Origin: Thiohalorhabdus sp. Cl-TMA
GTDB taxonomy: Bacteria > Pseudomonadota > Gammaproteobacteria > Thiohalorhabdales > Thiohalorhabdaceae
Direction: 5' to 3'
Assembly (NCBI RefSeq): GCF_041821045.1
Contig: NZ_JBGUAW010000001.1
Location: 310,001-374,000, forward strand
DNA: 64,000 bases
Shown: positions 1 to 64,000 of the stretch, one piece after another
Numbering within the stretch: position 1 is the stretch's first letter
Layout: each line of letters opens with the position of its first letter
Notes under the pieces: model-generated
What the model was told of the DNA's origin: nothing
The model's input: only the letters and a program-made list of their open reading frames with translations
Database searches by the model: none
Program-made: the position numbers and the translations under genes

Positions 1-1
1 C

Positions 2-721
2 CTGGGCGGACTGGCCGGGGACAACGCGGCCTTCACGCACACCGTGGTCCTGCATAACGACAGGGTGCAGTCCGGATACGCCGTGGCCGTGGGCCTCTAC
101 GGCCGGGGTCTGCGGGTCGGCTCCGGGTCGCTGAGCGGCTGGGAGCCCTTCGGTGCCCTCCACACGGTGACGCGCTCGCTGCGCAATACGGTCTACGAGA
201 TCGACGGGCGGCCCGCGCTGGAGGTGTACAAGGAGTACCTGGGCACCGAGGCCGGCCGGCTTCCTGGCAGCGGGCTCTCCTACCCGGTAGCGGTGATGGA
301 TGGCGAGGGCGCTGGGGAGGAGGCGGAGATCCAGCTGGTCCGGACGCTGCTGGGCGTGGACGAGAAGGAGCAGAGCCTGGTCTTCGCCGGCAATATCAAG
401 CAGGACGCCCGCATCCGGATCTGCCGCAGCACCGAGCACCAGCTCATCCAGAGCGCCGGGGAGTCGGGGCGGAGCGCGCTGGGGGAAGCGGGCTCCGGCT
501 CCGGGCTGGCCCTGCTGGTGAGCTGCGTGGGGCGCAAGCTGGTCCTCGGTCGGCGGGTGGCCGATGAGGTGGAAGCGGTGAGCCGGGCCTTCGGCCCCGA
601 GGCGGTCCTGACCGGGTTCTATTCCAACGGCGAGATGTGTCCCGGCCGCCGGGAGCCGCGCAGCCTCCTGCACAACCAGACCATGACGGTGGCCCACCTG
701 GAAGAGGTGGACGATCCCTGA
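2..721 (+). CDS. FIST domain sensory protein (5' truncated)
   Basis: The reading frame is open from the window edge, so the N-terminus is missing; the first methionine-type codon at 44 is internal. The visible start (LGGLAGDN followed by a phenylalanine/threonine stretch) resembles the glycine-rich middle of the FIST_N domain. The remainder, with GxxLSYPV, a phosphate-site-like middle and the C-terminal block ending TGFYSNGEMCP, matches FIST_C. FIST proteins are thought to bind small ligands such as amino acids and to act as sensory modules beside signalling enzymes. No output domain is visible in the part present. The TGA stop lies about 90 bases before the next gene on the same strand. Family assignment is by motif recognition and the ligand is unknown. 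Confidence 0.75.
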   Translation: MGGLAGDNAAFTHTVVLHNDRVQSGYAVAVGLYGRGLRVGSGSLSGWEPFGALHTVTRSLRNTVYEIDGRPALEVYKEYLGTEAGRLPGSGLSYPVAVMDGEGAGEEAEIQLVRTLLGVDEKEQSLVFAGNIKQDARIRICRSTEHQLIQSAGESGRSALGEAGSGSGLALLVSCVGRKLVLGRRVADEVEAVSRAFGPEAVLTGFYSNGEMCPGRREPRSLLHNQTMTVAHLEEVDDP

Positions 722-808
722 CCCCTCCGGCGCCCGGCCCGCGTAAAGTCTGGCCCGGCACGCGGCCCTGTAGGAGAATGCCCGCGCAATGCCGAGGCGA
801 GGATTCCC

Positions 809-1384
809 ATGGTAGACGACCGGTTGCAGCTCGATATCCCCGGATGGCTGGAGGCCATGGCGCCCCGCGACGCCTGCATGCCCGACGCCGAGGCCCGCAT
901 GCGCTTGGCCGTGGCGCTGGCCGACGCCAATGTCGCCCACGGCGGCGGCCCCTTCGGCGCGGTGGTGGTGGAGCGGACCAGCGGGCGGCTGGTGGCTTCC
1001 GGGGTGAACCTGGTGGAGCCGGCCAATCTCTCCATCGCCCACGCCGAGGTGGTGGCCCTGTCCCTCGCCCAGCAGCGGCTCGGCAGCTATGACCTGGGCG
1101 GCCGTCCGGAGTGGGATTACGAGCTGGTGACCAGCGCGGAGCCCTGTATCCAGTGCTTCGGCGCCGCCATCTGGGCGGGGGTCCGCTCGGTGGTGTGCGG
1201 CGCGCGCTCCGCGGACGCCGAGGCAGTGGGCTTCGACGAGGGTCCCAAGCCCGCGGACTGGGTGGCGCACCTGGAGGCCCGGGGCATCGCCGTGCACCGC
1301 GACGTCCTGCGGAACGAGGCCGCCCAGGTGATCCGGGACTATGTGGCCCGCGGCGGGGCCGTGTACAACGCCCGCGGCTCCTGA
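809..1384 (+). CDS. Nucleoside/cytidine deaminase family protein
   Basis: A 191-residue zinc deaminase of the CMP/dCMP deaminase superfamily. It has the HAE motif (His and catalytic Glu) near residues 77-79 and PCxxC (PCIQC) near residue 112, which together form the zinc site. The segment GGGPFGAVVVE is typical of guanine/cytosine deaminase-like members. The enzyme would hydrolytically remove an amino group from a base or nucleoside in the cytosol; guanine deaminase is one possibility, but the substrate cannot be read from the motifs. The ATG at 809 is preceded by a purine-rich GAGGCGAGGA. The gene sits alone, with a convergent cupin gene starting 10 bases after its stop. Confidence 0.8.
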   Translation: MVDDRLQLDIPGWLEAMAPRDACMPDAEARMRLAVALADANVAHGGGPFGAVVVERTSGRLVASGVNLVEPANLSIAHAEVVALSLAQQRLGSYDLGGRPEWDYELVTSAEPCIQCFGAAIWAGVRSVVCGARSADAEAVGFDEGPKPADWVAHLEARGIAVHRDVLRNEAAQVIRDYVARGGAVYNARGS

Positions 1385-1394
1385 CTCCCCGGCC

Positions 1395-1886
1395 TTATCT
1401 CGACCAGCGCTCCCCTTCCTCGGCGCCGCGCATCCAGGCCTCCAGGGCCGCTGCCTCCGCGCCGCCCTCCTCCGGGGCCCAGTCGGCGAAGTCCTTGTCC
1501 GTCAGGGGCGCGTACGGCCCCGGCTTGATCTCGAACAGGACGGTACCCGGCGCCAGGGCCGCGAGGCTGTGCCAGGTACCGGCCGGGATCTCCGCCCCGT
1601 ACAGGGGGCCGCCGGCGCGGATCTCGCAGCGCTCCGTCACCATCCCCGAATCGTCGAAGGTCAGGCAGGCCGCGGCCCCGGACAGGGCCAGGAACAGCTC
1701 CCACTTGGGCGGCGAGCCGTGGCGGTGCGGGCGCACATAGGTGCCCGGCTCGAAGGCGTTCAGCATGCGCTGCACGGGGTCGGTCAGCTCCGGGTGCAGG
1801 TTGTCGTTGGCCCGCAGCCGGTCCCGGTCGCGGGCCTCCCCGCGCAAGGCATCCAGGCGGGTATCGTCGATTCGGGTGATGGGCAT
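1395..1886 (-). CDS. WbuC family cupin-fold metalloprotein
   Basis: A 163-residue protein with a single cupin barrel. The metal-binding segment RPHRHGSPPKWELF (two His and a Glu) and the later GTWHSLAAL histidine form the usual cupin metal site. The N-terminal portion before the barrel, including NLH and the PVQRMLNAFEPGTYVRPHRH block, matches the WbuC family, which is often found in O-antigen or surface polysaccharide loci. No polysaccharide genes lie nearby, so the role here is open. It is convergent with the deaminase gene. The ATG at 1886 is chosen because the MPITRIDDTRL start is typical for the family. Confidence 0.75.
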   Translation of the reverse strand: MPITRIDDTRLDALRGEARDRDRLRANDNLHPELTDPVQRMLNAFEPGTYVRPHRHGSPPKWELFLALSGAAACLTFDDSGMVTERCEIRAGGPLYGAEIPAGTWHSLAALAPGTVLFEIKPGPYAPLTDKDFADWAPEEGGAEAAALEAWMRGAEEGERWSR

Positions 1887-1994
1887 GATCGCCTCCTGCG
1901 TTTGCGGAACCGACGGGCCTCGCTCCCCCGGGCTCCCGGCCGACGGCCATAGCCGCTAGAATCGGCGCGGAGGCTACAATAAGGGGGGGATGCC

Positions 1995-2855
1995 ATGCCT
2001 GTTCGGCAGTGGCCGGTTGTCGCGTTTTTTCTGTTCGCTTTCGGCTGGACGTGGCTCTTCTGGGGTACGGCCGCGGCCGCCCGCGGGCTCCTTTCGGGGG
2101 CGGAGGTGGCGGTGCTGATCGCCGTCGGCGGTCTGGGCCCCGCGCTGGCGGCGGGTGTCCGGCTGGCCCGCGAGGGACCCGCCGCCCGGCGGGACTTCCT
2201 GCGCCGTCTGGTGGACCCGCACCGCGTCCCGGGACCGTTCTGGGCCGCCGCCCTGGGTATCCCGCCGGCCACCGCGCTGGCGGCGCTCCTGGTGGACCAG
2301 GGGCTTCCGGGCGCCCGGGGGGCCGCCCCGGCCGCCTGGCTGGGGGAGCCCGCCTCCCTGACCATCATGACCGGGTACCTGCTGGTTTTCGGGCCGCTGC
2401 CCGAGGAGCCCGGCTGGCGGGGCTACGCCCTGGAGCGGCTTCAGGAGCGCCTCCCCGCGCTGGGGGCGGCGCTGTTGCTGGGCGCCCTGTGGGCCCTGTG
2501 GCACCTGCCTCTTTTCCTCATCCCCGGTACCTACCAGGAGGCCGTCATCGGTCTCGGCACCATCCGCTTCTGGGGCGATTTCGTACCGGTCCTGCTGGCC
2601 CTGTCGGTGCTCATGGCCTGGGTCTACAATCATACCGGCGGGTCCGTGCTGGCGGCCATCGTCTTCCACTTCGCGGCGAATTTCACCGGCGAGGCATTGG
2701 GTCTCGGTCCCAGACAGGCCCTGCTACAGGCCTCTTTCCTGTTGCTGGTCACCGGGGTGGTGGTGCTTGTTGCGGGTCCTTCCGGCCTGGGGGGCGGGCA
2801 TACCCGATCGGAGCTCAGGCCGGGGCGGCCGTTTCGGACACAACCGGGTCCATGA
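1995..2855 (+). CDS. CPBP family intramembrane glutamic endopeptidase
   Basis: A 286-residue multi-pass membrane protein with about seven hydrophobic segments. The ABI/CPBP motifs are present: EEPGWRGYAL (motif 1, Glu-Glu...Arg), a WHLPLF segment (motif 2), and HFAAN (motif 3). These are the signature of CAAX-prenyl-protease-like intramembrane proteases, known elsewhere for maturation of prenylated proteins, bacteriocin self-immunity and anti-sigma factor cleavage. The substrate here is unknown. Its 3' end overlaps the convergent hydrolase gene by 41 bases. The ATG at 1995 gives a direct membrane-entry N-terminus (VVAFFLFAFGWTWLF). Confidence 0.85.
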   Translation: MPVRQWPVVAFFLFAFGWTWLFWGTAAAARGLLSGAEVAVLIAVGGLGPALAAGVRLAREGPAARRDFLRRLVDPHRVPGPFWAAALGIPPATALAALLVDQGLPGARGAAPAAWLGEPASLTIMTGYLLVFGPLPEEPGWRGYALERLQERLPALGAALLLGALWALWHLPLFLIPGTYQEAVIGLGTIRFWGDFVPVLLALSVLMAWVYNHTGGSVLAAIVFHFAANFTGEALGLGPRQALLQASFLLLVTGVVVLVAGPSGLGGGHTRSELRPGRPFRTQPGP

Positions 2856-3777
2856 AGGCGCGCATGGCCTCCACCACCTGCCGGTTGGTGCCGGGGCTCA
2901 GCAGGTCCCCGGCGAGCAGGTGCAGGGCGGGGTCCCCCGGGTCCTCCACGGCCAACAGCTCCTTGCGGGGGCCGCCCAGGCGCTGGTAGGCGGCCCGGAT
3001 GGTGGACGGCGCCACCACCCGGTCCCGGGGGCAGTACAGCACCTGGACCGGGCGGCAGGCCCTGCCCAGGTCCAGGGCGCGGACCCGCGCCACCAGCCGC
3101 ATCATGGGGATCAGGGCCGGGGTGGGGAATTCGGCGGTTGCGTAGCGGGCGTGGTCCTCGGTCACCGGATTGAAGCGGTGCACGGGGCCGTGGATCCAGG
3201 TCGACCAGGTCTCCGCGCCCGGCAGGAGCAGGAGCTCCGCCAGGGGATGGCGGGGGCCGAAGTTGGGCGAGATCAGGTGGTACCCTGCCACCCCCGTCTG
3301 GTCCACGTTGGCCGCCAGCCAGGCCGCCAACGTGCCCCCGGTGGAGGTACCCACCACCACCACCCGCTCCCCCAGCCGCTGGCCGACGGCGAGCGCCTCG
3401 CGGGCGTCGTGCAGCCAATCCGCCATGCCCACCTCCGCCATGGCCGCGCCGTCGCGCCCGTGTCCGGCCAGGCGGGTATAGAAGACATTGGCGCCCCATC
3501 CCCGGGCCAGACGCGCGCAGACGGGGTCCAGCTCGTAATGGGAGCCGGCGTAGCCGTGCAGGTAGACCACGGAAACGGGCGTGCGCGCGGGCCGGCTCGG
3601 TTCCGCCCATCGGACGGTCTTCGCCAGCTGGGGCCGCAGGCGGGATACGGCGGCCTCGTGCTCGGCGAGGTAGCGCTCCAGGGCCCGGGGCTCCGAGGGC
3701 ACCTCCGGTGGCGGCGGGACGGTAATGGGGGCGTTTCTGCCCAGCCACATGGCCGCGCCCATGGCACCGACCGTCAC
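2815..3777 (-). CDS. Alpha/beta hydrolase (lysophospholipase/esterase-like)
   Basis: An alpha/beta-hydrolase fold enzyme of about 320 residues. The HGY of VYLHGYAGSHYE forms the oxyanion hole, GTSTGG is the nucleophile elbow with the catalytic Ser, and a C-terminal His occurs in DPALHLL. A hydrophobic N-terminus (VGAMGAAMWLG) could be a signal anchor. Alternative in-frame starts exist within the first 10 residues, so the exact start is uncertain. It probably hydrolyses an ester or lipid at the membrane; the substrate is not inferable. The last 41 bases overlap the convergent CPBP protease gene. Confidence 0.75.
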   Translation of the reverse strand: MTVGAMGAAMWLGRNAPITVPPPPEVPSEPRALERYLAEHEAAVSRLRPQLAKTVRWAEPSRPARTPVSVVYLHGYAGSHYELDPVCARLARGWGANVFYTRLAGHGRDGAAMAEVGMADWLHDAREALAVGQRLGERVVVVGTSTGGTLAAWLAANVDQTGVAGYHLISPNFGPRHPLAELLLLPGAETWSTWIHGPVHRFNPVTEDHARYATAEFPTPALIPMMRLVARVRALDLGRACRPVQVLYCPRDRVVAPSTIRAAYQRLGGPRKELLAVEDPGDPALHLLAGDLLSPGTNRQVVEAMRAFMDPVVSETAAPA

Positions 3778-3939
3778 GCCTCCATGCTCCGTGCGCGGGC
3801 CACGATGCCTATGTCGAAACCGGGGCGGGGGGCTCCCTGCCGCGGCCAGGCTAGCTTGGGCGCGAGAACGACGGCCATGCAGCGCTCCCTGAATATCTTT
3901 TTCCCACGCTACGGGGCTGCGGACGGCCCGGCAAGGTCC

Positions 3940-4689
3940 TCACCGGGAGCGGCCCGCCGGGGTCCGCAGGTTGCCAAAGCCGCCGTCCACGGCGAGCACC
4001 TCCCCGGTGATCCAGCTCGCTTCCCCGGAAAGGAGCCAGGCCATGGCCGCGGCGGCATCGGCGGAGGTCCCGTAGCGACCCATGGGGTATTGATCGGCGA
4101 TACCCTGCTCTGCCTGGGGCGAGCGGAACAGGCGCTCGGTGGCCGGTCCGCGCATCAAGCCGGGCGCGATGGCGTTGATCCGGATGCCGCTCCGGGCGTA
4201 GGACGCCGCCGCGCTGCGGACCAAACCTTCCACCCCGCCCTTGGCCGCGGCCATGGCTTCGTGGCTGGGCACCCCCGTACCGACCGCCGTGGAGCTTACC
4301 AGCACCGCCGCCCCGCCGCCCCCGGCCTGGCGCAGGGCGGCTATCCAGGCCTGCAGGGTGAAGAAAGCGCTGTCCAGGTTGGCCGTCAGGCAGTTCCGGT
4401 AGGTGGCGACATCGGTGCGATGAAAAGGCTGCGTGAGCAGGCTGCCCGCGCAATGGGCCAGCGCCCGGGGCGGTCCGTCCCCATCGGTGGCGTTCGCCAC
4501 CGCGGCCTGGGCGCCCTCGGGGGTGGCCACATCCTCGTGCAGGAGCTGGGCGTCCCATGCCGACGCGTGGTCGGCTATGGCCTCCGGGGTCCGGGTGGCA
4601 AGGGCCAATTGCCAGCCCGCCGCGTGGAGGCGATCGGCGAGCGTCCGCCCAAGGTCGCCGCTCGCCCCGGTAATCAGCGCCCGTGCCAT
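3940..4689 (-). CDS. SDR family oxidoreductase with altered active site
   Basis: A short-chain dehydrogenase/reductase of 249 residues. The N-terminal nucleotide-binding motif is TGASGDLG, followed by NAG-like HCAG, a Ser in SSTAVG, and the C-terminal VDGGFG typical of classical SDRs. The start at 4689 was chosen over the upstream ATG at 4713 because a GGGAGGAA ribosome site lies eight bases before it. The catalytic Tyr-x-x-x-Lys is not intact: the aligned segment is HEAMAAAKGG, so the Tyr position holds Met while Lys and Ser remain. It may be a divergent or non-redox SDR. It lies upstream of purU in the opposite sense of the operon direction, as a separate gene on the minus strand. Confidence 0.8.
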   Translation of the reverse strand: MARALITGASGDLGRTLADRLHAAGWQLALATRTPEAIADHASAWDAQLLHEDVATPEGAQAAVANATDGDGPPRALAHCAGSLLTQPFHRTDVATYRNCLTANLDSAFFTLQAWIAALRQAGGGGAAVLVSSTAVGTGVPSHEAMAAAKGGVEGLVRSAAASYARSGIRINAIAPGLMRGPATERLFRSPQAEQGIADQYPMGRYGTSADAAAAMAWLLSGEASWITGEVLAVDGGFGNLRTPAGRSR

Positions 4690-4772
4690 GGGGCATTCCT
4701 CCCGAATTGCCAAGAGCTCTCCAAGCAGTTAGCAGGTCGTCCGGGGCTGAACAATTGGGATGAGGGCGGGGT

Positions 4773-5636
4773 TCAGGTCCCGAAGACCACGGTACGGTTG
4801 CCCCAAACCGCGATGCGGTCCTCCAGATGCCAGCGAACCGCCCGGGCCAGGACGCTGCGCTCCACTTCGCGACCGCGCTCCCGCAGGTGGGCCACGTCGT
4901 CGCGATGGGATACGCGGATGACGTCCTGGTCGATCACCGGACCGGCGTCCAGCTCGCTGGTGGCGTAATGGGCGGTGGCGCCGATGAGCTTCACGCCGCG
5001 CTCGAAGGCCTGCCGGTAGGGGTCGGCGCCGGCGAAGGCGGGCAGGAAGGAATGGTGGATGTTGATGATGCGGCTGGGATAGTGGGCGATGAAGCTCGGC
5101 GAAAGGATGCGCATGTAGCGGGCCAGCACCACCAGATCCACCCGCCAGTCGCGCAGCTGCTCGAGCATGGCCGCCTCGGCGGCCTGCTGGCCGCCCTGCT
5201 CCATCGGTATGTGCCGGTATGGCAGCCCGAAGCCCTCCACCGGCTCGCGGTGGTCGGGGTGGTTGCTGATCACGCCGGTGAGCGCCGCTGGCAGCTCCCG
5301 GCGCGACCAGCGCCACAGAAGCTCCAGCAGGGCATGGTTCGGCCGGGATACCAGGATGGCCGTGCGCTTGTGCTCCGTGGTGAAGGAGAGCTGCCAGTCC
5401 ATGCCGAAGGGCTCGGCCACCTCCTGGCGGAACTCGGTCTTCAGCCAATGGGCCGGCGGCTCCGCATCCCGGATCCGGAAGGCCACGCGCATGAAGAAGG
5501 AGCCCCGGTCGGGGTCGGTGGTGTGCTGATCGAGCTCGGTGATGTTGCCGCCGTACTGGGTCAGGAAGCCCGATACGGCCGCAACGATCCCCGGGCGGTC
5601 GGTGCAGGTGATCAGCAGGCGGGCGTTGCCCTCCAT
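4773..5636 (-). CDS. purU: Formyltetrahydrofolate deformylase
   Basis: PurU hydrolyses 10-formyl-tetrahydrofolate to formate and tetrahydrofolate, balancing one-carbon units and feeding formate to purine synthesis. The protein has an N-terminal ACT domain (LLITCTDRPGIVAAVSGFL) and a C-terminal formyltransferase fold. The catalytic segment includes SNHPDH, LARYMRILSP and the INIHHSFLPAF block with the conserved His and downstream Asp. The ATG at 5636 has a GGAG site; an upstream TTG at 5696 is possible but less likely. It follows the tyrosine ammonia-lyase gene by 64 bases on the same strand, so it may be the last gene of the PYP transcript. Confidence 0.92.
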   Translation of the reverse strand: MEGNARLLITCTDRPGIVAAVSGFLTQYGGNITELDQHTTDPDRGSFFMRVAFRIRDAEPPAHWLKTEFRQEVAEPFGMDWQLSFTTEHKRTAILVSRPNHALLELLWRWSRRELPAALTGVISNHPDHREPVEGFGLPYRHIPMEQGGQQAAEAAMLEQLRDWRVDLVVLARYMRILSPSFIAHYPSRIINIHHSFLPAFAGADPYRQAFERGVKLIGATAHYATSELDAGPVIDQDVIRVSHRDDVAHLRERGREVERSVLARAVRWHLEDRIAVWGNRTVVFGT

Positions 5637-5700
5637 AGCGCGCTCCGTGGCGAGGGACCATAGGTCCACGCTACGGAGCGGGGGCGATGCCGGCAAGGGT

Positions 5701-7287
5701 CTAGGGGATGGGGGCGAGGATATCGGTCCGGCGCCGGGGCGCGCGGAGCACCGACGCCAGGTGGGTGATCTCGGCGGAGAGGGGGCGGTCCCGCCGCAGC
5801 GGCGCGGCGTGCCCGCGCACCAGGCGGTGCAGGTCGCAGGCGGCGGTGGAGAAGTCGGCCCATCCCGTGCGCTCGGCGGTCAGCTCCATGGCCTGGGTCA
5901 GCGTCAGCGCCTGGATGGCCTGCACCTCGAACAACAGGCCCAGGAGGTCCGCCGCCTGCCGGGCGCCGATGGTGCCCATGGTGACCACGTCCTGGTTGTC
6001 GGCGTTGGTGGGGATGGACTGGATGGAGGCCGGGGTGGCCAGGCTCCGCATCTCCGCCACCAGCGCCGAAGCGGAGACCTGGGCGCCCATGAAGCCGCTC
6101 TGCAGGCCGGTTGCGTCGCCCTGCAAAAAGGCTGGCAGGTCGTTGTTCCGCACCGGGTCCGTGAGCCGGGCGACGACCCGCTCGCCGTGCACGGCGAGCT
6201 TGATGGCGGCGTTGGCCAGGGCATCCGAGGCGAAGGAAACGTGCTGGCCGTAGAAATTGCCGCCGTGCCAGACCTCCTCCACCTCGTGGGCGAAGACCGG
6301 GTTGTCGGTGACCGCCTGCAGCTCCCGCGTCACCGTCTGCGCGTGGAAGTCCAGGCTGTCGCGCACCGCGCCGAGGAGCTGGGGCGCGCAGCGGATGGTA
6401 TAGGGGTCCTGGGGCAGGGACTGGCCGGGCAGGACGCCCGCCCCCTCCTCCGGCAGGCCTTCCAGCGGCGGCGGGGGCTGACGGTCCGGCTGCAGCCGCC
6501 CGCTGTCGGCGGTCAGCGCGCCGAGGGCCCGGTGCGCCCAGGCCTGGCCGGGGTGGGGACGGACTTGCCCCAGCCCGGGGTTGAGGAATCCCGCATGGGC
6601 ACCGAACACCTCGGCATTGACGGCGGCCAGCAGGGCAGCCAGCTCCACGGCGCGGGCCGCCTCCGCCGCGTTCAGGGCGGCGATCCCGGTCATGGCGCTG
6701 GTGCCGTTGACCAGGGCCAGGGCGTCCCGCCCGGTGGGCACCAGGGGCGTCAGGCCGGCGGCTTCCAGGGCGCGGTCCGCGGGCTCCGGGCCCTCCGGCC
6801 CCACCATCTGCCCTTCCCCCATGACCGCCAGGGCCAGGTGGGAGAGCGGTGTCAGATCGCCGCTGGCGCCCACGGTGCCCCGGGCGGGGATGGCCGGCGC
6901 CAGATGGCCGTTCAGCACCGCCACCAGAAGATCCAGGGCCTCCGGACGGATGCCCGAGTGGCCGCGGGCCAGGCTCAGGATCCGGGTGGCCAGCACCGCG
7001 CGGGCGGTGGGCGGCGCCAGGGCTGGGCCCGTGCCGGTGGCCAGATGGTAGATCAGGTTCTTCTGGTGACGGCCGTCCTGGTGCCCCGCCACCCGGGTAT
7101 CGGCCAGGGGTCCGAACCCCGTGGTCAGCCCGTAGATGCGGCGGTTCTCGGCCTGCAGGCGGCCCACGAAGCGGTGGCTTTCGGCGACTCGGTGCCGGGC
7201 CTCCGCGTGGAGGGTGAGCCCTTCCTCACCGCGCGCGAGGCGCTCCACGTCCTCGGGCGTCGGGCAGCTATCGGGCCGGAGCTCCAC
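5701..7287 (-). CDS. Tyrosine ammonia-lyase for PYP chromophore synthesis
   Basis: A 528-residue member of the histidine/phenylalanine ammonia-lyase family. The Ala-Ser-Gly triad that cyclises to the MIO prosthetic group is at residues 141-143 within GTVGASGDLTPLSH. The substrate-selectivity pair is His81-Leu82 (NLIYHLATG); His-Leu is the signature known for tyrosine over phenylalanine (Phe-Leu) or histidine (Ser-His). The enzyme converts tyrosine to p-coumarate plus ammonia. The GTG start at 7287 overlaps the upstream ligase gene by 20 bases and has a GGGAGG site, showing translational coupling. Generic annotation would call it hutH, but the selectivity residues and the pyp context argue for TAL. 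Confidence 0.9.
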   Translation of the reverse strand: MELRPDSCPTPEDVERLARGEEGLTLHAEARHRVAESHRFVGRLQAENRRIYGLTTGFGPLADTRVAGHQDGRHQKNLIYHLATGTGPALAPPTARAVLATRILSLARGHSGIRPEALDLLVAVLNGHLAPAIPARGTVGASGDLTPLSHLALAVMGEGQMVGPEGPEPADRALEAAGLTPLVPTGRDALALVNGTSAMTGIAALNAAEAARAVELAALLAAVNAEVFGAHAGFLNPGLGQVRPHPGQAWAHRALGALTADSGRLQPDRQPPPPLEGLPEEGAGVLPGQSLPQDPYTIRCAPQLLGAVRDSLDFHAQTVTRELQAVTDNPVFAHEVEEVWHGGNFYGQHVSFASDALANAAIKLAVHGERVVARLTDPVRNNDLPAFLQGDATGLQSGFMGAQVSASALVAEMRSLATPASIQSIPTNADNQDVVTMGTIGARQAADLLGLLFEVQAIQALTLTQAMELTAERTGWADFSTAACDLHRLVRGHAAPLRRDRPLSAEITHLASVLRAPRRRTDILAPIP

Positions 7288-8485
7288 TGGGGGCCTCCCG
7301 CGGCGGATGGGGGGATGGTTCGGTGGGCTCCGGGGCAGTCCGCGTGGCGAAGGTCAGCAGGCGGGGACGCTGCGGCGCCGGGAGCTCGCCGTCGATCCAG
7401 CGCTGCAGCTCCGGGCGGGCGGTCTCCTCGCCCGGGGCATCGCCGGTGAGCACGATGTGCGCCTTGAGCCGCTGGCCCTCCTCCGGGGCCATGGGGCGGA
7501 CCGTGGCCTCCGCCACCCAGGCGTGCTCGCGCAGCCGGCGGGCGATCTCCCCCGGATGGACATTGGTCCCGCCCACCTGGACGGCGCCGTCGGCGCGGCC
7601 CTCGGGAATGAAGGTTCGGGCGCCCGTCCAGCGCAGGTGGTCCATGGGGCGGGCTTCCGCCGCGCCCTCGGTCCCGCGGTCGCGGAGGAGGCCCCCGTCC
7701 GGACCGGGGTTCCAATGGGCAAGCAGGGTGTAGGAGTCGCCGGGGCGGGTGCGGTAGCCCACGCCGCCGGTCTCGGTGGCACCGTATACCTCCAGCAGGG
7801 AATGGAGCCCCCGTTCCAGCAGGGTCTGGAAGACCGCCTCCGGCAGCGGCGCGGTGGAGCAGACGCCGCGCACCCCGGCGGGGAAGCGCTCATGGACGCT
7901 GGCCAGGTAGCGCCACCGCTCGGGAAAGGTAACCACCAGATCCCCGGCCTGGAGGTCCGAGTGGGCCGTGGCCCAGGCCGCCTCGCCGTCAAGCACGGGA
8001 ACGCCCCAGCGGTCGGGCAGGGCGGCGGTATAGAGGAAGCCGTAGATATGGTGGGCCGGCGCCAGGGCCACCACCCGCCGGACCTCCGGGAAGAGGTGCA
8101 CGAGGGCCTGCAGCTCGGCTTCCATGGCCTCCCACGGGTGGGTGATCAGCTTGGCGGGGCCGGTGGTCCCCGAGGTGCGGAAACCGATCCCGCTGGTTCC
8201 CTCCTTGAGGGCCTCGCGAACGACACCAACCCAATCGCCCAGGGTCCGGTAGCGCAGCAGGAAGTCCTCGATTCCCACCTCGTGAATACGGAAGCGCTCA
8301 TTGACGGCCGTGGCCAGGGTGGTGAGATCCAGGGAGTCGGCGCCTACCCGGTCGCCGTCGAGGGCGGTGGCCAGAGTCCAGGCGGCGGAATCCAGGGGCG
8401 TGGCGTCGGTGGCGTGGGTGTGCGGCAGCTCGTTGGTGACCAGGTCCCGCAGGACGCGGAACAGGGCGGATTCGGATAGAAGCAT
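7268..8485 (-). CDS. p-Coumarate:CoA ligase (AMP-forming) with carrier-like N-terminus
   Basis: This adenylate-forming enzyme of 405 residues would activate p-coumarate to the thioester used to load PYP. The P-loop-like TSGTTGPAK is at residues 104-112, followed by the VYGATETGG motif and an acidic C-terminal domain. Only about 100 residues precede the TSGTTG motif, fewer than in ordinary ANL ligases. Residues 48-67 contain GADSLDLTTLATAVNERFRI, which resembles an acyl-carrier-protein helix with a phosphopantetheinylation Ser (Ser51). The C-terminus is a Pro-rich tail. The ATG at 8485 has a GGAGG site 47 bases after the pyp stop, and the 3' end overlaps the TAL gene. The ligase call is firm; the carrier interpretation is inference. 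Confidence 0.88.
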   Translation of the reverse strand: MLLSESALFRVLRDLVTNELPHTHATDATPLDSAAWTLATALDGDRVGADSLDLTTLATAVNERFRIHEVGIEDFLLRYRTLGDWVGVVREALKEGTSGIGFRTSGTTGPAKLITHPWEAMEAELQALVHLFPEVRRVVALAPAHHIYGFLYTAALPDRWGVPVLDGEAAWATAHSDLQAGDLVVTFPERWRYLASVHERFPAGVRGVCSTAPLPEAVFQTLLERGLHSLLEVYGATETGGVGYRTRPGDSYTLLAHWNPGPDGGLLRDRGTEGAAEARPMDHLRWTGARTFIPEGRADGAVQVGGTNVHPGEIARRLREHAWVAEATVRPMAPEEGQRLKAHIVLTGDAPGEETARPELQRWIDGELPAPQRPRLLTFATRTAPEPTEPSPHPPREAPSGAPAR

Positions 8486-8504
8486 GCTGTGCCTCCGATG
8501 AAAG

Positions 8505-8523
8505 GCCGGGGCCGGAGCCCCGG
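8505..8523 (-). terminator. Hairpin between pyp and the ligase gene (possible attenuator)
   Basis: A 7-bp perfect stem (CCGGGGC / GCCCCGG) with a 4-base loop lies in the 47-base gap after pyp. On the minus strand it is followed by CCTTTC rather than a full U tract. It could partly terminate transcription or stabilise the pyp message, keeping the photoreceptor in excess of its biosynthetic enzymes. Confidence 0.45.
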
Positions 8524-8532
8524 TATCGCTAT

Positions 8533-8910
8533 TCAGATCCGCTTCACCAGGATCCAGAAGGATTCACCGACGAGCGCCTTCTTCATGTGCACCTTCACCT
8601 TGGTAGGCTGCATGTTGTAGTCGAAGGTGTACTCGAACATGGCGTCCAGCTCGCCCTTCTCCACCCCTTCCTTGAATTTGCCCTGGAATTCGGGGCTCTT
8701 GGTGCACGGCGCCACTTCCTCGAAGAAGTTCTTGCCGATTACGTCCCCGGCCTGACGCCCGGTGATGTCGCTCTCCGCCGCGTTGTAGGCGAGGATCTTG
8801 CCTTGGGCATCCACCTGGACGGCGCCGAAGGCCAGATTGTCGAGGTCGCGGTCGTCCATATTGGCGAGGGCGTTGTCCACGTCCGCCTGATCGAAACTTA
8901 CCCGTTCCAT
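8533..8910 (-). CDS. pyp: Photoactive yellow protein
   Basis: A 125-residue PAS-fold blue-light photoreceptor, the exact length of the Halorhodospira halophila protein. All hallmark residues fall at the canonical positions: Tyr42 and Glu46 (hydrogen bonds to the chromophore), Thr50, Arg52, the chromophore-bearing Cys69 in VAPCT, and Met100. The covalently attached p-coumarate isomerises on blue light, and the signalling state is linked in some bacteria to negative phototaxis or gene regulation. The ATG at 8910 has an AGGAG site. The two chromophore-biosynthesis genes follow directly on the same strand. No output partner protein is encoded nearby. Confidence 0.98.
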
Positions 8911-8925
8911 GGGCTGGCTCCTGTG

Positions 8926-9086
8926 CTATGCATGTGAACGATTTGAACGTTTTGAGTGCATAGAGCTACCACCGCCCGGGACCCCCGTCAATAAAATTTC
9001 CGAATAAATTTTTATTTTTATCCAGGTTTGTACGTGGTCACTTCCATAAGATAATTGCGCGCCGGGCAGTTGCGTGAACGTTTTGA
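8926..9086 (-). promoter_or_regulatory. pyp promoter/operator region with TGAACG tandem repeats
   Basis: The 8911-9276 gap holds the pyp control region and no gene I can support. TGAACG(A/T)TTTGA occurs at 8935-8946 and 8944-8955 (9-bp period) and again exactly at 9075-9086. The first two copies are flanked by 7-bp inverted arms CTATGCA (8926-8932) and TGCATAG (8957-8963). On the minus strand a possible -35 TTGACG (8986-8991) lies 17 bases before a weak -10 TAGCTC (8963-8968). An AT-rich block at about 8990-9030 lies upstream. These look like regulator-binding sites; the regulator is unknown. Confidence 0.5.
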
Positions 9087-9276
9087 TCGGAAAATTCGGC
9101 ACTCCCGTGAGGGGAGGGGGCTGGGGCGGAAGCGTGCATCCCGAGCGGTCCGCCGGGTGGCCTTCAGCATATGGGGTAGGGACGCGCGGTGGGGTGGCCG
9201 GCTTGGGGAGATGGGGAGGGAGCGGCCGGAGGGCGCTACCGCTGAAGGGCGTCCGGCCCCATGGTGGCGGCGGGCC

Positions 9277-10413
9277 CTATTCCCGGGGCTGCCTCGGCTT
9301 CGCCTGCCGCTCCCGGAGCGCGGCGGCGAAGTCCTCAAATCGTCCCTCCTCCACGGCCGCCCGCATGGCGGCCATGAGCTCCTGGTAGAAGTGCAGGTTA
9401 TGCCAGGTGAGCAGCACCCAGCCCAGCAGCTCGCCGGAACGGAACAGGTGGTGCAGGTAGCCCTTGGAGTAGTCGCGGGAGGCGGGGCAGCTTGAATTCG
9501 GGTCCAGGGGCTCGTGGTCGTCGCGATATCGGGCGTTGGTGAGCTTGCGGTCCCCGTCCCAGGTGAAGGCCAGGCCGCGGCGGCCGGAGCGGGTGGGCAG
9601 CACGCAGTCGAACATGTCGATGCCGCGCTCCACCGCGTCCAGCAGGTCCAGCGGCTTGCCCACTCCCATGAGGTAGCGCGGCTTGTCGGCCGGCAGGACC
9701 GGGGTGGTCACCTCCAGGGTGTGGTTGCGCTCTTCCGCCGGCTCGCCCACCGCCAGGCCGCCCACGGCGTAGCCGTGGAAGCCCAGCTCCACCAGCCGCC
9801 GCGCCGATTCCTCGCGCAGATGGTCGTGCACGCCGCCCTGAACGATGCCGAACAGCCCGTAGCCGGGCCGCTCTTCGAAAGCAGTCTTGGAGCGCTCCGC
9901 CCAGCGCATGGTGAGGTCCAGGGACTGCTTGGCCTCGTCCGCCTCGCAGGGGTACGGCGGGCACTCGTCGAAGACCATGGTGATGTCGGCGTCGAGCAGG
10001 CGCTGGATCTCCACCGAGGACTCCGGAGTCATCTCCCAGTAGCTGCCGTCGATGTGGCTGCGGAAGGTGACGCCGTTCTCGTCCAGCTTGCGCAGGTTGC
10101 TGAGCGACAGCACCTGGAAGCCCCCGGAATCGGTGAGGATGGGGCCGTCCCAGTTCATGAAACGGTGCAGGCCGCCGAACTCCGCCACCCGCTCCGCGCC
10201 CGGGCGCAGCATGAGGTGGTAGGCGTTGCCGAGCAGGACCTGGGCGCCGGTGGCTGCCACCTGGTCCGGAAGCATGCCCTTCACCGTGGCGCCGGTGCCC
10301 ACCGGCATGAAGGCGGGGGTGTCGATGGGGCCGCGCCCGGTTTGCACCCGCCCGCGCCGGGCCGCGCCGTCGGTGGCGAGGAGGTGGAATTGGAAGTCGG
10401 GGGTATCGGTCAC
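9277..10413 (-). CDS. tgt: Queuine tRNA-ribosyltransferase
   Basis: Tgt exchanges guanine-34 of tRNAs with GUN anticodons for preQ1 in the queuosine pathway. The 378-residue protein has the family features in order: [11 protein letters not shown]-like N-terminus, [12 protein letters not shown] with the catalytic Asp, [26 protein letters not shown], and FDCVLPTR with the nucleophilic Asp. The C-terminal zinc site is visible as CPAS plus the downstream His-rich [11 protein letters not shown] segment. It lies 146 bases downstream of queA on the same strand, the usual pairing. The genes yajC-secDF that often follow tgt are absent, and the next gene in the same direction is pyp. Confidence 0.97.
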
Positions 10414-10459
10414 GGAGATCCCTGAAAAATCCGAAAAACGGCGACTCCGGTGTGAATCG

Positions 10460-10518
10460 CCAAATGTTGGTAATGGGTCCCGTAGGAGCGGCCGGGAGGC
10501 CGCTCCTACAACGTTTGG
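10460..10518. repeat. REP-like nested palindrome between queA and tgt
   Basis: A perfect 12-bp stem (GTAGGAGCGGCC / GGCCGCTCCTAC, 10482-10509) with a GGGA loop is enclosed by a second imperfect inverted pair (CCAAATGTTG at 10460 and CAACGTTTGG at 10509). The GGAGCGGCC core recurs in the 39.3-39.6 kb repeat block, so it is probably a dispersed REP-type element. It could also act as an mRNA-stability or terminator structure between queA and tgt. Confidence 0.7.
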
Positions 10519-10559
10519 GCATTTTTCACCGTCTTTAGCCGTTAGCCGTCCTTGGCTTT

Positions 10560-11594
10560 TCAGTCACCGGCCGGGTGCAGCAGGCACGCGTCGCCGTAGG
10601 AATAGAACCGGTACCCCGCCTCGACGGCGTGGGCGTAGGCGCTCTTGATGCGCTCCAGGCCGGCGAAGGCGGCCACCAGCATGAGCAGCGTGGACTTGGG
10701 CAGGTGGAAGTTGGTGATCATGAGGTCGGCCAGCTTGAAGCGGTAGCCGGGGGTGATGAAGATGTCGGTCTCGCCGCTCCAGGGCCGCAGCTCCCCGTCC
10801 TCCCCCGCCGCGGTCTCCAGCAGCCGCAGGCTCGTGGTGCCCACCGGCACGATCCGCCCGCCGGCCCGACGCGTCGCGTTGATGCGCTCCGCGGTGGCCG
10901 CCTCCACCACCCCGTACTCGGCGTGCATGACATGCTCCGCCGTATCCTCCACCTTCACAGGCAGGAAGGTCCCCGCCCCCACGTGCAGGGTTACGGTGGT
11001 CCACGCGATGCCGGCGGCCTCCAGCTCGGCCATGAGCCGGTCGGTGAAATGCAGGGCCGCCGTGGGGGCGGCCACGGCCCCGGGCTTGGCGGCGAAGCGG
11101 GTCTGGTAGTCGGCGCGGTCGGTCGCCTCGTCCTCGCCGCCGCGGATGTAGGGCGGCAGGGGCATGTGGCCGTGGGTCTCCAGGGCCGCCATGAGGGCGG
11201 CCCCGTCGCGGTCGAATTCCAGCACCACCTCGCCGCCCTCGCGCTTCTCGGCGACCTCGGCGGTGAAATCCTCGCTGAAGCGCACCGTCTGGCCGGTCTT
11301 GAGGCGCTTGGCGGGCCGGGCGAAGGCCGCCCAGCGCGGTCCGGCCAGGGGCTTGTGCAGGGTCAGCTCGATGCGCACCGCGTCGCGGCGGCCCACCAGG
11401 CGCGCCGGGATGACCTGGGTATCGTTGAACACCAGCAGGTCGCCCGGTCGCAACAGGCCCGGCAGGTCGCGGACCCCATGGTCGCCGAAGCGGTCCGGAC
11501 GCACCTCGAGCAGCCGCGCGGCATCCGCCGGCCGGGCGGGGTGCTGGGCGATGTGGTCCTCGGGGAGGTGGAAATCGAATTCGTCGACGCGCAT
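10560..11594 (-). CDS. queA: S-adenosylmethionine:tRNA ribosyltransferase-isomerase
   Basis: QueA transfers and rearranges the ribosyl group of SAM onto preQ1-modified tRNA to make epoxyqueuosine, acting after Tgt. The start at 11594 ([12 protein letters not shown]) is the family's standard N-terminus; the open frame extends farther upstream but that extension is not conserved in style. Recognisable motifs include [41 protein letters not shown] and the C-terminal [16 protein letters not shown] and [12 protein letters not shown]. The 344-residue length is normal. It is followed 146 bases later by tgt on the same strand. Confidence 0.97.
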
Positions 11595-11785
11595 GGGCTT
11601 CCATCGGTTCCGGAGGGCGCCAATTGTACGGGCTGCGGGGAGCAACTGCACCCGCGGCCCTTCCCAAGGCCCGAACGGTGCCGTACAAGGCAAGGAAGGG
11701 CCCGCGCGCGTCGGCACCGGCCCGGGTCCTCGCCCCCGGGGATTGTGGGGTAGGATGGGGGCTTTCACCGCAAAAGGCGCAGGGA

Positions 11786-13135
11786 ATGAACGAGCAGGAT
11801 CGCCACCAGACCGCCCGGGACCTCCTCGGCTACATCGATGCCAGCCCCAGCCCGTGGCACGCCGTGGCCAACGCCATGGAAATCCTGGACCGCCGCGGGT
11901 TCCAGCGGTTGCGGGAGGCGGAGACCTGGGATCTGCATCCCGGGCGGGCCTACTACGTGGTCCGCGACGACTCCAGCCTCATCGCCTTCCGCATCGGCGA
12001 CGCCGCCCTGGAGGACGCCGGGTTCCGGATCGTCGGCGCCCACACGGACTCCCCCGGCTTCCGGGTCAAGCCCAACGCCGCCCACGCCAAGGGCCCGCTC
12101 GCCGCGCTGGGCACGGAGATCTACGGCGGCCCCATCCTGGCAACCTTCGCCGATCGCGATCTGACCCTGGCCGGGCGGGTTTTCGTCCGCGACGAGCACG
12201 CGGAATCGGGTGTCTCGCCCCGGCTCGTCCATTTCGACCGGCCGCTGCTGCGCCTGCCCAACCTGGCCATCCACATGAACCGAGACGTGAACCGGGAGGG
12301 CCTGAAGTTCGACTACCAGGAGCAGCTTCCCCTGTTTCTGAGCGCCCTGTCCGAGGAGCTGCCGCCGGAGCAGAAGTTCCGGCGCCTCCTTGCGGAGCAG
12401 GCGGGCGCCGATCCCGAGGAGCTGGTCTCCTGGGGGCTGGCGGTGGCGGATACCCAGGCCGGCGCCTTCTGGGGCCCGGAGAATGAGTTCATCGCCAACA
12501 GTCAGCTCGACAATCTGGCCTCCTGTCACGCGGCTCTGGCCGCCCTCCCCGAGGAGACCGCCGACGCCGGGGTGGCCGTGGCGGCGCTGTTCGATCACGA
12601 GGAGGTGGGCAGCGAGTCCTACAAGGGGGCCGCGGGCAATTTCCTGGAGAGCATCCTGGCGCGCATCGCCGAGGAGCTGTCGCTCAGCGAGGGCCAGTAC
12701 CGCGCGGCCCTGGCGCGGAGCTGGCTGCTGTCCGCGGACATGGCGCACGCCACCCATCCGCACTTCCCGAGCCATCACGAGCCCCAGCATCCCGTGAAGG
12801 TCAACGAGGGGCCGGTGATCAAGATCAACGCCGCCCAGCGCTACGCCACCGACGAGCTGGGGGAGGCCTATTTCGCCCGCCTCTGTGAGGAGACGGGCAT
12901 ACCCTGCCAGAAGTACATCCACCGCAACGACCTGCCCTGCGGCTCCACCATCGGACCCATGATGGCCGCCCGGCTCGGCCTGCGCACCGTGGACGTGGGC
13001 AATCCCATGTGGGCCATGCACTCCCTGCGCGAGAGCGCGGGAACCTTCGACCACGGGGCCCTGATCCGGGTGCTGGAGACCTTCTACACCACCGGGCGCG
13101 GTGGCGTCGGTCGAACCCTGGGAGTGCTGCCCTAG
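11786..13135 (+). CDS. apeB: M18 family aminopeptidase (aspartyl aminopeptidase type)
   Basis: A 449-residue dinuclear-zinc aminopeptidase. Metal and catalytic motifs are GAHTDSPG (His86), [21 protein letters not shown], and the late [15 protein letters not shown] with the final His ligand. Members of M18 form dodecameric tetrahedral particles in the cytosol and remove N-terminal, often acidic, residues from peptides. The ATG at 11786 follows GCAGGGA. It is divergent from queA. The gene_symbol is used for the family and is not proof of substrate preference. Confidence 0.93.
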
Positions 13136-13224
13136 CGACCGGGCGGGGGAGGCAAGGGGAAGAATTTTTGCGTTATAGTTGACGCGGACAAAATTCTTCC
13201 ACGCTCACTGGCAGGTAGGCCGCC

Positions 13225-14061
13225 TTGACGCACTCCTTCTATGCCTCCGGACAGCTCTGTCCCCCCAGCAACTGCCCGTCCCTGACCAGTTGCGGAACCG
13301 CCGAGCAGGCCGTGCAGCTGCTGCGCAACCGCCTGGTGTCGGCGGCCATGCAGGAGCCCGACCATCGTCTGGACCCGGAGGCCTTGGCCCGGATCACCAA
13401 TGCCTTCCTGGAGGAGCTCGGGCACTTGAAGGGGCCCGCCTACCTCTCGGCCATGGGTAGCGAAGGCATGCTGACCAACCGCCGCCAGCTCCTGTTCGAG
13501 CGCATCGTGGTGGGGCGGTTCGAGGCCTTCCTGGAGGAAGTGCCCCCGGGCCTTACCAGTCCGGAGGAGCCCCGCATCTCCCGCCGCCTCCTTCCGGGCC
13601 TGTTCCGGGCGCTGGAGGACCTGGCGGGGACGGCCTTCCTGGAGGGCTGCCGGGAGCGGGCCCGGGAGATCTGCGAGGAGATCGTCACCGAGCAGGGCAG
13701 CAGCGGCCTTTGGGAGCATTTGGCCGAGGACCCGCGGGCGCGGGACCTGGTCAATGACTTCGTCGCCCACGTGGCGCCCCTGTTCACCAACCCCGCGCAG
13801 CACTACGGCCTCTTCGCCCAGCGCATCATCAATACCCTGCCGGTGGGCGAGGCGGACGAGGATCCCGAGCTGCTGTTCAGCTGGTCCCAGTACCTCCTCG
13901 TCATCCGCGCCCTGTTCTCCGACTTCCGCGCCGCCTATCGCCGGGCGGGCCTGGAGAAGCGGCTGGAGCTGCGGTTCGATCCCGAATGCCGGGCGAACAT
14001 CGCCCGCGCTCTCCTCGCCCTGGACAAGGCCAACAAGGAGCTCGCCCTGGAGAAGCGCTAG
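13225..14061 (+). CDS. Conserved-looking hypothetical protein, mostly helical
   Basis: A 278-residue soluble protein I do not recognise. It begins at a TTG (13225), as no ATG or GTG precedes the first codons; the next ATG in frame would remove about 40 residues. The N-terminus has a cluster of three Cys (CPPSNCPSLTSC). The rest is rich in Leu, Glu and Arg and should be almost all helical, with no transmembrane segment or signal peptide. The tail ends in a charged helix (LDKANKELALEKR). Codon usage fits the backbone, so it is likely a real gene. It follows the M18 aminopeptidase by 89 bases on the same strand. A short 14-bp palindrome overlaps its stop codon. Confidence 0.7.
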   Translation: MTHSFYASGQLCPPSNCPSLTSCGTAEQAVQLLRNRLVSAAMQEPDHRLDPEALARITNAFLEELGHLKGPAYLSAMGSEGMLTNRRQLLFERIVVGRFEAFLEEVPPGLTSPEEPRISRRLLPGLFRALEDLAGTAFLEGCRERAREICEEIVTEQGSSGLWEHLAEDPRARDLVNDFVAHVAPLFTNPAQHYGLFAQRIINTLPVGEADEDPELLFSWSQYLLVIRALFSDFRAAYRRAGLEKRLELRFDPECRANIARALLALDKANKELALEKR

Positions 14062-14462
14062 CCCCTAGGGGCTGGCTCCTTTCCGATGGGAGTTTTCCAC
14101 CCAGCCTGTGGAAAACTCTGTGGAAGAAGGTTGCGGAAAGGGCGGCTGGACGGGGGGTATGGGGGGCTGCCCAGAATCTGTGCAGAAAAAATCCTTAAAA
14201 AACAGAGCCTTAATCGTAATCTCCCGCGTGTGCTGAATCCACGCGGCCCTTGACATTCCGTTTGCTCCTGTGGAGTGAAGTCTGGGCAATCCCCTAGGGA
14301 GTCCCCCCTTTAGGATCTCCGTTCACCCTCGCTGGCAAGCCTTACTGCAGACTCTTCCGACCCTCTTACTGAGTGAACCTTTTTCCACCGGAATACTCTC
14401 TAAAGGAATAGGCATTACTCCCAATAGGGATTTGCAGGTTCGCCCCCCGGAAGAGGTTTGCC
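14060..14462. other. Intergenic region with palindrome and CTGTGGAA tandem repeat
   Basis: No gene is supported here. A 14-bp perfect palindrome AGCCCCTAGGGGCT sits at 14060-14073 over the preceding stop codon and could be part of a weak terminator. CTGTGGAA occurs at 14106-14113 and 14118-14125, twelve bases apart. The 12-mer CCTGTGGAAAAC at 14105-14116 is repeated exactly in the ssp divergent promoter (23897-23908). The rest, including an AT-richer stretch near 14180-14220, presumably holds the promoter of the PAS kinase gene, but I see no convincing -35/-10 pair. Confidence 0.5.
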
Positions 14463-16331
14463 GTGCGAAGCAAGGACCCTAAGGCTCATTCCGAAGAGCA
14501 GCTGCTCTATTCCAACGCCCTGTTGAACGCCCAGCTGGAGACCTCCCCCGATGGCATCCTGGTTGCCGACCGGCACTATCGGATGCTGACTTGGAACCGG
14601 CGTTTCCGGGAGATGTGGGGAATCTCCGAGGAGGTGATGGCCGCTGGAGACGGCCGCGCCGCCGTACAGAGGGTACTCGACCAAGTGGTCGAGCCGGAGC
14701 CGTTCCGGGCGGAGATCAAACGCCTCTATGAACATTTGGAAGAGGCCGAGACCCAGGTGGAAATCACCTTGAAGGACGGTCGGGTCCTGGAGCGCCATTC
14801 CCGCGGTGTGCAGGATGAGCGGGGTAGCTACTGGGGGCGGTCCTGGTTCTACCGGGACATCACCGAGCAAAAACGGGCCGAGAAAGACCTGCGGGTCAGC
14901 GAACAGCGGTTCCGCGCCGTTTTCGAGCGGGCCGCCCTCGGCATTGCCGTGGTGGACCCGGAGGGGCACCCATGGCGCGTGAACCCCGCACTGGAGCGCA
15001 TGCTGGGGCGCTCTGCCGAGGAGCTAACGAGTACTAGCTTCCTGGAGGTAACCCACCCGGAGGATCGGCAAGCCGACCGCGAGGCCTTCGAGGAGCTGGT
15101 GGCGGGGCGCCGCGAGAGCTACGGCATGGAGAAGCGCTACCTGACCGGGGACGGGCGAGTGGTGTGGGGGCGGCTGTCCGCCTCCACCCTTCCCGGATGG
15201 AACGACCAGCAGAGGCCCTGGTTTCTGGGGATGGTGGAGGATGTCACCGAAAACCGCGAGCTGCTCGAGGAGCTGCGGCTGCTGGCGCAGGTGTTTCGCG
15301 CCGGAAACGCCGTCATGATTACCGACGCCCTGGGAAGGATCCTGCGCGTCAACGAAGGCTTCTGCGAGGTGACCGGCTACCGCCCCGAGGAGGTGTTGGG
15401 CGGGACCCCCGGGTTCCTGAAATCCCGCTTTCATGGCGAAGAGTTCTACCGGGCGCTCTGGAAGCAGCTGGAGCAAGAAGGCTATTGGGAGGGGGAGATC
15501 TGGAACCGCCGCAAGGACGGCAGCCATTACCCCCAGTGGCAGACCATCACGGCGGTGCCCGACCAGTCAGGCCGGGTGGCCCGTTACGTGGCCACCTTCT
15601 CCGACCTGACCGATCGCAAGCTGCTGGAGAGCGAACGCCAGCGTCGCGCATCCTCCGTCGGTGAGATGGGACGCATCCTTGCCCATCAGCTCAACCAGCC
15701 GCTGGCGGCCATCGGTTCCTACGTGGAGGGGGCCCTGCAGCGTTTGCGCCGGGAGCACCCCGATCTCGGCGAGCTAGAGCGGGGCCTACGCGAGATGCGG
15801 AGCCAGGTGGAACGGGCCTCCGGCATCGTGGACGATGTCCGCCACTACCTGCGTGGCGAACGGCCTGAATTGCGGCCCACGGACATCAACTCCCTGCTGC
15901 GCTCGGTACTCCCGGCGCGTGGCCCGGCCACCACCGAGCCGCCCTGCCACTTCAAGCTGGACCTCGCCGCCGACCTTGCCGATGTGCCGGGCGACCCCAT
16001 CGCCTTGCAGGAGTGCCTGCTGAACTTGGTGAATAACGCCGTGGATGCGGTCCGGTCGAACCGGGGGGCCGAGGGCCGGGTCGCCATCACCACCCGGCGC
16101 CGAGGCAGCGAGGTGGAAGTGGTGGTCCGGGATAACGGCCCGGGGATCCCGCCCGGCCTTGAGGAGGAGATTTTCCGGCCCTTGTTCACCTCCAAGGAGG
16201 AAGGCACGGGTCTGGGACTGTCCATCTGCCGGTCAGTGGTCCAGAAACATGGAGGCAGGTTGTGGGTGGGGGCCAACGAGCCCGGCCCCGGCGCCGCCTT
16301 CCATATCACACTGCCAAGCGAAGCCCGGTAG
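14463..16331 (+). CDS. Soluble multi-PAS sensor histidine kinase
   Basis: A 622-residue kinase without transmembrane segments. It has three PAS/PAC units (about residues 20-140, 145-270 and 275-390; the third ends in ATFSDLTDRK), then a phosphoacceptor H-box with His408 in LAHQLNQPLAAIGSYVEGAL. This H-box type is that of FixL/DctB-like kinases. The C-terminal ATPase domain shows DNGPGIPPG and GTGLGLSIC boxes. The GTG start at 14463 is preceded by GGAAGAGG. No response regulator gene is adjacent, so it is an orphan kinase. Ligand or cofactor binding by the PAS domains cannot be deduced; no obvious haem-binding signature was identified. Confidence 0.9.
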   Translation: MRSKDPKAHSEEQLLYSNALLNAQLETSPDGILVADRHYRMLTWNRRFREMWGISEEVMAAGDGRAAVQRVLDQVVEPEPFRAEIKRLYEHLEEAETQVEITLKDGRVLERHSRGVQDERGSYWGRSWFYRDITEQKRAEKDLRVSEQRFRAVFERAALGIAVVDPEGHPWRVNPALERMLGRSAEELTSTSFLEVTHPEDRQADREAFEELVAGRRESYGMEKRYLTGDGRVVWGRLSASTLPGWNDQQRPWFLGMVEDVTENRELLEELRLLAQVFRAGNAVMITDALGRILRVNEGFCEVTGYRPEEVLGGTPGFLKSRFHGEEFYRALWKQLEQEGYWEGEIWNRRKDGSHYPQWQTITAVPDQSGRVARYVATFSDLTDRKLLESERQRRASSVGEMGRILAHQLNQPLAAIGSYVEGALQRLRREHPDLGELERGLREMRSQVERASGIVDDVRHYLRGERPELRPTDINSLLRSVLPARGPATTEPPCHFKLDLAADLADVPGDPIALQECLLNLVNNAVDAVRSNRGAEGRVAITTRRRGSEVEVVVRDNGPGIPPGLEEEIFRPLFTSKEEGTGLGLSICRSVVQKHGGRLWVGANEPGPGAAFHITLPSEAR

Positions 16332-16374
16332 GCGCCTGCTCTAGCGGGCAAAGGGGCAAGGTGCTTTCCAAGGG

Positions 16375-17805
16375 TCAGATCGCCAACGGCCCGGTGGGAC
16401 CTCCCCCCTCGGTCTCCCAATAAGCGGTCCACTTCCCGTTCCTGCGGGTCAGCACCAGGAAATTGCGCTCGTTGGTGTAGATGCCCTTGCGTCCGGGCAG
16501 GGGGTACATGCGGATGGGCCGGCCCGGCAGGGGGTCCTCGCCCAGCCTGGCCAGGGCGCCCAGGGCGCGGGCGTACAGGGTCGGCGGCGGGGGGTGGGCG
16601 ATGCCGGAGGACACCAGCTGGTGGATGGGCTCGGGCTCGGTCAGGAGCACGCCCCGGGTGGCCAGGTGGATCTCGCCGGACAGCAGGGTGAGGCGGTGGC
16701 CGGGACGCTTGCCCTGTTCCTCCAGGGCCTCCAGGAATCGGCACCATTCCGCCCGGTGGGCGGGGCTCTGCCACTGGTCGCGGAGGTCGTCCTCGTATTT
16801 CTGCGCCCCGGGAATGAGGTGGAGGAAGCGCTCCACGTAGGACAGACGCGGGCCGAGTCCGGGGACGCTGGACAGCACCAGTACTCGGGGTTCGCCGGCG
16901 AGCTCCGCGAGGCCCTGCTCGAAGAGGCCCCAGCCGTCCTCGTCCATCACCCGGTTGGGCAGGCGCTGGGAGCGCAGGTCCGGGGCGATCACCCCGAGAC
17001 CCGGAAAACGCCACCAGCAGGTCAGGGAGGGGTGGTTCTCCGCGTCGGACTCCGCCGGCAGGGTGGCCGGCCCTTCTCCCTGTTGGAAGAGCCGGAAGAA
17101 GGTCCGGGCGGTCCGGAAGACGCCCTGGGCCACGTCGTTGTCGTGGTACCAGCGGGGATGGCTGCCCCAGCCGTCTATGATGTCGTGGTCGTCCCACATC
17201 ATCATGGAGGGCACCCGGGCCACCAGGTAGGCGGTGTCCTCGGCGGTGTAGACATCCCGGTAGCGCGCCAGGAAGAAGCGCGCGGCCGAATCCGCCATGT
17301 CGCGGGTGAACCGGCCCCGCTCCTGCTCCTCCTGGTCGCTGCGGTGCCAGGCGTGCAGATCGGGGTGCGCGTCCATGACCTCGTCGGCGTAGAGCTGGTC
17401 GCCGCCGTGGAGCATGAGCTGGAACGGGTCGGCGTCGTGCTCCTCGCGCAGGATCCGCCACAGCGCGTTGCGCTCCGCGGCGGGACGGTCCATGTCCCCG
17501 TCCTCCTTGCCGTTGCAGGAGACGTAGGCGATGCGCAGGTCGCCGGTGAGGTCGGTGGCCACCTCGTAGCTCCGCCCTTCCAGCGCATAGGTGGCCCTCC
17601 GGCGCGCCGGGAGGCGGAAATCATAGCGCCACGCCCGGACGCCAACGCAGTGGTGGATCTGCTCGGGGGGTACCGCCTCCCCGCCCTCGGGGTGCAGGGG
17701 CGGTGCGGGGCTATCCTCCGGCAGCACCAGCAGGGCCGAGAAGGCGGTGCTTTCCGCGTCCGCGCCGCGGGCGAAGAGGATGGGTCCGATGGGGCCCTCG
17801 GACAT
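16375..17805 (-). CDS. PhoD-like alkaline phosphatase/metallophosphatase
   Basis: A 476-residue calcineurin-like metallophosphatase of the alkaline phosphatase D group. Metal-binding motifs are in order: YVSCNGKEDGD, LMLHGGDQLYADE, MMWDDHDIIDGWGSH, and LLSGEIHLATRG. The family hydrolyses phosphomono- or diesters, usually with Fe/Ca or related metals. Unlike secreted PhoD it lacks a recognisable Tat or Sec signal, so it may be cytoplasmic, as many PhoD-like proteins of this subgroup are. It is convergent with the PAS kinase gene, 43 bases apart. The ATG at 17805 has a start typical of the subgroup, with a short N-terminal beta domain. Confidence 0.87.
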   Translation of the reverse strand: MSEGPIGPILFARGADAESTAFSALLVLPEDSPAPPLHPEGGEAVPPEQIHHCVGVRAWRYDFRLPARRRATYALEGRSYEVATDLTGDLRIAYVSCNGKEDGDMDRPAAERNALWRILREEHDADPFQLMLHGGDQLYADEVMDAHPDLHAWHRSDQEEQERGRFTRDMADSAARFFLARYRDVYTAEDTAYLVARVPSMMMWDDHDIIDGWGSHPRWYHDNDVAQGVFRTARTFFRLFQQGEGPATLPAESDAENHPSLTCWWRFPGLGVIAPDLRSQRLPNRVMDEDGWGLFEQGLAELAGEPRVLVLSSVPGLGPRLSYVERFLHLIPGAQKYEDDLRDQWQSPAHRAEWCRFLEALEEQGKRPGHRLTLLSGEIHLATRGVLLTEPEPIHQLVSSGIAHPPPPTLYARALGALARLGEDPLPGRPIRMYPLPGRKGIYTNERNFLVLTRRNGKWTAYWETEGGGPTGPLAI

Positions 17806-18027
17806 GGGTCGGTTCCGTTACGCTGGGTTGAGAAGGGGCGGTCCGCCCGGCGGCGGCGCCGAAGAACATAAATGCCATCATAACCAATCCACAAGGAATC
17901 GGGTCCGGCCCGCCGCTAGCGCGCCGGGCGTGTCCGGCCGGATTGAAGGGCATGTGCCTGCCCGACTAGACTCGAATCAAGTGGCTCCGGCAACGGCCGG
18001 AGAAAATTGCAGAGCCGAGAGGGAGAC

Positions 18028-18402
18028 ATGAGCGAACAGAAAGCGCGGAACGTGCTGGGCGGCGAGCTGGAGCCCTGCGGGATCGATCCGCCGGCGGGCT
18101 TCTACCGGACCGGCCGCTGTGATACCGGCATTCAGGATCTCGGCAACCATTCCGTATGCGCCGAGGTGACCCAGGATTTTCTCGAGTACACCGCCGCCCG
18201 GGGCAATGACCTAGCCACGCCCGTCCCGGAGTTCGGCTTCCCGGGCCTGGAGCCGGGTGACCGCTGGTGTCTGTGCGCCGCGCGCTGGCAGGAAGCCCTG
18301 GAGGCGGGACAGGCCCCGCCCGTCCGCCTGGCGTCCACGGAGGAGAACGCCCTGGAGGTGGTACGGCTCGCGGACCTCAAGGCCCACGCCATCGACGGCT
18401 AG
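18028..18402 (+). CDS. DUF2237 family protein
   Basis: A 124-residue cytosolic protein of unknown function. The N-terminal NVLGGELEPC and the GFYRTGRCDTG, NHSVCAEVTQDFLEYTAARGNDL and FPGLEPGDRWCLCAARW blocks are the conserved parts of DUF2237. Four Cys, including the Cys pair near the end, are conserved in style and might bind metal, which is inference. The start at 18028 follows GAGAGGGAGAC; a longer frame begins 21 bases upstream. It stands alone, divergent from the PhoD-like gene. Confidence 0.85.
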   Translation: MSEQKARNVLGGELEPCGIDPPAGFYRTGRCDTGIQDLGNHSVCAEVTQDFLEYTAARGNDLATPVPEFGFPGLEPGDRWCLCAARWQEALEAGQAPPVRLASTEENALEVVRLADLKAHAIDG

Positions 18403-18465
18403 GCGGTGGTCGAAATAAACGGGGAGGAGGGCGGGTGCGGGTCCGTCCCCCCTCCCCTACGCCGA

Positions 18466-19209
18466 TCACTCGGTGACGGTGGTGCGCTCCAGCTGGAACC
18501 CGTGCAGCTGGAAGTGCTGGAATCGGCCCTGGGCGTCGTAGCTTCGGATGGTGACCGTGCCCCGGGCGAAAAAGCCCAGCTCCGGCACGAACCAGCCCGT
18601 GTCATTGACCTTGGAATAGGCGCCGTCCGGCTCCGTGCGTCTGTGGCGGTCCTCCACCTTGAAGCCCCTGTATTCCCCGGCAGGGGTCTCGATCTCCCGG
18701 AAGGCGGCGACATTGATGACGCCGCGCTCCGCGGCCCCGTTGACGTAGGTGAAATCCCGCTCGCTGCGGAAGCCGGTGGACAGGGTTCCGGGCAGGTATT
18801 GGACGGGTCCCCTTTCGATCCAGCCGTCGGCCTCGGTGCCGTGCTCCACCAGGGTGCCGTCGCGGTGCTGGTGGAGGTAGATCACGCCCCGGTCCGGGAA
18901 GGGCCGGCCCCCGCCCGCCAGGTCCAGGTCGTAGGACAGGGCGAGCACCTCCGGGCTCTCCGGCACCACGCGGGCGCTGGAAGAGGCGGCATAGCGCAGC
19001 TTCCCGGATAGGGGACAGACCCGGAAGCCGCCGGCGAAGAATCCGGTTACCGAATAGGTCCAGGAATCGCCGTCCCGGATGCATTTGGTAGGGGTTTCGG
19101 CCGTTACCGAATTGGCGTCCATATGCGCTCCGATACCTTCCTCGTTGTCCGCGGCGGAGGCCACCGGCAGCACCAGCGTCAGCGCCGCGAGCACGCGTTT
19201 CCCGATCAT
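18466..19209 (-). CDS. Exported protein of unknown function
   Basis: A 247-residue protein with a Sec signal peptide (MIGKRVLAALTLVLPVASA, cleavage after ASA). The start at 19209 has an AGGGGGG ribosome site; the longer frame upstream has no signal peptide. The mature part is beta-rich with three Cys, two of which (near residues 42 and 64) could form a disulfide. Segments such as YEVNGAAERG-like turns and ETPAGEYRGFKVED resemble secreted lipid-handling or DUF3108-like beta proteins, but I do not recognise a family. It lies on the same strand as, and downstream of, the encapsulin operon, beyond a terminator. Confidence 0.7.
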   Translation of the reverse strand: MIGKRVLAALTLVLPVASAADNEEGIGAHMDANSVTAETPTKCIRDGDSWTYSVTGFFAGGFRVCPLSGKLRYAASSSARVVPESPEVLALSYDLDLAGGGRPFPDRGVIYLHQHRDGTLVEHGTEADGWIERGPVQYLPGTLSTGFRSERDFTYVNGAAERGVINVAAFREIETPAGEYRGFKVEDRHRRTEPDGAYSKVNDTGWFVPELGFFARGTVTIRSYDAQGRFQHFQLHGFQLERTTVTE

Positions 19210-19429
19210 GTTACCCCCCTTTCGATGCCGGGCATGGCGAAGCCCGGGGACATTCAGACAAGTTGGCGCTGTTCCCGGGGCCTGACAACGGTGCGTGTCC
19301 CTCCACCTGTTCGGGATCAAATCCGGCACGCGGAGGAGAAGGCATGTAATTGAAAAATGGCAGGAAGTTTTTGGGAGCGAACGGGGGTGCGCGGGCGGGA
19401 AGGGCGGCGGATTTCGCCGCTGGGACGGA

Positions 19430-19455
19430 AAACGGCCGTCCCGGCGGGACGGCCG
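19430..19455 (-). terminator. Intrinsic terminator after the encapsulin operon
   Basis: On the minus strand a 10-bp perfect stem (CGGCCGTCCC / GGGACGGCCG, 19434-19455) with a 2-base loop core is followed by TTTT. It lies 26 bases after the encapsulin stop codon and would end the ferritin-encapsulin transcript. Confidence 0.8.
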
Positions 19456-19481
19456 CGCCCGTCGAGCCTACGGAGCGCCCC

Positions 19482-20282
19482 TCAGTCGGTCATGGTGCAC
19501 ACCGCCTGGGGCTCCTGGAGCTGGAGCACGATGCTCTCGTTGACGAACAGGTGGTAGTGGATGCCGTCGTTGGACTCGTAGCCCACCATGAGGTCCTGGC
19601 CCTGCACCAGGCGGCCCACATGGGAGTCCACCACGGCCACACCCTCCACCGGGGCCTTGTAGACGCCCAGCTCGCACAGGTTGTTCAGGTGCTGGAGCTG
19701 GAGCATGTCGGTGTTCTCGTAGCGGCGGAACAGGTTGTTGTAGTAGGTGTGGCCGGCCACCAGCGCGTAGGGCCCGTGATAGCCGGATTCCTCCAGCTTT
19801 TCCACCGCGGCGAGCACGTCGTTCAGGGCCTGGTCGCTCTGGGACCAGTCGCTGAGCTTGCCCTCGTGGCGTTCCGGGGCGTTCATCAGGCCGTAGAGAT
19901 GGAAGTCCGGCTGGCCGTAGTAGATGAACTCCTCTTCGCGGTCGGCCACCGCCTCGGCGGCGTCCTCCACCGGGGAAAGGTCCAGGAGCTGGCCCATGTC
20001 CATGTACGCCTGGATCCGCCGCACCGAAAGCTGGCAGGTCTTGCGCAGCATGGGCACGGAGATGGCGTGGCTCATTACCGCCCCGGCCTCGCCCTTCCCC
20101 GGCGTGCGGCAGTAATCGTCCGTTCCCACCTCGATGGAGGTCAGGCCGAGTCCGTAGGGGCCGTCCAGGTCCAGGAAGCGGCGGCCGGTTAGCCGGTCCC
20201 GGGCGGCGCTGCGGGCGGTTTCATCGATCTGGCCCCACAGCTCTTGCGGCAACGCGGCCTGCGCTCGATTCAGGTAGCTCAC
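19482..20282 (-). CDS. Encapsulin nanocompartment shell protein
   Basis: A 266-residue HK97-fold shell protein of the family 1 encapsulins (linocin M18 type). Diagnostic segments are LPQELWGQIDETA near the N-terminus, the GRRFLDLDGPYGLGLTSIEVG block, the FIYYGQPDFHLYGL E-loop neighbourhood, GPYALVAGHTYYNNLFR and the C-terminal DLMVGYESND. Such shells assemble into icosahedral cages in the cytosol that hold cargo enzymes. The cargo gene, an encapsulated ferritin-like protein, ends four bases upstream, and the two clearly form one operon. The compartment would oxidise and store iron. A terminator follows the stop. Confidence 0.95.
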   Translation of the reverse strand: MSYLNRAQAALPQELWGQIDETARSAARDRLTGRRFLDLDGPYGLGLTSIEVGTDDYCRTPGKGEAGAVMSHAISVPMLRKTCQLSVRRIQAYMDMGQLLDLSPVEDAAEAVADREEEFIYYGQPDFHLYGLMNAPERHEGKLSDWSQSDQALNDVLAAVEKLEESGYHGPYALVAGHTYYNNLFRRYENTDMLQLQHLNNLCELGVYKAPVEGVAVVDSHVGRLVQGQDLMVGYESNDGIHYHLFVNESIVLQLQEPQAVCTMTD

Positions 20283-20285
20283 GGC

Positions 20286-20669
20286 TCACTCTCCTTTCAG
20301 AGGACCGATGGTGGATTGGCGCTCGTCGGGGCCATCCTCGTCGCCGGAATCCTCCCCGCCGCCGTTGGCCTCTTCTTCCAGTTCGGTAATGGGCCCTTCG
20401 GTGAACAGATAGTCGCGCAGCTGGGCGTCGAAATCGGGGCTGCTGCGCCGCAGCCATTCCAGAACCATGGACGCGTGCTCGATCTCCTCCCGCATGTTGT
20501 GCAGCAGGATCTCCTTCAGCGCCTGATCCGGCGTGCCGTCGGCACGCTGCTGATACCAGTCCACGGCCTCCAGCTCTTCCTGGAGAGAGACCAGGGCCCG
20601 ATGCATGTTCATGGTGTGCTCGGACAGCCGATCCAGTGGCTCGTGATACGACTCGCTCGCTCCGGCCAT
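20286..20669 (-). CDS. Encapsulated ferritin-like protein (encapsulin cargo)
   Basis: A 127-residue helical protein of the encapsulated ferritin (EncFtn) family. Glu and His residues of the ferroxidase centre are visible in QEELEAVDWYQQR and MREEIEHASMVLEWLRR. A flexible acidic linker (GGGEDSGDEDGPDE) is followed by the C-terminal encapsulin targeting peptide STIGPLKGE, a close variant of the usual SLGIGSLKG-type tail. It oxidises Fe(II) so that mineral can be deposited in the shell encoded four bases downstream. The ATG at 20669 has a GGGAGGTTCC site. Confidence 0.95.
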   Translation of the reverse strand: MAGASESYHEPLDRLSEHTMNMHRALVSLQEELEAVDWYQQRADGTPDQALKEILLHNMREEIEHASMVLEWLRRSSPDFDAQLRDYLFTEGPITELEEEANGGGEDSGDEDGPDERQSTIGPLKGE

Positions 20670-21035
20670 GGGGAACCTCCCGGGGCGGTTACTGGTTTAT
20701 TGCGCATTCGGGAAGATGGGGATAGCGCATTGTCTTTCAAGGTGAATATAAACCCTTTATACCAATGGGCCATACCCGCGCGAGGCCGTCTATCCGGTGG
20801 GCTACCGGGTACGGGAGAGGGTCGGGAAGGGTGATCCGCTGGGGGAGAGGCAATGAAGGGCGGTTCCAAGGGCTGCATTACAGGTATGTAGAGACGCTCT
20901 GCGCACTGGTGCGGCGCTCGGGGGCAAAAGAAAAATAGGGAAAAGTAAAACTGATCAACGACTTGAGGGTGTTGCCCGGGAGTGGATGCGGGTATATTTT
21001 CGTTGAGGGGGGTTCGTAGGCAAAAGGGGCAAGCT
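20670..21035. other. Intergenic region upstream of the ferritin-encapsulin operon
   Basis: No gene is supported. The part nearest the ferritin gene (20690-20770) is AT-rich and should contain its promoter; GCGCATT occurs twice (near 20705 and 20729). A weak minus-strand TTGAAA (20732-20737) is a possible -35. I see no clear Fur box. The remainder precedes the small exported protein gene and includes the AT-rich stretch near 20925-20950. Confidence 0.4.
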
Positions 21036-21311
21036 ATGCCGATGCGGCTTGTTTTCTTGGTCGCCGTTCTACCGTTATGCCTGGCGGGGCCGGCGCGGGG
21101 TTGGACCTGTACTTCCCCTCTGAAAGGCGAAACCGTCCACGAGATGTACATAAACGGTACCCGGGCGGGAAAGATACAGAAGGAGCGGGAGGGGTGGTCG
21201 GCTTTCTGCCGGAAAAGCCGGGCCTACGTGAAGGAGAAGGACCGCAAATTCTACGGCAAGGACTTCTCCGAGGCCGCGCAGGCCTTCTGCCAGTATTGCG
21301 AGGAGCCCTGA
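21036..21311 (+). CDS. Small exported Cys-containing protein
   Basis: A 91-residue protein of unknown function with a clear signal peptide (MPMRLVFLVAVLPLCLAGPARG). The mature part is short, basic and has four Cys (WTCTSP, AFCRKS, AFCQYCEE), suggesting disulfides or a periplasmic metal or redox role. The start at 21036 is chosen for the signal peptide and AAAGGGGC site; the upstream methionine at 20982 would bury it. I do not recognise a family. Confidence 0.65.
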   Translation: MPMRLVFLVAVLPLCLAGPARGWTCTSPLKGETVHEMYINGTRAGKIQKEREGWSAFCRKSRAYVKEKDRKFYGKDFSEAAQAFCQYCEEP

Positions 21312-21362
21312 GCGCCTGCCGTTTCCCCGCTTCTCCCTCTAAGCCGGTCCTTCCTCGCCGGC

Positions 21363-21569
21363 CTATTCGTCCAGCCCGGCCCGCACCATGGCTGAATGCA
21401 GGGCCGAGGCGGCGGCGCTGCGGCCGATATCGTCCTGCGCCGCCTCCAGGATCTCCTCCAGTAGCTCGGCGTAGCCATCCCGCAGGGCGTCGATGGTCTT
21501 GCCGCCCCCGCGCTCGGCCGCGATCTCGTAGAGAATGCGGCGAATGTCCTCCGAGCCCTCTTCCGCCAT
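21363..21569 (-). CDS. Small acidic helical protein
   Basis: A 68-residue acidic protein with alternating Glu/Ala/Leu helices (DIRRILYEIAAERGGGKTIDALRD and ELLEEILEAAQDDIG). It has no signal peptide or known motif. A GGAGGGAG ribosome site lies before the ATG at 21569. It is convergent with the small exported protein gene. The translation signal makes it plausible as a gene, but no function can be proposed. Confidence 0.55.
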   Translation of the reverse strand: MAEEGSEDIRRILYEIAAERGGGKTIDALRDGYAELLEEILEAAQDDIGRSAAASALHSAMVRAGLDE

Positions 21570-21813
21570 GGGATGCGCTCCCTCCGTGCCGGTGGTGAAT
21601 ACAAGCCCCCGGCCGGCCCGTTCCGGGGCCAGGCTGGGAAACCTTCAGTCCAACATGAACGCCGTGCAACGGCGCAACCATCGCGCCGGGCGGGCCCAGG
21701 CATGGACGGGGACCGGGCCCCCCACTAGACTCGTACCGCAAGATTGCGCTTGGATGTCTCCGGAATCCGATCCGTTGGCCCATGCGCACCGGTTCAGTAT
21801 GGAGATTGCCGTG

Positions 21814-22323
21814 ATGCGGACCCTGATTCTGTTAGCCGCCCTCCTGGTAGCGCTGCCTGCCACGGCGGCCCCGGCGGGAATACCGCTCTGGGAGGATGCC
21901 TACACCGGCATGAGCCCGGAGGAAATCCTCCGCTTCTTCCCCGAAGCCCAGCGTACGAGCCCCGACCAGCGCGCCAAGAAGGGCCCGGAAGGCGGCGAGG
22001 AGCTGGTACGCATCCCCCGCGTTCAGATCGCCGGGGATCCCTATAGGGGCCATTTCTACTTCCGGGACGGCCGGCTGGAGCGCGTGGTGCTGGAGCTGAT
22101 CCCGCAGGGCGAGATGACCTTCAGCGAGGGCCTGAAGAAGACCGAAAAAGTCCGCGACGCCCTGAGCCGCAAGTACGGCGAGCCGACGAAAAGGACCAGC
22201 AGCGGCGAGGGCTACAAGGTGGACTGGGACAACGGCCGCACGGACATCCATCTGATGGTGATCACCAAGAGCTATAAGGTGAAGCAGTTCGATATTGTCT
22301 ACGAGGCGGGCTCCGATGGGTAA
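21814..22323 (+). CDS. Exported protein of unknown function
   Basis: A 169-residue protein with a signal peptide (MRTLILLAALLVALPATAAP). The start at 21814 is preceded by GGAG nine bases upstream. The mature part begins with LWEDAYTGMSPEEILRFFPEAQ, which is typical of small periplasmic proteins carrying a repeated 'xxGMsxxevxxxfp' element, followed by a single beta domain ending in KVKQFDIVYEAG. The function is unknown. It is the last gene with backbone composition before the ssp island, whose first gene (convergent) ends nine bases after its stop. Confidence 0.7.
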   Translation: MRTLILLAALLVALPATAAPAGIPLWEDAYTGMSPEEILRFFPEAQRTSPDQRAKKGPEGGEELVRIPRVQIAGDPYRGHFYFRDGRLERVVLELIPQGEMTFSEGLKKTEKVRDALSRKYGEPTKRTSSGEGYKVDWDNGRTDIHLMVITKSYKVKQFDIVYEAGSDG

Positions 22324-22332
22324 AAAAAATGC

Positions 22333-23772
22333 TCACTGCCGCACCAAACGGTGCCCTCGGAGCTGCGCTCCCTTCTCTTCCAATTTTGCAGCCCAGCCAT
22401 TTCGGGTTCCGATGGCTTGGGGCTCATCAAACAGGTCCCACTTCTCCTCCTGCCTTGTGAGCCGGGCGAACTTCTCCCAAAAAGGGTGGCTCTCCGGAAT
22501 AAAAGTTTCCTTGCGGTGGAGGATGGGCGGATTCTCCCGCTCCTCAAAGCTATAGTGCTTTTCCGAAAGCTCATGGAGGGAAACCACCCAGGATTCCTTT
22601 AGGGCCGGATGAGGGTCTTGTTCGAACTCCGGATAAAGGAGGTAGGAGATCTTGGGCTTAGTTCGGTTTAGCTTGATTAGATATTCGGCCTCGATGTCAC
22701 CAAGCAGCACCCGGGCGCACCCTTCATAGATTCGGAGCACCGGAGGCAGGGTTTCCACGGCGCTTTTATGGAGATACAAGGCTTCGGGGGTGAGCTTGCC
22801 GCATTGGGCCTCCTTACAGGCCTTGGCCACCTCTTCGGTGCTCCCCGCTTTGAATAAGAGTTTTTCGGCTTCCTCCTGGGCTTTTTTGTAGCTCCCGAAG
22901 AAGGCCTTGATATCCCGCTGAAGGGCGACGGGCAGATCGGAGAATTTGGGCAAGCCGGAAAGCCGTTCCAAACCCAAGTGCACTAACAGGTCCTGGGTCC
23001 GAGCTTCCCTGGCCTCCTCCCACGCCTCGTCGCCCGCTACCCGCCGGATAATCCCGGCAGCCTTTTTTATACTGCCTAGCTCTTCAAGGATCTGAGCTCC
23101 GGTGGAGAACTCGTCTGGTTCCGGGAGCCTTCCATGGGCTTCGAGGAAGCGGGTTAAGGACTCTAGTTCCGTCTGGTATTTCTCGAATAGCTCGTCACTG
23201 CGGCGGGGAGCAAGTTGCCCGGCCAGGCGGTGGGAGCGGCCCTCCTGCAGGAATTGCTGCCGGTCGGCGGGATCGGGAAATGCCAGAACGATTCCGGGAG
23301 CCAGGGAGACCGGCTGCACCCCCAGGGTGGATTCGACGAAATCCTTCAGCTCTTGCTGGCTGAATAGTTTCTGGAACGTCTTCCAAGCCGTAAGCCAACC
23401 GTCGCGATAGGGCTCCCAATTCTCCTCCCCCTTCTCGGAGTGAAGCCGCACCGCCACCACCAAGGCGCGCTGCGTTAATTCCCAAGCCGAACGGAGGGTT
23501 TCCCTTCGCTCATCCGGGTCTTCTATGACATTGATGACGAAGCCCAGATTGACGATTTCGGCTTCGATAAATGCTTCATCCGGGGCGTAGGCCGGATCCC
23601 AGCCATGGGCTGAGAAGCCCAGCTTGGAGATCCAGTGGACATCCACCCCGCGCCCACACCCGTAATCGAAAAACCGGTCTCCTTCCCTGAGTAGGCCGGT
23701 CTCCAACACGAGCCGCGCTGGTCGGGAAACTTCTCCGCGGAATTTTGCTGCCCGTTCACGTTGAACCGTCAT
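22333..23772 (-). CDS. DNA phosphorothioation-associated putative methyltransferase
   Basis: A 479-residue protein with an N-terminal Rossmann SAM-binding motif (FDYGCGRGVDV near residue 36) and a long, charged C-terminal region. The RAAKFRGEVSRPARLVLETGLL opening and the HSEKGEENWEPYRDGWLTAWKTFQKLFSQQEL segment match the family of putative methyltransferases found beside phosphorothioation gene clusters. Its biochemical role is not established. The start at 23772 (MTVQRERAAKF) was chosen over a longer frame. It is transcribed away from sspA across a 245-base shared control region, so it is likely co-regulated with the ssp operon. Confidence 0.85.
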   Translation of the reverse strand: MTVQRERAAKFRGEVSRPARLVLETGLLREGDRFFDYGCGRGVDVHWISKLGFSAHGWDPAYAPDEAFIEAEIVNLGFVINVIEDPDERRETLRSAWELTQRALVVAVRLHSEKGEENWEPYRDGWLTAWKTFQKLFSQQELKDFVESTLGVQPVSLAPGIVLAFPDPADRQQFLQEGRSHRLAGQLAPRRSDELFEKYQTELESLTRFLEAHGRLPEPDEFSTGAQILEELGSIKKAAGIIRRVAGDEAWEEAREARTQDLLVHLGLERLSGLPKFSDLPVALQRDIKAFFGSYKKAQEEAEKLLFKAGSTEEVAKACKEAQCGKLTPEALYLHKSAVETLPPVLRIYEGCARVLLGDIEAEYLIKLNRTKPKISYLLYPEFEQDPHPALKESWVVSLHELSEKHYSFEERENPPILHRKETFIPESHPFWEKFARLTRQEEKWDLFDEPQAIGTRNGWAAKLEEKGAQLRGHRLVRQ

Positions 23773-23872
23773 CGTCAGGGCCCTTATCGAGAGGTTTCTG
23801 GGGGAGGTTGAACCTGTGAAAAACAGGGTGCACCGTATGCGGCAAGGGGCGGTATACCCCAAAATCTTGAGG

Positions 23873-23908
23873 TCCTGTGGAGACAGGATACAAAATCCTG
23901 TGGAAAAC
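23873..23908. promoter_or_regulatory. Putative operator in the ssp divergent promoter
   Basis: TCCTGTGGA occurs at 23873-23881 and 23896-23904, 23 bases apart or about two helical turns. The first copy is part of a 16-bp inverted repeat, TCCTGTGGAGACAGGA (23873-23888). The elements lie midway between the divergent methyltransferase and sspA genes, where a regulator could control both. No regulator gene is present in the island. Confidence 0.45.
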
Positions 23909-24017
23909 CTGTTAGATGGTGGGAGTCACCCAAACTAGGTTCTTGGCGGTGAGCCCCTGCCCAGTTTCGGTGAGTTAATTAACCGCTTGTCCTTGATACG
24001 CGGGCTTGAGGCGAATT

Positions 24018-25190
24018 ATGAGTCAGGCTGAATTCGAAGAAATCTACCTCGATAACAATGCCTCAACGCCGCCCTTGCCGGAAGTCCGTGAGGCCATGTT
24101 AACGGCCATGGGCGCGGAGTTCGGAAATCCCTCCAGCGCCCATTCCTTAGGTGGACGTGGAAAGCGCCTTTTGAACAATGCCCGCGAGCAAGTAGCCACC
24201 CTGGCAGGGGCTAGGCCGGAAAATCTCTACTTTTCCGGAAGCGGGACGGAGGCGAACAACTGGGCCATTTTGTCCGCCGTCGCCCAGCACCCGGACCGCA
24301 AGCGATTGGTTACCACCCCCATTGAGCACTCCTCCGTCCTGGCCATGGTCCGCCATCTTGAACAGGCCAAGGGGATGGAGGTGTGCTATGTCCCGGTTAG
24401 GCCTGATGGACAAGTTGACCTGGAAGGGCTGAAGGGACTTGTAACCCCGGATACCGCGGTGGTCTCGGTGCAATGGGTAAATAACGAGACGGGGGTGTTC
24501 CAGCCCGTCGAGGAGATCGCCCAATTTTGCCGAGAACAGGGCGTGCCTTTTCATACGGATGGCGCCCAGGCAATCGGCAAGGGCCCCATGGCTTGGGACC
24601 AGGTGGCCCCCGACTATCTAACCTTTACCGCCCACAAGCTACACGGTCCCCAAGGAGTCGGTACTTTAGTTGCGCATCCGGGTGCAGAGGTTCTCAATTT
24701 GTTCTATGGTGGAGGGCAAGAATCCGGCCGGCGGCCCGGTACGGAGAACCTCCCGGGCATTGTCGGCTTTGGACAGGCTGCCGCAATGCGGGGGCAGCGT
24801 TTGGCGGACATTTGCGAGAAAATGTCCCGGCTCCGGGACCGCTTTGAAAAGGGGGTCCTTCAAGAAGTCCCCGAGGTGGAGGTGAATGGTGCCCCTGAAC
24901 AGCGGGTTCCCAACACCTCCAATCTGCTCTTTCGGGGGGTAGAGGGCCAGGCCTTAATGGCCCGCTTGGACCAAAGCGGCATCCTCTGTTCGCAAAGCTC
25001 CGCTTGTACAAACAGCCGTCCGGAGCCTTCTTATGTCCTTCGTGCCATGGGCCTTCCCGAAGAGGAGGCCTATGCCTCGGTGCGGTTCAGCTTCTCGGAG
25101 CTGAATACCGCGGATGAAGTGGATCGGGCGGTCGACCAGGTTGCAGAGATCGTAGAGCGTCTGCGGGCCTTTCTCCGGTTCGGGGCCTAA
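24018..25190 (+). CDS. sspA: Cysteine desulfurase of the Ssp phosphorothioation system
   Basis: A 390-residue PLP enzyme that takes sulfur from cysteine as a persulfide, the first step of DNA phosphorothioation. The PLP lysine is Lys207 in TAHKLHGPQG, and the persulfide Cys330 lies in QSSACTNSRPEPS. DNNASTPP at the N-terminus and FGNPSSAHSLG are family blocks. The gene starts the sspABCD-E run. The ATG at 24018 has a GAGGCG site; a TTG four codons upstream is possible. A dndA/iscS label would fit the fold, but the following genes identify the Ssp type. Confidence 0.9.
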   Translation: MSQAEFEEIYLDNNASTPPLPEVREAMLTAMGAEFGNPSSAHSLGGRGKRLLNNAREQVATLAGARPENLYFSGSGTEANNWAILSAVAQHPDRKRLVTTPIEHSSVLAMVRHLEQAKGMEVCYVPVRPDGQVDLEGLKGLVTPDTAVVSVQWVNNETGVFQPVEEIAQFCREQGVPFHTDGAQAIGKGPMAWDQVAPDYLTFTAHKLHGPQGVGTLVAHPGAEVLNLFYGGGQESGRRPGTENLPGIVGFGQAAAMRGQRLADICEKMSRLRDRFEKGVLQEVPEVEVNGAPEQRVPNTSNLLFRGVEGQALMARLDQSGILCSQSSACTNSRPEPSYVLRAMGLPEEEAYASVRFSFSELNTADEVDRAVDQVAEIVERLRAFLRFGA

Positions 25191-25207
25191 GCCAAAGGGA
25201 GTTGAAG

Positions 25208-26122
25208 ATGCGTTTTAGTGGCCATGAAACCTTTCCAATTCGGGAGGGCTGGCTTCATAAAGGCCTTGAGCTCCTGTTTGAAGACCCGGAGGGTTTGGTC
25301 GGTCCCAATGCGGCCGATGAACTTGGTGTCGGCCAGAACATGGCCAAATCCATTCGTCACTGGCTGCAAGTGACTGACTTAGCCGAGTTTGGCCCCAAGC
25401 CCTCCGGCTCTGGCCCCCGCCTGATGCATCCAACCGAACTAGCCGAGCTAATCCGCGAGCGGGACCCTTATTTCCTCGAACCGGGGTCCCTTTGGGCCTT
25501 GCACGCCAACCTGGTCAACGGTACCGAGGCTGGCTCCTGGTTCTGGTTTTTTAACTTCTTCAACCTTTCGCGGTTCGAGCGCAGTGCCTGCCTGGAAAAT
25601 CTGCGCCAATTCCTCCAGCTCCGCCAGGTGAGGCAGGCCAGCCTGAACACCCTGGAACGGGACCTTACCTGTCTCCTGCATTCCTATGCCCAGGGAATCC
25701 CGCCCCGGCAGGAAGACCCTGAAGAAGAGCCGCATTGCCCCTTCGTCGACCTGGACCTGCTACGCCACTACCGCTCCTCCGGCCACTACGAGCTCAATCG
25801 GGAGACCAAGCCCGTCCCCTTCGAGCTCCTCGGCTACACCTTGGCCGCCGCGTTTCCGGACGCCCAAGAGGGCGAAGGACGCATCGATATCCGCCTCGAT
25901 GATGCCCAAGGCAATACAGGGGGACCTGGGCGGGTCTTCGTGCTTACCCCGGAAGGCTTGTTCGACACGATCTTAGAGGCCGAGCGGGAGTCCGGAGGGG
26001 GAGAAATCCAGATTAGCGGCCTTGCCGGAGAACGGGCCGTACGAATTACCCGGCGGACGCCCCTGGAATGGCTTGCTCGTTACTACGACCGGATGGAAGA
26101 GGGAACCGAAGATGCCGCCTAA
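25208..26122 (+). CDS. sspB: DUF4007 protein, Ssp nicking component
   Basis: A 304-residue protein with the DUF4007 opening MRFSGHETFPIREGWLHKGLE. In the Ssp system this family is described as the DNA nickase that acts during single-strand phosphorothioation. The sequence has no membrane segments and continues with an IDIRLDD stretch and a C-terminal TRRTPLEWLARYYDRM helix. The ATG at 25208 follows GGGAGTTGA; the in-frame TTG at 25202 is an alternative. It begins 17 bases after sspA, and its 3' end overlaps sspC by 11 bases, consistent with a tightly coupled operon. Confidence 0.88.
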   Translation: MRFSGHETFPIREGWLHKGLELLFEDPEGLVGPNAADELGVGQNMAKSIRHWLQVTDLAEFGPKPSGSGPRLMHPTELAELIRERDPYFLEPGSLWALHANLVNGTEAGSWFWFFNFFNLSRFERSACLENLRQFLQLRQVRQASLNTLERDLTCLLHSYAQGIPPRQEDPEEEPHCPFVDLDLLRHYRSSGHYELNRETKPVPFELLGYTLAAAFPDAQEGEGRIDIRLDDAQGNTGGPGRVFVLTPEGLFDTILEAERESGGGEIQISGLAGERAVRITRRTPLEWLARYYDRMEEGTEDAA

Positions 26123-29100
26123 CCAAGACTCCCTTTGGCCCTCGGACAATCCGGAAGGCCGCGAGGCGTTCCTGCGCTCCATCAACCTCCCCTACGATGC
26201 GGACGCCCCTGAGCGCATCGCCCACTTCTACCCCACGAGCAAATGCGTCTCCCTGCTCCGGGCCGTGCTGGGCCAGGAAGCAGATCGGGCTTACTTCGTT
26301 ATTGCCCCGTATGGCTCCGGGAAGTCGCTGACGGCTGCCTATGCCTTGCACCTCATCGAGAACCGCAAAGAGGCCCGGCCGGTTCTTAACAACATCAGCG
26401 CCCGGCTGGCTGATGTGGATGGGGGCCTGGGCGAATTTGCACAGGCCCGCAGCGAGGACCAAGCGGGCGGCTTGGTTCTCGCCCTCCACGGCTATTGCCC
26501 TTCCCTGCCGGAAGCCCTAAAGGAAGCCGCCCTCGCCGCCATGCGCCGGGTGAAGCTCGGCCGGGAGGCCCGCAAGTTGGAGAAGGAGCAGGTGGGCACC
26601 ATGGACGAGGCGGTGGCCATCCTGAGATGGCTCCAGGAAGAGGGGGTCGAGAAGGGCTACGACCGTATCGCCATCCTGTGGGATGAGTTCGGGCGGCATG
26701 TGGATTCCTTGGTGGCCGAAGGCAAAGCCGCCGACCTGGTGGATATCCAGGTGCTCGCGGAATACGCCGCCCGGACCCAAGACCCCCCCGTTACCCTGGG
26801 GCTCTTCCTGCACCAGGGTCTCCTTCACTACGCCTCGGAAATCCCTCAAGGCGTGCGGAAGGAATGGACCAAGATCGAAGGCCGCTTCCAGAGCATCCAG
26901 TATCTGGATGACAGCAAGGAGATCTATCGGCTGATCGCCCAGATCGCAACGGAACAGCGCCCCTTCGATACACCGCCCGAATCGGATTTTCCCGAGGCGG
27001 CCCGGAAGCTACAGGAGCTAGGCCGGTTCAAGGAGTTCTCGCAAGGAGAGTTGGCGGCTCTCCTAGCCGATGCTTATCCCTTGGAGCCGCTCACCCTGGA
27101 GCTTCTCCCCCGAGTCGCCGGGCGGGTGGCCCAGAACGAGCGCACCTTGTTCGGGTTCCTCTACCAAACCCGGTTGGATGGCCCAATCACGCCAGCCGAT
27201 CTGTACGACTACTTCTCGGAGGCCATGCGGGCCGACACCGGTGTGGGCGGGACCTACCGGCAATGGCTGGAAACGGAGAGCGCCCTCGCCAAGGTGGGGG
27301 ACAGTGACCTGACGCGGGATGCCCTTAAGACCACTTGCCTGCTCGGCTTGGGCGCGAGCGGTGAGCGGGCCCGGGCCAATCATCCGCTCCTGGTAACCGC
27401 CGTTGGGGGGTATCGGAACGAGGAATTGGAGGCCGAAGAGGCCATCAACGCCCTAATCGAGCAAAAGCTGCTCCTGCACCGGCGTCATAGCGATTCCGTC
27501 TCCGTGTGGCATGGAACGGATGCCGACCTGCGCGGCAAGCTCGAAGAAGAAAAGGCCGCCAAACGGGCGCAGTTCGATCTCCGCGCCTTCCTGGAGGAAG
27601 AGCTTCCCGCCCCGGCCTGGCGCCCAGTGGAGTACAACGACGATTACCGGATCCGGCGCTACTTCACTGGGGAATTCCACACCCTCGACACCATTACCCC
27701 CTACCTGGATACCGAGGCGCATCCAGTGGCCCTGCCGCTCGATACGGACGGCAAGGTCCTGTATCTGCTGGTGGAGTCGCCAAAGGAGCTGAGCGAAGCG
27801 GAACAGCTCCTGAAGGGCCAGGAGACGAACTCCCGCCTGGTGTTCGCTTTCCCTTCGGAGGCCCTGCCCCTAACAGAAGCGGCCTTGGAGGTTTGGTGCC
27901 TTACCCATATGCAGCATGACAGCGAGCTGGTGGGAGCGGACCCGCTGATCCTTCCCGAGCTTCGCCAGATGGCCGACGACGCCCGCGCGCATCTGAAGCG
28001 GATGGCCCACCGCCTGCTTTATCCCGGCGCCGAGGGACCGACGTGGTACCACCGGGGTAGAGAGGTCGCGATAGGTAACGCCAAGAAGCTCCGCAAGACC
28101 CTTTCCGGGATCATGCGGGAGACCTACCCGGATACGCCGCGCATCAATAATGAGCTGATCGTCCGCAAAAAGCCTTCTCGGATCATCATCAATGCCCGGA
28201 AGAAGTTGGTCCTGGGCATCCTGGAGCGGGCCGGAACGGAGGATCTAGGCCTGCAGGGCAAGACGCCTGATGTCTCCATGTATCGAACCGTGCTGGCCCA
28301 GACCGGTCTCTATGGGCCGGATGGGGAAACGAACCGTTTTGCGCGCGCGGATGAGCTACAGGACCCGGGCCTAACCAAGGTTTGGCAGGAATTCGAGGCG
28401 TTCTTCACTGAACCGGAGGATTACCCCAAGGCCTTTGAAGACCTGTTTACCCGCCTAAAACAGCCTCCCTATGGCGTTCGCAATGGCCTGTTCCCGGTCT
28501 TCTTAGCAGCGGCCTTCAAGGCCTTCCCCAATGCCATATCCCTGCTCCGGGATGGGGTGTATGTGGAGGACATCCTCCCCTCGGAAGTCGAGACGATATT
28601 CCGCAGCCCAGAGCGGTATCGGCTCCAGGTGTTGGGCATCGACGAGGCCAAGACCCAATATTTGCTTGGCTTCTACGAAATTTTTACTGGCGAAGATTTG
28701 GCCGAAGAGGATCGGGTCGACGACCTGATACGGACTTGCTTCGAGGCCTTCCAGGCGTGGAAGTTGGACCTTCCGGTGGCGGCCTACTATTCCAGCCAAT
28801 TGAGCAAAGAGGCTCGCGCCTTCCAGAAGGCCATCCAGGCGGAATTGGATCCCGTCCGCCTTCTCTTCAGTGAAATCCCAAAAATCCTCGGGGTTTCGGA
28901 GGAAACGCCGAATGAGGCCTTGGCTGGATTGCGGGACGTAAAGGAAGAGCTGGAAAGCGTCCATCTCTACCTGGGGAAAATGGCCGGCGAATCCATGCGC
29001 AAGGTAATTGCCCCCGGCAAGGAAACCGACCTGCCCCTGTCCGTGGTGGCCAATGAGTGGGCCAATGCTTTTCCGAAATTTGTCGTCGACGAGATTAAGG

Positions 29101-29459
29101 ACGCGTCGGTAAAGGCCTTGATTACGCAGATGGCCCGCAGTTACAAAAGCGACGAGCTCCTTTTGAATGCTCTATCGCAAGGCCTGCTCGGGAAACCCCT
29201 AAAGCGGTGGGATGACAGCACGCGACATACCTTCGAACGGGATTTCGAGCGGGCGGCCCGCAAGGCGGAAGATGCAGCCCTTTCCGCCGTAGGACAGGTG
29301 GACCCGAACACGGAAGGGGCCGACGCCTTGGCCGGTTTGGTGGAGGACCGGGTAAGCACCCTGGTTGACCGCCTGACTCGCCTGCTCGGCCCCGAAGAAA
29401 CCGAACGCTTCCTGCGAAACCAGGTGCGCAAATCGGAGCCGGAAAATGGCGACTCTTAA
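26112..29459 (+). CDS. sspC: P-loop ATPase of the Ssp phosphorothioation system
   Basis: A 1115-residue ATPase. Walker A is PYGSGKS with Lys71, and Walker B is ILWDEFG with Asp191-Glu192. The long C-terminal part is helical and rich in Glu and Leu. It resembles the large P-loop proteins of phosphorothioation and BREX systems, but its place between the DUF4007 and PAPS-reductase-like genes fits SspC. ATP hydrolysis would drive the modification complex. The ATG at 26112 lies inside the end of sspB. The stop overlaps sspD by 14 bases. GC content is lower than the backbone but well above that of sspE. Confidence 0.88.
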   Translation: MPPNQDSLWPSDNPEGREAFLRSINLPYDADAPERIAHFYPTSKCVSLLRAVLGQEADRAYFVIAPYGSGKSLTAAYALHLIENRKEARPVLNNISARLADVDGGLGEFAQARSEDQAGGLVLALHGYCPSLPEALKEAALAAMRRVKLGREARKLEKEQVGTMDEAVAILRWLQEEGVEKGYDRIAILWDEFGRHVDSLVAEGKAADLVDIQVLAEYAARTQDPPVTLGLFLHQGLLHYASEIPQGVRKEWTKIEGRFQSIQYLDDSKEIYRLIAQIATEQRPFDTPPESDFPEAARKLQELGRFKEFSQGELAALLADAYPLEPLTLELLPRVAGRVAQNERTLFGFLYQTRLDGPITPADLYDYFSEAMRADTGVGGTYRQWLETESALAKVGDSDLTRDALKTTCLLGLGASGERARANHPLLVTAVGGYRNEELEAEEAINALIEQKLLLHRRHSDSVSVWHGTDADLRGKLEEEKAAKRAQFDLRAFLEEELPAPAWRPVEYNDDYRIRRYFTGEFHTLDTITPYLDTEAHPVALPLDTDGKVLYLLVESPKELSEAEQLLKGQETNSRLVFAFPSEALPLTEAALEVWCLTHMQHDSELVGADPLILPELRQMADDARAHLKRMAHRLLYPGAEGPTWYHRGREVAIGNAKKLRKTLSGIMRETYPDTPRINNELIVRKKPSRIIINARKKLVLGILERAGTEDLGLQGKTPDVSMYRTVLAQTGLYGPDGETNRFARADELQDPGLTKVWQEFEAFFTEPEDYPKAFEDLFTRLKQPPYGVRNGLFPVFLAAAFKAFPNAISLLRDGVYVEDILPSEVETIFRSPERYRLQVLGIDEAKTQYLLGFYEIFTGEDLAEEDRVDDLIRTCFEAFQAWKLDLPVAAYYSSQLSKEARAFQKAIQAELDPVRLLFSEIPKILGVSEETPNEALAGLRDVKEELESVHLYLGKMAGESMRKVIAPGKETDLPLSVVANEWANAFPKFVVDEIKDASVKALITQMARSYKSDELLLNALSQGLLGKPLKRWDDSTRHTFERDFERAARKAEDAALSAVGQVDPNTEGADALAGLVEDRVSTLVDRLTRLLGPEETERFLRNQVRKSEPENGDS

Positions 29460-30264
29460 TGAGGCCTTAGAAACCATAGAAGACGGAAGCTTCCGCCACA
29501 TTGTGAATATCAGCGGCGGCAAGGATTCGGCGGCCCTAGCAATTTACCTGGCTCAAGAATATCCGCAGCTCCCTGCAGAATATGTCTTTTGTGATACGGG
29601 GGTGGAGCTTCCGGAAACCTATGAATACCTGGACCGCCTAGAAGCGATCTTGGGTCAGGAGATCGTGCGCCTGAATGCCTTGGACCTCCTGGGCATGAAG
29701 AAAAAGCCGGGCCGTAATCCCTTCGATATTTGGCTCAATGAATATTACGGGGGCTATCTGCCCAATCCCGGGGCCCGTTGGTGTACCCGCGTTCTGAAGA
29801 TTAAGCCTTTTGAGGATTATATCGGCGAGGACAGGGCCTTCAGTTACATCGGGATCAGGGGGGACGAGGATCGGGAAGGGTATCTGGGAAAGGACCAAAA
29901 GCCTCCAAAGATATCGGATAAAAACAATATCGTCCCCGTCTATCCGTTTAAGGATGATGAGCTAGGTATTGCGGATATCAAGAGCGTCCTAGAAGCTAAC
30001 GGAGTGGGCCTGCCCGATTATTACGAATGGCGTTCAAGGTCTGGTTGTTACTTCTGCTTCTACCAGCAATTAGGGGAATGGCAGGGATTACAGGAAAACC
30101 ATCCTGAGTTATTTGAGAAGGCTAAAAAATACGAAAAAATAGAATCAGGAAAGCATTTTACTTGGAACCAGGATCGCTCTCTAGGCCAAATTGAAAACTT
30201 AGAGGAAAGGTACCAAGTTAAAAATCCAGATGAAATAGATAGTTGTGCGATTTGCCATTTGTGA
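29446..30264 (+). CDS. sspD: ATP-pyrophosphatase (PAPS-reductase-like), Ssp system
   Basis: A 272-residue member of the adenine-nucleotide alpha-hydrolase/PAPS reductase superfamily. The PP-loop SGGKDS is at residues 23-28, activating the DNA phosphate for sulfur transfer. Cys residues in GARWCTR, SGCYFCFYQQ and the C-terminal DSCAICHL are placed like the four-Cys iron-sulfur or zinc site of DndC/SspD proteins. The start overlaps sspC, and sspE begins 13 bases after the stop. The 3' third becomes distinctly AT-rich, toward the composition of sspE. Confidence 0.9.
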   Translation: MATLNEALETIEDGSFRHIVNISGGKDSAALAIYLAQEYPQLPAEYVFCDTGVELPETYEYLDRLEAILGQEIVRLNALDLLGMKKKPGRNPFDIWLNEYYGGYLPNPGARWCTRVLKIKPFEDYIGEDRAFSYIGIRGDEDREGYLGKDQKPPKISDKNNIVPVYPFKDDELGIADIKSVLEANGVGLPDYYEWRSRSGCYFCFYQQLGEWQGLQENHPELFEKAKKYEKIESGKHFTWNQDRSLGQIENLEERYQVKNPDEIDSCAICHL

Positions 30265-30277
30265 AAGGGATTCTTGT

Positions 30278-32596
30278 ATGCGACCCGCTCAAGTAAGACA
30301 GATTTTTGATGCAAACGCTCAAACTGTGTCCGAGTTCCTAAAAACTGAAGGTTTGGGGCTCTTTATCCCATCGTATCAACGTCCCTATTCTTGGGATCAG
30401 GAAAATATAAAAAGGTTATTCGAAGATATTAGCTATGAGGCAAACCAAATTGCCGACGGCAAAGTTGGTTTAAAATTTCTAGGAAGCGTAATCACTATAA
30501 GGGTGCAGGATAATAGAGCTATACCGGCCCACCAAAGATTGGAGGCGCCGGGCCAGGTAATGTCCATTATTGATGGGCAGCAAAGACTTTCTACTTTGCT
30601 ATTAATTAATTTAATCCTTCATGATTTAATCCGAAAGAAAATGAGCTCAATTGCAAGTGAGGAAATATTAGGTGATTGGATATTGCGAGCAGCTAGGGAA
30701 GAATTGTCTACCCTAAAACGAACATTAATTTTGGATAAAGAATGGGCAGAAGACGAAATATACAGGTACTACCCAAGGGTTATACGTGAAATTGAGGACC
30801 TTTGGGCCTTGGAAAGAGATTATGCGAAGTACCGTTCCCCAATAGCCTCTCTGATTTTTAATTACGTACAAGAACTAGAGGGGGAAAATCGGGATTTTTT
30901 TGATGTGTATGAATACTGGGGTGATGATTTAGAGGATAAATACAAAAATATTGCAGACAATATTAGTATTATCAAAGGGATAGTTCGAGATGTCTTGGAG
31001 GATAATAATGAAGATTATTCGCTTCCGAACCTCGAAGATTTTGTTTTTCAAGGGGATGGGCAAGTAGCGGAAAACTTTTTTGGTTTAGATGTTCCCGAAG
31101 GGGTAGAAGATTACTTTGATAGGGCTCCAGAGGGAGAAAAGAAAGAGTTTAGGAAAATGTATAAAGCTTTGATGCTGTCAAAGCTATTTAATAACTCAAT
31201 CGCATTTACGGTAGTTGTCACAGAAATAGAGGATTATGCATTTGATATTTTCGAGGCATTAAACACAACCGGAGAGCCGTTGACCGCTTATGAAACTTTT
31301 AAGCCAAAGGTGATAAACGAGGAGGGTCAATTAGAGTATAAACACAGTCCTTCCAAAAATGCATTAGATTGGATAGAAAAATATATTGATAGCTTTGATT
31401 CCTCAAATGCCAAGCAAAAAGCAACAACCGACTTGATGATTGCATTTCGTTTGTCATGGGAAGGAAAGAGGCTTTCAAGCCATCTTAACCAGCAAAGAAA
31501 ATTTTTAAAAAGTTCGTATGAAAACAGGGGAACTCTAGAAGGTAAAAGAGGGTTCGTCTTCGAGCTGGCTAGGACATCTGATTATATAAGGAATTGCTGG
31601 AATCCTCCTAAAGGGAAAGTTCCCTGTCTGCCCGAAACTGGGGATCCTCAGAAGAGGAAGGAGGCTTTATTTTGTATAGAATTTTTGAGAAATTTGAAGC
31701 ACGATATAACTATTGGGCCCCTTTCCCGTTTCTATGCAAAATTTTTACTTTCGGAAACAGAAAGTAAATATAATAGCGCATCGGAGTTTTTTGACGCAAT
31801 TAAGGCCGTCGCGGCGTTTTCTGCTATATGGAGAGCTGCGCATAGCAATACTGCCCAAATAGATAAGCAGTACCGGGATTTGATGGAGAAAGGCATATCC
31901 GAAGTGGTTTCTCCATTATCTGCTATTAATGTATCTCCAACAGAAATAAACATAGAAGATTTTAAGTTCGCTCTAATAAATTTGTTGCATAAAAAGGGCA
32001 GTTTGGATGATAAAGAAATTTGGGTTGAAAAGGTAAAGAGGAATAAAATATATAAAGCCTCGCAGGCGGTTACTAGGTTTATACTGTTAACTGCAGGCCA
32101 CGATTCCATAGTCGACGAAGGAAAACCTCATTTGATCACAAAGGGGAGAAAAGGGGTATTTGATTGGATAAATATAGAAACCTGGAAAAATGAAGAGTTT
32201 TTAACTGTAGAGCACATAGCCCCGCAAAATAATAATGGAAGCTGGGGAAGTCTGATTTACTCTGATGAGGCTGAAAATAGATTAGGAAATTTAACCCTTC
32301 TTCCCGCCCGTGCAAATAGTATTGCTTCTGATAGGGCCTGGCCTGAAAAAAGAAGAATTTATGGGTTATATGGGTCATTGAAAGAGGAAGAAGCGGAAAG
32401 TTGGATTGAAGAAATCAAACTAAATGGTATGACCCTGAGCGAGGACCCCTCTGAGATATCCGAATTTGGTCGCTACTTAGCAACTTGTAGATCGCTATCG
32501 CGTGTAGAGGGAGAATGGGGCGTAGAAATTATTAATGAACGTTCGGAAAGATTGGCGGAACTTGCATGGGAACAGGTATTCCAATGGCTGACCTAA
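30278..32596 (+). CDS. sspE: Phosphorothioation-sensing effector with DUF262 and HNH domains
   Basis: A 772-residue GmrSD-type protein. The N-terminal DUF262 has the IPSYQRPYSWD motif (residues 30-40) and IDGQQRLSTL (about 97-106), which form the nucleotide-hydrolysing ParB-like fold. The C-terminal DUF1524 HNH nuclease has VEHIAPQN (His646) followed by NRLGNLTLLP. In the known system SspE senses modified self DNA and nicks invading phage DNA. The ATG at 30278 with GAAAGGGA is preferred to a GTG at 30245 inside sspD. The gene is far more AT-rich than everything around it, which suggests a separate origin for the effector. Confidence 0.9.
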   Translation: MRPAQVRQIFDANAQTVSEFLKTEGLGLFIPSYQRPYSWDQENIKRLFEDISYEANQIADGKVGLKFLGSVITIRVQDNRAIPAHQRLEAPGQVMSIIDGQQRLSTLLLINLILHDLIRKKMSSIASEEILGDWILRAAREELSTLKRTLILDKEWAEDEIYRYYPRVIREIEDLWALERDYAKYRSPIASLIFNYVQELEGENRDFFDVYEYWGDDLEDKYKNIADNISIIKGIVRDVLEDNNEDYSLPNLEDFVFQGDGQVAENFFGLDVPEGVEDYFDRAPEGEKKEFRKMYKALMLSKLFNNSIAFTVVVTEIEDYAFDIFEALNTTGEPLTAYETFKPKVINEEGQLEYKHSPSKNALDWIEKYIDSFDSSNAKQKATTDLMIAFRLSWEGKRLSSHLNQQRKFLKSSYENRGTLEGKRGFVFELARTSDYIRNCWNPPKGKVPCLPETGDPQKRKEALFCIEFLRNLKHDITIGPLSRFYAKFLLSETESKYNSASEFFDAIKAVAAFSAIWRAAHSNTAQIDKQYRDLMEKGISEVVSPLSAINVSPTEINIEDFKFALINLLHKKGSLDDKEIWVEKVKRNKIYKASQAVTRFILLTAGHDSIVDEGKPHLITKGRKGVFDWINIETWKNEEFLTVEHIAPQNNNGSWGSLIYSDEAENRLGNLTLLPARANSIASDRAWPEKRRIYGLYGSLKEEEAESWIEEIKLNGMTLSEDPSEISEFGRYLATCRSLSRVEGEWGVEIINERSERLAELAWEQVFQWLT

Positions 32597-32651
32597 TGGT
32601 TAGGTTTGGGTCGCTATGCAATTTTAAGAAGTTTAATTTCTAGGTGGACAT

Positions 32652-32680
32652 TAAAAAGGCATGAGTATGTCTTTTTATTT
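32652..32680. terminator. Probable bidirectional terminator at the island's right edge
   Basis: A hairpin with arms TAAAAAGGCA and TGTCTTTTTA (9 of 10 paired, 32652-32677) is flanked by A and T runs on the two sides. It follows sspE by 56 bases and precedes the RNB gene by 41 bases. It would insulate the AT-rich island from the backbone. Confidence 0.7.
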
Positions 32681-32720
32681 AATAATCTTTTAGCCATTCA
32701 CTCCCCATAAGAGTATTTTT

Positions 32721-34586
32721 TTGCCCTCTTCTCCTGTTGAAACTGGCAATCTTGTCGTCTACAAACAGCAGCCCGCCCGCGTCCACGCGGTGGAGGGGGA
32801 CAAGCTCACCCTGCAGCTCCCGGACGGCGGTACCAAGCGGGTGCGGCCCAAGGATGTGCTGGTTCTCCATCCGGGTCCGGTGGCGGATATCCGGGCCCTG
32901 GATGCCGGGGCCGGGGAGATGGAGGAGGCCTGGGAGGCGTTGGCCGGGGAGTCGTTGAGCCTGGAAGACCTCGCGGAGCTGGCCTACGGGGCGTTCACCC
33001 CGGCCACGGCCTGGTCGAGCTGGCGGGAGGTGGCGGACGGCCTGCTGTTCGAGGGCGAGCCCGATGCCCTGGTGGCCCGCGAACGGGAGACCGTCGCCGC
33101 CGAGCGGGAGCGCCGCGAGACCAAGGCGCAGGCGGCGGCCGCCCGCAAGGCGCTTTTGGAGCGCCTGGTCGCCGGGGCCATGGCGCCCGGGGACGAGGAG
33201 GACCTGGCCGAGGTGGAGCGGTTGGCCCTCGGGGCCTCGCGGACCAGCTTCATCCTCCGGGAGCTGGGCCGGGAAGAGACCCCCGAGGAGGCGCACCGGC
33301 TGCTGCTGGCCAATGGCTACTGGGACGAGCTGACCAACCCCCACCCGGTCCGCGAGGGGGCACCGCAGGCAAGCGCCGAAGGGGAGGTGCCGCCGCTTAC
33401 GGAGGAGGCGCGCCGCGATCTCACCCACCTGGAAGCCTGGGCCATCGACGACGCCGGCAACACGGACCCGGACGACGCCCTCAGCCTGGACGGCGATCGC
33501 ATCTGGGTGCATATCGCCGACGTGGCCGCCGTGGCTCCGCCGGACGCCCCTCTGGATCTGGAAGCGCGCGAGCGCGGCGCCACCCTCTACCTGCCCGACG
33601 GCATGCGCACCATGCTGCCGCCGCCGGCCGTGGAGCGGCTGGGCCTGGGCCTGGCGGACACCTCGCCAGCCCTGTCGGTGGGCTTCCGGGTGGCGGAGGA
33701 CGGCGGCCTGACCGACATCGAAGTGGCGCCCAGCTGGGTGCGGGCCGCCCGCCTGTCCTACCAGGCGGCCGAAGAACGCATGGCGGAGGAACCGTTCGCC
33801 AGCCTCGCCGAGGCCGCGGAACGTTTCCGGCAGCGGCGGCGGGCCGACGGTGCAGTGGAGTTCCAGCTCCCCGAGGTCTCGGTGCGCCTGGAGGACGGCG
33901 AGGTGGTGATCCGCCCCATCGTTGAGCTGGCCAGCCGCCGCCTGGTGACCGAGGCCATGATCATGGCCGGCCACGCCGTGGCCCGCTTCGCCCAGCAGGA
34001 GGGCCTGGCCATCCCCTTCGCCACCCAGGAGGCCCCGCAGGGGAAAGCGGAGGGCGAGGGGCTGTTGCGGGCCTATGAGCTGCGGAAGCTCATGCGGCCC
34101 TCCCGGGTTCAGCTCACCCCCGAGCCCCATAGCGGTCTGGGCCTTTCCGCCTATGCCCAGGCCACCAGTCCCATGCGACGCTACTTTGACCTGGTGACCC
34201 ACCAGCAGCTGCGCGCCCATGTGGGCGGGGGACAGCCCGCCGACCAGGAAGCCCTGGCCCAGCGGGTCGCGGGCGTAGGCGAGCGGGTCCGAAGGCTGCG
34301 GCGGGCCGAACGGCTTTCCAATCAGCACTTCAAGCTGGTGCATCTTCAGCGTTACGGGGCATGGCAGGGGCAGGGCGTGGTGGTCGAGCGCAACGGGCCC
34401 AAGGGACGGGTGCTGGTCCCGGAGCTGGCCCTGGAGACCAGCGTCACCTTGCCCAAAACCACCGAGCCCGGGGCGGTGGTGACGCTGCAGCTGCTGGGTG
34501 TGGAGCTGCCGACCCTGGAGCCGCGCTTCCGGGCCGAAGAAGACGAGGTGGCCGGGCTCCGGTCCGATCTTCAGGCAGGGGCTTAG
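32721..34586 (+). CDS. RNB-domain ribonuclease (RNase II/R family)
   Basis: A 621-residue 3'-to-5' exoribonuclease-like protein. The catalytic Asp cluster is in AIDDAGNTDPDDALSL, followed by HIADVAA, and the S/T-rich QATSPMRRYFDLV motif marks the end of the RNB core. It has a helical region rich in Arg, Glu and Ala in the middle, and a degenerate N-terminal beta domain in place of ordinary cold-shock domains. The start is a TTG at 32721 without a strong ribosome site, exactly where the GC content returns to backbone level after the island. No RNase II or R symbol is given because the exact subfamily is unclear. Confidence 0.88.
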   Translation: MPSSPVETGNLVVYKQQPARVHAVEGDKLTLQLPDGGTKRVRPKDVLVLHPGPVADIRALDAGAGEMEEAWEALAGESLSLEDLAELAYGAFTPATAWSSWREVADGLLFEGEPDALVARERETVAAERERRETKAQAAAARKALLERLVAGAMAPGDEEDLAEVERLALGASRTSFILRELGREETPEEAHRLLLANGYWDELTNPHPVREGAPQASAEGEVPPLTEEARRDLTHLEAWAIDDAGNTDPDDALSLDGDRIWVHIADVAAVAPPDAPLDLEARERGATLYLPDGMRTMLPPPAVERLGLGLADTSPALSVGFRVAEDGGLTDIEVAPSWVRAARLSYQAAEERMAEEPFASLAEAAERFRQRRRADGAVEFQLPEVSVRLEDGEVVIRPIVELASRRLVTEAMIMAGHAVARFAQQEGLAIPFATQEAPQGKAEGEGLLRAYELRKLMRPSRVQLTPEPHSGLGLSAYAQATSPMRRYFDLVTHQQLRAHVGGGQPADQEALAQRVAGVGERVRRLRRAERLSNQHFKLVHLQRYGAWQGQGVVVERNGPKGRVLVPELALETSVTLPKTTEPGAVVTLQLLGVELPTLEPRFRAEEDEVAGLRSDLQAGA

Positions 34587-34627
34587 GGGCCGGTTGGGCC
34601 GGGCCCGGCGCATAGCCAAGATCCTGC

Positions 34628-34885
34628 TCAGCTCTTCGGCGGTTCGCCCCCGGTCTCCTCGGCCACCAGCTCCTGGATCAGGTAGCCCAGGTGGTCCAGG
34701 CCCTCCTGGAGCTCCCAGAAGAAATCCCCCTTTTCGTCGCCTTCCTCGGGGGCCTCGATTTCGCCCCATTGTTCGCGGAGGTCCTTGGCGTCGGCCTCCG
34801 GCTGGTCCGATTCCATGAGCAGGGTGGTGTAGAGCTGGGCGACGGCGTAGTTGAGGGCCTCGATCTGGCCGCGGTTGTCCGCCAT
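34628..34885 (-). CDS. Small acidic hypothetical protein
   Basis: An 85-residue acidic protein (MADNRGQIEALNYAVAQLYTTLL...) of unknown function. The start at 34885 is preceded by GGAGCACC and is the natural N-terminus, although the frame is open much farther upstream through the siaBC region. It is predicted helical with many Glu and Asp, without a signal or membrane segment. It is convergent with the RNB gene and divergent from siaB. Confidence 0.65.
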   Translation of the reverse strand: MADNRGQIEALNYAVAQLYTTLLMESDQPEADAKDLREQWGEIEAPEEGDEKGDFFWELQEGLDHLGYLIQELVAEETGGEPPKS

Positions 34886-35104
34886 GGGGTGCTCCTGGGC
34901 TGTGGTGTGCTGGTTGTCGGCTGGATTTTCCGTATTCCACCAGCAAGAAGGTCCGCGAATCCAGTCCTTCCTTACCCGGTCTATCGCCGCGCACCCGCAA
35001 ATGGTAGAAAGTACGGGCTCCCGGTGCGTGCCCGGTTGTCGGGTCGAAGGTCGGCCTGCTGCCCGGCCTCGCTCATGCACCTCCAGCCGGAAAGGAAACG
35101 GGGA

Positions 35105-35665
35105 ATGGCGAGTCTGGATCTGCTGGATCTGCGCGATCGGCTGAATGACTTCAATGCCTTGATGTCCTTCAACGGTCCGCTCTCGGAATCCATCATCAAG
35201 GACCTGGGGGATGCGGTTCGCCGCTACCTGGAGGAGGAGGCCGCCAGCCGCGCCACGGTCATGGACGTCTTCTCCGTGTTCATCGAGCAGACCCAGAACA
35301 TCCGGCAGTACGCCACCAGTCGCGGCGGGGATGATGCCGAGTTCTGGCTGCTTTCCTCCGCCATTTCCGTGATCTCCGCGAACAGCAGCAACTACTTCGT
35401 GAGCTCCGGGAACTGGGTGCGCGAGGCGGACCTGCCGGATCTGACCGCGCACCTGGACCGGCTGCGGTCCCTGGACGGCCCGGGACTGAAGAAGCTCTAC
35501 AAGGAGGTGCTGCGGTCCCCCGCCGCGGAGGGCGCCACCACCGCCGGTCTCGGCCTCATCGACATGGCGCGCAAATCCAGCCAGCCGCTCAGCTATTCGT
35601 GCCGGGAGCCCGACAGGGAATCCGAAAGGGGGTACGTATTCTTCAGCCTGCAGGCGACGCTGTAG
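35105..35665 (+). CDS. siaB: SiaB-type protein kinase
   Basis: A 186-residue protein of the SiaB/DUF6272 family, an atypical kinase that phosphorylates SiaC. The segment EEEAASRATVMDVFSVFIEQTQNIRQYA resembles the N-box of GHKL-type ATP-binding folds. It heads a siaBCD run with 15 and 22 base gaps. In Pseudomonas aeruginosa the kinase SiaB and the phosphatase SiaA set the phosphorylation of SiaC, which then controls the diguanylate cyclase SiaD and biofilm or aggregate formation. The ATG at 35105 follows AAAGGAAACGGGGA. Confidence 0.85.
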   Translation: MASLDLLDLRDRLNDFNALMSFNGPLSESIIKDLGDAVRRYLEEEAASRATVMDVFSVFIEQTQNIRQYATSRGGDDAEFWLLSSAISVISANSSNYFVSSGNWVREADLPDLTAHLDRLRSLDGPGLKKLYKEVLRSPAAEGATTAGLGLIDMARKSSQPLSYSCREPDRESERGYVFFSLQATL

Positions 35666-35680
35666 TATCGGGGGAGGAAA

Positions 35681-36061
35681 ATGGGCAACCTGTTTTACGA
35701 GGCGTCGGAGACGACCCCCGCCGTCATCCTGGATCGCGACCAGGGGCTCCTGGAGGTGCGCGGGGAGTCCTATCCGGAGAATGCCCTGGCGTTCTTCCAG
35801 CCGGTGGTGGAGGGAGTGGGGGGCTACCTGGCGCAGGGGAATCCGTCCCTGACCATCCGGATCGACCTGTCCTACCTCAATACCAGCAGCGTGAAGGCCC
35901 TCATGGATATCCTCGACCGGGCCGAGGAGGCCCATGAACGGGGCGCGGCCGTCGAGGTGGAATGGGTCTACGACGCCGAGAACGACCGCAGCCTGGAGAT
36001 GGCGGAAGAGCTGCGCGAGGATATGAGCCTTCCCTTCCGGGTTTCCCCGGTGAGCCGGTAA
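35681..36061 (+). CDS. siaC: SiaC switch protein
   Basis: A 126-residue DUF1987 protein. The segment SYLNTSSVKALMDILDRAE holds the phosphosite: Thr68 in LNTSS, identical in number to the described SiaC phosphosite. Unphosphorylated SiaC is known to bind and activate SiaD; phosphorylation by SiaB blocks this, and SiaA reverses it. The start at 35681 follows GGGGGAGGAAA. It lies between siaB and siaD. Confidence 0.92.
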   Translation: MGNLFYEASETTPAVILDRDQGLLEVRGESYPENALAFFQPVVEGVGGYLAQGNPSLTIRIDLSYLNTSSVKALMDILDRAEEAHERGAAVEVEWVYDAENDRSLEMAEELREDMSLPFRVSPVSR

Positions 36062-36083
36062 CCGTCCCTTCGGAGCTGGTGCC

Positions 36084-36806
36084 ATGACCAAGGAAAGCGA
36101 GGAGATCGCCAAGCGCCTGGCCGCGCTGGAGCGCGACCCGGCCTACCGGGACCATCCGCTCATGGCGGAGCTCAACCGCCTCGCGGAGCGCTTCTACAAG
36201 GTGGAGCGGCAGCTGCGCAAGGTCAGCCGCATCGGCGACCTGCTGCAGGCCCTGCTGCGTGAGGACAACGAGGCCTTCGAGCAGGCGGCGCTTACCGATC
36301 CGCTTACCGGCCTGCCCAACCGGCGCGCCATGCAGGAGCAGCTGGAGCTCGAGGCCGCCCGCGCCGAGCGGGAGGGAACTTGGCTCGTGGTGGGCATGGG
36401 GGACGTGGACCACTTCAAGGCCGTCAACGACAGCCATGGGCACGAAACCGGGGACACGGTGCTGCAGGAGGTGGCCAACCGCCTGGAGGGCGGCCTGCGG
36501 GAATACGACCAGTGCGCCCGCTGGGGCGGCGAGGAGTTCCTGGTTCTCTGCCCCGGCCTCTCGGCCGCCCAGGCGGTGCGTACCATGGAGCGGATCCGGG
36601 AGGCGGTCACCGGCGAGCCGGTGATGGGCGGAACGACGCCCATCCGCGTCAGCATCAGCTTTGGCGTGGCGGTGTATCAGCCCGGCGAGCAGGCGGACGA
36701 CCTTACCAGCCGGGCCGATGTGGCGCTCTACGAGGCCAAGCGCCAGGGCCGCAACCGCAGCGTCCTCGCGGGCGAGGACGCCCGCCATTTCTCCAGGGGC
36801 GACTAG
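36084..36806 (+). CDS. siaD: SiaD-type diguanylate cyclase
   Basis: A 240-residue soluble diguanylate cyclase that makes cyclic di-GMP. An N-terminal helix pair (residues 1-70, with KVERQLRKVSRIGDLLQALL) would be the SiaC-binding stalk. The GGDEF domain carries the active-site variant RWGGEEFLV at about residue 147. REYD five residues before GGEEF is an intact RxxD product-inhibition site. The start follows siaC by 22 bases. The 3' end overlaps the convergent siaA stop by four bases. Confidence 0.92.
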   Translation: MTKESEEIAKRLAALERDPAYRDHPLMAELNRLAERFYKVERQLRKVSRIGDLLQALLREDNEAFEQAALTDPLTGLPNRRAMQEQLELEAARAEREGTWLVVGMGDVDHFKAVNDSHGHETGDTVLQEVANRLEGGLREYDQCARWGGEEFLVLCPGLSAAQAVRTMERIREAVTGEPVMGGTTPIRVSISFGVAVYQPGEQADDLTSRADVALYEAKRQGRNRSVLAGEDARHFSRGD

Positions 36807-38887
36807 CCCCTTCGCCCGTCCGGCCCGGTCGCCCGGGGAGATGGCCGGAACCCCAGCACCGTCACGTCGTCCCGCTGTTCCCGCTCGCCCTGCCACTCGG
36901 CGAGGGCCTCGACCAGCGCGGCGCGCTGGTCCGCCAGGGAGGTCTCCGCCTGCTCCGCCAGCAGGGTCCGCAGCCGTTGCCGCCCGAACGGCAGCCCCTT
37001 GGGGCCCCCGCCCTGGTCCAGGAAGCCGTCCGTGGCCAGATAGAAGGTATCGCCCGCCTCCACCGCCACGTCGTGCTCCGTGAAGCGGTGCCCCGGGTCG
37101 GCGGCCCGGTAGCCGAGCCCGGTGCGGTCCCCCGCCCATTCCTCGATTTCGCCGGCCCGGGCCCGGTACAGGGAGAGCCGGGTGGCCGCGAAGCGGAGCG
37201 TGTCCGCTCCCGGCTCCCAGCGGCACAGCGCCATCTCCAGGCCGTTGTCCGAGCCGCGCGTATCGGCCCCGTCCGATTCAGGGTTGAGCATGTCCCGCAG
37301 CTCCCGGTTGAGGCTGGCCAGGATGGGCCCGGGACTGCGCAGTCCACCCCGGTCCACCGCGTGGTTGAAGGCGGAATGGGCGGCCATGACGGTGACCGCG
37401 CCGGGCACCCCGTGTCCGGTGCAGTCCATCACGCCGACCAGCAATCCGTCGCCTGCCTGCCGGATCACGTAGAGGTCGCCGCCCACCCGGTCGCGGGGCA
37501 GCCACAGGGCGAAGTGCTCCAGCGGCAGCCCCTCCAGGGACCCGGGTCCGGGCAGCAGCGCCTCCTGGATGCGCCGGGCGCTGCTGATGCTTTCCAGGAG
37601 CATGCGATTGGTGCGACCCAGTGCGGTGTTGGCCTCCTGGAGGTCCGCGGTGCGCTCACGGACCCGCTCCTCCAGGGAGCCCGTGTATTCCTGCACGGTG
37701 CGCGCCATGTTGTTGAAGGTGTGGGCCAGGGTGCCCAGCTCGTCGCGGCGGTCCTCCGGCAGCTGGGTGTCGTATTCGCCCCGGGCAACCCCTTCCGCGG
37801 CGCGGGCGAGCCCCGCCACCGGCTGCAGCAGGAAGCGGTTGAACAGGAGGCCGAGCAGGGCCAGGGCGAGCAGCAGGGCCACCACGAGCACCCCCGCCAC
37901 CGCCAGGAACTCCGGCCAGCCCAGCACCGCCTGGGGGTCTAGGCTGGCCAGGGTGAACCAGTCCAGCTCGGGCAGGTAGGCGAGCGCCGCCAGCCGGGGA
38001 CGCCCGTCCAGCGTCAAGGGAAAGGTGGCCAGCCGCTGCTCGCCGGTCCGGAGCCGTTCCATGTGCCGCCGGACGGCAGGCCGCTGTCCGTCCGGTATGT
38101 GTCCCCACAGGGCGGTCCGGCCCGCGCCCGTGCCGGTGACCTGGGCATTCAGGGCGATATTGTCCACGTTCTCATGGCCCTGGATGGCGCCCTTGCGGTT
38201 GAGGAGGATGGCCTGCAGGCCGGGTTCCTCGGTCTGCACGAACTGCCGCACGAAGTGGCTGATGTCCACGCCGGTGCCCGCCACCCCCAGCCGGGCGTCG
38301 CCGTCCCGCATGATGACGTTGAACCAGACCTTGGTCTCCCGCAGCTCCCGGTTGAAATCCACGTTCAGGTGGTAGGGAGCCTCCCCTTCCAGGGCGTCGA
38401 AGAACCAGCTGTCCTTGGGGTCGCTGCGGCTCAGGGTCTGGGTTATCCGCGGCGGCGCTTCGTCCCCGCCCTCCGGCCCCTTGAAGTAGTAGTGGCCGGA
38501 ATCCGCCAGGACCACGAAGTAGGAATCGCCGGAGAACAGGTCGCGGAGGGAGGCCAGCTCGTCGAGCGCCGCCGCCCGGGCGGCCGGGTCCTCCTCCGCA
38601 CGGGCCCAGCGCTGCACGGGCGGGGAATCGGCCAGGCGCCGGGCCAGGGTCAGCTCCCGCTGCATGAAGCCCTCCACCCGCGCCTTGTGGCCCAGTACGT
38701 AGCGCTCGGCCACGGAGTAGCCGAGCTTCTCGGCGATGTTGCCGCCCACCACGTAGAGCGAGCCCAGGCTCACCGCGCCGATGAGCAGGGACACCAGGGC
38801 AACCACCGCCAGGCTCCGGCCCCGGATGCCGAGTCCGGCGATCCGCCCTTGCCCGGAAGGCAACGCCGTTTCCGTCCGTTTCCCCAT
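36803..38887 (-). CDS. siaA: SiaA-type membrane PP2C phosphatase
   Basis: A 694-residue membrane protein. Transmembrane segments at about residues 24-48 and 322-348 enclose a periplasmic sensor domain of the dCache type (YFVVLADSGHYYF...DPKDSWFFDALEG). A HAMP domain follows, then a coiled-coil linker and a C-terminal SpoIIE/PP2C phosphatase with DRVGGDLY, MDCTGHGVPGA and YLATDGFLDQGG metal-binding motifs. It would dephosphorylate SiaC in response to an extracellular signal. In the known operon siaA is first and co-directional; here it is on the opposite strand and convergent with siaD. Confidence 0.92.
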   Translation of the reverse strand: MGKRTETALPSGQGRIAGLGIRGRSLAVVALVSLLIGAVSLGSLYVVGGNIAEKLGYSVAERYVLGHKARVEGFMQRELTLARRLADSPPVQRWARAEEDPAARAAALDELASLRDLFSGDSYFVVLADSGHYYFKGPEGGDEAPPRITQTLSRSDPKDSWFFDALEGEAPYHLNVDFNRELRETKVWFNVIMRDGDARLGVAGTGVDISHFVRQFVQTEEPGLQAILLNRKGAIQGHENVDNIALNAQVTGTGAGRTALWGHIPDGQRPAVRRHMERLRTGEQRLATFPLTLDGRPRLAALAYLPELDWFTLASLDPQAVLGWPEFLAVAGVLVVALLLALALLGLLFNRFLLQPVAGLARAAEGVARGEYDTQLPEDRRDELGTLAHTFNNMARTVQEYTGSLEERVRERTADLQEANTALGRTNRMLLESISSARRIQEALLPGPGSLEGLPLEHFALWLPRDRVGGDLYVIRQAGDGLLVGVMDCTGHGVPGAVTVMAAHSAFNHAVDRGGLRSPGPILASLNRELRDMLNPESDGADTRGSDNGLEMALCRWEPGADTLRFAATRLSLYRARAGEIEEWAGDRTGLGYRAADPGHRFTEHDVAVEAGDTFYLATDGFLDQGGGPKGLPFGRQRLRTLLAEQAETSLADQRAALVEALAEWQGEREQRDDVTVLGFRPSPRATGPDGRRG

Positions 38888-39078
38888 GTATTCCCCGCCC
38901 GCTCCGCGAATTCGCGCCTGGCGCGCCCCGCGAGTAGCGTAAGGGGGAAGCGGCTCCGGGTCGAGCGCCGCGGCATTTACGGATGCGATCCGGGAACGTC
39001 GGGGAATGGCCCAAGGGGGGCGCGGCTGTGTTACTGCTGGAAGGACAAGCCAAGCCGCACCTACCGGAGGAGGCCTCC

Positions 39079-39333
39079 ATGTCGGAAGAGCGGAACGAAT
39101 CCGCCGAGAACCTGGCGGCGCTGCGGCAGGAGCTCGCCGCCCAGCGGGCCGTGCTGGCGAGCCTGGCCACGCACCTGATCCTCACCGCCGACAACAAGCA
39201 TTCCATGCTCGAGCAGGTGTTCACCGAGGCCCTCGATAACGTGGAGCGCTCGGTGCCGCACACGGATACGGACCGGGAAGCCATTCTCGACAAGGTGCAC
39301 GAGCTGGCGGACCTGGTGCAGCACGGGGAGTAA
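39079..39333 (+). CDS. Small hypothetical protein beside siaA
   Basis: An 84-residue protein of unknown function with a strong GGAGGAGG site before the ATG at 39079. The sequence is charged and helical (LAALRQELAAQRAVLASLATHLILTADNKHSMLEQVFTEAL). It has no Cys, signal or membrane segment. It is divergent from siaA across about 190 bases. Translation signals and composition make it likely to be expressed. Confidence 0.65.
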   Translation: MSEERNESAENLAALRQELAAQRAVLASLATHLILTADNKHSMLEQVFTEALDNVERSVPHTDTDREAILDKVHELADLVQHGE

Positions 39334-39338
39334 GGGGC

Positions 39339-39590
39339 CGGAGCGACTCGCGGAGCCGGGGGCCGCTCCCACGATCCAGCTTCCATGCCGATGAAGGATT
39401 CCAGCGGGCTCGCGGGCTACTGGCCGATCCTGCTTTCCGGCTCACAAGGGCCTCTGTGGGAGCGGCCTCCGGCCGCGACCGCGATCAGCCCTGGCGCCTC
39501 ATCGGGCCTCGAGCCTATGCCATGGCTTTTTTCGGGGCCGGGAGGCCCCTCCTACAGGGCGCCATTGCCCACCGGCCCCTTTATGGGAGC
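39339..39590. repeat. Cluster of GGGAGCGGC-type palindromic repeats
   Basis: The gap between the small gene and putA holds several copies of a REP-like core: GGGGGCCGCTCCCACG near 39357-39373, TGTGGGAGCGGCCTCCGGCC near 39455-39475, GGGAGGCCCCTCCTACAGGG near 39540-39558, and TATGGGAGCGCC near 39582. The same GGAGCGGCC core forms the palindrome between queA and tgt. No protein gene is supported here. The cluster may act as a terminator region for putA on the minus strand or be a site of REP-associated mobility. Confidence 0.65.
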
Positions 39591-39593
39591 GCC

Positions 39594-42500
39594 CTATCCG
39601 TACCGACCTCCGAGCAGGGTGGCGTTGCCGCCCACGGCGGCGATGTTGTCGGTAACGGTCTTTTCGTGGAGGAAGCGGGTCAGGTAGTGGGGGCCGCCGG
39701 CCTTGGGACCGGTGCCGGAGAGCCCCCGGCCGCCGAAGGGCTGGACCCCCACCACGGAGCCGATGATGTCGCGGTTGATGTAGACGTTGCCGGCATTGGC
39801 CCGCTCGGCCACGTAGCGGGCGGTCTCCTCCACGCGGGAATGCACGCCCAGGGTCAGGCCGTAGCCGGTGCCGTTTATGGCGGCGATGACGCGGTCCAGC
39901 TCTCCGGCACGGTAGCGGACCACGTGGAGTATGGGGCCGAACACCTCGCCGGGCAGGGCCTCGAGCTCGGGCAGCTCGTAGATGCGGGGCCCGAAGAAGC
40001 TGCCGGGCGGCGCCCCGGGGAGCGGATCGGTCCAGGCCACCAGCCGCGCCTCGGCATCCAACCGCCGGGCGTGCTCCGCCAGCTCGGCGCGGGCGTTTTC
40101 GTCGATCACCGGCCCCAGATCCGTATCCAGCCGGGCGGGGTCGCCTACCCGGAGCTCCGCGGTGGCCCCGGCGATGGCCGCCAGCATGGCATCGGCCACC
40201 TCCTCCTGCAGGAACAGCACCCGCAGCGCCGAGCAGCGCTGGCCCGCGCTGTTGAAGGCGGAGCGCACCACGTCCCTGGCCACCTGCTCCGGCAGGGCGG
40301 AGCTGTCCGCGATCAGGGCGTTGACCCCGCCGGTCTCGGCGATCAAGGGCACCAGCGGCCCGTCGCGCTCGGCCAGGGCGTGCTGGATGTGCCGCGCCGT
40401 TCCGGTGCCGCCGGTGAGGGCCACTCCGGCCAGGCGCGGATCGCCGAGAATGGCCGGACCCAGCGCGCCGCTCGGCCCGGGCAGGAACTGCAGGGCGCTG
40501 TCGGGCACGCCTGCCTCCGCCAGCAGCTCGATGATGCGCATGGCGGTCAGGGGCGTGGCCCGCGCCGGCTTGGCCACCACCGTATTGCCCGCCACCAGGG
40601 CGGCGGCGATCTGCCCGGTGAAGATGGCGGCGGGGAAGTTCCAGGGGCTGATGCACAGGAATGCGCCGCGGCCCTCCGCCCGCAGCGCGTTGCGCTCGCC
40701 GGTGGGGCCCGGAAGGGGCCGCTCGGCGAGCTGATCGCGCGCCATGGCGGCGTAGTAGCGGCAGAAATCGGCGGCCTCGCGCACCTCGGCCAGGGCATCG
40801 GGCACGGTGCGGCCGCCCTCCCGGATGATGCGCGCCATGAGTCCGGCTCGCTCGGTCTCGATCCGGTCCGCCGCCCGCTCCAGTATCGAGGCCCGCTCCT
40901 CCACCGGCGTGCGGCACCAGGCCGGGAAGGCCTCGGCGGCCCCGGCCATGGCGGCCGTGGCCTGCTCCGCGCCCGCCTCGGCCACCGTGCCGGCGGTGAT
41001 GCGATGGTCCGCGGGGGCGGTGACCGCGTGCTCGGAGCCCGGAAGCCGACGGCCGTCGATGCGCGGCGTCGCCCGCCAGGGCGCTCCGGCCCAGGCCGTC
41101 CGGAGGGTGCCGTCCAGCTGCGCCAGCACGTCCGGATCGTCGCGCGGCAGGCCGGCGGAGTTGGCGCGGTCGGGATAGATATCGCGGGGCAGTGGCAGCG
41201 CCGGTCCCTCCGTGTCGCCCGAGCGCCAGGTCTCCACCGGGTCCGCGAGCAGCGCTTCCGGCTCGGCCCGCTTGTCGGCGATGCGGTTGATGAAGGAGGA
41301 ATTGGCGCCGTTCTCCAGGAGGCGGCGCACCAGGTAGGGCAGCAGCTCGCGGTGGCCCCCCACCGGTGCGTAGACCCGGCACGGCAGGCCCCAACCGTCC
41401 ACCACCGTGTCGTACAGCCCGGCACCCATGCCGTGGAGGCGCTGGAATTCGTAGTCGGCCTCCGCGCCCATGAGCTCGTAGACCGCGGCGATGGTGTGGG
41501 CGTTGTGGGTGGCGAACTGCGGGAAGACGCGCCCGCCCAGCTCGGCCAGCCGCCGGGCGCAGGCCAGGTAGGAGATGTCGGTGTGGGTCTTGCGGGTGAA
41601 CACCGGATAGTCGCTGAGCCCCTCCTGCTGGGCGCGCTTGATCTCCGTGTCCCAGTAGGCGCCCTTCACCAGCCGCACCGGGATGCGCGCGCCGCGCCGC
41701 CCGGCCTGCTCACCCACCCAGTCGAGCACCGGCAGGGCGCGCTTCTGGTAAGCCTGCACCGCCAGGCCCACCCCCTCCCAGTCCGCCAGCTCGGGATCGC
41801 GGAAGGCGGCCTCCAGCACGTCCAGAGAGGGCTCCAGGCGCTCCGCCTCCTCGGCGTCCACGGTCACCGGTATGCCTGCAGTGCGGGCACGGTAGAGCAG
41901 GTCCAGGAGCCGGGGCGTCAGCTCCTCGCGCACTCGCAGGCTCTGGGAGCGCTCGAAGCGGGGATGGAGGGCGGAGAGCTTGATGGAGATGCCCGGCCGG
42001 GCCAGCAGGGGCTGCCCGGCCTCCGTCGCCATGCCGGCGGCGTAGGCGGCGCGCCGATAGGCCGATATGTAGGCCTGGGCGTCCGTCTCGCTCACCGCCG
42101 CCTCGCCGAGCATGTCGAAGGAATGGCGGTAGCGCCGGTTCTCGCCGGTGCGGGCGCGCTGCAGGGCCTCGCCAATGTGGCGGCCCATGACGAACTGCCG
42201 GGCCAGGAGGTGCATGGCCTGCTTGAGGGCGCTGCGGACCACGGGCTCGCTGCTGCGGCCCAGGATGGGTCCGAGCAGGCCGCTCGGGCGGCTGTCGAGG
42301 CCCGGGCTCAGGCCGACCAGGCGCCCGGTGAGCATGAGCCCCCAGGTGGAGGCGTTTACCAGCAGGGAGGCGCTGTGGCCCAGGTGGCGGTCCCAGTCGG
42401 CGCTGCCGAGCTTGTCGTGGATGAGGCGGTCGGCGGTTTCGGTGTCGGGGATGCGCAGCAGCCCCTCCGCCAGGCACATGAGCAGCACCCCCTCCTGGCT

Positions 42501-42728
42501 GGAGAGGTCGTACTCGTGCAGGAAGCTGTCCAGCGGATTGGGGCGCTCCCGGATGCGCTCCACGAGGGTGGCGCCGCGCTCCCGGATGCGCTGCCGCGCC
42601 GGTTCGTCGAAGGCGGCGAGCTCCGCCAGCGTCTCCACGGCGGGCCCTTCGGGGGGCAGGTGGGCGGCGGTCACCGCCCGGCGGGCGGCGTCGCGCTCGG
42701 GCAGGGAAAGGCCGAGGATGGTGGGCAT
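39594..42728 (-). CDS. putA: Bifunctional proline dehydrogenase / glutamate-semialdehyde dehydrogenase
   Basis: A 1044-residue PutA that oxidises proline to glutamate through two active sites. The N-terminal FAD proline dehydrogenase has GISIKLSALHPRFE, PVRLVKGAYWDTEIKRAQ, and YPVFTRKTHTDISYLACA. The C-terminal aldehyde dehydrogenase has ISPWNFPAAIFTGQIAAALVAGNTVVAKPA, ALTGGTGTA, the catalytic Glu in ETGG and the catalytic Cys in SAGQRCSALR. No N-terminal ribbon-helix-helix repressor domain is visible, so this is a short, non-regulatory PutA. The start at 42728 (MPTILGLSL) was chosen; the frame remains open upstream into the metE-like gene. Proline use fits osmoprotectant turnover in a halophile. 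Confidence 0.97.
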   Translation of the reverse strand: MPTILGLSLPERDAARRAVTAAHLPPEGPAVETLAELAAFDEPARQRIRERGATLVERIRERPNPLDSFLHEYDLSSQEGVLLMCLAEGLLRIPDTETADRLIHDKLGSADWDRHLGHSASLLVNASTWGLMLTGRLVGLSPGLDSRPSGLLGPILGRSSEPVVRSALKQAMHLLARQFVMGRHIGEALQRARTGENRRYRHSFDMLGEAAVSETDAQAYISAYRRAAYAAGMATEAGQPLLARPGISIKLSALHPRFERSQSLRVREELTPRLLDLLYRARTAGIPVTVDAEEAERLEPSLDVLEAAFRDPELADWEGVGLAVQAYQKRALPVLDWVGEQAGRRGARIPVRLVKGAYWDTEIKRAQQEGLSDYPVFTRKTHTDISYLACARRLAELGGRVFPQFATHNAHTIAAVYELMGAEADYEFQRLHGMGAGLYDTVVDGWGLPCRVYAPVGGHRELLPYLVRRLLENGANSSFINRIADKRAEPEALLADPVETWRSGDTEGPALPLPRDIYPDRANSAGLPRDDPDVLAQLDGTLRTAWAGAPWRATPRIDGRRLPGSEHAVTAPADHRITAGTVAEAGAEQATAAMAGAAEAFPAWCRTPVEERASILERAADRIETERAGLMARIIREGGRTVPDALAEVREAADFCRYYAAMARDQLAERPLPGPTGERNALRAEGRGAFLCISPWNFPAAIFTGQIAAALVAGNTVVAKPARATPLTAMRIIELLAEAGVPDSALQFLPGPSGALGPAILGDPRLAGVALTGGTGTARHIQHALAERDGPLVPLIAETGGVNALIADSSALPEQVARDVVRSAFNSAGQRCSALRVLFLQEEVADAMLAAIAGATAELRVGDPARLDTDLGPVIDENARAELAEHARRLDAEARLVAWTDPLPGAPPGSFFGPRIYELPELEALPGEVFGPILHVVRYRAGELDRVIAAINGTGYGLTLGVHSRVEETARYVAERANAGNVYINRDIIGSVVGVQPFGGRGLSGTGPKAGGPHYLTRFLHEKTVTDNIAAVGGNATLLGGRYG

Positions 42729-42932
42729 GGCCGCTCCTGTGGATGCTCCTCGCACCCAGCGTGGGCCGATGGGCCGGGCCTGGCAACGGGGCGCGGCGCC
42801 GGGGAGCTTGACCCGGTTACCCGGCCATTCCACTTTGGAGGAAAGCCCCCGCACCCCGCCGGGCGATCCGCGCGGGCCTTCCCCGCCCGCTTCCCCGGCG
42901 GGCCGTGCCGCACCCCATGAGGAGGGAGCGTC

Positions 42933-44000
42933 ATGCCGGACTATTCCCCCTACGCGACGACCGTGGTCGGTGCCTACAGCGTGCCGCGCTGGTACGAGGC
43001 CCTGGAGATCGAGGTGGAGCGCGGTGAGCTGGATCGGGCGGACATGGAGAACGCCCAGTTCGTCGCCAGCCAAGCGGCCATTCTCGACCACGACACGGCG
43101 GGCATCGACATTCTCACCGGCGGCGAGATGCACCGGCGCACCAACAATCGCCACGCGCCGCCCAACGCCATGCTCAATTTCTTCTGGAACAAGCTGCCCG
43201 GCTTCTCGAAGGAGACCCGGCCCAAGCCCATCACCGAGCAGGATCCCAACGTCACCCATCCGGCGGCGGTGTGCACCGGTCCCATCGGCGACGCGGACCT
43301 CGGCCTGGTGGACGAGTATCGCATGGTCTCGCGGTTCGCCCGCGGCGCGGTGAAGGTCACCATGACCGGGCCGCACATGCTGGCCAAGGTGGCCATCGAC
43401 GAGCACTACGGCGACCTGGCAGCGATGATGCAGGACATCGCCAAGGTGATTAACCGCAACCTGAAGGACCTGGAGGCGGCGGGCTGCCGGTACGCGCAGA
43501 TCGACGAGCCGCTGTTCGCCATTGCCGACGACGCCGAGGTGGACGCCGCCGTCGATGCCATCAACCTGGCGGTGGACGGTCTTTCCAGCATGTCGGTGAT
43601 GGGCCACATCTGCCAGGGCAACTATGCGGTTGGCGAGGACTACGACGGCCAGATCGGCCACCGCTACTTCACCGGCCGCTATCCCGCGGACCGCATCAGC
43701 CGGATCAACTACGACGCCCTGCTGGTGGAGCACGACATGGTGGACGCCTACGAGGGCCTGCTCGGCGACAAGCGGCTGGCGGTGGGCGCCGTGGACGTCC
43801 AGGACTTCGACGTGGAATCCCCGGAGACCATCGTCGAGCGCATCCAGCGGCATTCGTGGCTGGCGCCGGAGCAGACCCTGATCACCAGTACCTGCGGGAT
43901 GAACCACCTGCCCCGGGACGTGGCCTTCGGCAAGCTGGAGGCCATGGTGGGCGCCAAGCGCATCCTCGGCGGCGAGGCTCGCCACCGGCGCGCAAGCTGA
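42933..44000 (+). CDS. Short cobalamin-independent methionine synthase-like methyltransferase
   Basis: A 355-residue protein equivalent to the C-terminal catalytic half of MetE. Zinc ligands are visible as His225 and Cys227 in GHICQGNY and Cys321 in STCGMNH. The N-terminal folate-binding half of ordinary MetE (about 750 residues) is missing. Such core-MetE proteins are thought to use a methyl donor other than methyl-folate-triglutamate, often with a partner. No DUF1852-type partner is adjacent. A GAGGAGGGAG site precedes the ATG at 42933. It is divergent from putA across 204 bases and is followed by the GrlR-like gene. Confidence 0.82.
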   Translation: MPDYSPYATTVVGAYSVPRWYEALEIEVERGELDRADMENAQFVASQAAILDHDTAGIDILTGGEMHRRTNNRHAPPNAMLNFFWNKLPGFSKETRPKPITEQDPNVTHPAAVCTGPIGDADLGLVDEYRMVSRFARGAVKVTMTGPHMLAKVAIDEHYGDLAAMMQDIAKVINRNLKDLEAAGCRYAQIDEPLFAIADDAEVDAAVDAINLAVDGLSSMSVMGHICQGNYAVGEDYDGQIGHRYFTGRYPADRISRINYDALLVEHDMVDAYEGLLGDKRLAVGAVDVQDFDVESPETIVERIQRHSWLAPEQTLITSTCGMNHLPRDVAFGKLEAMVGAKRILGGEARHRRAS

Positions 44001-44047
44001 CGACCGCCGGGCATCCTGAAACCCACCCGAGCCACAGGAGCGCTGCC

Positions 44048-44404
44048 TTGGATACCCAGGCCCTCTGGTCCGCCGTCTTCTCCGACGAAACCGGTCCCCA
44101 TTCCGGCGGGGTGATCCTGCTACAGCACGGCCACCTGCACGGGGGCGACAACAACTACCACTACCAGGGAAGCTACCGGGAGGAAGGCGGCAACATCACG
44201 CTCACCTTCTCCGCCACCCACTTCCACGGCGGACGCAACCACATCGCCGGGAATCGCGACGCGTTCACCCTGCACGTTTCCGGCCCCCTGGCCGAACGGG
44301 CCATGGAGCTCTGCGGCGAGCTGGAGGAGGATTCCGCCAAGAAGGTGACGGTGCGTCTACAGCGGGTGGCGGAGCTGCCCGTGCCCGGGCCGTCCACGGT
44401 CTAG
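44048..44404 (+). CDS. GrlR-like small regulatory-fold protein
   Basis: A 118-residue beta-rich protein whose opening (SAVFSDETGPHSGGVILLQHGHLHGGDNNYHYQGSY) follows the pattern of the GrlR fold, known from negative regulators of type III secretion, but also common as an orphan domain of unknown role. The start is a TTG at 44048 behind a CAGGAGCG site; there is no ATG for the first 80 residues. It begins 48 bases after the metE-like gene, probably co-transcribed. No type III secretion genes are present in the window. Confidence 0.65.
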   Translation: MDTQALWSAVFSDETGPHSGGVILLQHGHLHGGDNNYHYQGSYREEGGNITLTFSATHFHGGRNHIAGNRDAFTLHVSGPLAERAMELCGELEEDSAKKVTVRLQRVAELPVPGPSTV

Positions 44405-44424
44405 CCCCCGCCCCGGCTTGCGGT

Positions 44425-44805
44425 TCAGCGGGGTACGGGTTGTATGGGCGGCTGCAAGGGGCCAGGGCCGCGGGTGCCGGTGCGCTCCAGCATGCCCTCC
44501 GGCCGGGCCGGCCGGCAGCAGGTTCGGCAGTCCTCCGTGGAGCGCGGCAGCTGATCCGCCCAGAATCCCAGCCGCTCCACCCGCTCCCGGGCGGCCTGGA
44601 CATCCGGGGCCTGCTCCGCCAGGCGGCGGAGGTGCGCCAGGTGGGCGCGGGCGGTATCCGTCCAGTGGCGGCAGGCTTCCTGGTCGGCGCGGTGGCCGCC
44701 GTGCAGCGGGCAGGGATGGCCGCTGGCGGCCGCTAGATCCCGCTGGACCAGGGTGCTGCGCACGGCCTGGATGCTTTGGGTCCAGTGCTGCGGGCTCCAG
44801 GGCAT
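44425..44805 (-). CDS. Hypothetical protein with Cys/His clusters
   Basis: A 126-residue soluble protein of unknown function. The start at 44805 (MPWSPQHWTQS) follows GGAGG at a good distance, while the upstream open frame lacks one. Cys and His residues cluster in HPCPLHGGH, CRHW and DCRTCCRPA, which suggests metal binding. The C-terminus is Pro-rich. It is convergent with the GrlR-like gene, 20 bases apart. Confidence 0.6.
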   Translation of the reverse strand: MPWSPQHWTQSIQAVRSTLVQRDLAAASGHPCPLHGGHRADQEACRHWTDTARAHLAHLRRLAEQAPDVQAARERVERLGFWADQLPRSTEDCRTCCRPARPEGMLERTGTRGPGPLQPPIQPVPR

Positions 44806-45014
44806 GCGGACCTCCAAATGGATTTCGGCGCCCCGGCGGGGTGCGCCGTCCTCCGGGCGGATGAATTCTTCATTTTCCGCCCGGCTCCGGCTTACGCAAT
44901 TAGGGTGTTTCCTGTAGTCGGATGGGTGCCCCCCGGTAATCGGGGGCGGCGCCGAAACGGGAGACGGGTCGGCGTGTCCGGGATCGGTCCGGGGCGGAGG
45001 GGGAAGACCCCGTG

Positions 45015-45040
45015 GGGGACCTCCGGCGGCGGAGGTCCCC
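45015..45040 (-). terminator. Stem-loop after the SRPBCC gene
   Basis: An 11-bp perfect inverted repeat (GGGGACCTCCG / CGGAGGTCCCC) with a GCGG loop lies 37 bases after the SRPBCC stop on the minus strand. It lacks a clear U tract, so it may be a weak terminator or an mRNA-stabilising hairpin. Confidence 0.55.
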
Positions 45041-45077
45041 GGGAGGATTCGCGGGCGGGCCTCGGGCCCGTCCGCCG

Positions 45078-45500
45078 TCAGCGGAAGTGCTTCTGCAGCT
45101 GGCCCAGCAGGGCCTGGTAGATGGGGTTGCAGAACTGGGCCACGCCGCCGCCGCTCCATTCCCAGCTGGAGGTCCAGAGCACGAGGCTCTCGCCGGTGTC
45201 GGTGATGGGCAGGACCTGGACCGTGGCGATGTAGCCCTGGACGTTGTCCTTGGAGACCGCGTCCGGACCGTCGTCGATGCTGTAGCGCAGGGTCCGGGCG
45301 TGGTCATCCAGCCCCACCAGGGTTTCTTGGAAGGTGCCGTTGAGGATGCGCTTGGCACCAATCTGGGTGCCGGGCAGGCCACCCTGGGGCTCGCACTGCT
45401 CGATCACCTCCGGGGCCCAGGACATATCGAGGAAATCCCGCAGGACGTTCCACACCTCGTCGGCTGAGGCTTGTACCACCACTGAATTGTGACAGCTCAT
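45078..45500 (-). CDS. SRPBCC family protein
   Basis: A 140-residue START/Bet v 1-like lipid- or ligand-binding protein. The opening (MSCHNSVVVQASADEVWNVLRDFLDMSWAPEVIEQCE) and the C-terminal helix (NPIYQALLGQLQKHF) are typical of polyketide-cyclase-like SRPBCC proteins. The start at 45500 is the first sensible one after a divergent promoter region shared with the reductase gene. The natural ligand is unknown. Confidence 0.8.
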   Translation of the reverse strand: MSCHNSVVVQASADEVWNVLRDFLDMSWAPEVIEQCEPQGGLPGTQIGAKRILNGTFQETLVGLDDHARTLRYSIDDGPDAVSKDNVQGYIATVQVLPITDTGESLVLWTSSWEWSGGGVAQFCNPIYQALLGQLQKHFR

Positions 45501-45665
45501 AGCAGACTCCTCCCTATTGGCAAGGTTGCCGAAATTTCGCCCGTATCCATCGGGCATTCCCACCATATACGAACCGGTACCGGCACCGGATTTATCCGGG
45601 GGTCGCCGGCCCGGCTTCCTTGCTACGGTGGAAGAAAGCGTCCCCAATTTCCGGGAGGCATCACC

Positions 45666-46331
45666 ATGACGCAAATCGCCGAAATCCTGATGACCGAGTT
45701 CGTCACCCACGACGTCAAGCGCTTCATTGTCAGCAGGCCGGAGGGCCTTCAGTACGAGCCCGGGCAGGGGGTGGCACTGTCCGTCAACGAGCCGGGCTGG
45801 GAGGAAGAGGAACGGCCCTTCACCCCCACCAGCCTGCGGGATGACCGGGTCCTGGAGTTCACCATAAAGCGTTATCCGGGCCACCAGGGGGTCACCGAGA
45901 AGCTCCATTCCCTGCAGCCCGGCGCGCAGCTCCTGATCTCGGAGGCCTTCGGCACCCTCACCTACCAGGGCGGCGGCTGGTTCATCGCCGGAGGCGCGGG
46001 CATCACGCCCATGATGGCCATGCTGCGGACCCTGGCCGCGGAGGGCCGGCTCAACGGCCACGGCCTGATCTTCGCCAACAAGACCCCGGCGGATATCATC
46101 TGCGAGCGGGAGTTCCAGCACTATCTGGGGGACAACTGCATCTACATCTGCGACCGGGCGGCCGGTACCGATTACGCCGAGGGTCACATCACCAAGGACT
46201 TCCTGACCAACCACATCGAGCACTTCGACCAGCACTTCTATACCTGTGGCCCGCCCAAGTTCGATAAGGCGGTGAACGCTGCTCTGGAGGAGCTGGGCGC
46301 CTCGCCGGAGACCCTGGTGTTCGAGCGGTAG
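45666..46331 (+). CDS. Flavodoxin/ferredoxin reductase family protein
   Basis: A 221-residue FAD- and NAD(P)-binding reductase of the ferredoxin-NADP reductase fold. The FAD-binding RPFTPTSLRDD motif, the NAD-binding FIAGGAGITPMMAMLRTL, and the CGPPKF segment near the C-terminus are visible. No iron-sulfur domain is fused. It would pass electrons between NAD(P)H and an unidentified partner, possibly the SRPBCC protein's system, to which it is divergently paired across 165 bases. The start at 45666 follows GGGAGGC. Confidence 0.9.
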   Translation: MTQIAEILMTEFVTHDVKRFIVSRPEGLQYEPGQGVALSVNEPGWEEEERPFTPTSLRDDRVLEFTIKRYPGHQGVTEKLHSLQPGAQLLISEAFGTLTYQGGGWFIAGGAGITPMMAMLRTLAAEGRLNGHGLIFANKTPADIICEREFQHYLGDNCIYICDRAAGTDYAEGHITKDFLTNHIEHFDQHFYTCGPPKFDKAVNAALEELGASPETLVFER

Positions 46332-46385
46332 CCGCGACGGCGGCCCCGGTAAAACGTGCCGTCGCCGGGGCCGCTCCCGCCCCGG

Positions 46386-47051
46386 TTATGGGCTGAAGCG
46401 GAGTCCGCCCAGCAGGTGCACGGCCTTGCGGGGTACCCGCATGGAGCCGCCCGCCCCCTCCACGTCGGCCACGCTCAGCGAGGCCTTGGCCTCCAAGCTG
46501 ATCGCCACCCCGCCCCCGAGCGGAAACAGTTTCTGGATGGCCGCCTGCCCGGTCACCCCGGAGAGCTGCTGCCCTTCCAGGGAGGTCCCCTCCAGAAAAC
46601 CGGGCCGGCTCGGCACGTCCGTCCGGCCGTCGGCGCGGATGGTCGGATGGGCGAGTACCGCACCCACCCCGACCCGCGTGGTGAAGCCCTGCAACCGCCA
46701 GGCGCGATTGAGGAACAGGTGGTTGAAGCCGTGCGTGATGTCCAGGTGGTCGATGGCTGCCGGGGGTGCGCTGGCGAAGACCTTGTCGTGGATCAGCTCG
46801 AATTCCCAGCCGGCCCCGCCCTGGAAGCGTCCCAGGCGCATGGACCAGTAGTACGGGCGGGTCAGGCCCCGGGTCTCCGGTTCCAGGGTGAAGCGGGTGG
46901 TGCGGCCGTCCGCGTGCCGGAAGCGTAGCCGCTCCGAGGTGGCCCAGGCCTCGCCGAGCTGGGCGGTGAAGTGCCATTCCGCGCCACGGGACGGCGGGGC
47001 CGGCACGAGAAGCAGAAGGGCCAGGACGGCGGGTAGCGCTCTACAGGGCAT
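46386..47051 (-). CDS. Probable outer-membrane beta-barrel protein
   Basis: A 221-residue protein with a signal peptide (MPCRALPAVLALLLLVPAPPSRGAEW) and alternating amphipathic beta strands, ending in a C-terminal aromatic LLGGLRFSP, as outer-membrane proteins often do. The family is not recognised. It follows the PAP2 phosphatase gene by 20 bases on the same strand, so the two may act together on envelope lipids, as PAP2 and lipid A-modifying barrels sometimes do; this is inference. Confidence 0.65.
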   Translation of the reverse strand: MPCRALPAVLALLLLVPAPPSRGAEWHFTAQLGEAWATSERLRFRHADGRTTRFTLEPETRGLTRPYYWSMRLGRFQGGAGWEFELIHDKVFASAPPAAIDHLDITHGFNHLFLNRAWRLQGFTTRVGVGAVLAHPTIRADGRTDVPSRPGFLEGTSLEGQQLSGVTGQAAIQKLFPLGGGVAISLEAKASLSVADVEGAGGSMRVPRKAVHLLGGLRFSP

Positions 47052-47071
47052 GCTTGCTCCGGGTGCGGGCC

Positions 47072-47638
47072 TCAGAAGCGTCCGGAAATGCGCAGGCCGG
47101 TCCTGCGCTCCCCCACCACGGGAGCGATCCGCAGACCGTCGGCTCGGGGCTCGGTGAAGAGGTAGGTGAAGCCCACCGCGATGGCCGCTCCGGCAAGGGT
47201 GTCGTGCACGTAATGGGCGCCGGCGTGTACCCGGGAGTAGCCGACGAAGGTCGCCAGCGCGTAGGCCGGCGCGCCGAGGGTCCAACCGTACCGGCGCTGG
47301 ATGAAGGAGGCCCCGGAAAAGGCCGCGGCCGTATGCCCACTGGGAAAGGAGTTGCGGGCTTCCGAATCCGGCCGCTTCTCGTCTATAGCGTATTTCAGGG
47401 TGTGCACCGTGAGCAAGGTGCTTCCCAGGGACCAGTAGAACTGCCGGCGCCCCGGGGCGTCGTGCTTGGCGTGGGTGGTGCCCCAGGCCGTAAAGGTCAG
47501 CCCCCACGCCGTAAGGGGCAGGGCGACCTGGGCGATGTCGCCCGTCCGCTCGATGTCGTTCGCCGTGCCGGTCCCGGGAAGGGCCAGGCCGGCGGCCAGC
47601 GCCAGCGTCGCCGGCAGGGTGGAACGGATCCGCTCGAT
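47072..47638 (-). CDS. PAP2-family phosphatase without a standard start codon
   Basis: A phosphatidic-acid-phosphatase type 2 protein. The three phosphatase motifs are visible: KYAIDEKRP, PSGHT and SRVHAGAHYVHD, with His in the last serving as nucleophile. The only ATG, GTG or TTG in the open frame is a TTG at 47416, which would delete the conserved start of motif 1's helix. The frame is open from a TAG at 47756-47758 and continues as a signal-like stretch (ERIRSTLPATLALAAGLALPGTGTA) that begins best at an ATC at 47638. Either a rare start is used or the sequence carries an error. The upstream limit is therefore approximate. Confidence 0.6.
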   Translation of the reverse strand: MERIRSTLPATLALAAGLALPGTGTANDIERTGDIAQVALPLTAWGLTFTAWGTTHAKHDAPGRRQFYWSLGSTLLTVHTLKYAIDEKRPDSEARNSFPSGHTAAAFSGASFIQRRYGWTLGAPAYALATFVGYSRVHAGAHYVHDTLAGAAIAVGFTYLFTEPRADGLRIAPVVGERRTGLRISGRF

Positions 47639-47732
47639 CCGCGTCCGCGCGGAGCCGGACGGGGTCGTGTACGTATAAGTAAAAGGAATAGTTTGCCCCT
47701 CCCCCGAGGCGGGTCGCGCCGTTTCTCTCTTT

Positions 47733-47759
47733 CTAGGGGTTTTCCCTAATAACCCCTAG
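47733..47759. repeat. 9-bp inverted repeat upstream of the PAP2 gene
   Basis: CTAGGGGTT (47733-47741) and AACCCCTAG (47751-47759) form a perfect 9-bp inverted repeat with a 9-base spacer in the divergent region between the PAP2 and HiPIP genes. It could be an operator or a transcript hairpin. Confidence 0.5.
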
Positions 47760-48069
47760 GGGAGCAGAGCATGAACCGGTTCCCGACCGGGTGCAAGGCG
47801 TTTCCCGGGGGCGAAACGGGAATGTCCGCTTTTCAGTGCTCTAGGGTTCTATTCCGTTTTGGATTGGGTGGCGGCGGAGCGCGGCGTTCGGTCGGAGGGC
47901 GGAGAGGATTTCAGGGCGTGGTTCGGTACGGAGGAAGAACGGGGCGGGATTAGGGGATTCCACGCGGTTGACCCGGAGCCGGAGGAGCGGGGAATGCTGG
48001 GAAGGGGCGGGGCCGCCCCGGTGGCCCGTTGCGCCCCGTACATTCTGAAGGATTGGAGAGGAGGCAAAC
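47760..48069. other. Intergenic region upstream of the HiPIP gene
   Basis: About 310 bases with no supported gene. It presumably contains the HiPIP promoter; the only AT-richer parts are near 47840-47870 and 48035-48060. I see no clear sigma-70 promoter or repeated motif in it apart from the inverted repeat just upstream (47733-47759). Confidence 0.4.
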
Positions 48070-48393
48070 ATGACGGCATCCAAGCTGACGCGGCGCGGTT
48101 TTCTCCGCAACGCAGTGCTGACCACGGCGGTCCTGCCCGTTACCGCCGCCCTGACCAGCCGGCAGGCCTGGGCCCAGGAGAAGGTGCAGCCGTCCGAGCC
48201 GCAGGCGAAGTCGCTCAAATACACCCACGACGCCAGCACCGTGGAGGCGCCCCAGTACTCCGAGGGCCAGAAGTGTAGTAACTGTCAGTTCTATCAGGCT
48301 GGCCCCGATACGGAATGGGGGCCGTGCACCATCTTCGGAGGCCGCGAAGTCGCCGCCGAAGGCTGGTGCACCTCCTACGTGCCCAAGGCTTGA
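48070..48393 (+). CDS. High-potential iron-sulfur protein (HiPIP)
   Basis: A 107-residue precursor with a Tat signal (TRRGFLRN at residues 7-14, cleavage near AWA at 33-35). The mature protein of about 70 residues has Cys69, Cys72, Cys86 and Cys100 in the C-x2-C-x13-C-x13-C spacing of HiPIP and binds one [4Fe-4S] cluster. Soluble periplasmic HiPIPs carry electrons to the photosynthetic reaction centre or to a terminal oxidase. The ATG at 48070 has a GAGAGGAGG site. A terminator follows. This is one of the better organism indicators in the window. Confidence 0.97.
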   Translation: MTASKLTRRGFLRNAVLTTAVLPVTAALTSRQAWAQEKVQPSEPQAKSLKYTHDASTVEAPQYSEGQKCSNCQFYQAGPDTEWGPCTIFGGREVAAEGWCTSYVPKA

Positions 48394-48437
48394 GGTGGCC
48401 GGTCCGGTACCCGGAGCCGGCCGAGGGCTAGCGCGGG

Positions 48438-48464
48438 ACCGACCCCCGGCGGGTCGGTCTTTCT
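48438..48464 (+). terminator. Intrinsic terminator after the HiPIP gene
   Basis: An 8-bp perfect stem (ACCGACCC / GGGTCGGT, 48438-48458) with a CCGGC loop is followed by CTTTCT. It overlaps the end of the convergent azoreductase gene by two bases. Confidence 0.8.
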
Positions 48465-49107
48465 ACGTGCCGGGGCCCGGGAAAGCGCGTCCCAGCCCGG
48501 CCGCGGTCTTCCGGGCGTGCTGCAGGGCGGCGTCGACCGTCTGGCTGTCCCCTTCCGTGGGCTCCATGAGGACGGTATGAACCGTTCGGATGCCCACGAA
48601 GCGCAACAGGTCCGCCAGCCAAGATGCCTGGTAGTCCAGGCCCTCGTAGGGCGAGCCCGGCCCGTAGCGGTCGCCCCGCGCGCAAACCAGATAGGCCGGA
48701 CGGTCCCCCAGCAGGGGCCGGTGCGCCGTCTCCGGGTCGTAGTGGAACAGCAGTCCGGGCTGGGTGATCACGTCCAGATAGTGCTTCAGGGGATAGGGAA
48801 CGCCGAAGCTCCACATGGGCACCGAGAACAGATAGCCGTCCGCCTCCCGGAACTGCCGGGCCAGGGCTTCCACCGGCGCCCAGGCCGCGGCCTGCTCCGC
48901 GGTCATGGCCTCGCCGGCCATCCAGCGGTCCTTGGCCGCCAGCACGGCGCCCTGCATGGGTGGAAGGTCCTGGCGCCACAGGTCCAGGGTATCCACATCG
49001 GCCTCCGGGTTTGCCTCCCTGAAGGCCTCCAGGAAGGCATCCGCGACGGCCAGGGAAAACGAGGATTCGCCCCGGGGCGAGGATTGGATGTGCAGCAGGC
49101 GCGTCAT
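48463..49107 (-). CDS. azoR: FMN-dependent NADH-azoreductase
   Basis: A 214-residue flavodoxin-fold reductase. The N-terminal HIQSSPRGESSFS binds the FMN phosphate and VPMWSFGVPYPLKHYLDVITQPG is the family signature around the flavin. It reduces quinones, azo compounds and related substrates by two-electron transfer from NADH. The ATG at 49107 follows GAGGTCGACC. It is the last gene of a minus-strand group with the PLP-dependent enzyme (11 bases upstream) and probably the dehydrogenase beyond. Confidence 0.9.
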   Translation of the reverse strand: MTRLLHIQSSPRGESSFSLAVADAFLEAFREANPEADVDTLDLWRQDLPPMQGAVLAAKDRWMAGEAMTAEQAAAWAPVEALARQFREADGYLFSVPMWSFGVPYPLKHYLDVITQPGLLFHYDPETAHRPLLGDRPAYLVCARGDRYGPGSPYEGLDYQASWLADLLRFVGIRTVHTVLMEPTEGDSQTVDAALQHARKTAAGLGRAFPGPGT

Positions 49108-49118
49108 GGTCGACCTCC

Positions 49119-50222
49119 TCAGGGCGCGGCCACCCCGGAATGCCGGGGAAGGGTGCGCTCCAGCCTGGCCAGCAGGGCCTCGAAGGCCTCCGGGTCCTGG
49201 CCGGGGGCCAGGCAGATGCGGATGCGCACCCGTCCCGCAACCTCCATGGGGTGGATGCCGAAGGCGGCCAACGCCCGGGCGTCCTCTTCGCCGAGGGGGG
49301 CCGGACCGCCGTCCAGCAGGTAGTAGGGGAATAGCCGGGCTGCCAGGTGCTCGCCGAGCCGGTCGCGCAGGGCCGCGTCCCAGGGGCGCAGGGCCTCGAA
49401 GCGCGCCCCGAGGGTGCCGTCGGCGGCCAGCTCCAGGCTGGCCGTGGCGGCGGCGGCGAAGGCGGCGTTGCGGCTGCCCACCAGGGTGGTGTCCTCGCCG
49501 TAGGGCAGGTAGGCCCCCGGCGTTCGTACCAGCTCGTGCAGGCCAGGCCGGTACAGCAGGAGCCCGGTACCCACCGGCGCCTGACCGAGCTTGTGGAAGT
49601 CCATACCCAGCACGTCCACGTCCAGCCCCGCCAGGGTCTCCCCGCGCACCGCCGGTCCCAGCAGGCCGCCCACCGCCCCGTCCACGAAGACCAGCGTGGG
49701 GGCCGGCCGCTCCCGGAGCAGCCGGACCACCCCTTCCAGGTCGTCGGTTTCGGCGTGAATGGGGTTCACCCAGGTCAGGGCCGCCCAGAGGGGCGCGTCA
49801 TCGGGCAGCCGCGCGAGCGCTTCGGCCACCCCGGCGGCGGTGAGCGGCGCCTGCGCCCGCATCATGCCGCCGTCGAGCCCCGCCACCTCGGCGGCCTTCA
49901 GGGTGGAAGCGTGGGCGTTGCGGGAGACGAGCACGTGGCGGATGCCCATTTTGCGGGCGGTCCAGGCGGCGAACAGCGCGGCCTCGCTGGCACCGCCGCA
50001 GACGTAGCCGAGCGTATCCTCCGGCAGGCCCACGAAGCGCGCGGCGTCGGCCACCAGGCGGCGCTCCAGGTCCCGGTAGGGATTCTCCAGCGGGCCCGGG
50101 GGCCGGCAGTGCATGCCGTAGCTGTTGACGTTGTCTTCCAGGGCCTCGGTGAAGCGCGCCATGACCCGGGGGTCGGGCGGGCTGTCGGGGAAGCCGAACC
50201 GCCGGGAAGGAGGCGCGCTCAT
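49119..50222 (-). CDS. PLP-dependent decarboxylase-like enzyme
   Basis: A 367-residue group II decarboxylase-fold protein. The PLP Lys211 lies in DFHKLGQAPVGTG, an arrangement of histidine/glutamate/aromatic decarboxylases. SYGMHCRPPGPLENPY near the N-terminus and GYVCGGASEAALFAA (phosphate-binding loop) fit the histidine decarboxylase-like branch. The substrate is unknown; family members act on His, Asp, Glu or Ser. It is 11 bases upstream of azoR and about 50 bases downstream of the dehydrogenase on the same strand. Confidence 0.75.
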   Translation of the reverse strand: MSAPPSRRFGFPDSPPDPRVMARFTEALEDNVNSYGMHCRPPGPLENPYRDLERRLVADAARFVGLPEDTLGYVCGGASEAALFAAWTARKMGIRHVLVSRNAHASTLKAAEVAGLDGGMMRAQAPLTAAGVAEALARLPDDAPLWAALTWVNPIHAETDDLEGVVRLLRERPAPTLVFVDGAVGGLLGPAVRGETLAGLDVDVLGMDFHKLGQAPVGTGLLLYRPGLHELVRTPGAYLPYGEDTTLVGSRNAAFAAAATASLELAADGTLGARFEALRPWDAALRDRLGEHLAARLFPYYLLDGGPAPLGEEDARALAAFGIHPMEVAGRVRIRICLAPGQDPEAFEALLARLERTLPRHSGVAAP

Positions 50223-50273
50223 GGCCGGGACGCCCGCCGGTCCCCCGCGGGGCGGCGGGCCGGTTTCTCGGGC

Positions 50274-51140
50274 TTATGCATGGTCCGGGTCGATTACCTT
50301 GTAGAGGGCCGAGTAGTCGGACTGGTCCAGCCCCTCCATCTCCGCCTTCTCCAGGAGGCGGCCGATGGTCTGCATGAGGGTGCCGTCGAGCCCATCCTTA
50401 CGCGCCGCGTCCTCCATGAGGTAGACGTCCTTGAGCAGATGGGCCACCGGGAAGTTGGGATTGTCGAAGTGCCCTTCCAGCATGCGGTTCAGCTTCTTAT
50501 CGAAGGTGGGCGCGTACAGGGCGCTGTCCCGCACCACTTCCATGAACTGCTCCACGTCCAGGCCCTCCCGGCGCACCAGGCCCAGGCTGAGGGCGAAGGA
50601 AGTGGTCAGCCCGGCGATGAGCTGATTCATGGCGAGCTTGAGCGCCGCCGCCTTGCCCACTTCGCCGATGTGGAGGGGCTTGGGGCCGAAGGCGTCGAGC
50701 AGCGGCGCCGCCTCCTCGAACTGGGCCTCCGTGCCGCCGAACATGAGGATCAGGCTGCCGCTCTTGGCCTCGGGGATGGAGCCCAGGACGGTGCACTCCA
50801 TGAAGGTGCCGCCGGCGGCCTCCACCTGCTCCTGAAGCTGCCGGGCCTCGTGCGGGGCAATGGTGGCCATGTTGAGTACCTTGCGCCCCGCGAGCATGGG
50901 CCGGGCCTGGTTGTTGAGTAGCACGCTCTGCATGGCATCGGCGTTGGCGAGCATGGTGACCACCCAGTCGGCGTCCTCCAGGGCCTCGTGCGCATGGTCG
51001 GCCACCACGGCGCCTTCCTCCGCCAGGGCCCTGGTCTTCTCCGGGCTGCGGTTCCAGATGGTGACCCGATGGCCGCCCTCCAGGAGCCGGCGAGCCAGCG
51101 GCTCGCCCATGAGTCCGGTTCCGATCAGCGCGATATGCAT
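50274..51140 (-). CDS. Beta-hydroxyacid dehydrogenase (3-hydroxyisobutyrate dehydrogenase type)
   Basis: A 288-residue NAD(P)-dependent oxidoreductase. The Rossmann motif is HIALIGTGLMGEPLARRL at residues 2-19, and the catalytic Lys lies in KLAMNQLIAG. The family oxidises small hydroxy acids (3-hydroxyisobutyrate, tartronate, glyoxylate-related or succinic semialdehyde reductases). The substrate here is not certain. The start at 51140 was chosen over an upstream frame and has a GAGGATTAGGA site. It heads the minus-strand group ending with azoR. Confidence 0.88.
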   Translation of the reverse strand: MHIALIGTGLMGEPLARRLLEGGHRVTIWNRSPEKTRALAEEGAVVADHAHEALEDADWVVTMLANADAMQSVLLNNQARPMLAGRKVLNMATIAPHEARQLQEQVEAAGGTFMECTVLGSIPEAKSGSLILMFGGTEAQFEEAAPLLDAFGPKPLHIGEVGKAAALKLAMNQLIAGLTTSFALSLGLVRREGLDVEQFMEVVRDSALYAPTFDKKLNRMLEGHFDNPNFPVAHLLKDVYLMEDAARKDGLDGTLMQTIGRLLEKAEMEGLDQSDYSALYKVIDPDHA

Positions 51141-51328
51141 GGGTCCTAATCCTCGTTGGTCGTTCCGGATTCCCGGGCGGCGACGTGTCCGCCCAAGGGG
51201 AAATGATCCCACGAATCCCAGCCCGCCCGCGACAACGCGGAAGCTCGCAGCCGCTCCGCCTTCCGCTTCCGGCGGGGGAATGCAATGCTGACCCCATCCC
51301 CCATTGCTCCGGGTCGTAGAGGTGGAAA

Positions 51329-53137
51329 ATGACCCCCCATGTCCGAGCCAGGAAGGGCGCCATCGGCCTGTGGGTCGCGGTCTTCATCGGCATCCTGGTG
51401 CTGGTGGGCGCCGAGCTGACCACCTCCTATTTCCAGGCGGTGGCGCAGAGCACGCGCCACGCCCGCAACCTTGCCCATCTGCTCAGTGAGCGCCTATCCG
51501 GAACATTGCACGAGGCGGACCTGGTCCTGCGCGGTCTGGAAATGCGCCTGGAGCCCGCGCAGCTCGGCGGCGGCACCCTCCCGGAGGCCCAGAAGACGCG
51601 TCTGCGGGGTCTGCTCCGGCAGCAGGTGGAATTCCTGGCTTTCGCGCATTCCATGACCCTCTACGGTCCGGAAGGAGGGGTACGGCTCCGCGCGGGGGCG
51701 ACGGACGAGGCGCTCCCGCTGGCGGACCCGGCGGGATTCGTGCAGGCCGGGGATACCGGAGCCGGGATGCTGCGCGACGCCAGCCGGGGCATGGAGGTGG
51801 TGCTGGTTCGCCGCATTCGCGCACCCGACGGCCGCGTGGTGGCATTCGCCGATTGCCGGATCCGGCCCGCCTATTTCCGCAGGAAGCTGGCGGAGCTGGG
51901 TCTGGATGGGAGCCAGAGCGTGGCGATCCTGGACGAGGCCCTGCACCTGGTGGCCCGTCGCCCTCCGGCGGCCGAGCAGCGTGGCGCCGCCCTCCGGAGC
52001 GCCCCGCTCGACACCCGTCTTTCCCGGGGCGAGGTGACCGGGCAGCTCCGGGCCACCCTCCCCGTGAATGGCAAGCCCCGGAATTACGCCTTCCGGAAGG
52101 TGGAGGGCTACCCCTTCCTGGTGCTGGTGGGCGCTTCACCCATGGAGCTCCTGGGTCCGTGGGGGCTGAAGATCGCCACCTACCTGGGCGGGACCGCGCT
52201 CCTCGTGACGCTTCTGCTGCTGCTCATGCGCGGCCAGCTGCGCAACCTGCGCCTTGCCCGGGAGGTGCAGACCCGTCTGGTGGCCCTGGAGGCCGCCGAT
52301 GACATGGTCATGATCACCGGACCGGACGGCACCATCGAGTACGTGAATCCCTCCTTCGAGCAGACCACCGGCTACTCCGAACGGGAGGTCCGGGGGCGCT
52401 ATCCCTCCTTCCTGAAGAGTCCGGAGCAGGACGAGGCGGTCTACGAGGAGCTCTGGCGGCGCATCCGGGCCGGGAAGTCCTGGAAGGGGGAGCTGGTGAA
52501 CCGGCGCAAGGACGGTCGGCCGTTCACCGGGGAGCAGACCATCGCTCCGGTCAAGGATGAAGGGGGCGCGATCATCCGCTTCGTGGCAGTAATGCGGGAT
52601 ATCACCGAGCGCAAGCACATGGAGCGCCAGCTGGAGCACCGGGCCACCCACGATCCCCTCACCGGCGCCTACAACCGCCTCAAGTTCCAGGAGCTCCTGG
52701 AGCAGGAACGGGAAAAGGCGGAGCGTTACGGACGCTCCTTTTCGGTGATCCTGTTGGATATCGACCACTTCAAGCGGGTCAACGACGTGCACGGGCACCC
52801 CGTGGGGGACCTGGTGCTGGAGGGGGTCACCGGGGTACTGGAGGAGCGCCTGCGCGCCAGCGACGTGCTCGCCCGCTGGGGCGGGGAGGAGTTCATCGTC
52901 CTTCTGCCCGAGACGGCCCTCCCCAACGCCCGCAAGGTAGCGGAGGATCTGCGCATCTCCCTGGAGGCCGCCTCCATGCCGGAAGCACCGCCGGTTACGG
53001 CGAGCTTCGGTGTGGCCGAGCTGAAAGGTGGGGAGGCGGGGCAGGAGCTGCTGCGCCGCGTGGATTCGGCCCTTTACCGCGCCAAGGAGGCGGGCCGCAA
53101 CCGGGTGCGCGAGGCCCCTGGCCAGAGTCCGTCGTGA
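51329..53137 (+). CDS. Membrane diguanylate cyclase with periplasmic sensor and PAS
   Basis: A 602-residue c-di-GMP synthase. Transmembrane segments at about residues 11-33 and 272-300 enclose a periplasmic Cache-type sensor (TTSYFQAVAQSTRHARNLA...). A PAS domain follows (about 305-425, ending MRDITERKHME), then GGDEF (from about 430). The active site is RWGGEEFIV near residue 517, with RASD five residues earlier as an intact product-inhibition site. The start at 51329 is within a divergent region shared with the dehydrogenase. It is a second, independent c-di-GMP source beside SiaD. Confidence 0.93.
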   Translation: MTPHVRARKGAIGLWVAVFIGILVLVGAELTTSYFQAVAQSTRHARNLAHLLSERLSGTLHEADLVLRGLEMRLEPAQLGGGTLPEAQKTRLRGLLRQQVEFLAFAHSMTLYGPEGGVRLRAGATDEALPLADPAGFVQAGDTGAGMLRDASRGMEVVLVRRIRAPDGRVVAFADCRIRPAYFRRKLAELGLDGSQSVAILDEALHLVARRPPAAEQRGAALRSAPLDTRLSRGEVTGQLRATLPVNGKPRNYAFRKVEGYPFLVLVGASPMELLGPWGLKIATYLGGTALLVTLLLLLMRGQLRNLRLAREVQTRLVALEAADDMVMITGPDGTIEYVNPSFEQTTGYSEREVRGRYPSFLKSPEQDEAVYEELWRRIRAGKSWKGELVNRRKDGRPFTGEQTIAPVKDEGGAIIRFVAVMRDITERKHMERQLEHRATHDPLTGAYNRLKFQELLEQEREKAERYGRSFSVILLDIDHFKRVNDVHGHPVGDLVLEGVTGVLEERLRASDVLARWGGEEFIVLLPETALPNARKVAEDLRISLEAASMPEAPPVTASFGVAELKGGEAGQELLRRVDSALYRAKEAGRNRVREAPGQSPS

Positions 53138-53210
53138 AGGCGGTCGAGCCGGACCTTCATGACTGGTCCCGCCTGCTTTTCCACTACCCTCCAGCGCCTG
53201 GACGCCGTCC

Positions 53211-53404
53211 TGTCAAATCGTTTTACACCGTCTCTTCGGCGGTTCGCCGGTATCCCTCGATTGTTGTCCCCGGTGTCCCAAGCAGCAGATGGGAGGAAAA
53301 GGGATAATGGTGTAGAAAAAACTTACACCGCCGCGGAACCGTGCGCGTATTTCTGTCGTATTTATTTCTAAAATATGGAGATTATCTATGGTACGGAGCT
53401 TGCT
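53211..53404 (+). promoter_or_regulatory. Sigma-54 promoter with two upstream TGT-N11-ACA sites
   Basis: TGGTACGGAGCTTGCT at 53389-53404 matches the -24/-12 consensus (TGGYRYR-N4-TTGCW), with the invariant GG and GC separated correctly. Two 17-base elements, TGTCAAATCGTTTTACA (53211-53227) and TGTAGAAAAAACTTACA (53311-53327), share TGT-N11-ACA and are exactly 100 bases apart, placed like enhancer sites for a sigma-54 activator. The second lies within a GGTGTA-N9-TACACC inverted repeat (53309-53329). The 53138-53463 gap holds no gene other than this control region. The PEP-CTERM-like gene starts 60 bases downstream. Confidence 0.8.
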
Positions 53405-53463
53405 GGGATGTCCTTGAAATCCATTGTTTCCGCTGTCTCAGCGGTAAAAAAAAGGAGAACCCT

Positions 53464-53661
53464 ATGAATATCGAATCTTCTTTTGTCCGCCATGGGCTGC
53501 GTGCCGTCGGAACCTTCGGAATGGCCGGTATCCCGGCCCTTGCCTCTGCATCCGCGGCGATCGAGGAGCCCATCGATCTACCGACCCCCAGCGTTCTCGC
53601 CCTGGCCATTGCGGGCGGCGCCGCGGCGGGGTACGCCACTTACAGGAATCGCAAGAAGTAG
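53464..53661 (+). CDS. Small PEP-CTERM-like exported protein
   Basis: A 65-residue protein. An N-terminal stretch (GLRAVGTFGMAGIPALASASA) acts as a signal peptide, leaving a mature part of only about 30 residues. The C-terminus is LPTPSVLALAIAGGAAAGYATYRNRKK: a P-x-P-S motif, a hydrophobic helix and a basic tail, the three-part plan of PEP-CTERM sorting signals cut by exosortases. The motif is a variant (LPTPS instead of VPEPS). An AAGGAGA site precedes the ATG at 53464. The gene is behind a sigma-54 promoter, a control mode known for PEP-CTERM genes in other proteobacteria. No exosortase is in the window. Confidence 0.6.
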   Translation: MNIESSFVRHGLRAVGTFGMAGIPALASASAAIEEPIDLPTPSVLALAIAGGAAAGYATYRNRKK

Positions 53662-53679
53662 CGAAAGCGGGGGCAGGCC

Positions 53680-54486
53680 TTGGAAACCGTAATCCGGATG
53701 AGCCAAGGTTCCTGGTCCTGGATGGTCCTGGCCGGCGTTTTCGCCGGCCTGGTTGCGGCAGAGGTCCTCTGGCCCAGACGCCAGGGGCCTCTGTCCCGTT
53801 TCGTGCGCTGGACAAGCAACGGTGTCCTGTTCTTGGTCAACGGTCACCTACAGTCCCTGCTCGGGGTGCTGGGGGCCGGGTCCATGGCCCTGCTGGCCGA
53901 GCAGGAGGGCTGGGGGCTGTTCCAGCTGGTCCAGGCGCCCGCCTGGCTGGCCATTCCACTGTGCGTGGCAGCCGCTGACCTCTTGTTCTATGCCCGCCAC
54001 CGGCTTCTACATGCTTTCCCGCTCCTGTGGCGCATCCACCAGGTTCACCATGACGATAGTGCGATGGACGCCAGCACCGGGTTTCGCTTCCATCCCCTGG
54101 AGGCGGTGCTGGAACTGCTGACCTCGGCGGGTGTGGTGCTGCTGCTCGGAATGCCGGTCGTCGGTGTGGCCGTCATCCAGCTGCTGGCGTTGGTGGTCAA
54201 CCTTTTTCAGCACACCAACGTGCGGCTGCCGGGGCGGCTCGACCACTGCTTGCGCTACCTGGTGGTTACTCCGGACATGCACCGCGTCCACCATTCGGTG
54301 GTGCGTGCCGAGGCGGACAGTAACTACGGGGTGGTCTTCCCCTGGTGGGACTACCTGTTCGGCTCCTACCGGGCTCGGCCCGCTGCGGGGCACGCGGCCA
54401 TGACCGTGGGTGTGCGGGGGCGGGAGGATCCCGGTGATCTGGCCCTGTTTGGACTGCTCCTGGCGCCGTTCCGGAGGCTTGGCTAA
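53680..54486 (+). CDS. Sterol desaturase / fatty acid hydroxylase family protein
   Basis: A 268-residue membrane di-iron oxygenase-like protein with about four hydrophobic segments. The histidine boxes are HRLLH, HQVHHDD, and a later HRVHHS, which bind the two irons. Members hydroxylate or desaturate lipid chains; the substrate is unknown. It starts 18 bases after the PEP-CTERM-like gene at a TTG (53680) behind GGGGGCAGG, or at ATG 53698, and is likely co-transcribed from the sigma-54 promoter. A link between the small exported protein and a lipid modification is suggested only by position. Confidence 0.88.
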   Translation: METVIRMSQGSWSWMVLAGVFAGLVAAEVLWPRRQGPLSRFVRWTSNGVLFLVNGHLQSLLGVLGAGSMALLAEQEGWGLFQLVQAPAWLAIPLCVAAADLLFYARHRLLHAFPLLWRIHQVHHDDSAMDASTGFRFHPLEAVLELLTSAGVVLLLGMPVVGVAVIQLLALVVNLFQHTNVRLPGRLDHCLRYLVVTPDMHRVHHSVVRAEADSNYGVVFPWWDYLFGSYRARPAAGHAAMTVGVRGREDPGDLALFGLLLAPFRRLG

Positions 54487-54681
54487 TCCTGCTTTTCCCT
54501 TCCCGCTAAGCTTGGTTTAAAGAACCGGAATGGCTCTGCGATAGTGGTACAGGCAACCGCGATCCATGCGGGGCCGCTCGGCACTCGCGGACCGATCCGG
54601 GAAAGGGTGCCGTAGTCCAGGGGCTGCATGCCAGGGCTGGGGCCACTTCCAGAGGTCTCTCCCGTCAGAAAGGCCGGGGCG

Positions 54682-55164
54682 ATGCAGTCGAGTCTGAAAG
54701 CCGGTCTCCATTTCGGTCTGACTTCCGGGGTGATCACCACCCTGGGTCTGGTGGTGGGCCTGCACGCGGGCACGCGCTCCCAGCTGGCGGTGATCGGCGG
54801 GATCCTCACCATCGCGGTGGCGGACGCCCTTTCCGACGCCATGGGGGTGCATGTGTCCCGGGAGGCGGAGGAAATCTACCTCGACCGGGAGCTCTGGTTG
54901 GCCACGGGGGCCACCTTCGGCGCCAAGCTGGTGATCGCCCTCACCTTCCTGGTGCCGGTGGTGCTCCTGCCGCTGCCCTGGTCCATCCTGGTCAGCGTGG
55001 TTTGGGGGCTGGGCCTGATCACCGGGCTGAGCTACCTCATCGCCCGCTCCCGCCGGGTGGCGCCCGCCCGGGTGGTCCTGGAGCACCTGCTCCTGGCCTT
55101 GCTGGTGGTGGGGATCGCGTACGCCCTCGGGCTCTGGGTAGCCCGGTATTTCGGCATGCCGTAA
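54682..55164 (+). CDS. VIT/CCC1-like membrane protein, copy 1
   Basis: A 160-residue integral membrane protein with about five hydrophobic segments. The opening GLTSGVITTLGLVVGLHAGT and the GILTIAVADALSDAMGVHVSREAEE stretch resemble the first helices and linker of VIT1/CCC1 iron-manganese transporters. It is shorter than those proteins (about 230 residues), lacking much of the cytosolic metal-binding hairpin. The start at 54682 follows CAGAAAGGCCGGGGC. A close paralogue follows 16 bases after its stop. Transport of iron or manganese is inferred from family and context. Confidence 0.7.
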   Translation: MQSSLKAGLHFGLTSGVITTLGLVVGLHAGTRSQLAVIGGILTIAVADALSDAMGVHVSREAEEIYLDRELWLATGATFGAKLVIALTFLVPVVLLPLPWSILVSVVWGLGLITGLSYLIARSRRVAPARVVLEHLLLALLVVGIAYALGLWVARYFGMP

Positions 55165-55180
55165 GCGGGAGGAGCGCGCC

Positions 55181-55666
55181 TTGGGAAGCGATCTGGGAAT
55201 CGGCCTGCGCTTCGGTCTTAACTCCGGGGTGCTCACCACCCTGGGCCTGGTGGTGGGCCTGCACGCGGGCACCGCCTCTCTGCTGGCCGTTGTCGGCGGG
55301 ATCCTCGCCATCGCGGTGGCGGATGCCCTGTCGGAGGCCCTGGGCATGCGCATGTCCATGGAGGCGCAGACGGAGGACGGCTCCCCGAGACAGCCGTGGG
55401 CGGCCGCCGGCGGCGTATTCGCCGCCAAGTTCGCCATGGCGGCCTCCTTCCTCTTCCCCGTGCTCTTCCTGCCACCGCGCGCCGCCGTTCTGGCGAGCGT
55501 GGTCTGGGGGCTCGGCCTGCTCGCGGGGCTGAGCTACCTGACCGCCCGGAGCCGGCGAGTACCGGCGGCTCCGGCGGTACTGCAGCATCTCGCCCTGGCC
55601 GCCGGCGTGGTCGGGGCCACCAACCTCCTGGGGCGCTGGACGCCCACCCTCCTCAAAGTCCTCTAA
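55181..55666 (+). CDS. VIT/CCC1-like membrane protein, copy 2
   Basis: A 161-residue paralogue of the preceding gene, about half identical by eye, including GLNSGVLTTLGLVVGLHAGT and GGILAIAVADALSEALGM. It begins at a TTG (55181) with a strong GGAGGAG site. The two copies face the same way and are probably translated from one transcript, perhaps to form a heterodimer in the inner membrane. They lie just before a strong Fur box, so the cluster may deal with iron. Confidence 0.7.
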   Translation: MGSDLGIGLRFGLNSGVLTTLGLVVGLHAGTASLLAVVGGILAIAVADALSEALGMRMSMEAQTEDGSPRQPWAAAGGVFAAKFAMAASFLFPVLFLPPRAAVLASVVWGLGLLAGLSYLTARSRRVPAAPAVLQHLALAAGVVGATNLLGRWTPTLLKVL

Positions 55667-55790
55667 AGCGTACTGATCCGGCCCTGCCGTAGAGCAATTT
55701 CCCGGTCCGGAAGCCGAAGCCCGGGCTTGTCCTTTCCGGACCGAGTACTGTCGGGCCAGAAGGCCTGTCCGTCCCGGCTATCCATTGAAT

Positions 55791-55809
55791 GAAAATGATA
55801 TTGATTACC
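55791..55809 (+). promoter_or_regulatory. Fur box upstream of the lipoprotein-TonB receptor operon
   Basis: GAAAATGATATTGATTACC matches the 19-bp Fur consensus GATAATGATAATCATTATC at 15 positions. It lies 62 bases before the lipoprotein start, in an AT-rich patch of an otherwise GC-rich gap, where Fur-iron would repress transcription. Confidence 0.8.
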
Positions 55810-55871
55810 ATTTAAATATTGGGTATTTTGCTCCTCCGGTGGTCCGTAAAAGCGCGAAAGGAGGAGCGGGC

Positions 55872-58800
55872 ATGCGGGAATCGGGAGTACTGAGCCGGAT
55901 CATGGCAGGCGTCCTCGCGGCTGCCACCCTGATCATCGCCGGGTGCGGCGGTGGGGGCGGCGGTTCGTCGTCGGGCGGGACGGGATACACGGTCAGCGGC
56001 GTGGTGACCGATCCGCCCGTGGAAGGGGCGGCCGTCCGTCTGGAGGATGCGGACGGGGACGTGCTAACCCTGATCGAGCGTACGGACGCGCGAGGACGCT
56101 TCAGCTTCAGTCTCGACGGCCCGCCCCCTTCCGGTGCGCGGATCGTGGCCCGCGGCGGGGTGGACACGGTGACCGGGCAGGACTTCCAGGGACTGGAGCT
56201 GTCCGCGCCCTATGACGCCGATAGCGGCAAGAGCCACGTAACCCCGCTGACCACGCTGGTGGAGCGGCGCATGCAGAAGCGGGGCGCATCGCTGCAGGAC
56301 GCCCGGAGCCGGGTTGCCGACCTGCTGGACCTTGATCCGGCCGCGGTCACCGCGGATCCGGCGGGCGACGCATCCGCGCAGCGGGCCAGCATGCTGGCCG
56401 CCGAGCTGCTGGTGGCCCTGCGTGGATCGGAGGAGCCCTTGGCGCGCGCCGCGGAGGCCCTGGAGGGCAGCTCCGGCCAGTTCGATCAGGCGGCGGCCGC
56501 CCTGTCGGGCGATTCGGACCTTTCCTCGCGGATCCGGGAACGTCTGGAAGGCGTCGAACGCCGGGCCGAGGCCTTGATGGATAGGCCCGCGGGCTCCGGA
56601 GCCTCCGCCCAGGAGATCATCGCCGCCCTCGGGCAGATCAATATCCGGGACGGCCTTCGGACCTATCTGGAGGACCAGGGACTGACCCCCGATGACGACC
56701 AAGTGGCCACCCTCGCGGAGGCCATCTGGCAGGGCGCGGGCGGGACCGCCGCCCCGGCCGGCAGCCCGGCGCTGCTCAACTCGATCCGCTACATCCTGGA
56801 CCAGCACGGCATCGCCGCGGCGGACCTGGCCACTTCCGGCCAATCCCTGCCCACCGGTGCCGTCGCCGCGGACTCGGTGCTGCCGAGCCTCATGGCCTCG
56901 CGGGTGATCGACCACACCATTCCGCTGGCTTCCGGCGAGGCCCTGGGCACCGACAACCAGGTCCGCCTGGACTACTTCTTCCGGTCCGACGTTTCGCCGT
57001 ACTACCGGACCGAGCAGCTCATCAGCGACGTCTACGACGATGGCGCGCGCGACCCGGTCTACGTGAACGTGGCCGCCGGCCTGGCCGGTGCCGGCCTTCT
57101 TGAGCAGGCCGAGCTGGTGCTGCAGGCCAACATCTTCCAGCCTCCGCAGCGAGCCGAGGCCATGCGGCAAGTGGGCAACGCGCAGCACGCCATTGGCGAT
57201 ACCGAGACGGCCCACTCTTACTGGAAGGATGCGCTGCGCACTTACGAGGACTATTTCGATAGCGCTCGGGGCGACGTGGAGAACATGACCAGCGATGACG
57301 CCAAGTTCTTCCAGAATCTGCGGAGTAGCTTCAGGCGTGGCGGCTACGACGAGGATGCCGATCGGGCCATGGAGCTGGTGCGCTCCTTCATCGATGCCAA
57401 CGGAGGCTCCTACACCACCGCCTATGGCCGGCTTACCACCGCCGCCCGGGACGCCGCCGAGGACGCCGTGGCGGCCATCGAGGAACAGGGCCCGGACAAT
57501 GGCAGGCAGGAACAGGCCGAAAGCGCCCTCGACCTGTTCGGAGACGCGGTATACGGGCTCGGCACTACGGGAGTGGCATGCAACCTGCGCTCGATGCATC
57601 TGGTCGACTACGCCGATCTGGCCTTGCAGTTAGCGGACCAGACTGCGGCAAGCGAAGCGGTTACCGATTACGAGTCCCTGGCGACGGGAGCTACCGGTGA
57701 CTGCTCCGGTTTCGCTGTCGGCCGGGCCGGGGACATGGCCTCCGTCTATGGCCGCCTGGGGCTGGTCTCCGAGTTCAACGATCTGGTGGACAATTATGTG
57801 GAGCCGGCGGACGCGGATGACGCCGCCGAGGCCCGCGCCCGGTTGGCCGTCTACGAAGCCCTGGACATGGCCCGCAATGGCAACGTCTCGGCGGCGATCA
57901 CCACCGTTGAGGACGCCCAGGAGAACATCCAGGCCCAGATCGAGTACCTGACCACCGTGGGCTCCGGTGGCGGCCGCGGTGGGCGACCCTACCTCGCCCG
58001 GCTCCTGTGGCAAGAGGGCGAAAAATCCGCCGCCCGGCAGGTAGCCGACGCCGCTTGGGGCCTGGCCGTCTCCGATGGCTATGCCCAGGAGGCCAGCGAT
58101 GCTCCCGGGACTTTCGTGGGGCAGGGCTGCCGCAAGGTGGCGCGGCTCTACGAGTGGCTGGAGCAGCCCGAAAAGGCAAAGAGCCGCGCACGGGCCTGCG
58201 CTGACCGGGCCCAGGAGGTTTTCGCCGGGTCTACCACCGACAACCAGGCGAAAACGGCCGAGCAGCTCGGCTATCTCCACCTTTGGGTGGGGTTGACGGA
58301 CGAGGCCCTCGCCTTTTCTGACAGCCTCTACGGGGTTGGCTCCTACCTTGCCGAGGCCGAGGAACGAGTGAAGAACCGGCGGCGAGTGGCCGAGCTGCGC
58401 AGCAGTGCCGGGGAGACCGCGCGGGCAATGCAAGCCCTGAAGGAAGCGGTGGCGAAGCACCTGCCGCGAGTCGCCAGCACCAGCGGCGACGACGAGGCCC
58501 TCGTCGATGCGCTGTACCAAGCCCGGTGGACCGCGCGTGCCTATCTGGACATTGTCACCGACGTCCGCGAGCGGGTCACCGAGAACGGCATGGCCTCCCA
58601 ACAGCAGCAGGATTGGGTGGACGAGGCGCGCGGCCGCGTATCCGCCCTGTTGACCGACGGCGGAAATCTGTCGGGCTGGGCGGGCGCCCGGGCCTTCCTG
58701 GATGCCTTGAACGATCCGGAAGAGCGCGCCGACACGGGCTCTTTGGTGGTGGGGCTCCTGGCCGCCGCCCGCGACTACGACAATGCCGAGGAGCTCGCCC

Positions 58801-59096
58801 GTGCCGCTGAGCAGGATCCGGTGCGCAATGCTCGCCTCGTCAAGATCGCCGAGGGCCTGGGCGGCCAGACGATCGATATGGACGGCATCGTTGGCGTAGA
58901 GGGCTGGGACGACTTCCCCGGCACCAACGTGGCCCACTACGACCACGACGGCGACGGCGAGCCGGATTTCTTCAGCAAGCAGAGCACGTCGAGCGAGCGG
59001 GCCTCCTCCGCGCTGCGGCTGGACACCGACATCGACGGCGACGGCGATCCGGACACGTCCGACCGGACGCCCTACTGCGATACCTGCCAGACGTAA
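55872..59096 (+). CDS. Large repeat-rich lipoprotein, Fur-regulated
   Basis: A 1074-residue lipoprotein. The signal ends in the lipobox LIIAGC with Cys25, followed by a Gly/Ser linker. A carboxypeptidase-regulatory-like beta domain (YTVSGVVTDPPVEGAAVRLEDADG) comes next. Residues about 380-980 are helical and arranged as tetratricopeptide-like pairs (AQAELVLQANIFQPPQRAEAMRQVGNAQ...). The C-terminus has Asp/Gly repeats (DHDGDGEPDFF, DTDIDGDGDPDTSD) like EF-hand or thrombospondin-type calcium loops, and ends with two Cys. The start at 55872 has GAGGAG. It should sit in the outer membrane, partnering the TonB receptor encoded 123 bases downstream. No known family name fits. Confidence 0.8.
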   Translation: MRESGVLSRIMAGVLAAATLIIAGCGGGGGGSSSGGTGYTVSGVVTDPPVEGAAVRLEDADGDVLTLIERTDARGRFSFSLDGPPPSGARIVARGGVDTVTGQDFQGLELSAPYDADSGKSHVTPLTTLVERRMQKRGASLQDARSRVADLLDLDPAAVTADPAGDASAQRASMLAAELLVALRGSEEPLARAAEALEGSSGQFDQAAAALSGDSDLSSRIRERLEGVERRAEALMDRPAGSGASAQEIIAALGQINIRDGLRTYLEDQGLTPDDDQVATLAEAIWQGAGGTAAPAGSPALLNSIRYILDQHGIAAADLATSGQSLPTGAVAADSVLPSLMASRVIDHTIPLASGEALGTDNQVRLDYFFRSDVSPYYRTEQLISDVYDDGARDPVYVNVAAGLAGAGLLEQAELVLQANIFQPPQRAEAMRQVGNAQHAIGDTETAHSYWKDALRTYEDYFDSARGDVENMTSDDAKFFQNLRSSFRRGGYDEDADRAMELVRSFIDANGGSYTTAYGRLTTAARDAAEDAVAAIEEQGPDNGRQEQAESALDLFGDAVYGLGTTGVACNLRSMHLVDYADLALQLADQTAASEAVTDYESLATGATGDCSGFAVGRAGDMASVYGRLGLVSEFNDLVDNYVEPADADDAAEARARLAVYEALDMARNGNVSAAITTVEDAQENIQAQIEYLTTVGSGGGRGGRPYLARLLWQEGEKSAARQVADAAWGLAVSDGYAQEASDAPGTFVGQGCRKVARLYEWLEQPEKAKSRARACADRAQEVFAGSTTDNQAKTAEQLGYLHLWVGLTDEALAFSDSLYGVGSYLAEAEERVKNRRRVAELRSSAGETARAMQALKEAVAKHLPRVASTSGDDEALVDALYQARWTARAYLDIVTDVRERVTENGMASQQQQDWVDEARGRVSALLTDGGNLSGWAGARAFLDALNDPEERADTGSLVVGLLAAARDYDNAEELARAAEQDPVRNARLVKIAEGLGGQTIDMDGIVGVEGWDDFPGTNVAHYDHDGDGEPDFFSKQSTSSERASSALRLDTDIDGDGDPDTSDRTPYCDTCQT

Positions 59097-59122
59097 CCGG
59101 GCGCAAAGCCCGCTCGGAGCAC

Positions 59123-59144
59123 GCGGGGCAAACCCTTGCCCCGC
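59123..59144 (+). other. Hairpin between the lipoprotein and TonB receptor genes
   Basis: A 9-bp perfect stem (GCGGGGCAA / TTGCCCCGC) with an ACCC loop lies 26 bases after the lipoprotein stop. It has no U tract. It may set the ratio of the two proteins by processing or partial termination. Confidence 0.55.
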
Positions 59145-59219
59145 CCCCGGCTCCGCGACGGCTCCACAGCGGCGATATCGCAAGGCACTTCCGCATTCCC
59201 CAGGGACGCCAATCCGCTG

Positions 59220-61736
59220 ATGAACATCCCACCGATCGATGGATCGCCGGCCTCGTTGCGCCTCCTTACGCCCTTGTGGCCCGTGCTGGTGGCCGTGCTC
59301 TTTGCACCCGCCGCGGAAGCGGAGGAGGCTTCCAGCGGCTCCGGCCCGGAGTCCACGCAGCTGGAGGACATCGACGTCCGGCCACAGGCGTCGACGCCCC
59401 TGTCCGGTGACGACACGGGCGCCGGGGGCTACAGCTTCGACCGGGAATACCTGGAGCGCTTCGGCGGCCTCGACGGCAGCCTGGATGGCGTGCTGCGCAT
59501 GGTGCCCGGTCTGCAGTTCGGGGAGGAGGCCCGGAGCGCCGATTCGGCGTCCGATCTCCGGCCCGAGTCCATCTCCATCTCGGGCGGGCGCTACTATCAA
59601 AATCAGTTCCTGCTCGACGGCATGAGCATCAGCAACCAGCTGGACCCGGCCGCGGATAACTCCAGCGCCATCAACGACGTGCCGGGGCACGAGCAGTCCC
59701 AGTTCATCGACAGCTCGCTGCTCGGCGAGGTGCGCGTTTTCGATGCCAACGTGCCGGCGGCGTACGGCGGTTTCACGGGCGGCGTGGTGGAGATGGAGAC
59801 CCGGCGTGCCGGACCGGAGCCGGAGGCGAGCCTCTCCTACAGCACCACGCGCAGCGACTGGGTGGACTACCGGGTCTATACGGAGGACTGGGACGGCGGT
59901 GGGCGGCCGCCGGAGGCGCCCGATACGCCCACCTACCGGCGCGACCGCGTGGCGCTCAGCTATGCCGCGCCGGTGGGCGAGGCCTCCGGGGTGGTGCTGG
60001 GCCTGAACCGCGCCATGTCGCGCGAGCCGGTGGTCTCCCTGGGGGAGACGCGCACCCAGCGCCAGCTCAACCACAACGCCATGGCCAAGCTCACCACCCC
60101 GGTGGGCATGGACGGCCTGCTGGACGTGAGCGCCACCTACGCGCCCTTCCGCAGTGAGCGGCTCACCAAGGACGCCCGCGAAAGCGCCTACACCATTACC
60201 GGCGGCGGCTACGGACTGAGCGCCACGCTGGACTACATCGGCGACCGCCTGGACCACGAGTGGGAGCTCGGCGCCAACTACAGCGAGAACAGCCGCTCGG
60301 CGCCCAAGGACTTCTTCAACTGGGCCAACACCCGCAGCCGCGACTGGGGCCGCCGGGCGGATGTGGGCAAGAGCCGCGAGGGCGGCTTCGGGGACCTGGA
60401 CAAGTATCAGGCCAGCGTCACGGGCCAGTGGCGCGCCGATACCGGAAAACACTGGGTGGGTCCGGTGGGCCTCCGGCACAGATTCGGCGCCAAGCTCAGC
60501 CACCGGCGCTACCGGTTCCGCCGTGAGGAGACCCTCTACATCTACCAGGACGCGGTGGTGAATAGCGCGGTCCAGTGCCGCGGCAACGACTACGACTGCG
60601 TCCAGGAGGAGCAGTACTTCTCGGGCCGCAACGTCTACCAGGCCGACGACGTCTCCGTGGCCCTGAACAAGGGAGCGTTATTCGGCGAGGCCACCTTCTC
60701 CTACAAGCGCCTGACCACCACCCTGGGTCTGCGCTACTCCTACGACGACTTCCTGCAGAACCACAACCTCGCCTATCGCTCCCGGGCCACCCTGGACCTC
60801 TTCGGCGATCGCGGCACGGTCCTGCGCGCCGGGCTCAACCGCTACTACGGCGCCGCCCTGCTCACCTACAAGCTGCGCGAGGCCCGTAAGCCCTACTACC
60901 GGCAGTACCGGGGCACCGAGCAGAACGTGGTGGGCGAGTGGCAACGGGATGCCGGCCAGGGCAGCTACCGGTACGTATTCGACGGGCTGAATACCCCCTA
61001 CAGCGACGAGCGCATGCTCGGCCTGGAGCAGGACCTGTTCGGTGGGCGGTTTCGTCTACAGCTGGTGGAGCGCCGCAACCGGGACGAATTCGCCCGCACC
61101 ACCACCCCGACCCGGCCCGACGGCTACCGCTATTACCTGATGAGCAATAAGGGCAGCAGCCGCTACCGCGGCATCTCCGTGGGCTGGTACGCGGAGCTCG
61201 GCTCCACCCTGGTGAACCTTCACGCCAGCTACTCGAAGACGGAGACCAGCAACGCCGACTACGAGGATCCGGTGGACGACACCAGCCCCAGCGATCACGT
61301 CTATTACGACGGCAAGCGCATCCGCTACGGAAAGCTGGACGTGCTGCGGAAGGATTTCGCCCGTCCCTGGGTGGCCAACCTGGCCCTGACGCAGCCCATC
61401 GGCGAGCGGCTGACGGCCAGCCTGAGCACGCGCTACCGGGGGCGCTACACCAACATCGTCAGCACCGGCGAGACGCGGCGCGGTGAGCAGGTGGACAACG
61501 GCAGCGGCGGAACCACCTACGAGCAGCTGGAGGTCTACGAGCAGACCACCCGTCCTGCCACCTTTATCAGCGACCTCAAGGTGACCTACGAGCAGCCCAT
61601 CGTCGGCAGCCACACGGTCACGCTCCAGGCCCAGATCAAGAACCTCTTCAACCAGCGGACCCACACCGTTGCCGAAGGACAATCGGGCGTCGAGATGGGC
61701 CGGTACTACTGGCTGAGCGCCCGTTACGGGTTCTAG
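59220..61736 (+). CDS. TonB-dependent outer membrane receptor
   Basis: An 838-residue receptor. A signal sequence (LTPLWPVLVAVLFAPAAEAEE) precedes a short TonB-box-like stretch and a plug domain (LDGVLRMVPGLQFGEEA...ISISGGRYYQNQFLLDGMSISNQLDP). A 22-strand barrel with many Tyr/Arg-rich strands follows, and the C-terminus is an aromatic WLSARYGF. There is no promoter in the gap after the lipoprotein gene, so it is expected to be Fur-controlled with it. The substrate (siderophore, haem, metal or other) cannot be deduced. The start at 59220 was chosen for the signal peptide; an upstream TTG at 59136 is an alternative. Confidence 0.88.
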   Translation: MNIPPIDGSPASLRLLTPLWPVLVAVLFAPAAEAEEASSGSGPESTQLEDIDVRPQASTPLSGDDTGAGGYSFDREYLERFGGLDGSLDGVLRMVPGLQFGEEARSADSASDLRPESISISGGRYYQNQFLLDGMSISNQLDPAADNSSAINDVPGHEQSQFIDSSLLGEVRVFDANVPAAYGGFTGGVVEMETRRAGPEPEASLSYSTTRSDWVDYRVYTEDWDGGGRPPEAPDTPTYRRDRVALSYAAPVGEASGVVLGLNRAMSREPVVSLGETRTQRQLNHNAMAKLTTPVGMDGLLDVSATYAPFRSERLTKDARESAYTITGGGYGLSATLDYIGDRLDHEWELGANYSENSRSAPKDFFNWANTRSRDWGRRADVGKSREGGFGDLDKYQASVTGQWRADTGKHWVGPVGLRHRFGAKLSHRRYRFRREETLYIYQDAVVNSAVQCRGNDYDCVQEEQYFSGRNVYQADDVSVALNKGALFGEATFSYKRLTTTLGLRYSYDDFLQNHNLAYRSRATLDLFGDRGTVLRAGLNRYYGAALLTYKLREARKPYYRQYRGTEQNVVGEWQRDAGQGSYRYVFDGLNTPYSDERMLGLEQDLFGGRFRLQLVERRNRDEFARTTTPTRPDGYRYYLMSNKGSSRYRGISVGWYAELGSTLVNLHASYSKTETSNADYEDPVDDTSPSDHVYYDGKRIRYGKLDVLRKDFARPWVANLALTQPIGERLTASLSTRYRGRYTNIVSTGETRRGEQVDNGSGGTTYEQLEVYEQTTRPATFISDLKVTYEQPIVGSHTVTLQAQIKNLFNQRTHTVAEGQSGVEMGRYYWLSARYGF

Positions 61737-61861
61737 CCGGATCGTTGCACGCCGGTGGGAGGGCTTTCCGATCCCCTTGAGCTTAGGGGCTTTCTCCCGA
61801 GGCGGGGGGTGCCATAATGCCGGGTCCGGCAAACGTCTATCCGATACGAGGCAGGAACATC

Positions 61862-62791
61862 GTGACCCTGGCCGAGCTCAAGTACATTGTCGCCCTGGCC
61901 CGCCACCGGCACTTCGGCCGGGCCGCGGAGGCGGCCTTCGTCAGCCAGCCCACGCTGAGCGTGGCGGTGAAGAAGCTGGAGGATTCCCTCGGCGTCACGC
62001 TCTTCGAGCGCGGCACCCGGGAGGTTACGCCGACCCCCATCGGCGACCGCATCGTGGCCCGCGCCCAGCGGGTGCTGGAGGGGGTGGACGAGATCGCCGA
62101 CCTGGCGCGGGCGGCCCAGGATCCCCTGGCGGAGCCGCTCCGCATGGGTGCCATCTACACCGTGGGTCCCTATCTGCTGCCCCACCTGGTGCCGCGCATC
62201 CACGAGCAGGCCCCGGACATGCCGCTGGTGGTGGAGGAAGGCTACACGGAGGGGCTCACCGAGCGCCTCCGCAACGGCGAGCTAGATCTCCTATTCATCT
62301 CCCTGCCCTTCGAGGTGCCCGGCGTGGTGACCCGCGCCCTCTACGAGGAGCCGTTCAAGGTGGTGGTCCAGGCCGCCCATCCCTGGAGCCGGCGCGAGAC
62401 GGTGAACCGGGAGGAGCTGGGCGAGGAGACGGTGCTGCTGCTTGACGACGGTCACTGCTTCCGCGACCAGGTCCTGGCAAGCTGCCCGGAATGCCGTCCG
62501 GAGAAGGGGCAGCCGGAGGGCATGCGGCGGACCATCGAGAGCAGCTCCCTGGAGACCATCCGCTACATGGTGGCCAGCGGCCTCGGCGTCACGGTGATGC
62601 CCTGTACCGCGGTGGGGGGCGAGCTGTTCTCCCAGCGTCTGTTGGCCCAGAAGCGCTTCTCCTCCGGCGCGCCGACCCGCCAGGTGGCCCTGGCCTGGCG
62701 GGAAAGCTTTCCGCGGCCGGAGGCGGTGACCACCGTGGCCGAAGCCGTGCAGGGCTGCCCGCTGAGCTGCGTGCGATTTCTTGATAGCTAG
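61862..62791 (+). CDS. oxyR: Hydrogen peroxide-sensing regulator OxyR
   Basis: A 309-residue LysR-type regulator. The winged-helix start (VTLAELKYIVALARHRHFGRAAEAAFVSQPTLSVAVKKLE) is the OxyR standard. The redox-active pair is Cys199 (DDGHC) and Cys208 (LASC), at exactly the numbering of the Escherichia coli protein, so peroxide forms the disulfide switch. The GTG at 61862 is the conserved start. Its stop lies inside an OxyR operator that serves the downstream peroxiredoxin gene. Confidence 0.97.
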   Translation: MTLAELKYIVALARHRHFGRAAEAAFVSQPTLSVAVKKLEDSLGVTLFERGTREVTPTPIGDRIVARAQRVLEGVDEIADLARAAQDPLAEPLRMGAIYTVGPYLLPHLVPRIHEQAPDMPLVVEEGYTEGLTERLRNGELDLLFISLPFEVPGVVTRALYEEPFKVVVQAAHPWSRRETVNREELGEETVLLLDDGHCFRDQVLASCPECRPEKGQPEGMRRTIESSSLETIRYMVASGLGVTVMPCTAVGGELFSQRLLAQKRFSSGAPTRQVALAWRESFPRPEAVTTVAEAVQGCPLSCVRFLDS

Positions 62792-62820
62792 TAGCTATAG
62801 CTTTTATTGCATTAATTCAT
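62784..62820 (+). promoter_or_regulatory. OxyR operator overlapping the oxyR stop codon
   Basis: ATAGCTAGTAGCTAT (62784-62798) matches the OxyR half-operator ATAGnTnnnAnCTAT at every fixed base. After exactly seven bases a weaker second motif (ATTGCATTAATTCAT, 62806-62820) follows, giving the tetramer spacing. The oxyR TAG stop (62789-62791) is inside the first motif. The site would activate the peroxiredoxin-glutaredoxin gene. Confidence 0.85.
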
Positions 62821-62926
62821 TTTTGTAATCCCCGGCCCTTGGCTAGGATGATCCTTGCATTCGGGCCACGGCCCGATCCCCAAACGAGCCCGCAAGCGAA
62901 TCGCATAAGAAACGAGGTAAACGGAA

Positions 62927-63670
62927 ATGGCCGACAAGCGAGAAGGACAGCGTGTACCCCAGGTGACCTTCAAGACCCGGCAGCAGGGCGACTGGGTGGA
63001 TGTTTCCTCCAGCGAAGTCTTCGACGGCAAGACGGTGGTGGTCTTCGCCCTGCCCGGGGCGTTCACGCCCACCTGCTCGGGATCCCACGTGCCGCGCTTC
63101 AACGAGCTGGCCCCGTCGTTCCGGGCCAACGGCGTGGACGACATCGTATGCCTCTCGGTGAACGACGCCTTCGTCATGAACGCCTGGAAGGAAGACCAGG
63201 GCGCCGATGAGATCACCTTCCTCCCCGACGGCAACGGCGAGTTCACCCGGGGCATGGACATGATGGTGGACAAGGACGACCTCGGCTTCGGGCCGCGCTC
63301 CTGGCGCTATGCCATGGTGGTGCGCGACGGCGTGATCGAGAAGATGTTCGTGGAGCCGGACGTGCCCGGCGACCCCTACGAGGTCTCCGACGCCGACACG
63401 GTGCTCGACTACCTCAATCCCGAGGCCGAACGGCCCACCGTGGTGACCCTGTTCACCAAGCCGGGCTGCCCGTACTGCGCCCGGGCCAAGGCCGACCTCG
63501 AGAAGCACGGCGTGGACTACGAGGAGGTGGAGCTGAGCCGGGAGGTCACCATCCGCTCGGTGCGCGCCATCTGCGGGGCGGAGACCGTGCCCCAGGCCTT
63601 CGTGAGCGGCGAGCGCATCGGCGGCTCCGAGGCCATCGCCGAGTGGCTGGAGAAGCGGAAAGCCGCCTGA
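62927..63670 (+). CDS. Peroxiredoxin-glutaredoxin fusion
   Basis: A 247-residue hybrid enzyme. The N-terminal Prx5-type peroxiredoxin has the peroxidatic Cys50 in [14 protein letters not shown]. The C-terminal glutaredoxin has Cys181-Pro-Tyr-Cys184 in [12 protein letters not shown] and a [14 protein letters not shown] substrate-binding motif. The enzyme reduces hydrogen peroxide with glutathione. An AACGAGGTAAACGG site precedes the ATG. An OxyR operator lies upstream and an intrinsic terminator downstream, so it is a simple peroxide-response transcript. Confidence 0.97.
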
Positions 63671-63692
63671 GCGGCATCCGGCCCGGAAAGGA

Positions 63693-63720
63693 AGCCCCGG
63701 GGCAGGTCCCCGGGGCTTTT
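63693..63720 (+). terminator. Intrinsic terminator after the peroxiredoxin gene
   Basis: A 10-bp perfect stem (AGCCCCGGGG / CCCCGGGGCT, 63693-63717) with a CAGGT loop is followed by TTT, 22 bases after the stop codon. Confidence 0.9.
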
Positions 63721-63741
63721 CTCGTCTTGACCGCCGTCGGT

Positions 63742-64000
63742 CTAGGCGATGGAGCGGATGAGGCCCCCTTCCACGCGCAGCGGGGCACCGGAAGTCCCCG
63801 ATGCCTGGGGTGAGCAGGCGTAGACGATCATGCTCGCCACCTCCGCCACGTCCAGAGGTCGTCCGATCAGGCTGTCGGGCCGCTTCTCCCGCACGAATTC
63901 CCGGCCCACCTCCTCGACGCTCTCGCCCGTCTCGCCGGCCTGCCGCTCGAAAAACTCCCGCAGGCTCTCCGAAAGCGTCGGTCCCGGCAGCACGGAATTG
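63742..64000 (-). CDS. SDR family oxidoreductase (5' end beyond the window)
   Basis: Only the C-terminal 86 or so residues are visible, and the frame runs to the window edge. The segment NSVLPGPTLSESLREFFERQ and the closing EVASMIVYACSPQASGTSGAPLRVEGGLI follow the pattern of short-chain dehydrogenase tails, which shape the substrate lid and cofactor contact. The GTG at 63993 lies inside the NSVLPGPT motif and is not the start. The active-site region is off the window. It is convergent with the peroxiredoxin gene. Confidence 0.8.
   Translation of the reverse strand, partial: NSVLPGPTLSESLREFFERQAGETGESVEEVGREFVREKRPDSLIGRPLDVAEVASMIVYACSPQASGTSGAPLRVEGGLIRSIA

Follow-up and report, generated by a model that had tools for sequence, protein, structure and literature searches.

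Cyclic di-GMP (c-di-GMP) is a biofilm signal. The closest described relative of the locus analyzed here is the c-di-GMP-controlling SiaABCD switch of Pseudomonas aeruginosa, whose four genes form one siaABCD operon (cited sections of PMC7647112 and PMC12834913), in agreement with the co-directional order that the original prediction for this DNA gave for the studied system. There, siaA is the first gene and SiaD carries two tandem SiaC-docking motifs, giving a 2:4 complex; mutation could not disentangle what each SiaC site contributes (cited sections of PMC8457831). The 64,000-nucleotide stretch of Thiohalorhabdus sp. Cl-TMA that we analyzed (the window) carries a variant of this switch, in which siaA opposes the other three genes and SiaD has a single docking motif.

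The open reading frames stand where the original prediction had placed them, and profile searches confirmed the four families (Table 1). SiaC scored 126.5 bits against PF09345 (cut-off 24.5) and SiaB, encoded by the gene adjoining siaC, 175 bits against NF038262 (cut-off 85). SiaD is a GGDEF protein with NF038266 as its best specific NCBIfam model, and SiaA, best matched by NF038263, is a HAMP-PP2C (HAMP + SpoIIE) phosphatase with metal-binding Asp residues. In a PDB sequence search, all four matched P. aeruginosa Sia proteins, including 7e6g for SiaD (5.2e-55), 6kko chain A for SiaB (3e-36), and the SiaA-PP2C entry for SiaA. The likeness has a limit, as every window protein falls under its NCBIfam equivalog cut-off (SiaA, 591.7 versus 700; SiaB, 160 versus 225; SiaC, 142.2 versus 150; SiaD, 235 versus 290). 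A whole-genome search returned one place each for SiaC, a SiaB-family protein, and a SiaD-like stalk. The gaps between siaB and siaC (15 nt) and between siaC and siaD (22 nt) are consistent with a predicted operon.

Table 1. Features of the Sia locus, in window positions.
Feature	Position	Strand	Evidence
siaB, SiaB-family protein kinase, 186 aa, with Glu61	35105..35665	+	PF19788 4.6e-38; NF038262
siaC, SiaC-family phosphoprotein (DUF1987), 126 aa	35681..36061	+	PF09345 5.7e-37; 6kko 2.8e-30
SiaC Thr68 codon ACC, phosphosite, within NTSS	35882..35884	+	residue read from sequence; alignment
siaD, diguanylate cyclase, 240 aa, GGEEF active site and RxxD I-site	36084..36806	+	PF00990 1.5e-47; 7e6g
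Single SiaC-docking motif (predicted), SiaD stalk residues 42-62	36207..36269	+	aligns with proximal P. aeruginosa SiaD motif
CTAG in which the siaD (+) and siaA (-) stop codons overlap	36803..36806		
siaA, PP2C phosphatase: N-terminal sensor region, HAMP and SpoIIE, 694 aa	36803..38887	-	NF038263 1.9e-177; 6k4e 1e-59
Block found here, missing from the congener	34888..39063		flank alignment

Residue 68 of SiaC is Thr, so the phosphosite named in the original prediction is present; its equivalent also occurs in two Azospirillum SiaC proteins. Ten of the 14 residues named for the SiaC–SiaD interface (cited section of PMC8457831) are identical (Y31, Y65, N67, T68, S69, M75, D79, R103, E110, D114), while Q10, D29, I71, and L107 are altered. 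SiaB retains Glu61, the predicted catalytic residue, and SiaA keeps the PP2C motifs VGGD, MDCTGHG, TDG, and QRDD, judged against the active-site residues given in the cited section of PMC7647112. The GGEEF motif and the I-site of SiaD are likewise shared with P. aeruginosa.

SiaD is a GGDEF cyclase with a predicted SiaC-docking stalk, and its single docking motif is a second departure from P. aeruginosa, absent from the original prediction. In an alignment read by eye, of the 13 docking residues that have been named in the proximal motif of P. aeruginosa SiaD, 7 are identical and 6 are changed, among them Ser82, which bonds Thr68 in P. aeruginosa and corresponds to Gly51 here. The distance from the HPL element to GGDEF is 48, compared with 80 in most tandem types. 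An AlphaFold 2 model places the motif inside one stalk helix spanning residues 25-68 (mean pLDDT 90.5), and a fold search with this model gave 7e6g as the top PDB match. With one docking motif, SiaD is expected to form a SiaC2:SiaD2 active complex rather than SiaC4:SiaD2. Azospirillum, Tolumonas, and other loci share both the single motif and the HPL-to-GGDEF distance of 48, and two Tolumonas SiaD proteins have the same RIGD variant as the window SiaD; unlike here, siaA in these loci lies upstream and co-directional, and two Azospirillum plasmid loci have a histidine kinase gene between siaC and siaD. A natural one-site SiaD, found among loci whose stalks are as a rule non-tandem, offers a direct way to test the two-site question.

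We consider it likely that the locus encodes a Sia-type partner switch divided between two converging transcription units, siaBCD and siaA, with a single-docking SiaD. By analogy with P. aeruginosa, SiaB would phosphorylate SiaC at Thr68 and SiaA would take the phosphate off, whereupon unphosphorylated SiaC would dock on the SiaD stalk and turn on c-di-GMP synthesis. Transcription of the phosphatase must be separate from that of the kinase, as originally proposed, because siaA lies on the opposite strand. This orientation suggests that siaBCD forms one transcript and siaA has its own promoter, although a scan of both strands of 34500-39600 revealed no sigma-70-like site. The phosphatase:kinase ratio could then be set both by transcription and by the SiaA sensor, and the split gene order can serve as a natural case for such control.

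How unusual this order is was judged from 158 SiaC loci, a set whose 80 named loci are not a random draw but the top 80, ranked by similarity to SiaC of the window, of at least 591. One genome (G219) supplied three of the first 12 loci, and several later genomes contributed two or three places each. Sixty-six of 70 further genome places were included, the others being the window itself (G000), a duplicate of L015 (G163), a fragment (G477), and G410; two of the 19 plasmid records with a match were read. None of the 108 loci that combine a siaA with an adjoining siaD has siaA opposed. Opposed siaA genes occur in seven SiaB–SiaC loci, all lacking siaD: two are convergent, with a 43 nt gap (L019) or intervening genes (L175), and five are divergent (L171, L182, L188, L208, L214). 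Elsewhere siaA is on the same strand, upstream or downstream, apart from 15 of the 158 loci with no siaA within reach, some of them on short contigs. An opposed siaA in a SiaD-type locus is thus rare. The 4-base overlap of the siaD and siaA stop codons, correctly noted in the original prediction, is itself ordinary. The modal gene overlap in prokaryotes is 4 bp (cited section of PMC2174442), and among 45 convergent pairs called on this contig, 2 (siaD/siaA included) overlap by exactly 4 nt; this background comes from a heuristic codon-score gene caller run on one 449 kb contig, with some starts wrong (siaA was put at 38806).

Gene order may nevertheless carry no regulatory meaning, the inversion having been fixed by drift in a switch that operates like that of P. 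aeruginosa. We regard this as a real possibility, somewhat short of an even chance. It is compatible with the proposed biochemistry and the single docking site, and disputes only that the order matters. The variation in order across the family and the frequency of short convergent overlaps both favor it, as does the absence of the block from a congener (G001). In that genome, positions matching window 34887 and 39064 (L111 16566 and 16732) leave the aligned flanks 165 bp apart and in the same order, which indicates that a block of about 4.2 kb was gained or lost as a unit. SiaC is absent from both other genomes of the genus examined (one 82% complete), and no close relative carrying a Sia locus was found among the genomes searched. 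Against drift stands the constant co-directionality of siaA in the 108 SiaD-type loci, which suggests selection for co-transcription.

As to how the order arose, the simplest and likeliest origin is that the siaBCD segment of an ABCD operon inverted once. The original description of siaA as the inverted gene therefore probably names the wrong move, since flipping siaA in place within ABCD yields a divergent arrangement, whereas flipping the siaBCD block yields the observed one. A siaA flip in a BCDA operon is possible in principle. In a SiaA tree made by a quick method (89 rows), and in favor of the ABCD origin, a branch with support 100 separates the window from seven of eight BCDA rows; the eighth (L021), on a very long branch, falls on the window side. 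We also considered whether a site-specific element had inverted siaA where it stands, and saw no long, well-matched inverted pair bounding siaA in 34500-40500. That interval holds 96 inverted pairs, the 25 longest measuring 18-30 nt with 71-94% complementarity; in seven of these, the arms reach 25-30 nt, with 71-81% complementarity.

The original prediction further held that antisense interference between the transcripts could make the switch bistable. On such a model, converging siaBCD and siaA transcripts would repress one another by collision or antisense RNA and lock cells kinase-high or phosphatase-high. The coding regions do converge without a gap, and the two terminator-like sites that were found both lie away from the siaD/siaA junction, so the transcript ends probably overlap. 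However, short convergent overlaps are common, read-through from siaA would reach siaD first rather than siaB, and the gap in L019 and the intervening genes in L175 indicate that a tight overlap is not conserved. The sequence shows no sign of read-through and lends no support to interference or bistability, and we consider such a switch improbable. Less credible still is an assembly error in the orientation of siaA or siaBCD: the assembly is a draft of 45 contigs and no relative sharing this order turned up, but four intact reading frames run up to the common CTAG, the locus lies within a 449 kb contig with both flanks collinear with the congener, and no long exact inverted repeats that might mislead an assembler were found in 34500-40500.

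Stalk classes were compared with trees after excluding, from the 158 loci and the window, 47 loci without SiaD and 29 with an unclassable SiaD, although five of the latter (Azospirillum L038, L039, L042, L061, L081) display the single pattern. Tandem and non-tandem stalks are separated by one change in the SiaC tree (62 versus 21 of 83 classable rows; FastTree support 99, with a warning in the output that long branches join at the row of the window) and by one change in the SiaA tree (59 versus 21 of 80 rows), the latter after L054 was reassigned by hand from tandem to split on inspection; previously, two tandem changes were needed. An earlier stalk pattern had sorted 87 loci into 54 tandem, 21 single, 5 split, and 7 other, and the later one was loosened for shorter spacing, which made L100 tandem. 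Four spirochaete rows without the HPL element (L027, L044, L046, L097) and L104, which has a second, distant motif, were classed as single. Window rows sit on long branches, the nearest SiaA in the tree has only 39% identity, and the 20-row SiaA group that includes the window has a support of only 93. We tentatively suggest, while leaning slightly the other way, that Sia systems comprise two old lineages, one single-docking (2:2, including this locus) and one tandem (4:2), the latter derived from a single duplication of a 32-residue stalk repeat. The same tentative scheme would make SiaC a general adaptor with portable docking, its single motif being carried also by histidine kinases beside siaBC, with the phosphatase here freed from co-transcription.

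A strict docking motif was found in no histidine kinase of the 47 loci without SiaD, 12 of which have a kinase-like open reading frame. A relaxed motif, combined with a looser kinase test and restricted to the siaC strand, occurred in 5 of 13 kinase frames (0.22 expected by shuffling); because the motif was relaxed post hoc, once the strict version had missed L019 and L175, this enrichment is a lead rather than a test. The kinase beside the divergent locus L171 has no stalk motif. In the convergent loci L019 and L175, a histidine kinase with the stalk motif is likely the output, as predicted from sequence.

The siaB, siaC and siaD genes point toward siaA on the other strand, and the stop codons of siaD and siaA have CTAG in common. 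These coordinates bear out the original prediction of a siaBCD run opposed to siaA with a 4-base stop overlap, and the predicted Thr68 is present in the window SiaC. The top PDB sequence matches all come from P. aeruginosa, namely 6kko (SiaC and SiaB chains), 7e6g (SiaD) and 6k4e (SiaA phosphatase domain). All four proteins score beneath the NCBIfam equivalog cut-offs and are thus relatives of the named Sia proteins, not members of those equivalog families. Genome searches located one place each for PF09345, PF19788 and a SiaD-like stalk.

Coordinates and protein families of the sia genes in the window
Gene	Position	Strand	Family or domain
siaB	35105-35665	+	PF19788, NF038262
siaC	35681-36061	+	PF09345
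siaD	36084-36806	+	GGDEF
siaA	36803-38887	-	HAMP + SpoIIE

According to an excerpt of PMC8457831, two P. aeruginosa SiaD are bound by four SiaC, with two docking motifs per stalk, whereas the window SiaD carries one. Its HPL-to-GGDEF distance is 48, versus 80 in most tandem types (two adjacent motifs), and a 32-residue gap appears in the alignment. The AlphaFold 2 model, whose best PDB match is 7e6g, has a single stalk helix at residues 25-68 (mean pLDDT 90.5). Read from the sequence, this single site is a difference from P. aeruginosa that the original prediction did not report, and it predicts a SiaC2:SiaD2 complex in this species. Among 83 classable rows, sorted with a pattern modified along the way and with one row moved by hand, 62 were tandem and 21 non-tandem; the latter are 6 split rows and 15 single ones, the window among them. 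On the SiaC tree one branch, with FastTree support 99, has the tandem rows and no others on one side; after shuffling, the labels required a mean of 18.9 changes, and 0 of 500 shuffles were as low as observed. On the SiaA tree, tandem versus non-tandem (59 and 21 rows) needs one change. Both trees are unrooted and do not order single and tandem in time. SiaD-like proteins with two stalk motifs far apart occur at seven loci (L032, L052, L054, L059, L074, L095 and L104), and a CPxC segment lies between the motifs in those inspected (L032, L054, L059 and L104).

Functional residues were compared with those named in excerpts of PMC7647112 and PMC8457831. SiaB Glu61, the SiaA motifs VGGD, MDCTGHG, TDG and QRDD, and the GGEEF and RxxD of SiaD are as in P. 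aeruginosa. SiaC matches at 10 of 14 named interface residues, the changes being Q10 to E, D29 to E, I71 to V and L107 to M. In the proximal docking motif of SiaD, an alignment read by eye gave 7 of 13 named residues identical and 6 changed. Among the six is Ser82 of P. aeruginosa SiaD, whose side chain bonds SiaC Thr68; it corresponds to Gly51, and two Tolumonas SiaD have the same Gly. By homology, SiaB would phosphorylate SiaC, SiaA would dephosphorylate it on a signal sensed by the SiaA N-terminal region, and free SiaC would switch on SiaD. Residues 71-241 of SiaA match the chemoreceptor sensor 8bmv (9.3e-10). The new elements would be separate transcription of the phosphatase gene, suggested by its orientation, and the single docking site.

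The gene-order comparison proposed with the original prediction covered 158 SiaC loci in three sets: the 80 named loci ranked best, out of 591, for similarity to the window SiaC; 12 loci, two of them on plasmids and 10 yielded by a class search over 369 genomes; and 66 of the 70 places that came from 397 genomes drawn from the phylum. Among the best 80 of 591, siaA lies upstream on the same strand in 72, downstream on the same strand in 7 and is missing from 1. The 12 loci gave 9 upstream, 2 downstream and 1 convergent (L019); the 66 gave 33 upstream, 13 downstream, 5 divergent, 1 convergent (L175) and 14 without siaA. Where siaD adjoins siaC (111 of 158), siaA is present in 108 loci and opposed to siaC in none, so the window is the sole SiaD-type locus with an opposed siaA among those examined. 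Opposed siaA does exist elsewhere, in loci without siaD: siaA is found in 35 of these 47 and is opposed in 7. Among the open-licence PMC papers listed on DUF1987, siaABCD and SiaC/SiaD stalk, stoichiometry or homologs, no title or abstract start dealt with an opposed siaA or a single-motif SiaD. The gene order may carry no regulatory meaning, a reading compatible with the biochemistry and the single docking site standing.

That the converging genes give a bistable switch, as originally proposed, seems very improbable, given that exact 4-nt overlaps are ordinary. A home-made gene call on the same contig yielded 45 convergent pairs, 5 overlapping and 2 by exactly 4 nt, and an excerpt of PMC2174442 names 4 bp as the commonest overlap length, with CTAG one of four possible convergent tetramers; the siaD/siaA overlap therefore calls for no particular explanation. 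Screening of 34500-39600 gave no sigma-70-like promoter. There are two terminator-like sites, against 1.9 expected from shuffling, and both lie away from the junction. A hairpin with a 6-bp stem, AGGGGC-GACTA-GCCCCT (36795-36811), is centred on the common CTAG stop without a T tract; it could be a weak two-way terminator or chance in GC-rich DNA. On either strand, the 121 nt around the junction form a somewhat more stable fold than their shuffled versions (z of -1.8 and -2.4; 8 and 7 of 200 shuffles folded as well), owing partly to another hairpin within siaD.

No SiaC match was found in two congeners, G001 and G002 (the latter 82% complete). In G001 the flanks of the block are adjacent: window positions 34887 and 39064 align with 16566 and 16732 of its stretch L111, leaving 165 bp between flank ends versus 4,176 bp in the window. 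GC3 of the block (0.88-0.92) equals that of neighbouring genes. With G001 as the only informative congener, gain and loss of the block fit equally well. Small divergent genes at 34628-34885 and 39079-39333 border the block and are kept in G001; the latter gave no Pfam or NCBIfam match. On the SiaA tree, a branch of support 100 separates the window from seven of eight BCDA rows; L021, the eighth, has a very long branch and falls on the same side as the window. On that side the window sits inside a 20-row ABCD group whose support, 93, falls short of the 95 mark and whose members include Tolumonas, Opitutia, Geobacteraceae, Acidobacteria and spirochaetes; the SiaA nearest to the window's has 39% identity. 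The inferred origin is a single inversion of the BCD segment in A>B>C>D>, which would yield A> <D <C <B and, read from the opposite strand, B> C> D> <A; this takes one step, and relocating plus flipping siaA would take two.

Of the 13 same-strand histidine kinase ORFs in SiaC loci lacking SiaD, 5 (at L019, L175, L176, L181 and L206) carry, upstream of the H-box, a single RxSDxxQ-like motif in the stalk, with 0.22 expected by shuffling for a pattern relaxed after a stricter version gave none. SiaC control may extend to kinases. In two Azospirillum plasmid loci, L013 and L014, siaC and siaD are separated by a gene for a HAMP histidine kinase (6414-7349 in each).

Follow-up and report, generated by a model that had tools for sequence, protein, structure and literature searches.

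Haft et al. (2006; PMC1569441) described, ahead of PEP-CTERM genes, a 17-nt motif 1 that ends in TTTACA and is sometimes repeated, followed after 62.8 ± 10.6 nt by a motif 2 of the -24(GG)/-12(GC) kind, with 71 ± 38.5 nt from motif 2 to the start codon. In the same work, the phylogenetic profile of this motif layout matched those of PrsK, PrsR, and PrsT, and a few of the motif sites stood before other genes (PMC1569441). For pepA, a PEP-CTERM gene of Aquincola tertiaricarbonis, dependence on RpoN1 has been shown and the -24/-12 promoter has been mapped (PMC9850573). Here we describe a locus of Thiohalorhabdus sp. Cl-TMA in which a promoter of this layout precedes a gene of only 65 codons. The whole stretch of DNA that was analysed, 64,000 nucleotides long, is referred to as the window, and positions are given in its numbering unless a contig is named.

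Promoter architecture upstream of a 65-codon gene

A preliminary description of this DNA had reported 2 TGT-N11-ACA elements at 53211 and 53311, a -24/-12 element at 53389, and an open reading frame of 65 residues at 53464-53661, and all of these were present at those positions. The features of the locus are as follows:

53211..53227, + strand: distal PrsR-type activator site (motif 1 of Haft et al.), TGTCAAATCGTTTTACA; 13.9 bits, rank 3 in the window
53311..53327, + strand: proximal PrsR-type activator site (motif 1 of Haft et al.), TGTAGAAAAAACTTACA; 20.0 bits, rank 1 of 127,968 positions
53389..53404, + strand: predicted -24/-12 sigma-54 promoter (motif 2 of Haft et al.), TGGTACGGAGCTTGCT; matrix rank 1 of 127,970 positions
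53453..53457, + strand: ribosome-binding site AGGAG, read directly, 6 nt before the ATG
53464..53661, + strand: 65-codon gene for a minimal PEP-CTERM-like protein; intact open reading frame with coding-like codon use, AlphaFold2 two-helix hairpin
53464..53556, + strand: signal-peptide-like segment, residues 1-31 (MNIESSFVRHGLRAVGTFGMAGIPALASASA), from the sequence and a modelled helix at 3-31
53581..53658, + strand: PTPS motif, hydrophobic helix, and RNRKK tail, residues 40-65, from the sequence and a modelled helix at 42-64
53680..54486 (TTG 53680 or ATG 53698), + strand: gene of the fatty acid hydroxylase / sterol desaturase superfamily; PF04116, 1.6e-31

The -24/-12 element fully fits TGGYACR-N4-YTGCW, with GG at -24 and GC at -12. 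The proximal activator site is separated from the -24 element by 61 nt and the distal site by 161 nt, and 59 nt lie between the -12 end and the ATG of the 65-codon gene. No sigma-70-type site was found in the promoter region of this gene.

We used 9 PEP-CTERM genes of the same genome, found with PF07589, as a training set from which the 65-codon gene was excluded. All 9 genes have a -24/-12-like site shortly before the start (the one at L021 was identified during the motif step). For each site, the preceding 260 bases were used to learn a 17-nt activator motif, which reads cGTCgAaAAacTTTACA. When both strands of the window were scored with the activator matrix, 53311 was the best of all positions and 53211 the third, and the sigma-54 matrix derived from the same 9 genes placed 53389 first. 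A joint score, which combined activator and sigma-54 matches over the observed range of spacings, was 35.1 for the locus compared to 20.4 for the runner-up in the window; the PEP-CTERM promoters themselves scored 24.8-42.7. The gap from activator to sigma-54 site is 62-76 nt in most PEP-CTERM promoters of the genome versus 61 nt at 53311/53389.

Taken singly, the short patterns are near chance. For TGT-N11-ACA, the window has 3 matches where chance predicts 3.16, and we rejected it as a stand-alone signal; the full -24/-12 pattern gave 15 matches genome-wide against 8 for the reversed control, which is little above the control. What is significant is the architecture as a whole: across the genome, the combined pattern TTACA-N40-70-TGGYAY-N6-TGC matched 6 times, whereas its control never matched, and all but one of the 6 sites are PEP-CTERM-type promoters, that of the 65-codon gene among them. 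By pattern and family searches, on which the genome-wide statements rest, the other promoters of the same architecture that head an identifiable gene all head PEP-CTERM genes. Together, these results indicate that the promoter, as judged by its sequence, is genuine and belongs to a described type, the PrsR/sigma-54 promoters of the XrtA/PEP-CTERM system, at which PrsR is predicted to bind and transcription to start. The comparative evidence for PrsR/sigma-54 control of the 65-codon gene is strong.

A distal second activator site is common in the regulon and is found at several PEP-CTERM promoters, compared to 0.03 distal sites expected per promoter in shuffled sequence. The 2 sites lie exactly 100 nt apart at the PEP-CTERM promoters L018 and L022 (gaps of 62 and 162 nt), where the distal scores are weak (7.1 and 7.9), and at 53211/53311 in the window (61 and 161 nt). 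The separation is 103 nt at L023 and 113-135 nt at L021, L019, L168, and, in a congener, L185, the last 2 being related promoters. We make no claim of a helical-phase meaning for the 100-nt repeat. At L168 (G000 C15:38687), the PrsR-type promoter is intact, with its 2 activator sites 135 nt apart, and the gene appears frameshifted. Elsewhere in the window, a strong activator-matrix match at 8986, with no -24/-12 site, lies upstream of a photoactive yellow protein gene (8533-8910, - strand; TIGR02373, 188 bits, cut-off 143).

Exosortase and Prs proteins of the genome

The genome encodes a single exosortase, the only match to PF09721, which is XrtA by TIGR03109 (344 bits, cut-off 208) and carries a fused EpsI-type C-terminal domain. 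PrsR (726 bits, cut-off 503), PrsK (787, cut-off 300), PrsT (757, cut-off 312), and an EpsB2-type sugar transferase (578, cut-off 393) are encoded side by side on contig C5, approximately 18 kb before xrtA, and the stretch between this cluster and xrtA is partly occupied by exopolysaccharide genes. The preliminary description had named the lack of an exosortase or of a PrsR-like activator as an outcome that would count against it; both are encoded. Its proposal of sigma-54 and PrsK/PrsR control is also in line with the presence of PrsT and with the same two-part promoter before PEP-CTERM genes. A type IV pilin-like gene is preceded by a -24/-12 site of consensus sequence, TGGCACATCAATTGCT (L002, G000 C1:177993), which serves as a positive control for sigma-54 promoters within this genome. 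Together with the many sigma-54-activator proteins, this site suggests that rpoN is present.

The recognised tails in the genome carry PAP, PVP, PGP, or PEP, and PEP is also found in a further gene at C3:283490. The latter (L180, G000) is a PEP-CTERM gene with the tail IPEPGILSLLAMGVFAFMTGLGRRFRRVLG that was missed by PF07589; a -24/-12 site accompanies it, and a congener has an orthologue (L191). Since PTP only adds to the variation already present at the middle position of P-x-P among recognised substrates, and since only one exosortase was found, the suggestion that LPTPS marks a new sorting class is unsupported. No second LPTPS protein was seen among the promoters recovered in the genome, and we rejected such a class, which would have no dedicated second exosortase.

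The 65-residue product and the hydroxylase gene behind it

The product consists, in order, of MNIESSFVRHGLRAVGTFGMAGIPALASASA-AIEEPIDL-PTPS-VLALAIAGGAAAGYATY-RNRKK. The signal-peptide-like part takes up residues 1-31 and PTPS begins at residue 40, which leaves a spacer of only about 8 residues and thus essentially no passenger. The wording of the preliminary description, a signal peptide, about 30 residues, and then a P-x-P-S motif, was therefore correct as to the order of parts, and fails if a 30-residue spacer was meant. The N-terminal segment fits a signal peptide in both its sequence and its helix at 3-31, and cleavage would take place at an A-x-A site near residue 31. At the C-terminus, a hydrophobic helix is followed by a basic cluster (SVLALAIAGGAAAGYATY-RNRKK), as in the PEP-CTERM layout. 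AlphaFold2, run on the single sequence, gave a hairpin in which the spacer connects a helix at 3-31 to one at 42-64, with a mean pLDDT of 74. Codon use in the 65-codon frame scored +0.13 bits per codon compared to -0.19 to -0.85 in the other 5 frames; the signal is weaker than that of the neighbours, and GC at third positions is 0.71 versus 0.81-0.89 nearby.

Searches of the 65-residue product against Pfam and NCBIfam returned no match, including to any NCBIfam CTERM model. On a genus tail profile made from 12 PEP-CTERM tails, its tail scored 2.6 bits, compared to 16.8-49 bits for real tails in leave-one-out scoring, and 492 of 2000 layout-preserving shuffles reached the same 2.6 bits. By tail profile (TIGR02595/PF07589), the product did not qualify as a member of the PEP-CTERM family, and it has Pro-Thr-Pro in place of the near-invariant Pro-Glu-Pro. 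No homologue was found in the 55 other genomes searched, where the best hits (E 0.005 and worse) were low-complexity hydrophobic matches, and hence there is no sign of purifying selection. One of these hits, in a short frame of a congener (L054) that lies on the opposite strand to a long radical-SAM-like open reading frame, was dropped as a homologue. At the DNA level, the locus resembles other PEP-CTERM loci only in the region of the activator sites. The term PEP-CTERM-like thus suits the order of parts but not the tail, which falls outside the Pfam, NCBIfam, and genus-specific profiles; the product stands as one that is controlled like, and built in the order of, a PEP-CTERM protein.

The hydroxylase gene starts 18 nt (TTG 53680) or 36 nt (ATG 53698) after the stop of the 65-codon gene, and no terminator-like site was found between the two. 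Co-transcription with this gene, which the preliminary description called a desaturase, is plausible from the layout, but the operon is not conserved. Its closest NCBIfam model is OlsE, at 79.8 bits and far under the cut-off of 475. The gene is an extra paralogue of a genus-conserved copy, which this genome and a congener share at another locus (C3:259707; G001 C11:305072) and whose neighbours are unrelated to PEP-CTERM. In 80 related hydroxylase loci of other genomes, a simple pattern, which weak cases could escape, detected no small gene upstream that combines P-x-P with a sigma-54 site, leaving a conserved pairing of small gene and hydroxylase unsupported. Downstream, 2 adjacent and similar genes for small membrane proteins (54628-55164 and 55181-55666) appear to be a tandem duplication; the former has a weak VIT1-type match (6.3e-5, under the curated cut-off).

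Readings of the locus and comparison with described systems

We consider it probable that the locus is a member of the PrsR/RpoN regulon encoding a passenger-less, divergent PEP-CTERM-like peptide that is offered to XrtA, probably with a co-transcribed hydroxylase. PrsK would phosphorylate PrsR, which would bind one or both TGT-N11-ACA sites and activate the sigma-54 RNA polymerase at 53389, and a transcript beginning near 53415 would then encode the 65-residue protein followed, probably, by the lipid hydroxylase. The small protein would most likely enter the inner membrane as a helical hairpin. Signal peptidase would cleave it near residue 31, and its PTPS tail would be presented to the single exosortase XrtA, with at most about 10 residues released or transferred.

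The main rival to this reading is a shrunken remnant, in which an internal deletion removed the passenger of a once full-length PEP-CTERM gene. What is left would be the promoter, the signal peptide, and a drifting tail that is in frame by chance, and the gene would be functionless or act merely as a leader of the hydroxylase gene. Such decay could account for the lack of a homologue in 55 other genomes, for a tail that has drifted out of the genus profile (2.6 bits), and for a third-position GC content under that of the neighbours (0.71), and it has a parallel at C15:38687, where a broken PEP-CTERM gene with its tail APVPNAKTLWLLLAVSGVSYWASRRRQ in another frame lies behind an intact PrsR-type promoter. 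However, the start codon, the ribosome-binding site, both helices, the P-x-P motif, and the basic tail are all intact in the 65-codon gene, its frame shows coding-like codon use, and its DNA similarity to other PEP-CTERM loci is confined to the activator-site region, and we regard a remnant as unlikely.

We think it quite unlikely that the gene, under PrsR control, encodes a small membrane protein of two helices that the exosortase does not process, with the lipid hydroxylase as the real target of the promoter and the small protein as its membrane partner or leader gene. The tail fails the PEP-CTERM profile, the AlphaFold2 model is a plain helical hairpin, the hydroxylase exists in addition to the genus-conserved copy, and Haft et al. 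record a few such sites ahead of other genes (PMC1569441), all of which would suit that arrangement. Against this, a P-x-P directly before a C-terminal helix and a basic tail is the layout expected of a substrate, the other such promoters in the genome head PEP-CTERM genes, and the simple pattern check found a similar small gene at 0 of 80 related hydroxylase loci. It is very improbable that sigma-54-like and TGT-N11-ACA matches with no relation to each other stand by chance ahead of a spurious open reading frame: although neither pattern is informative by itself, TGT-N11-ACA being as frequent as expected by chance and the -24/-12 pattern little above its control, independently trained matrices and the joint ranking put the locus first, and the combined pattern had 6 genome-wide matches versus 0 in the control.

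Within the favoured reading of a regulon member offered to XrtA, it is doubtful that the gene is a functional passenger-less exosortase substrate, that is, a source of an exported peptide some 10 residues long, or else a bare tail that occupies XrtA, co-expressed with a lipid hydroxylase. If this were true, the small product would be an exported signal, or a regulator or titrator of the exosortase, coupled to a change in membrane lipids. The size and diversity of exosortase substrates make their processing difficult to study, and a natural substrate reduced almost entirely to a signal peptide and a sorting tail would offer a minimal probe, already at hand, both for XrtA and for control by PrsK/PrsR. 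In addition, the locus is an example of how a promoter signature can find genes of exosortase systems that are missed by protein profiles.

In IPTL-CTERM and other variant exosortase tails, [I/L]-P-T precedes a hydrophobic helix with a basic end. The tail of the product shares this layout with IPTL-CTERM, matches no NCBIfam CTERM model, and occurs in a genome in which only XrtA was found. The hydroxylase resembles OlsE-type ornithine lipid hydroxylases and the FA_hydroxylase superfamily in its PF04116 domain, where the histidine motifs read HRLLH, HQVHH, and HRVHH, and differs from OlsE in its low score against that model (79.8 bits, cut-off 475). Similarly to pepA of A. tertiaricarbonis RN12 (PMC9850573), the present gene has a -24/-12 promoter, a predicted upstream enhancer, and a genome that encodes PrsK/PrsR and EpsB2; for pepA, RpoN dependence and the start of the transcript were measured, whereas for the present gene both are predicted from sequence. 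Most PEP-CTERM genes form single-gene operons, whereas this one is directly followed by a hydroxylase gene, and unlike the PEP-CTERM genes of Haft et al. it encodes no passenger domain, has P-T-P for P-E-P, and ends in a tail under the profile thresholds. It shares with the XrtA/PEP-CTERM promoters described by these authors (PMC1569441) a repeated activator site with a TTTACA-like end, a distance of about 62 nt to the -24/-12 site, and a long intergenic region, and with their systems the presence of PrsK, PrsR, PrsT, and an exosortase in the genome and a product built of signal peptide, P-x-P, helix, and basic tail.
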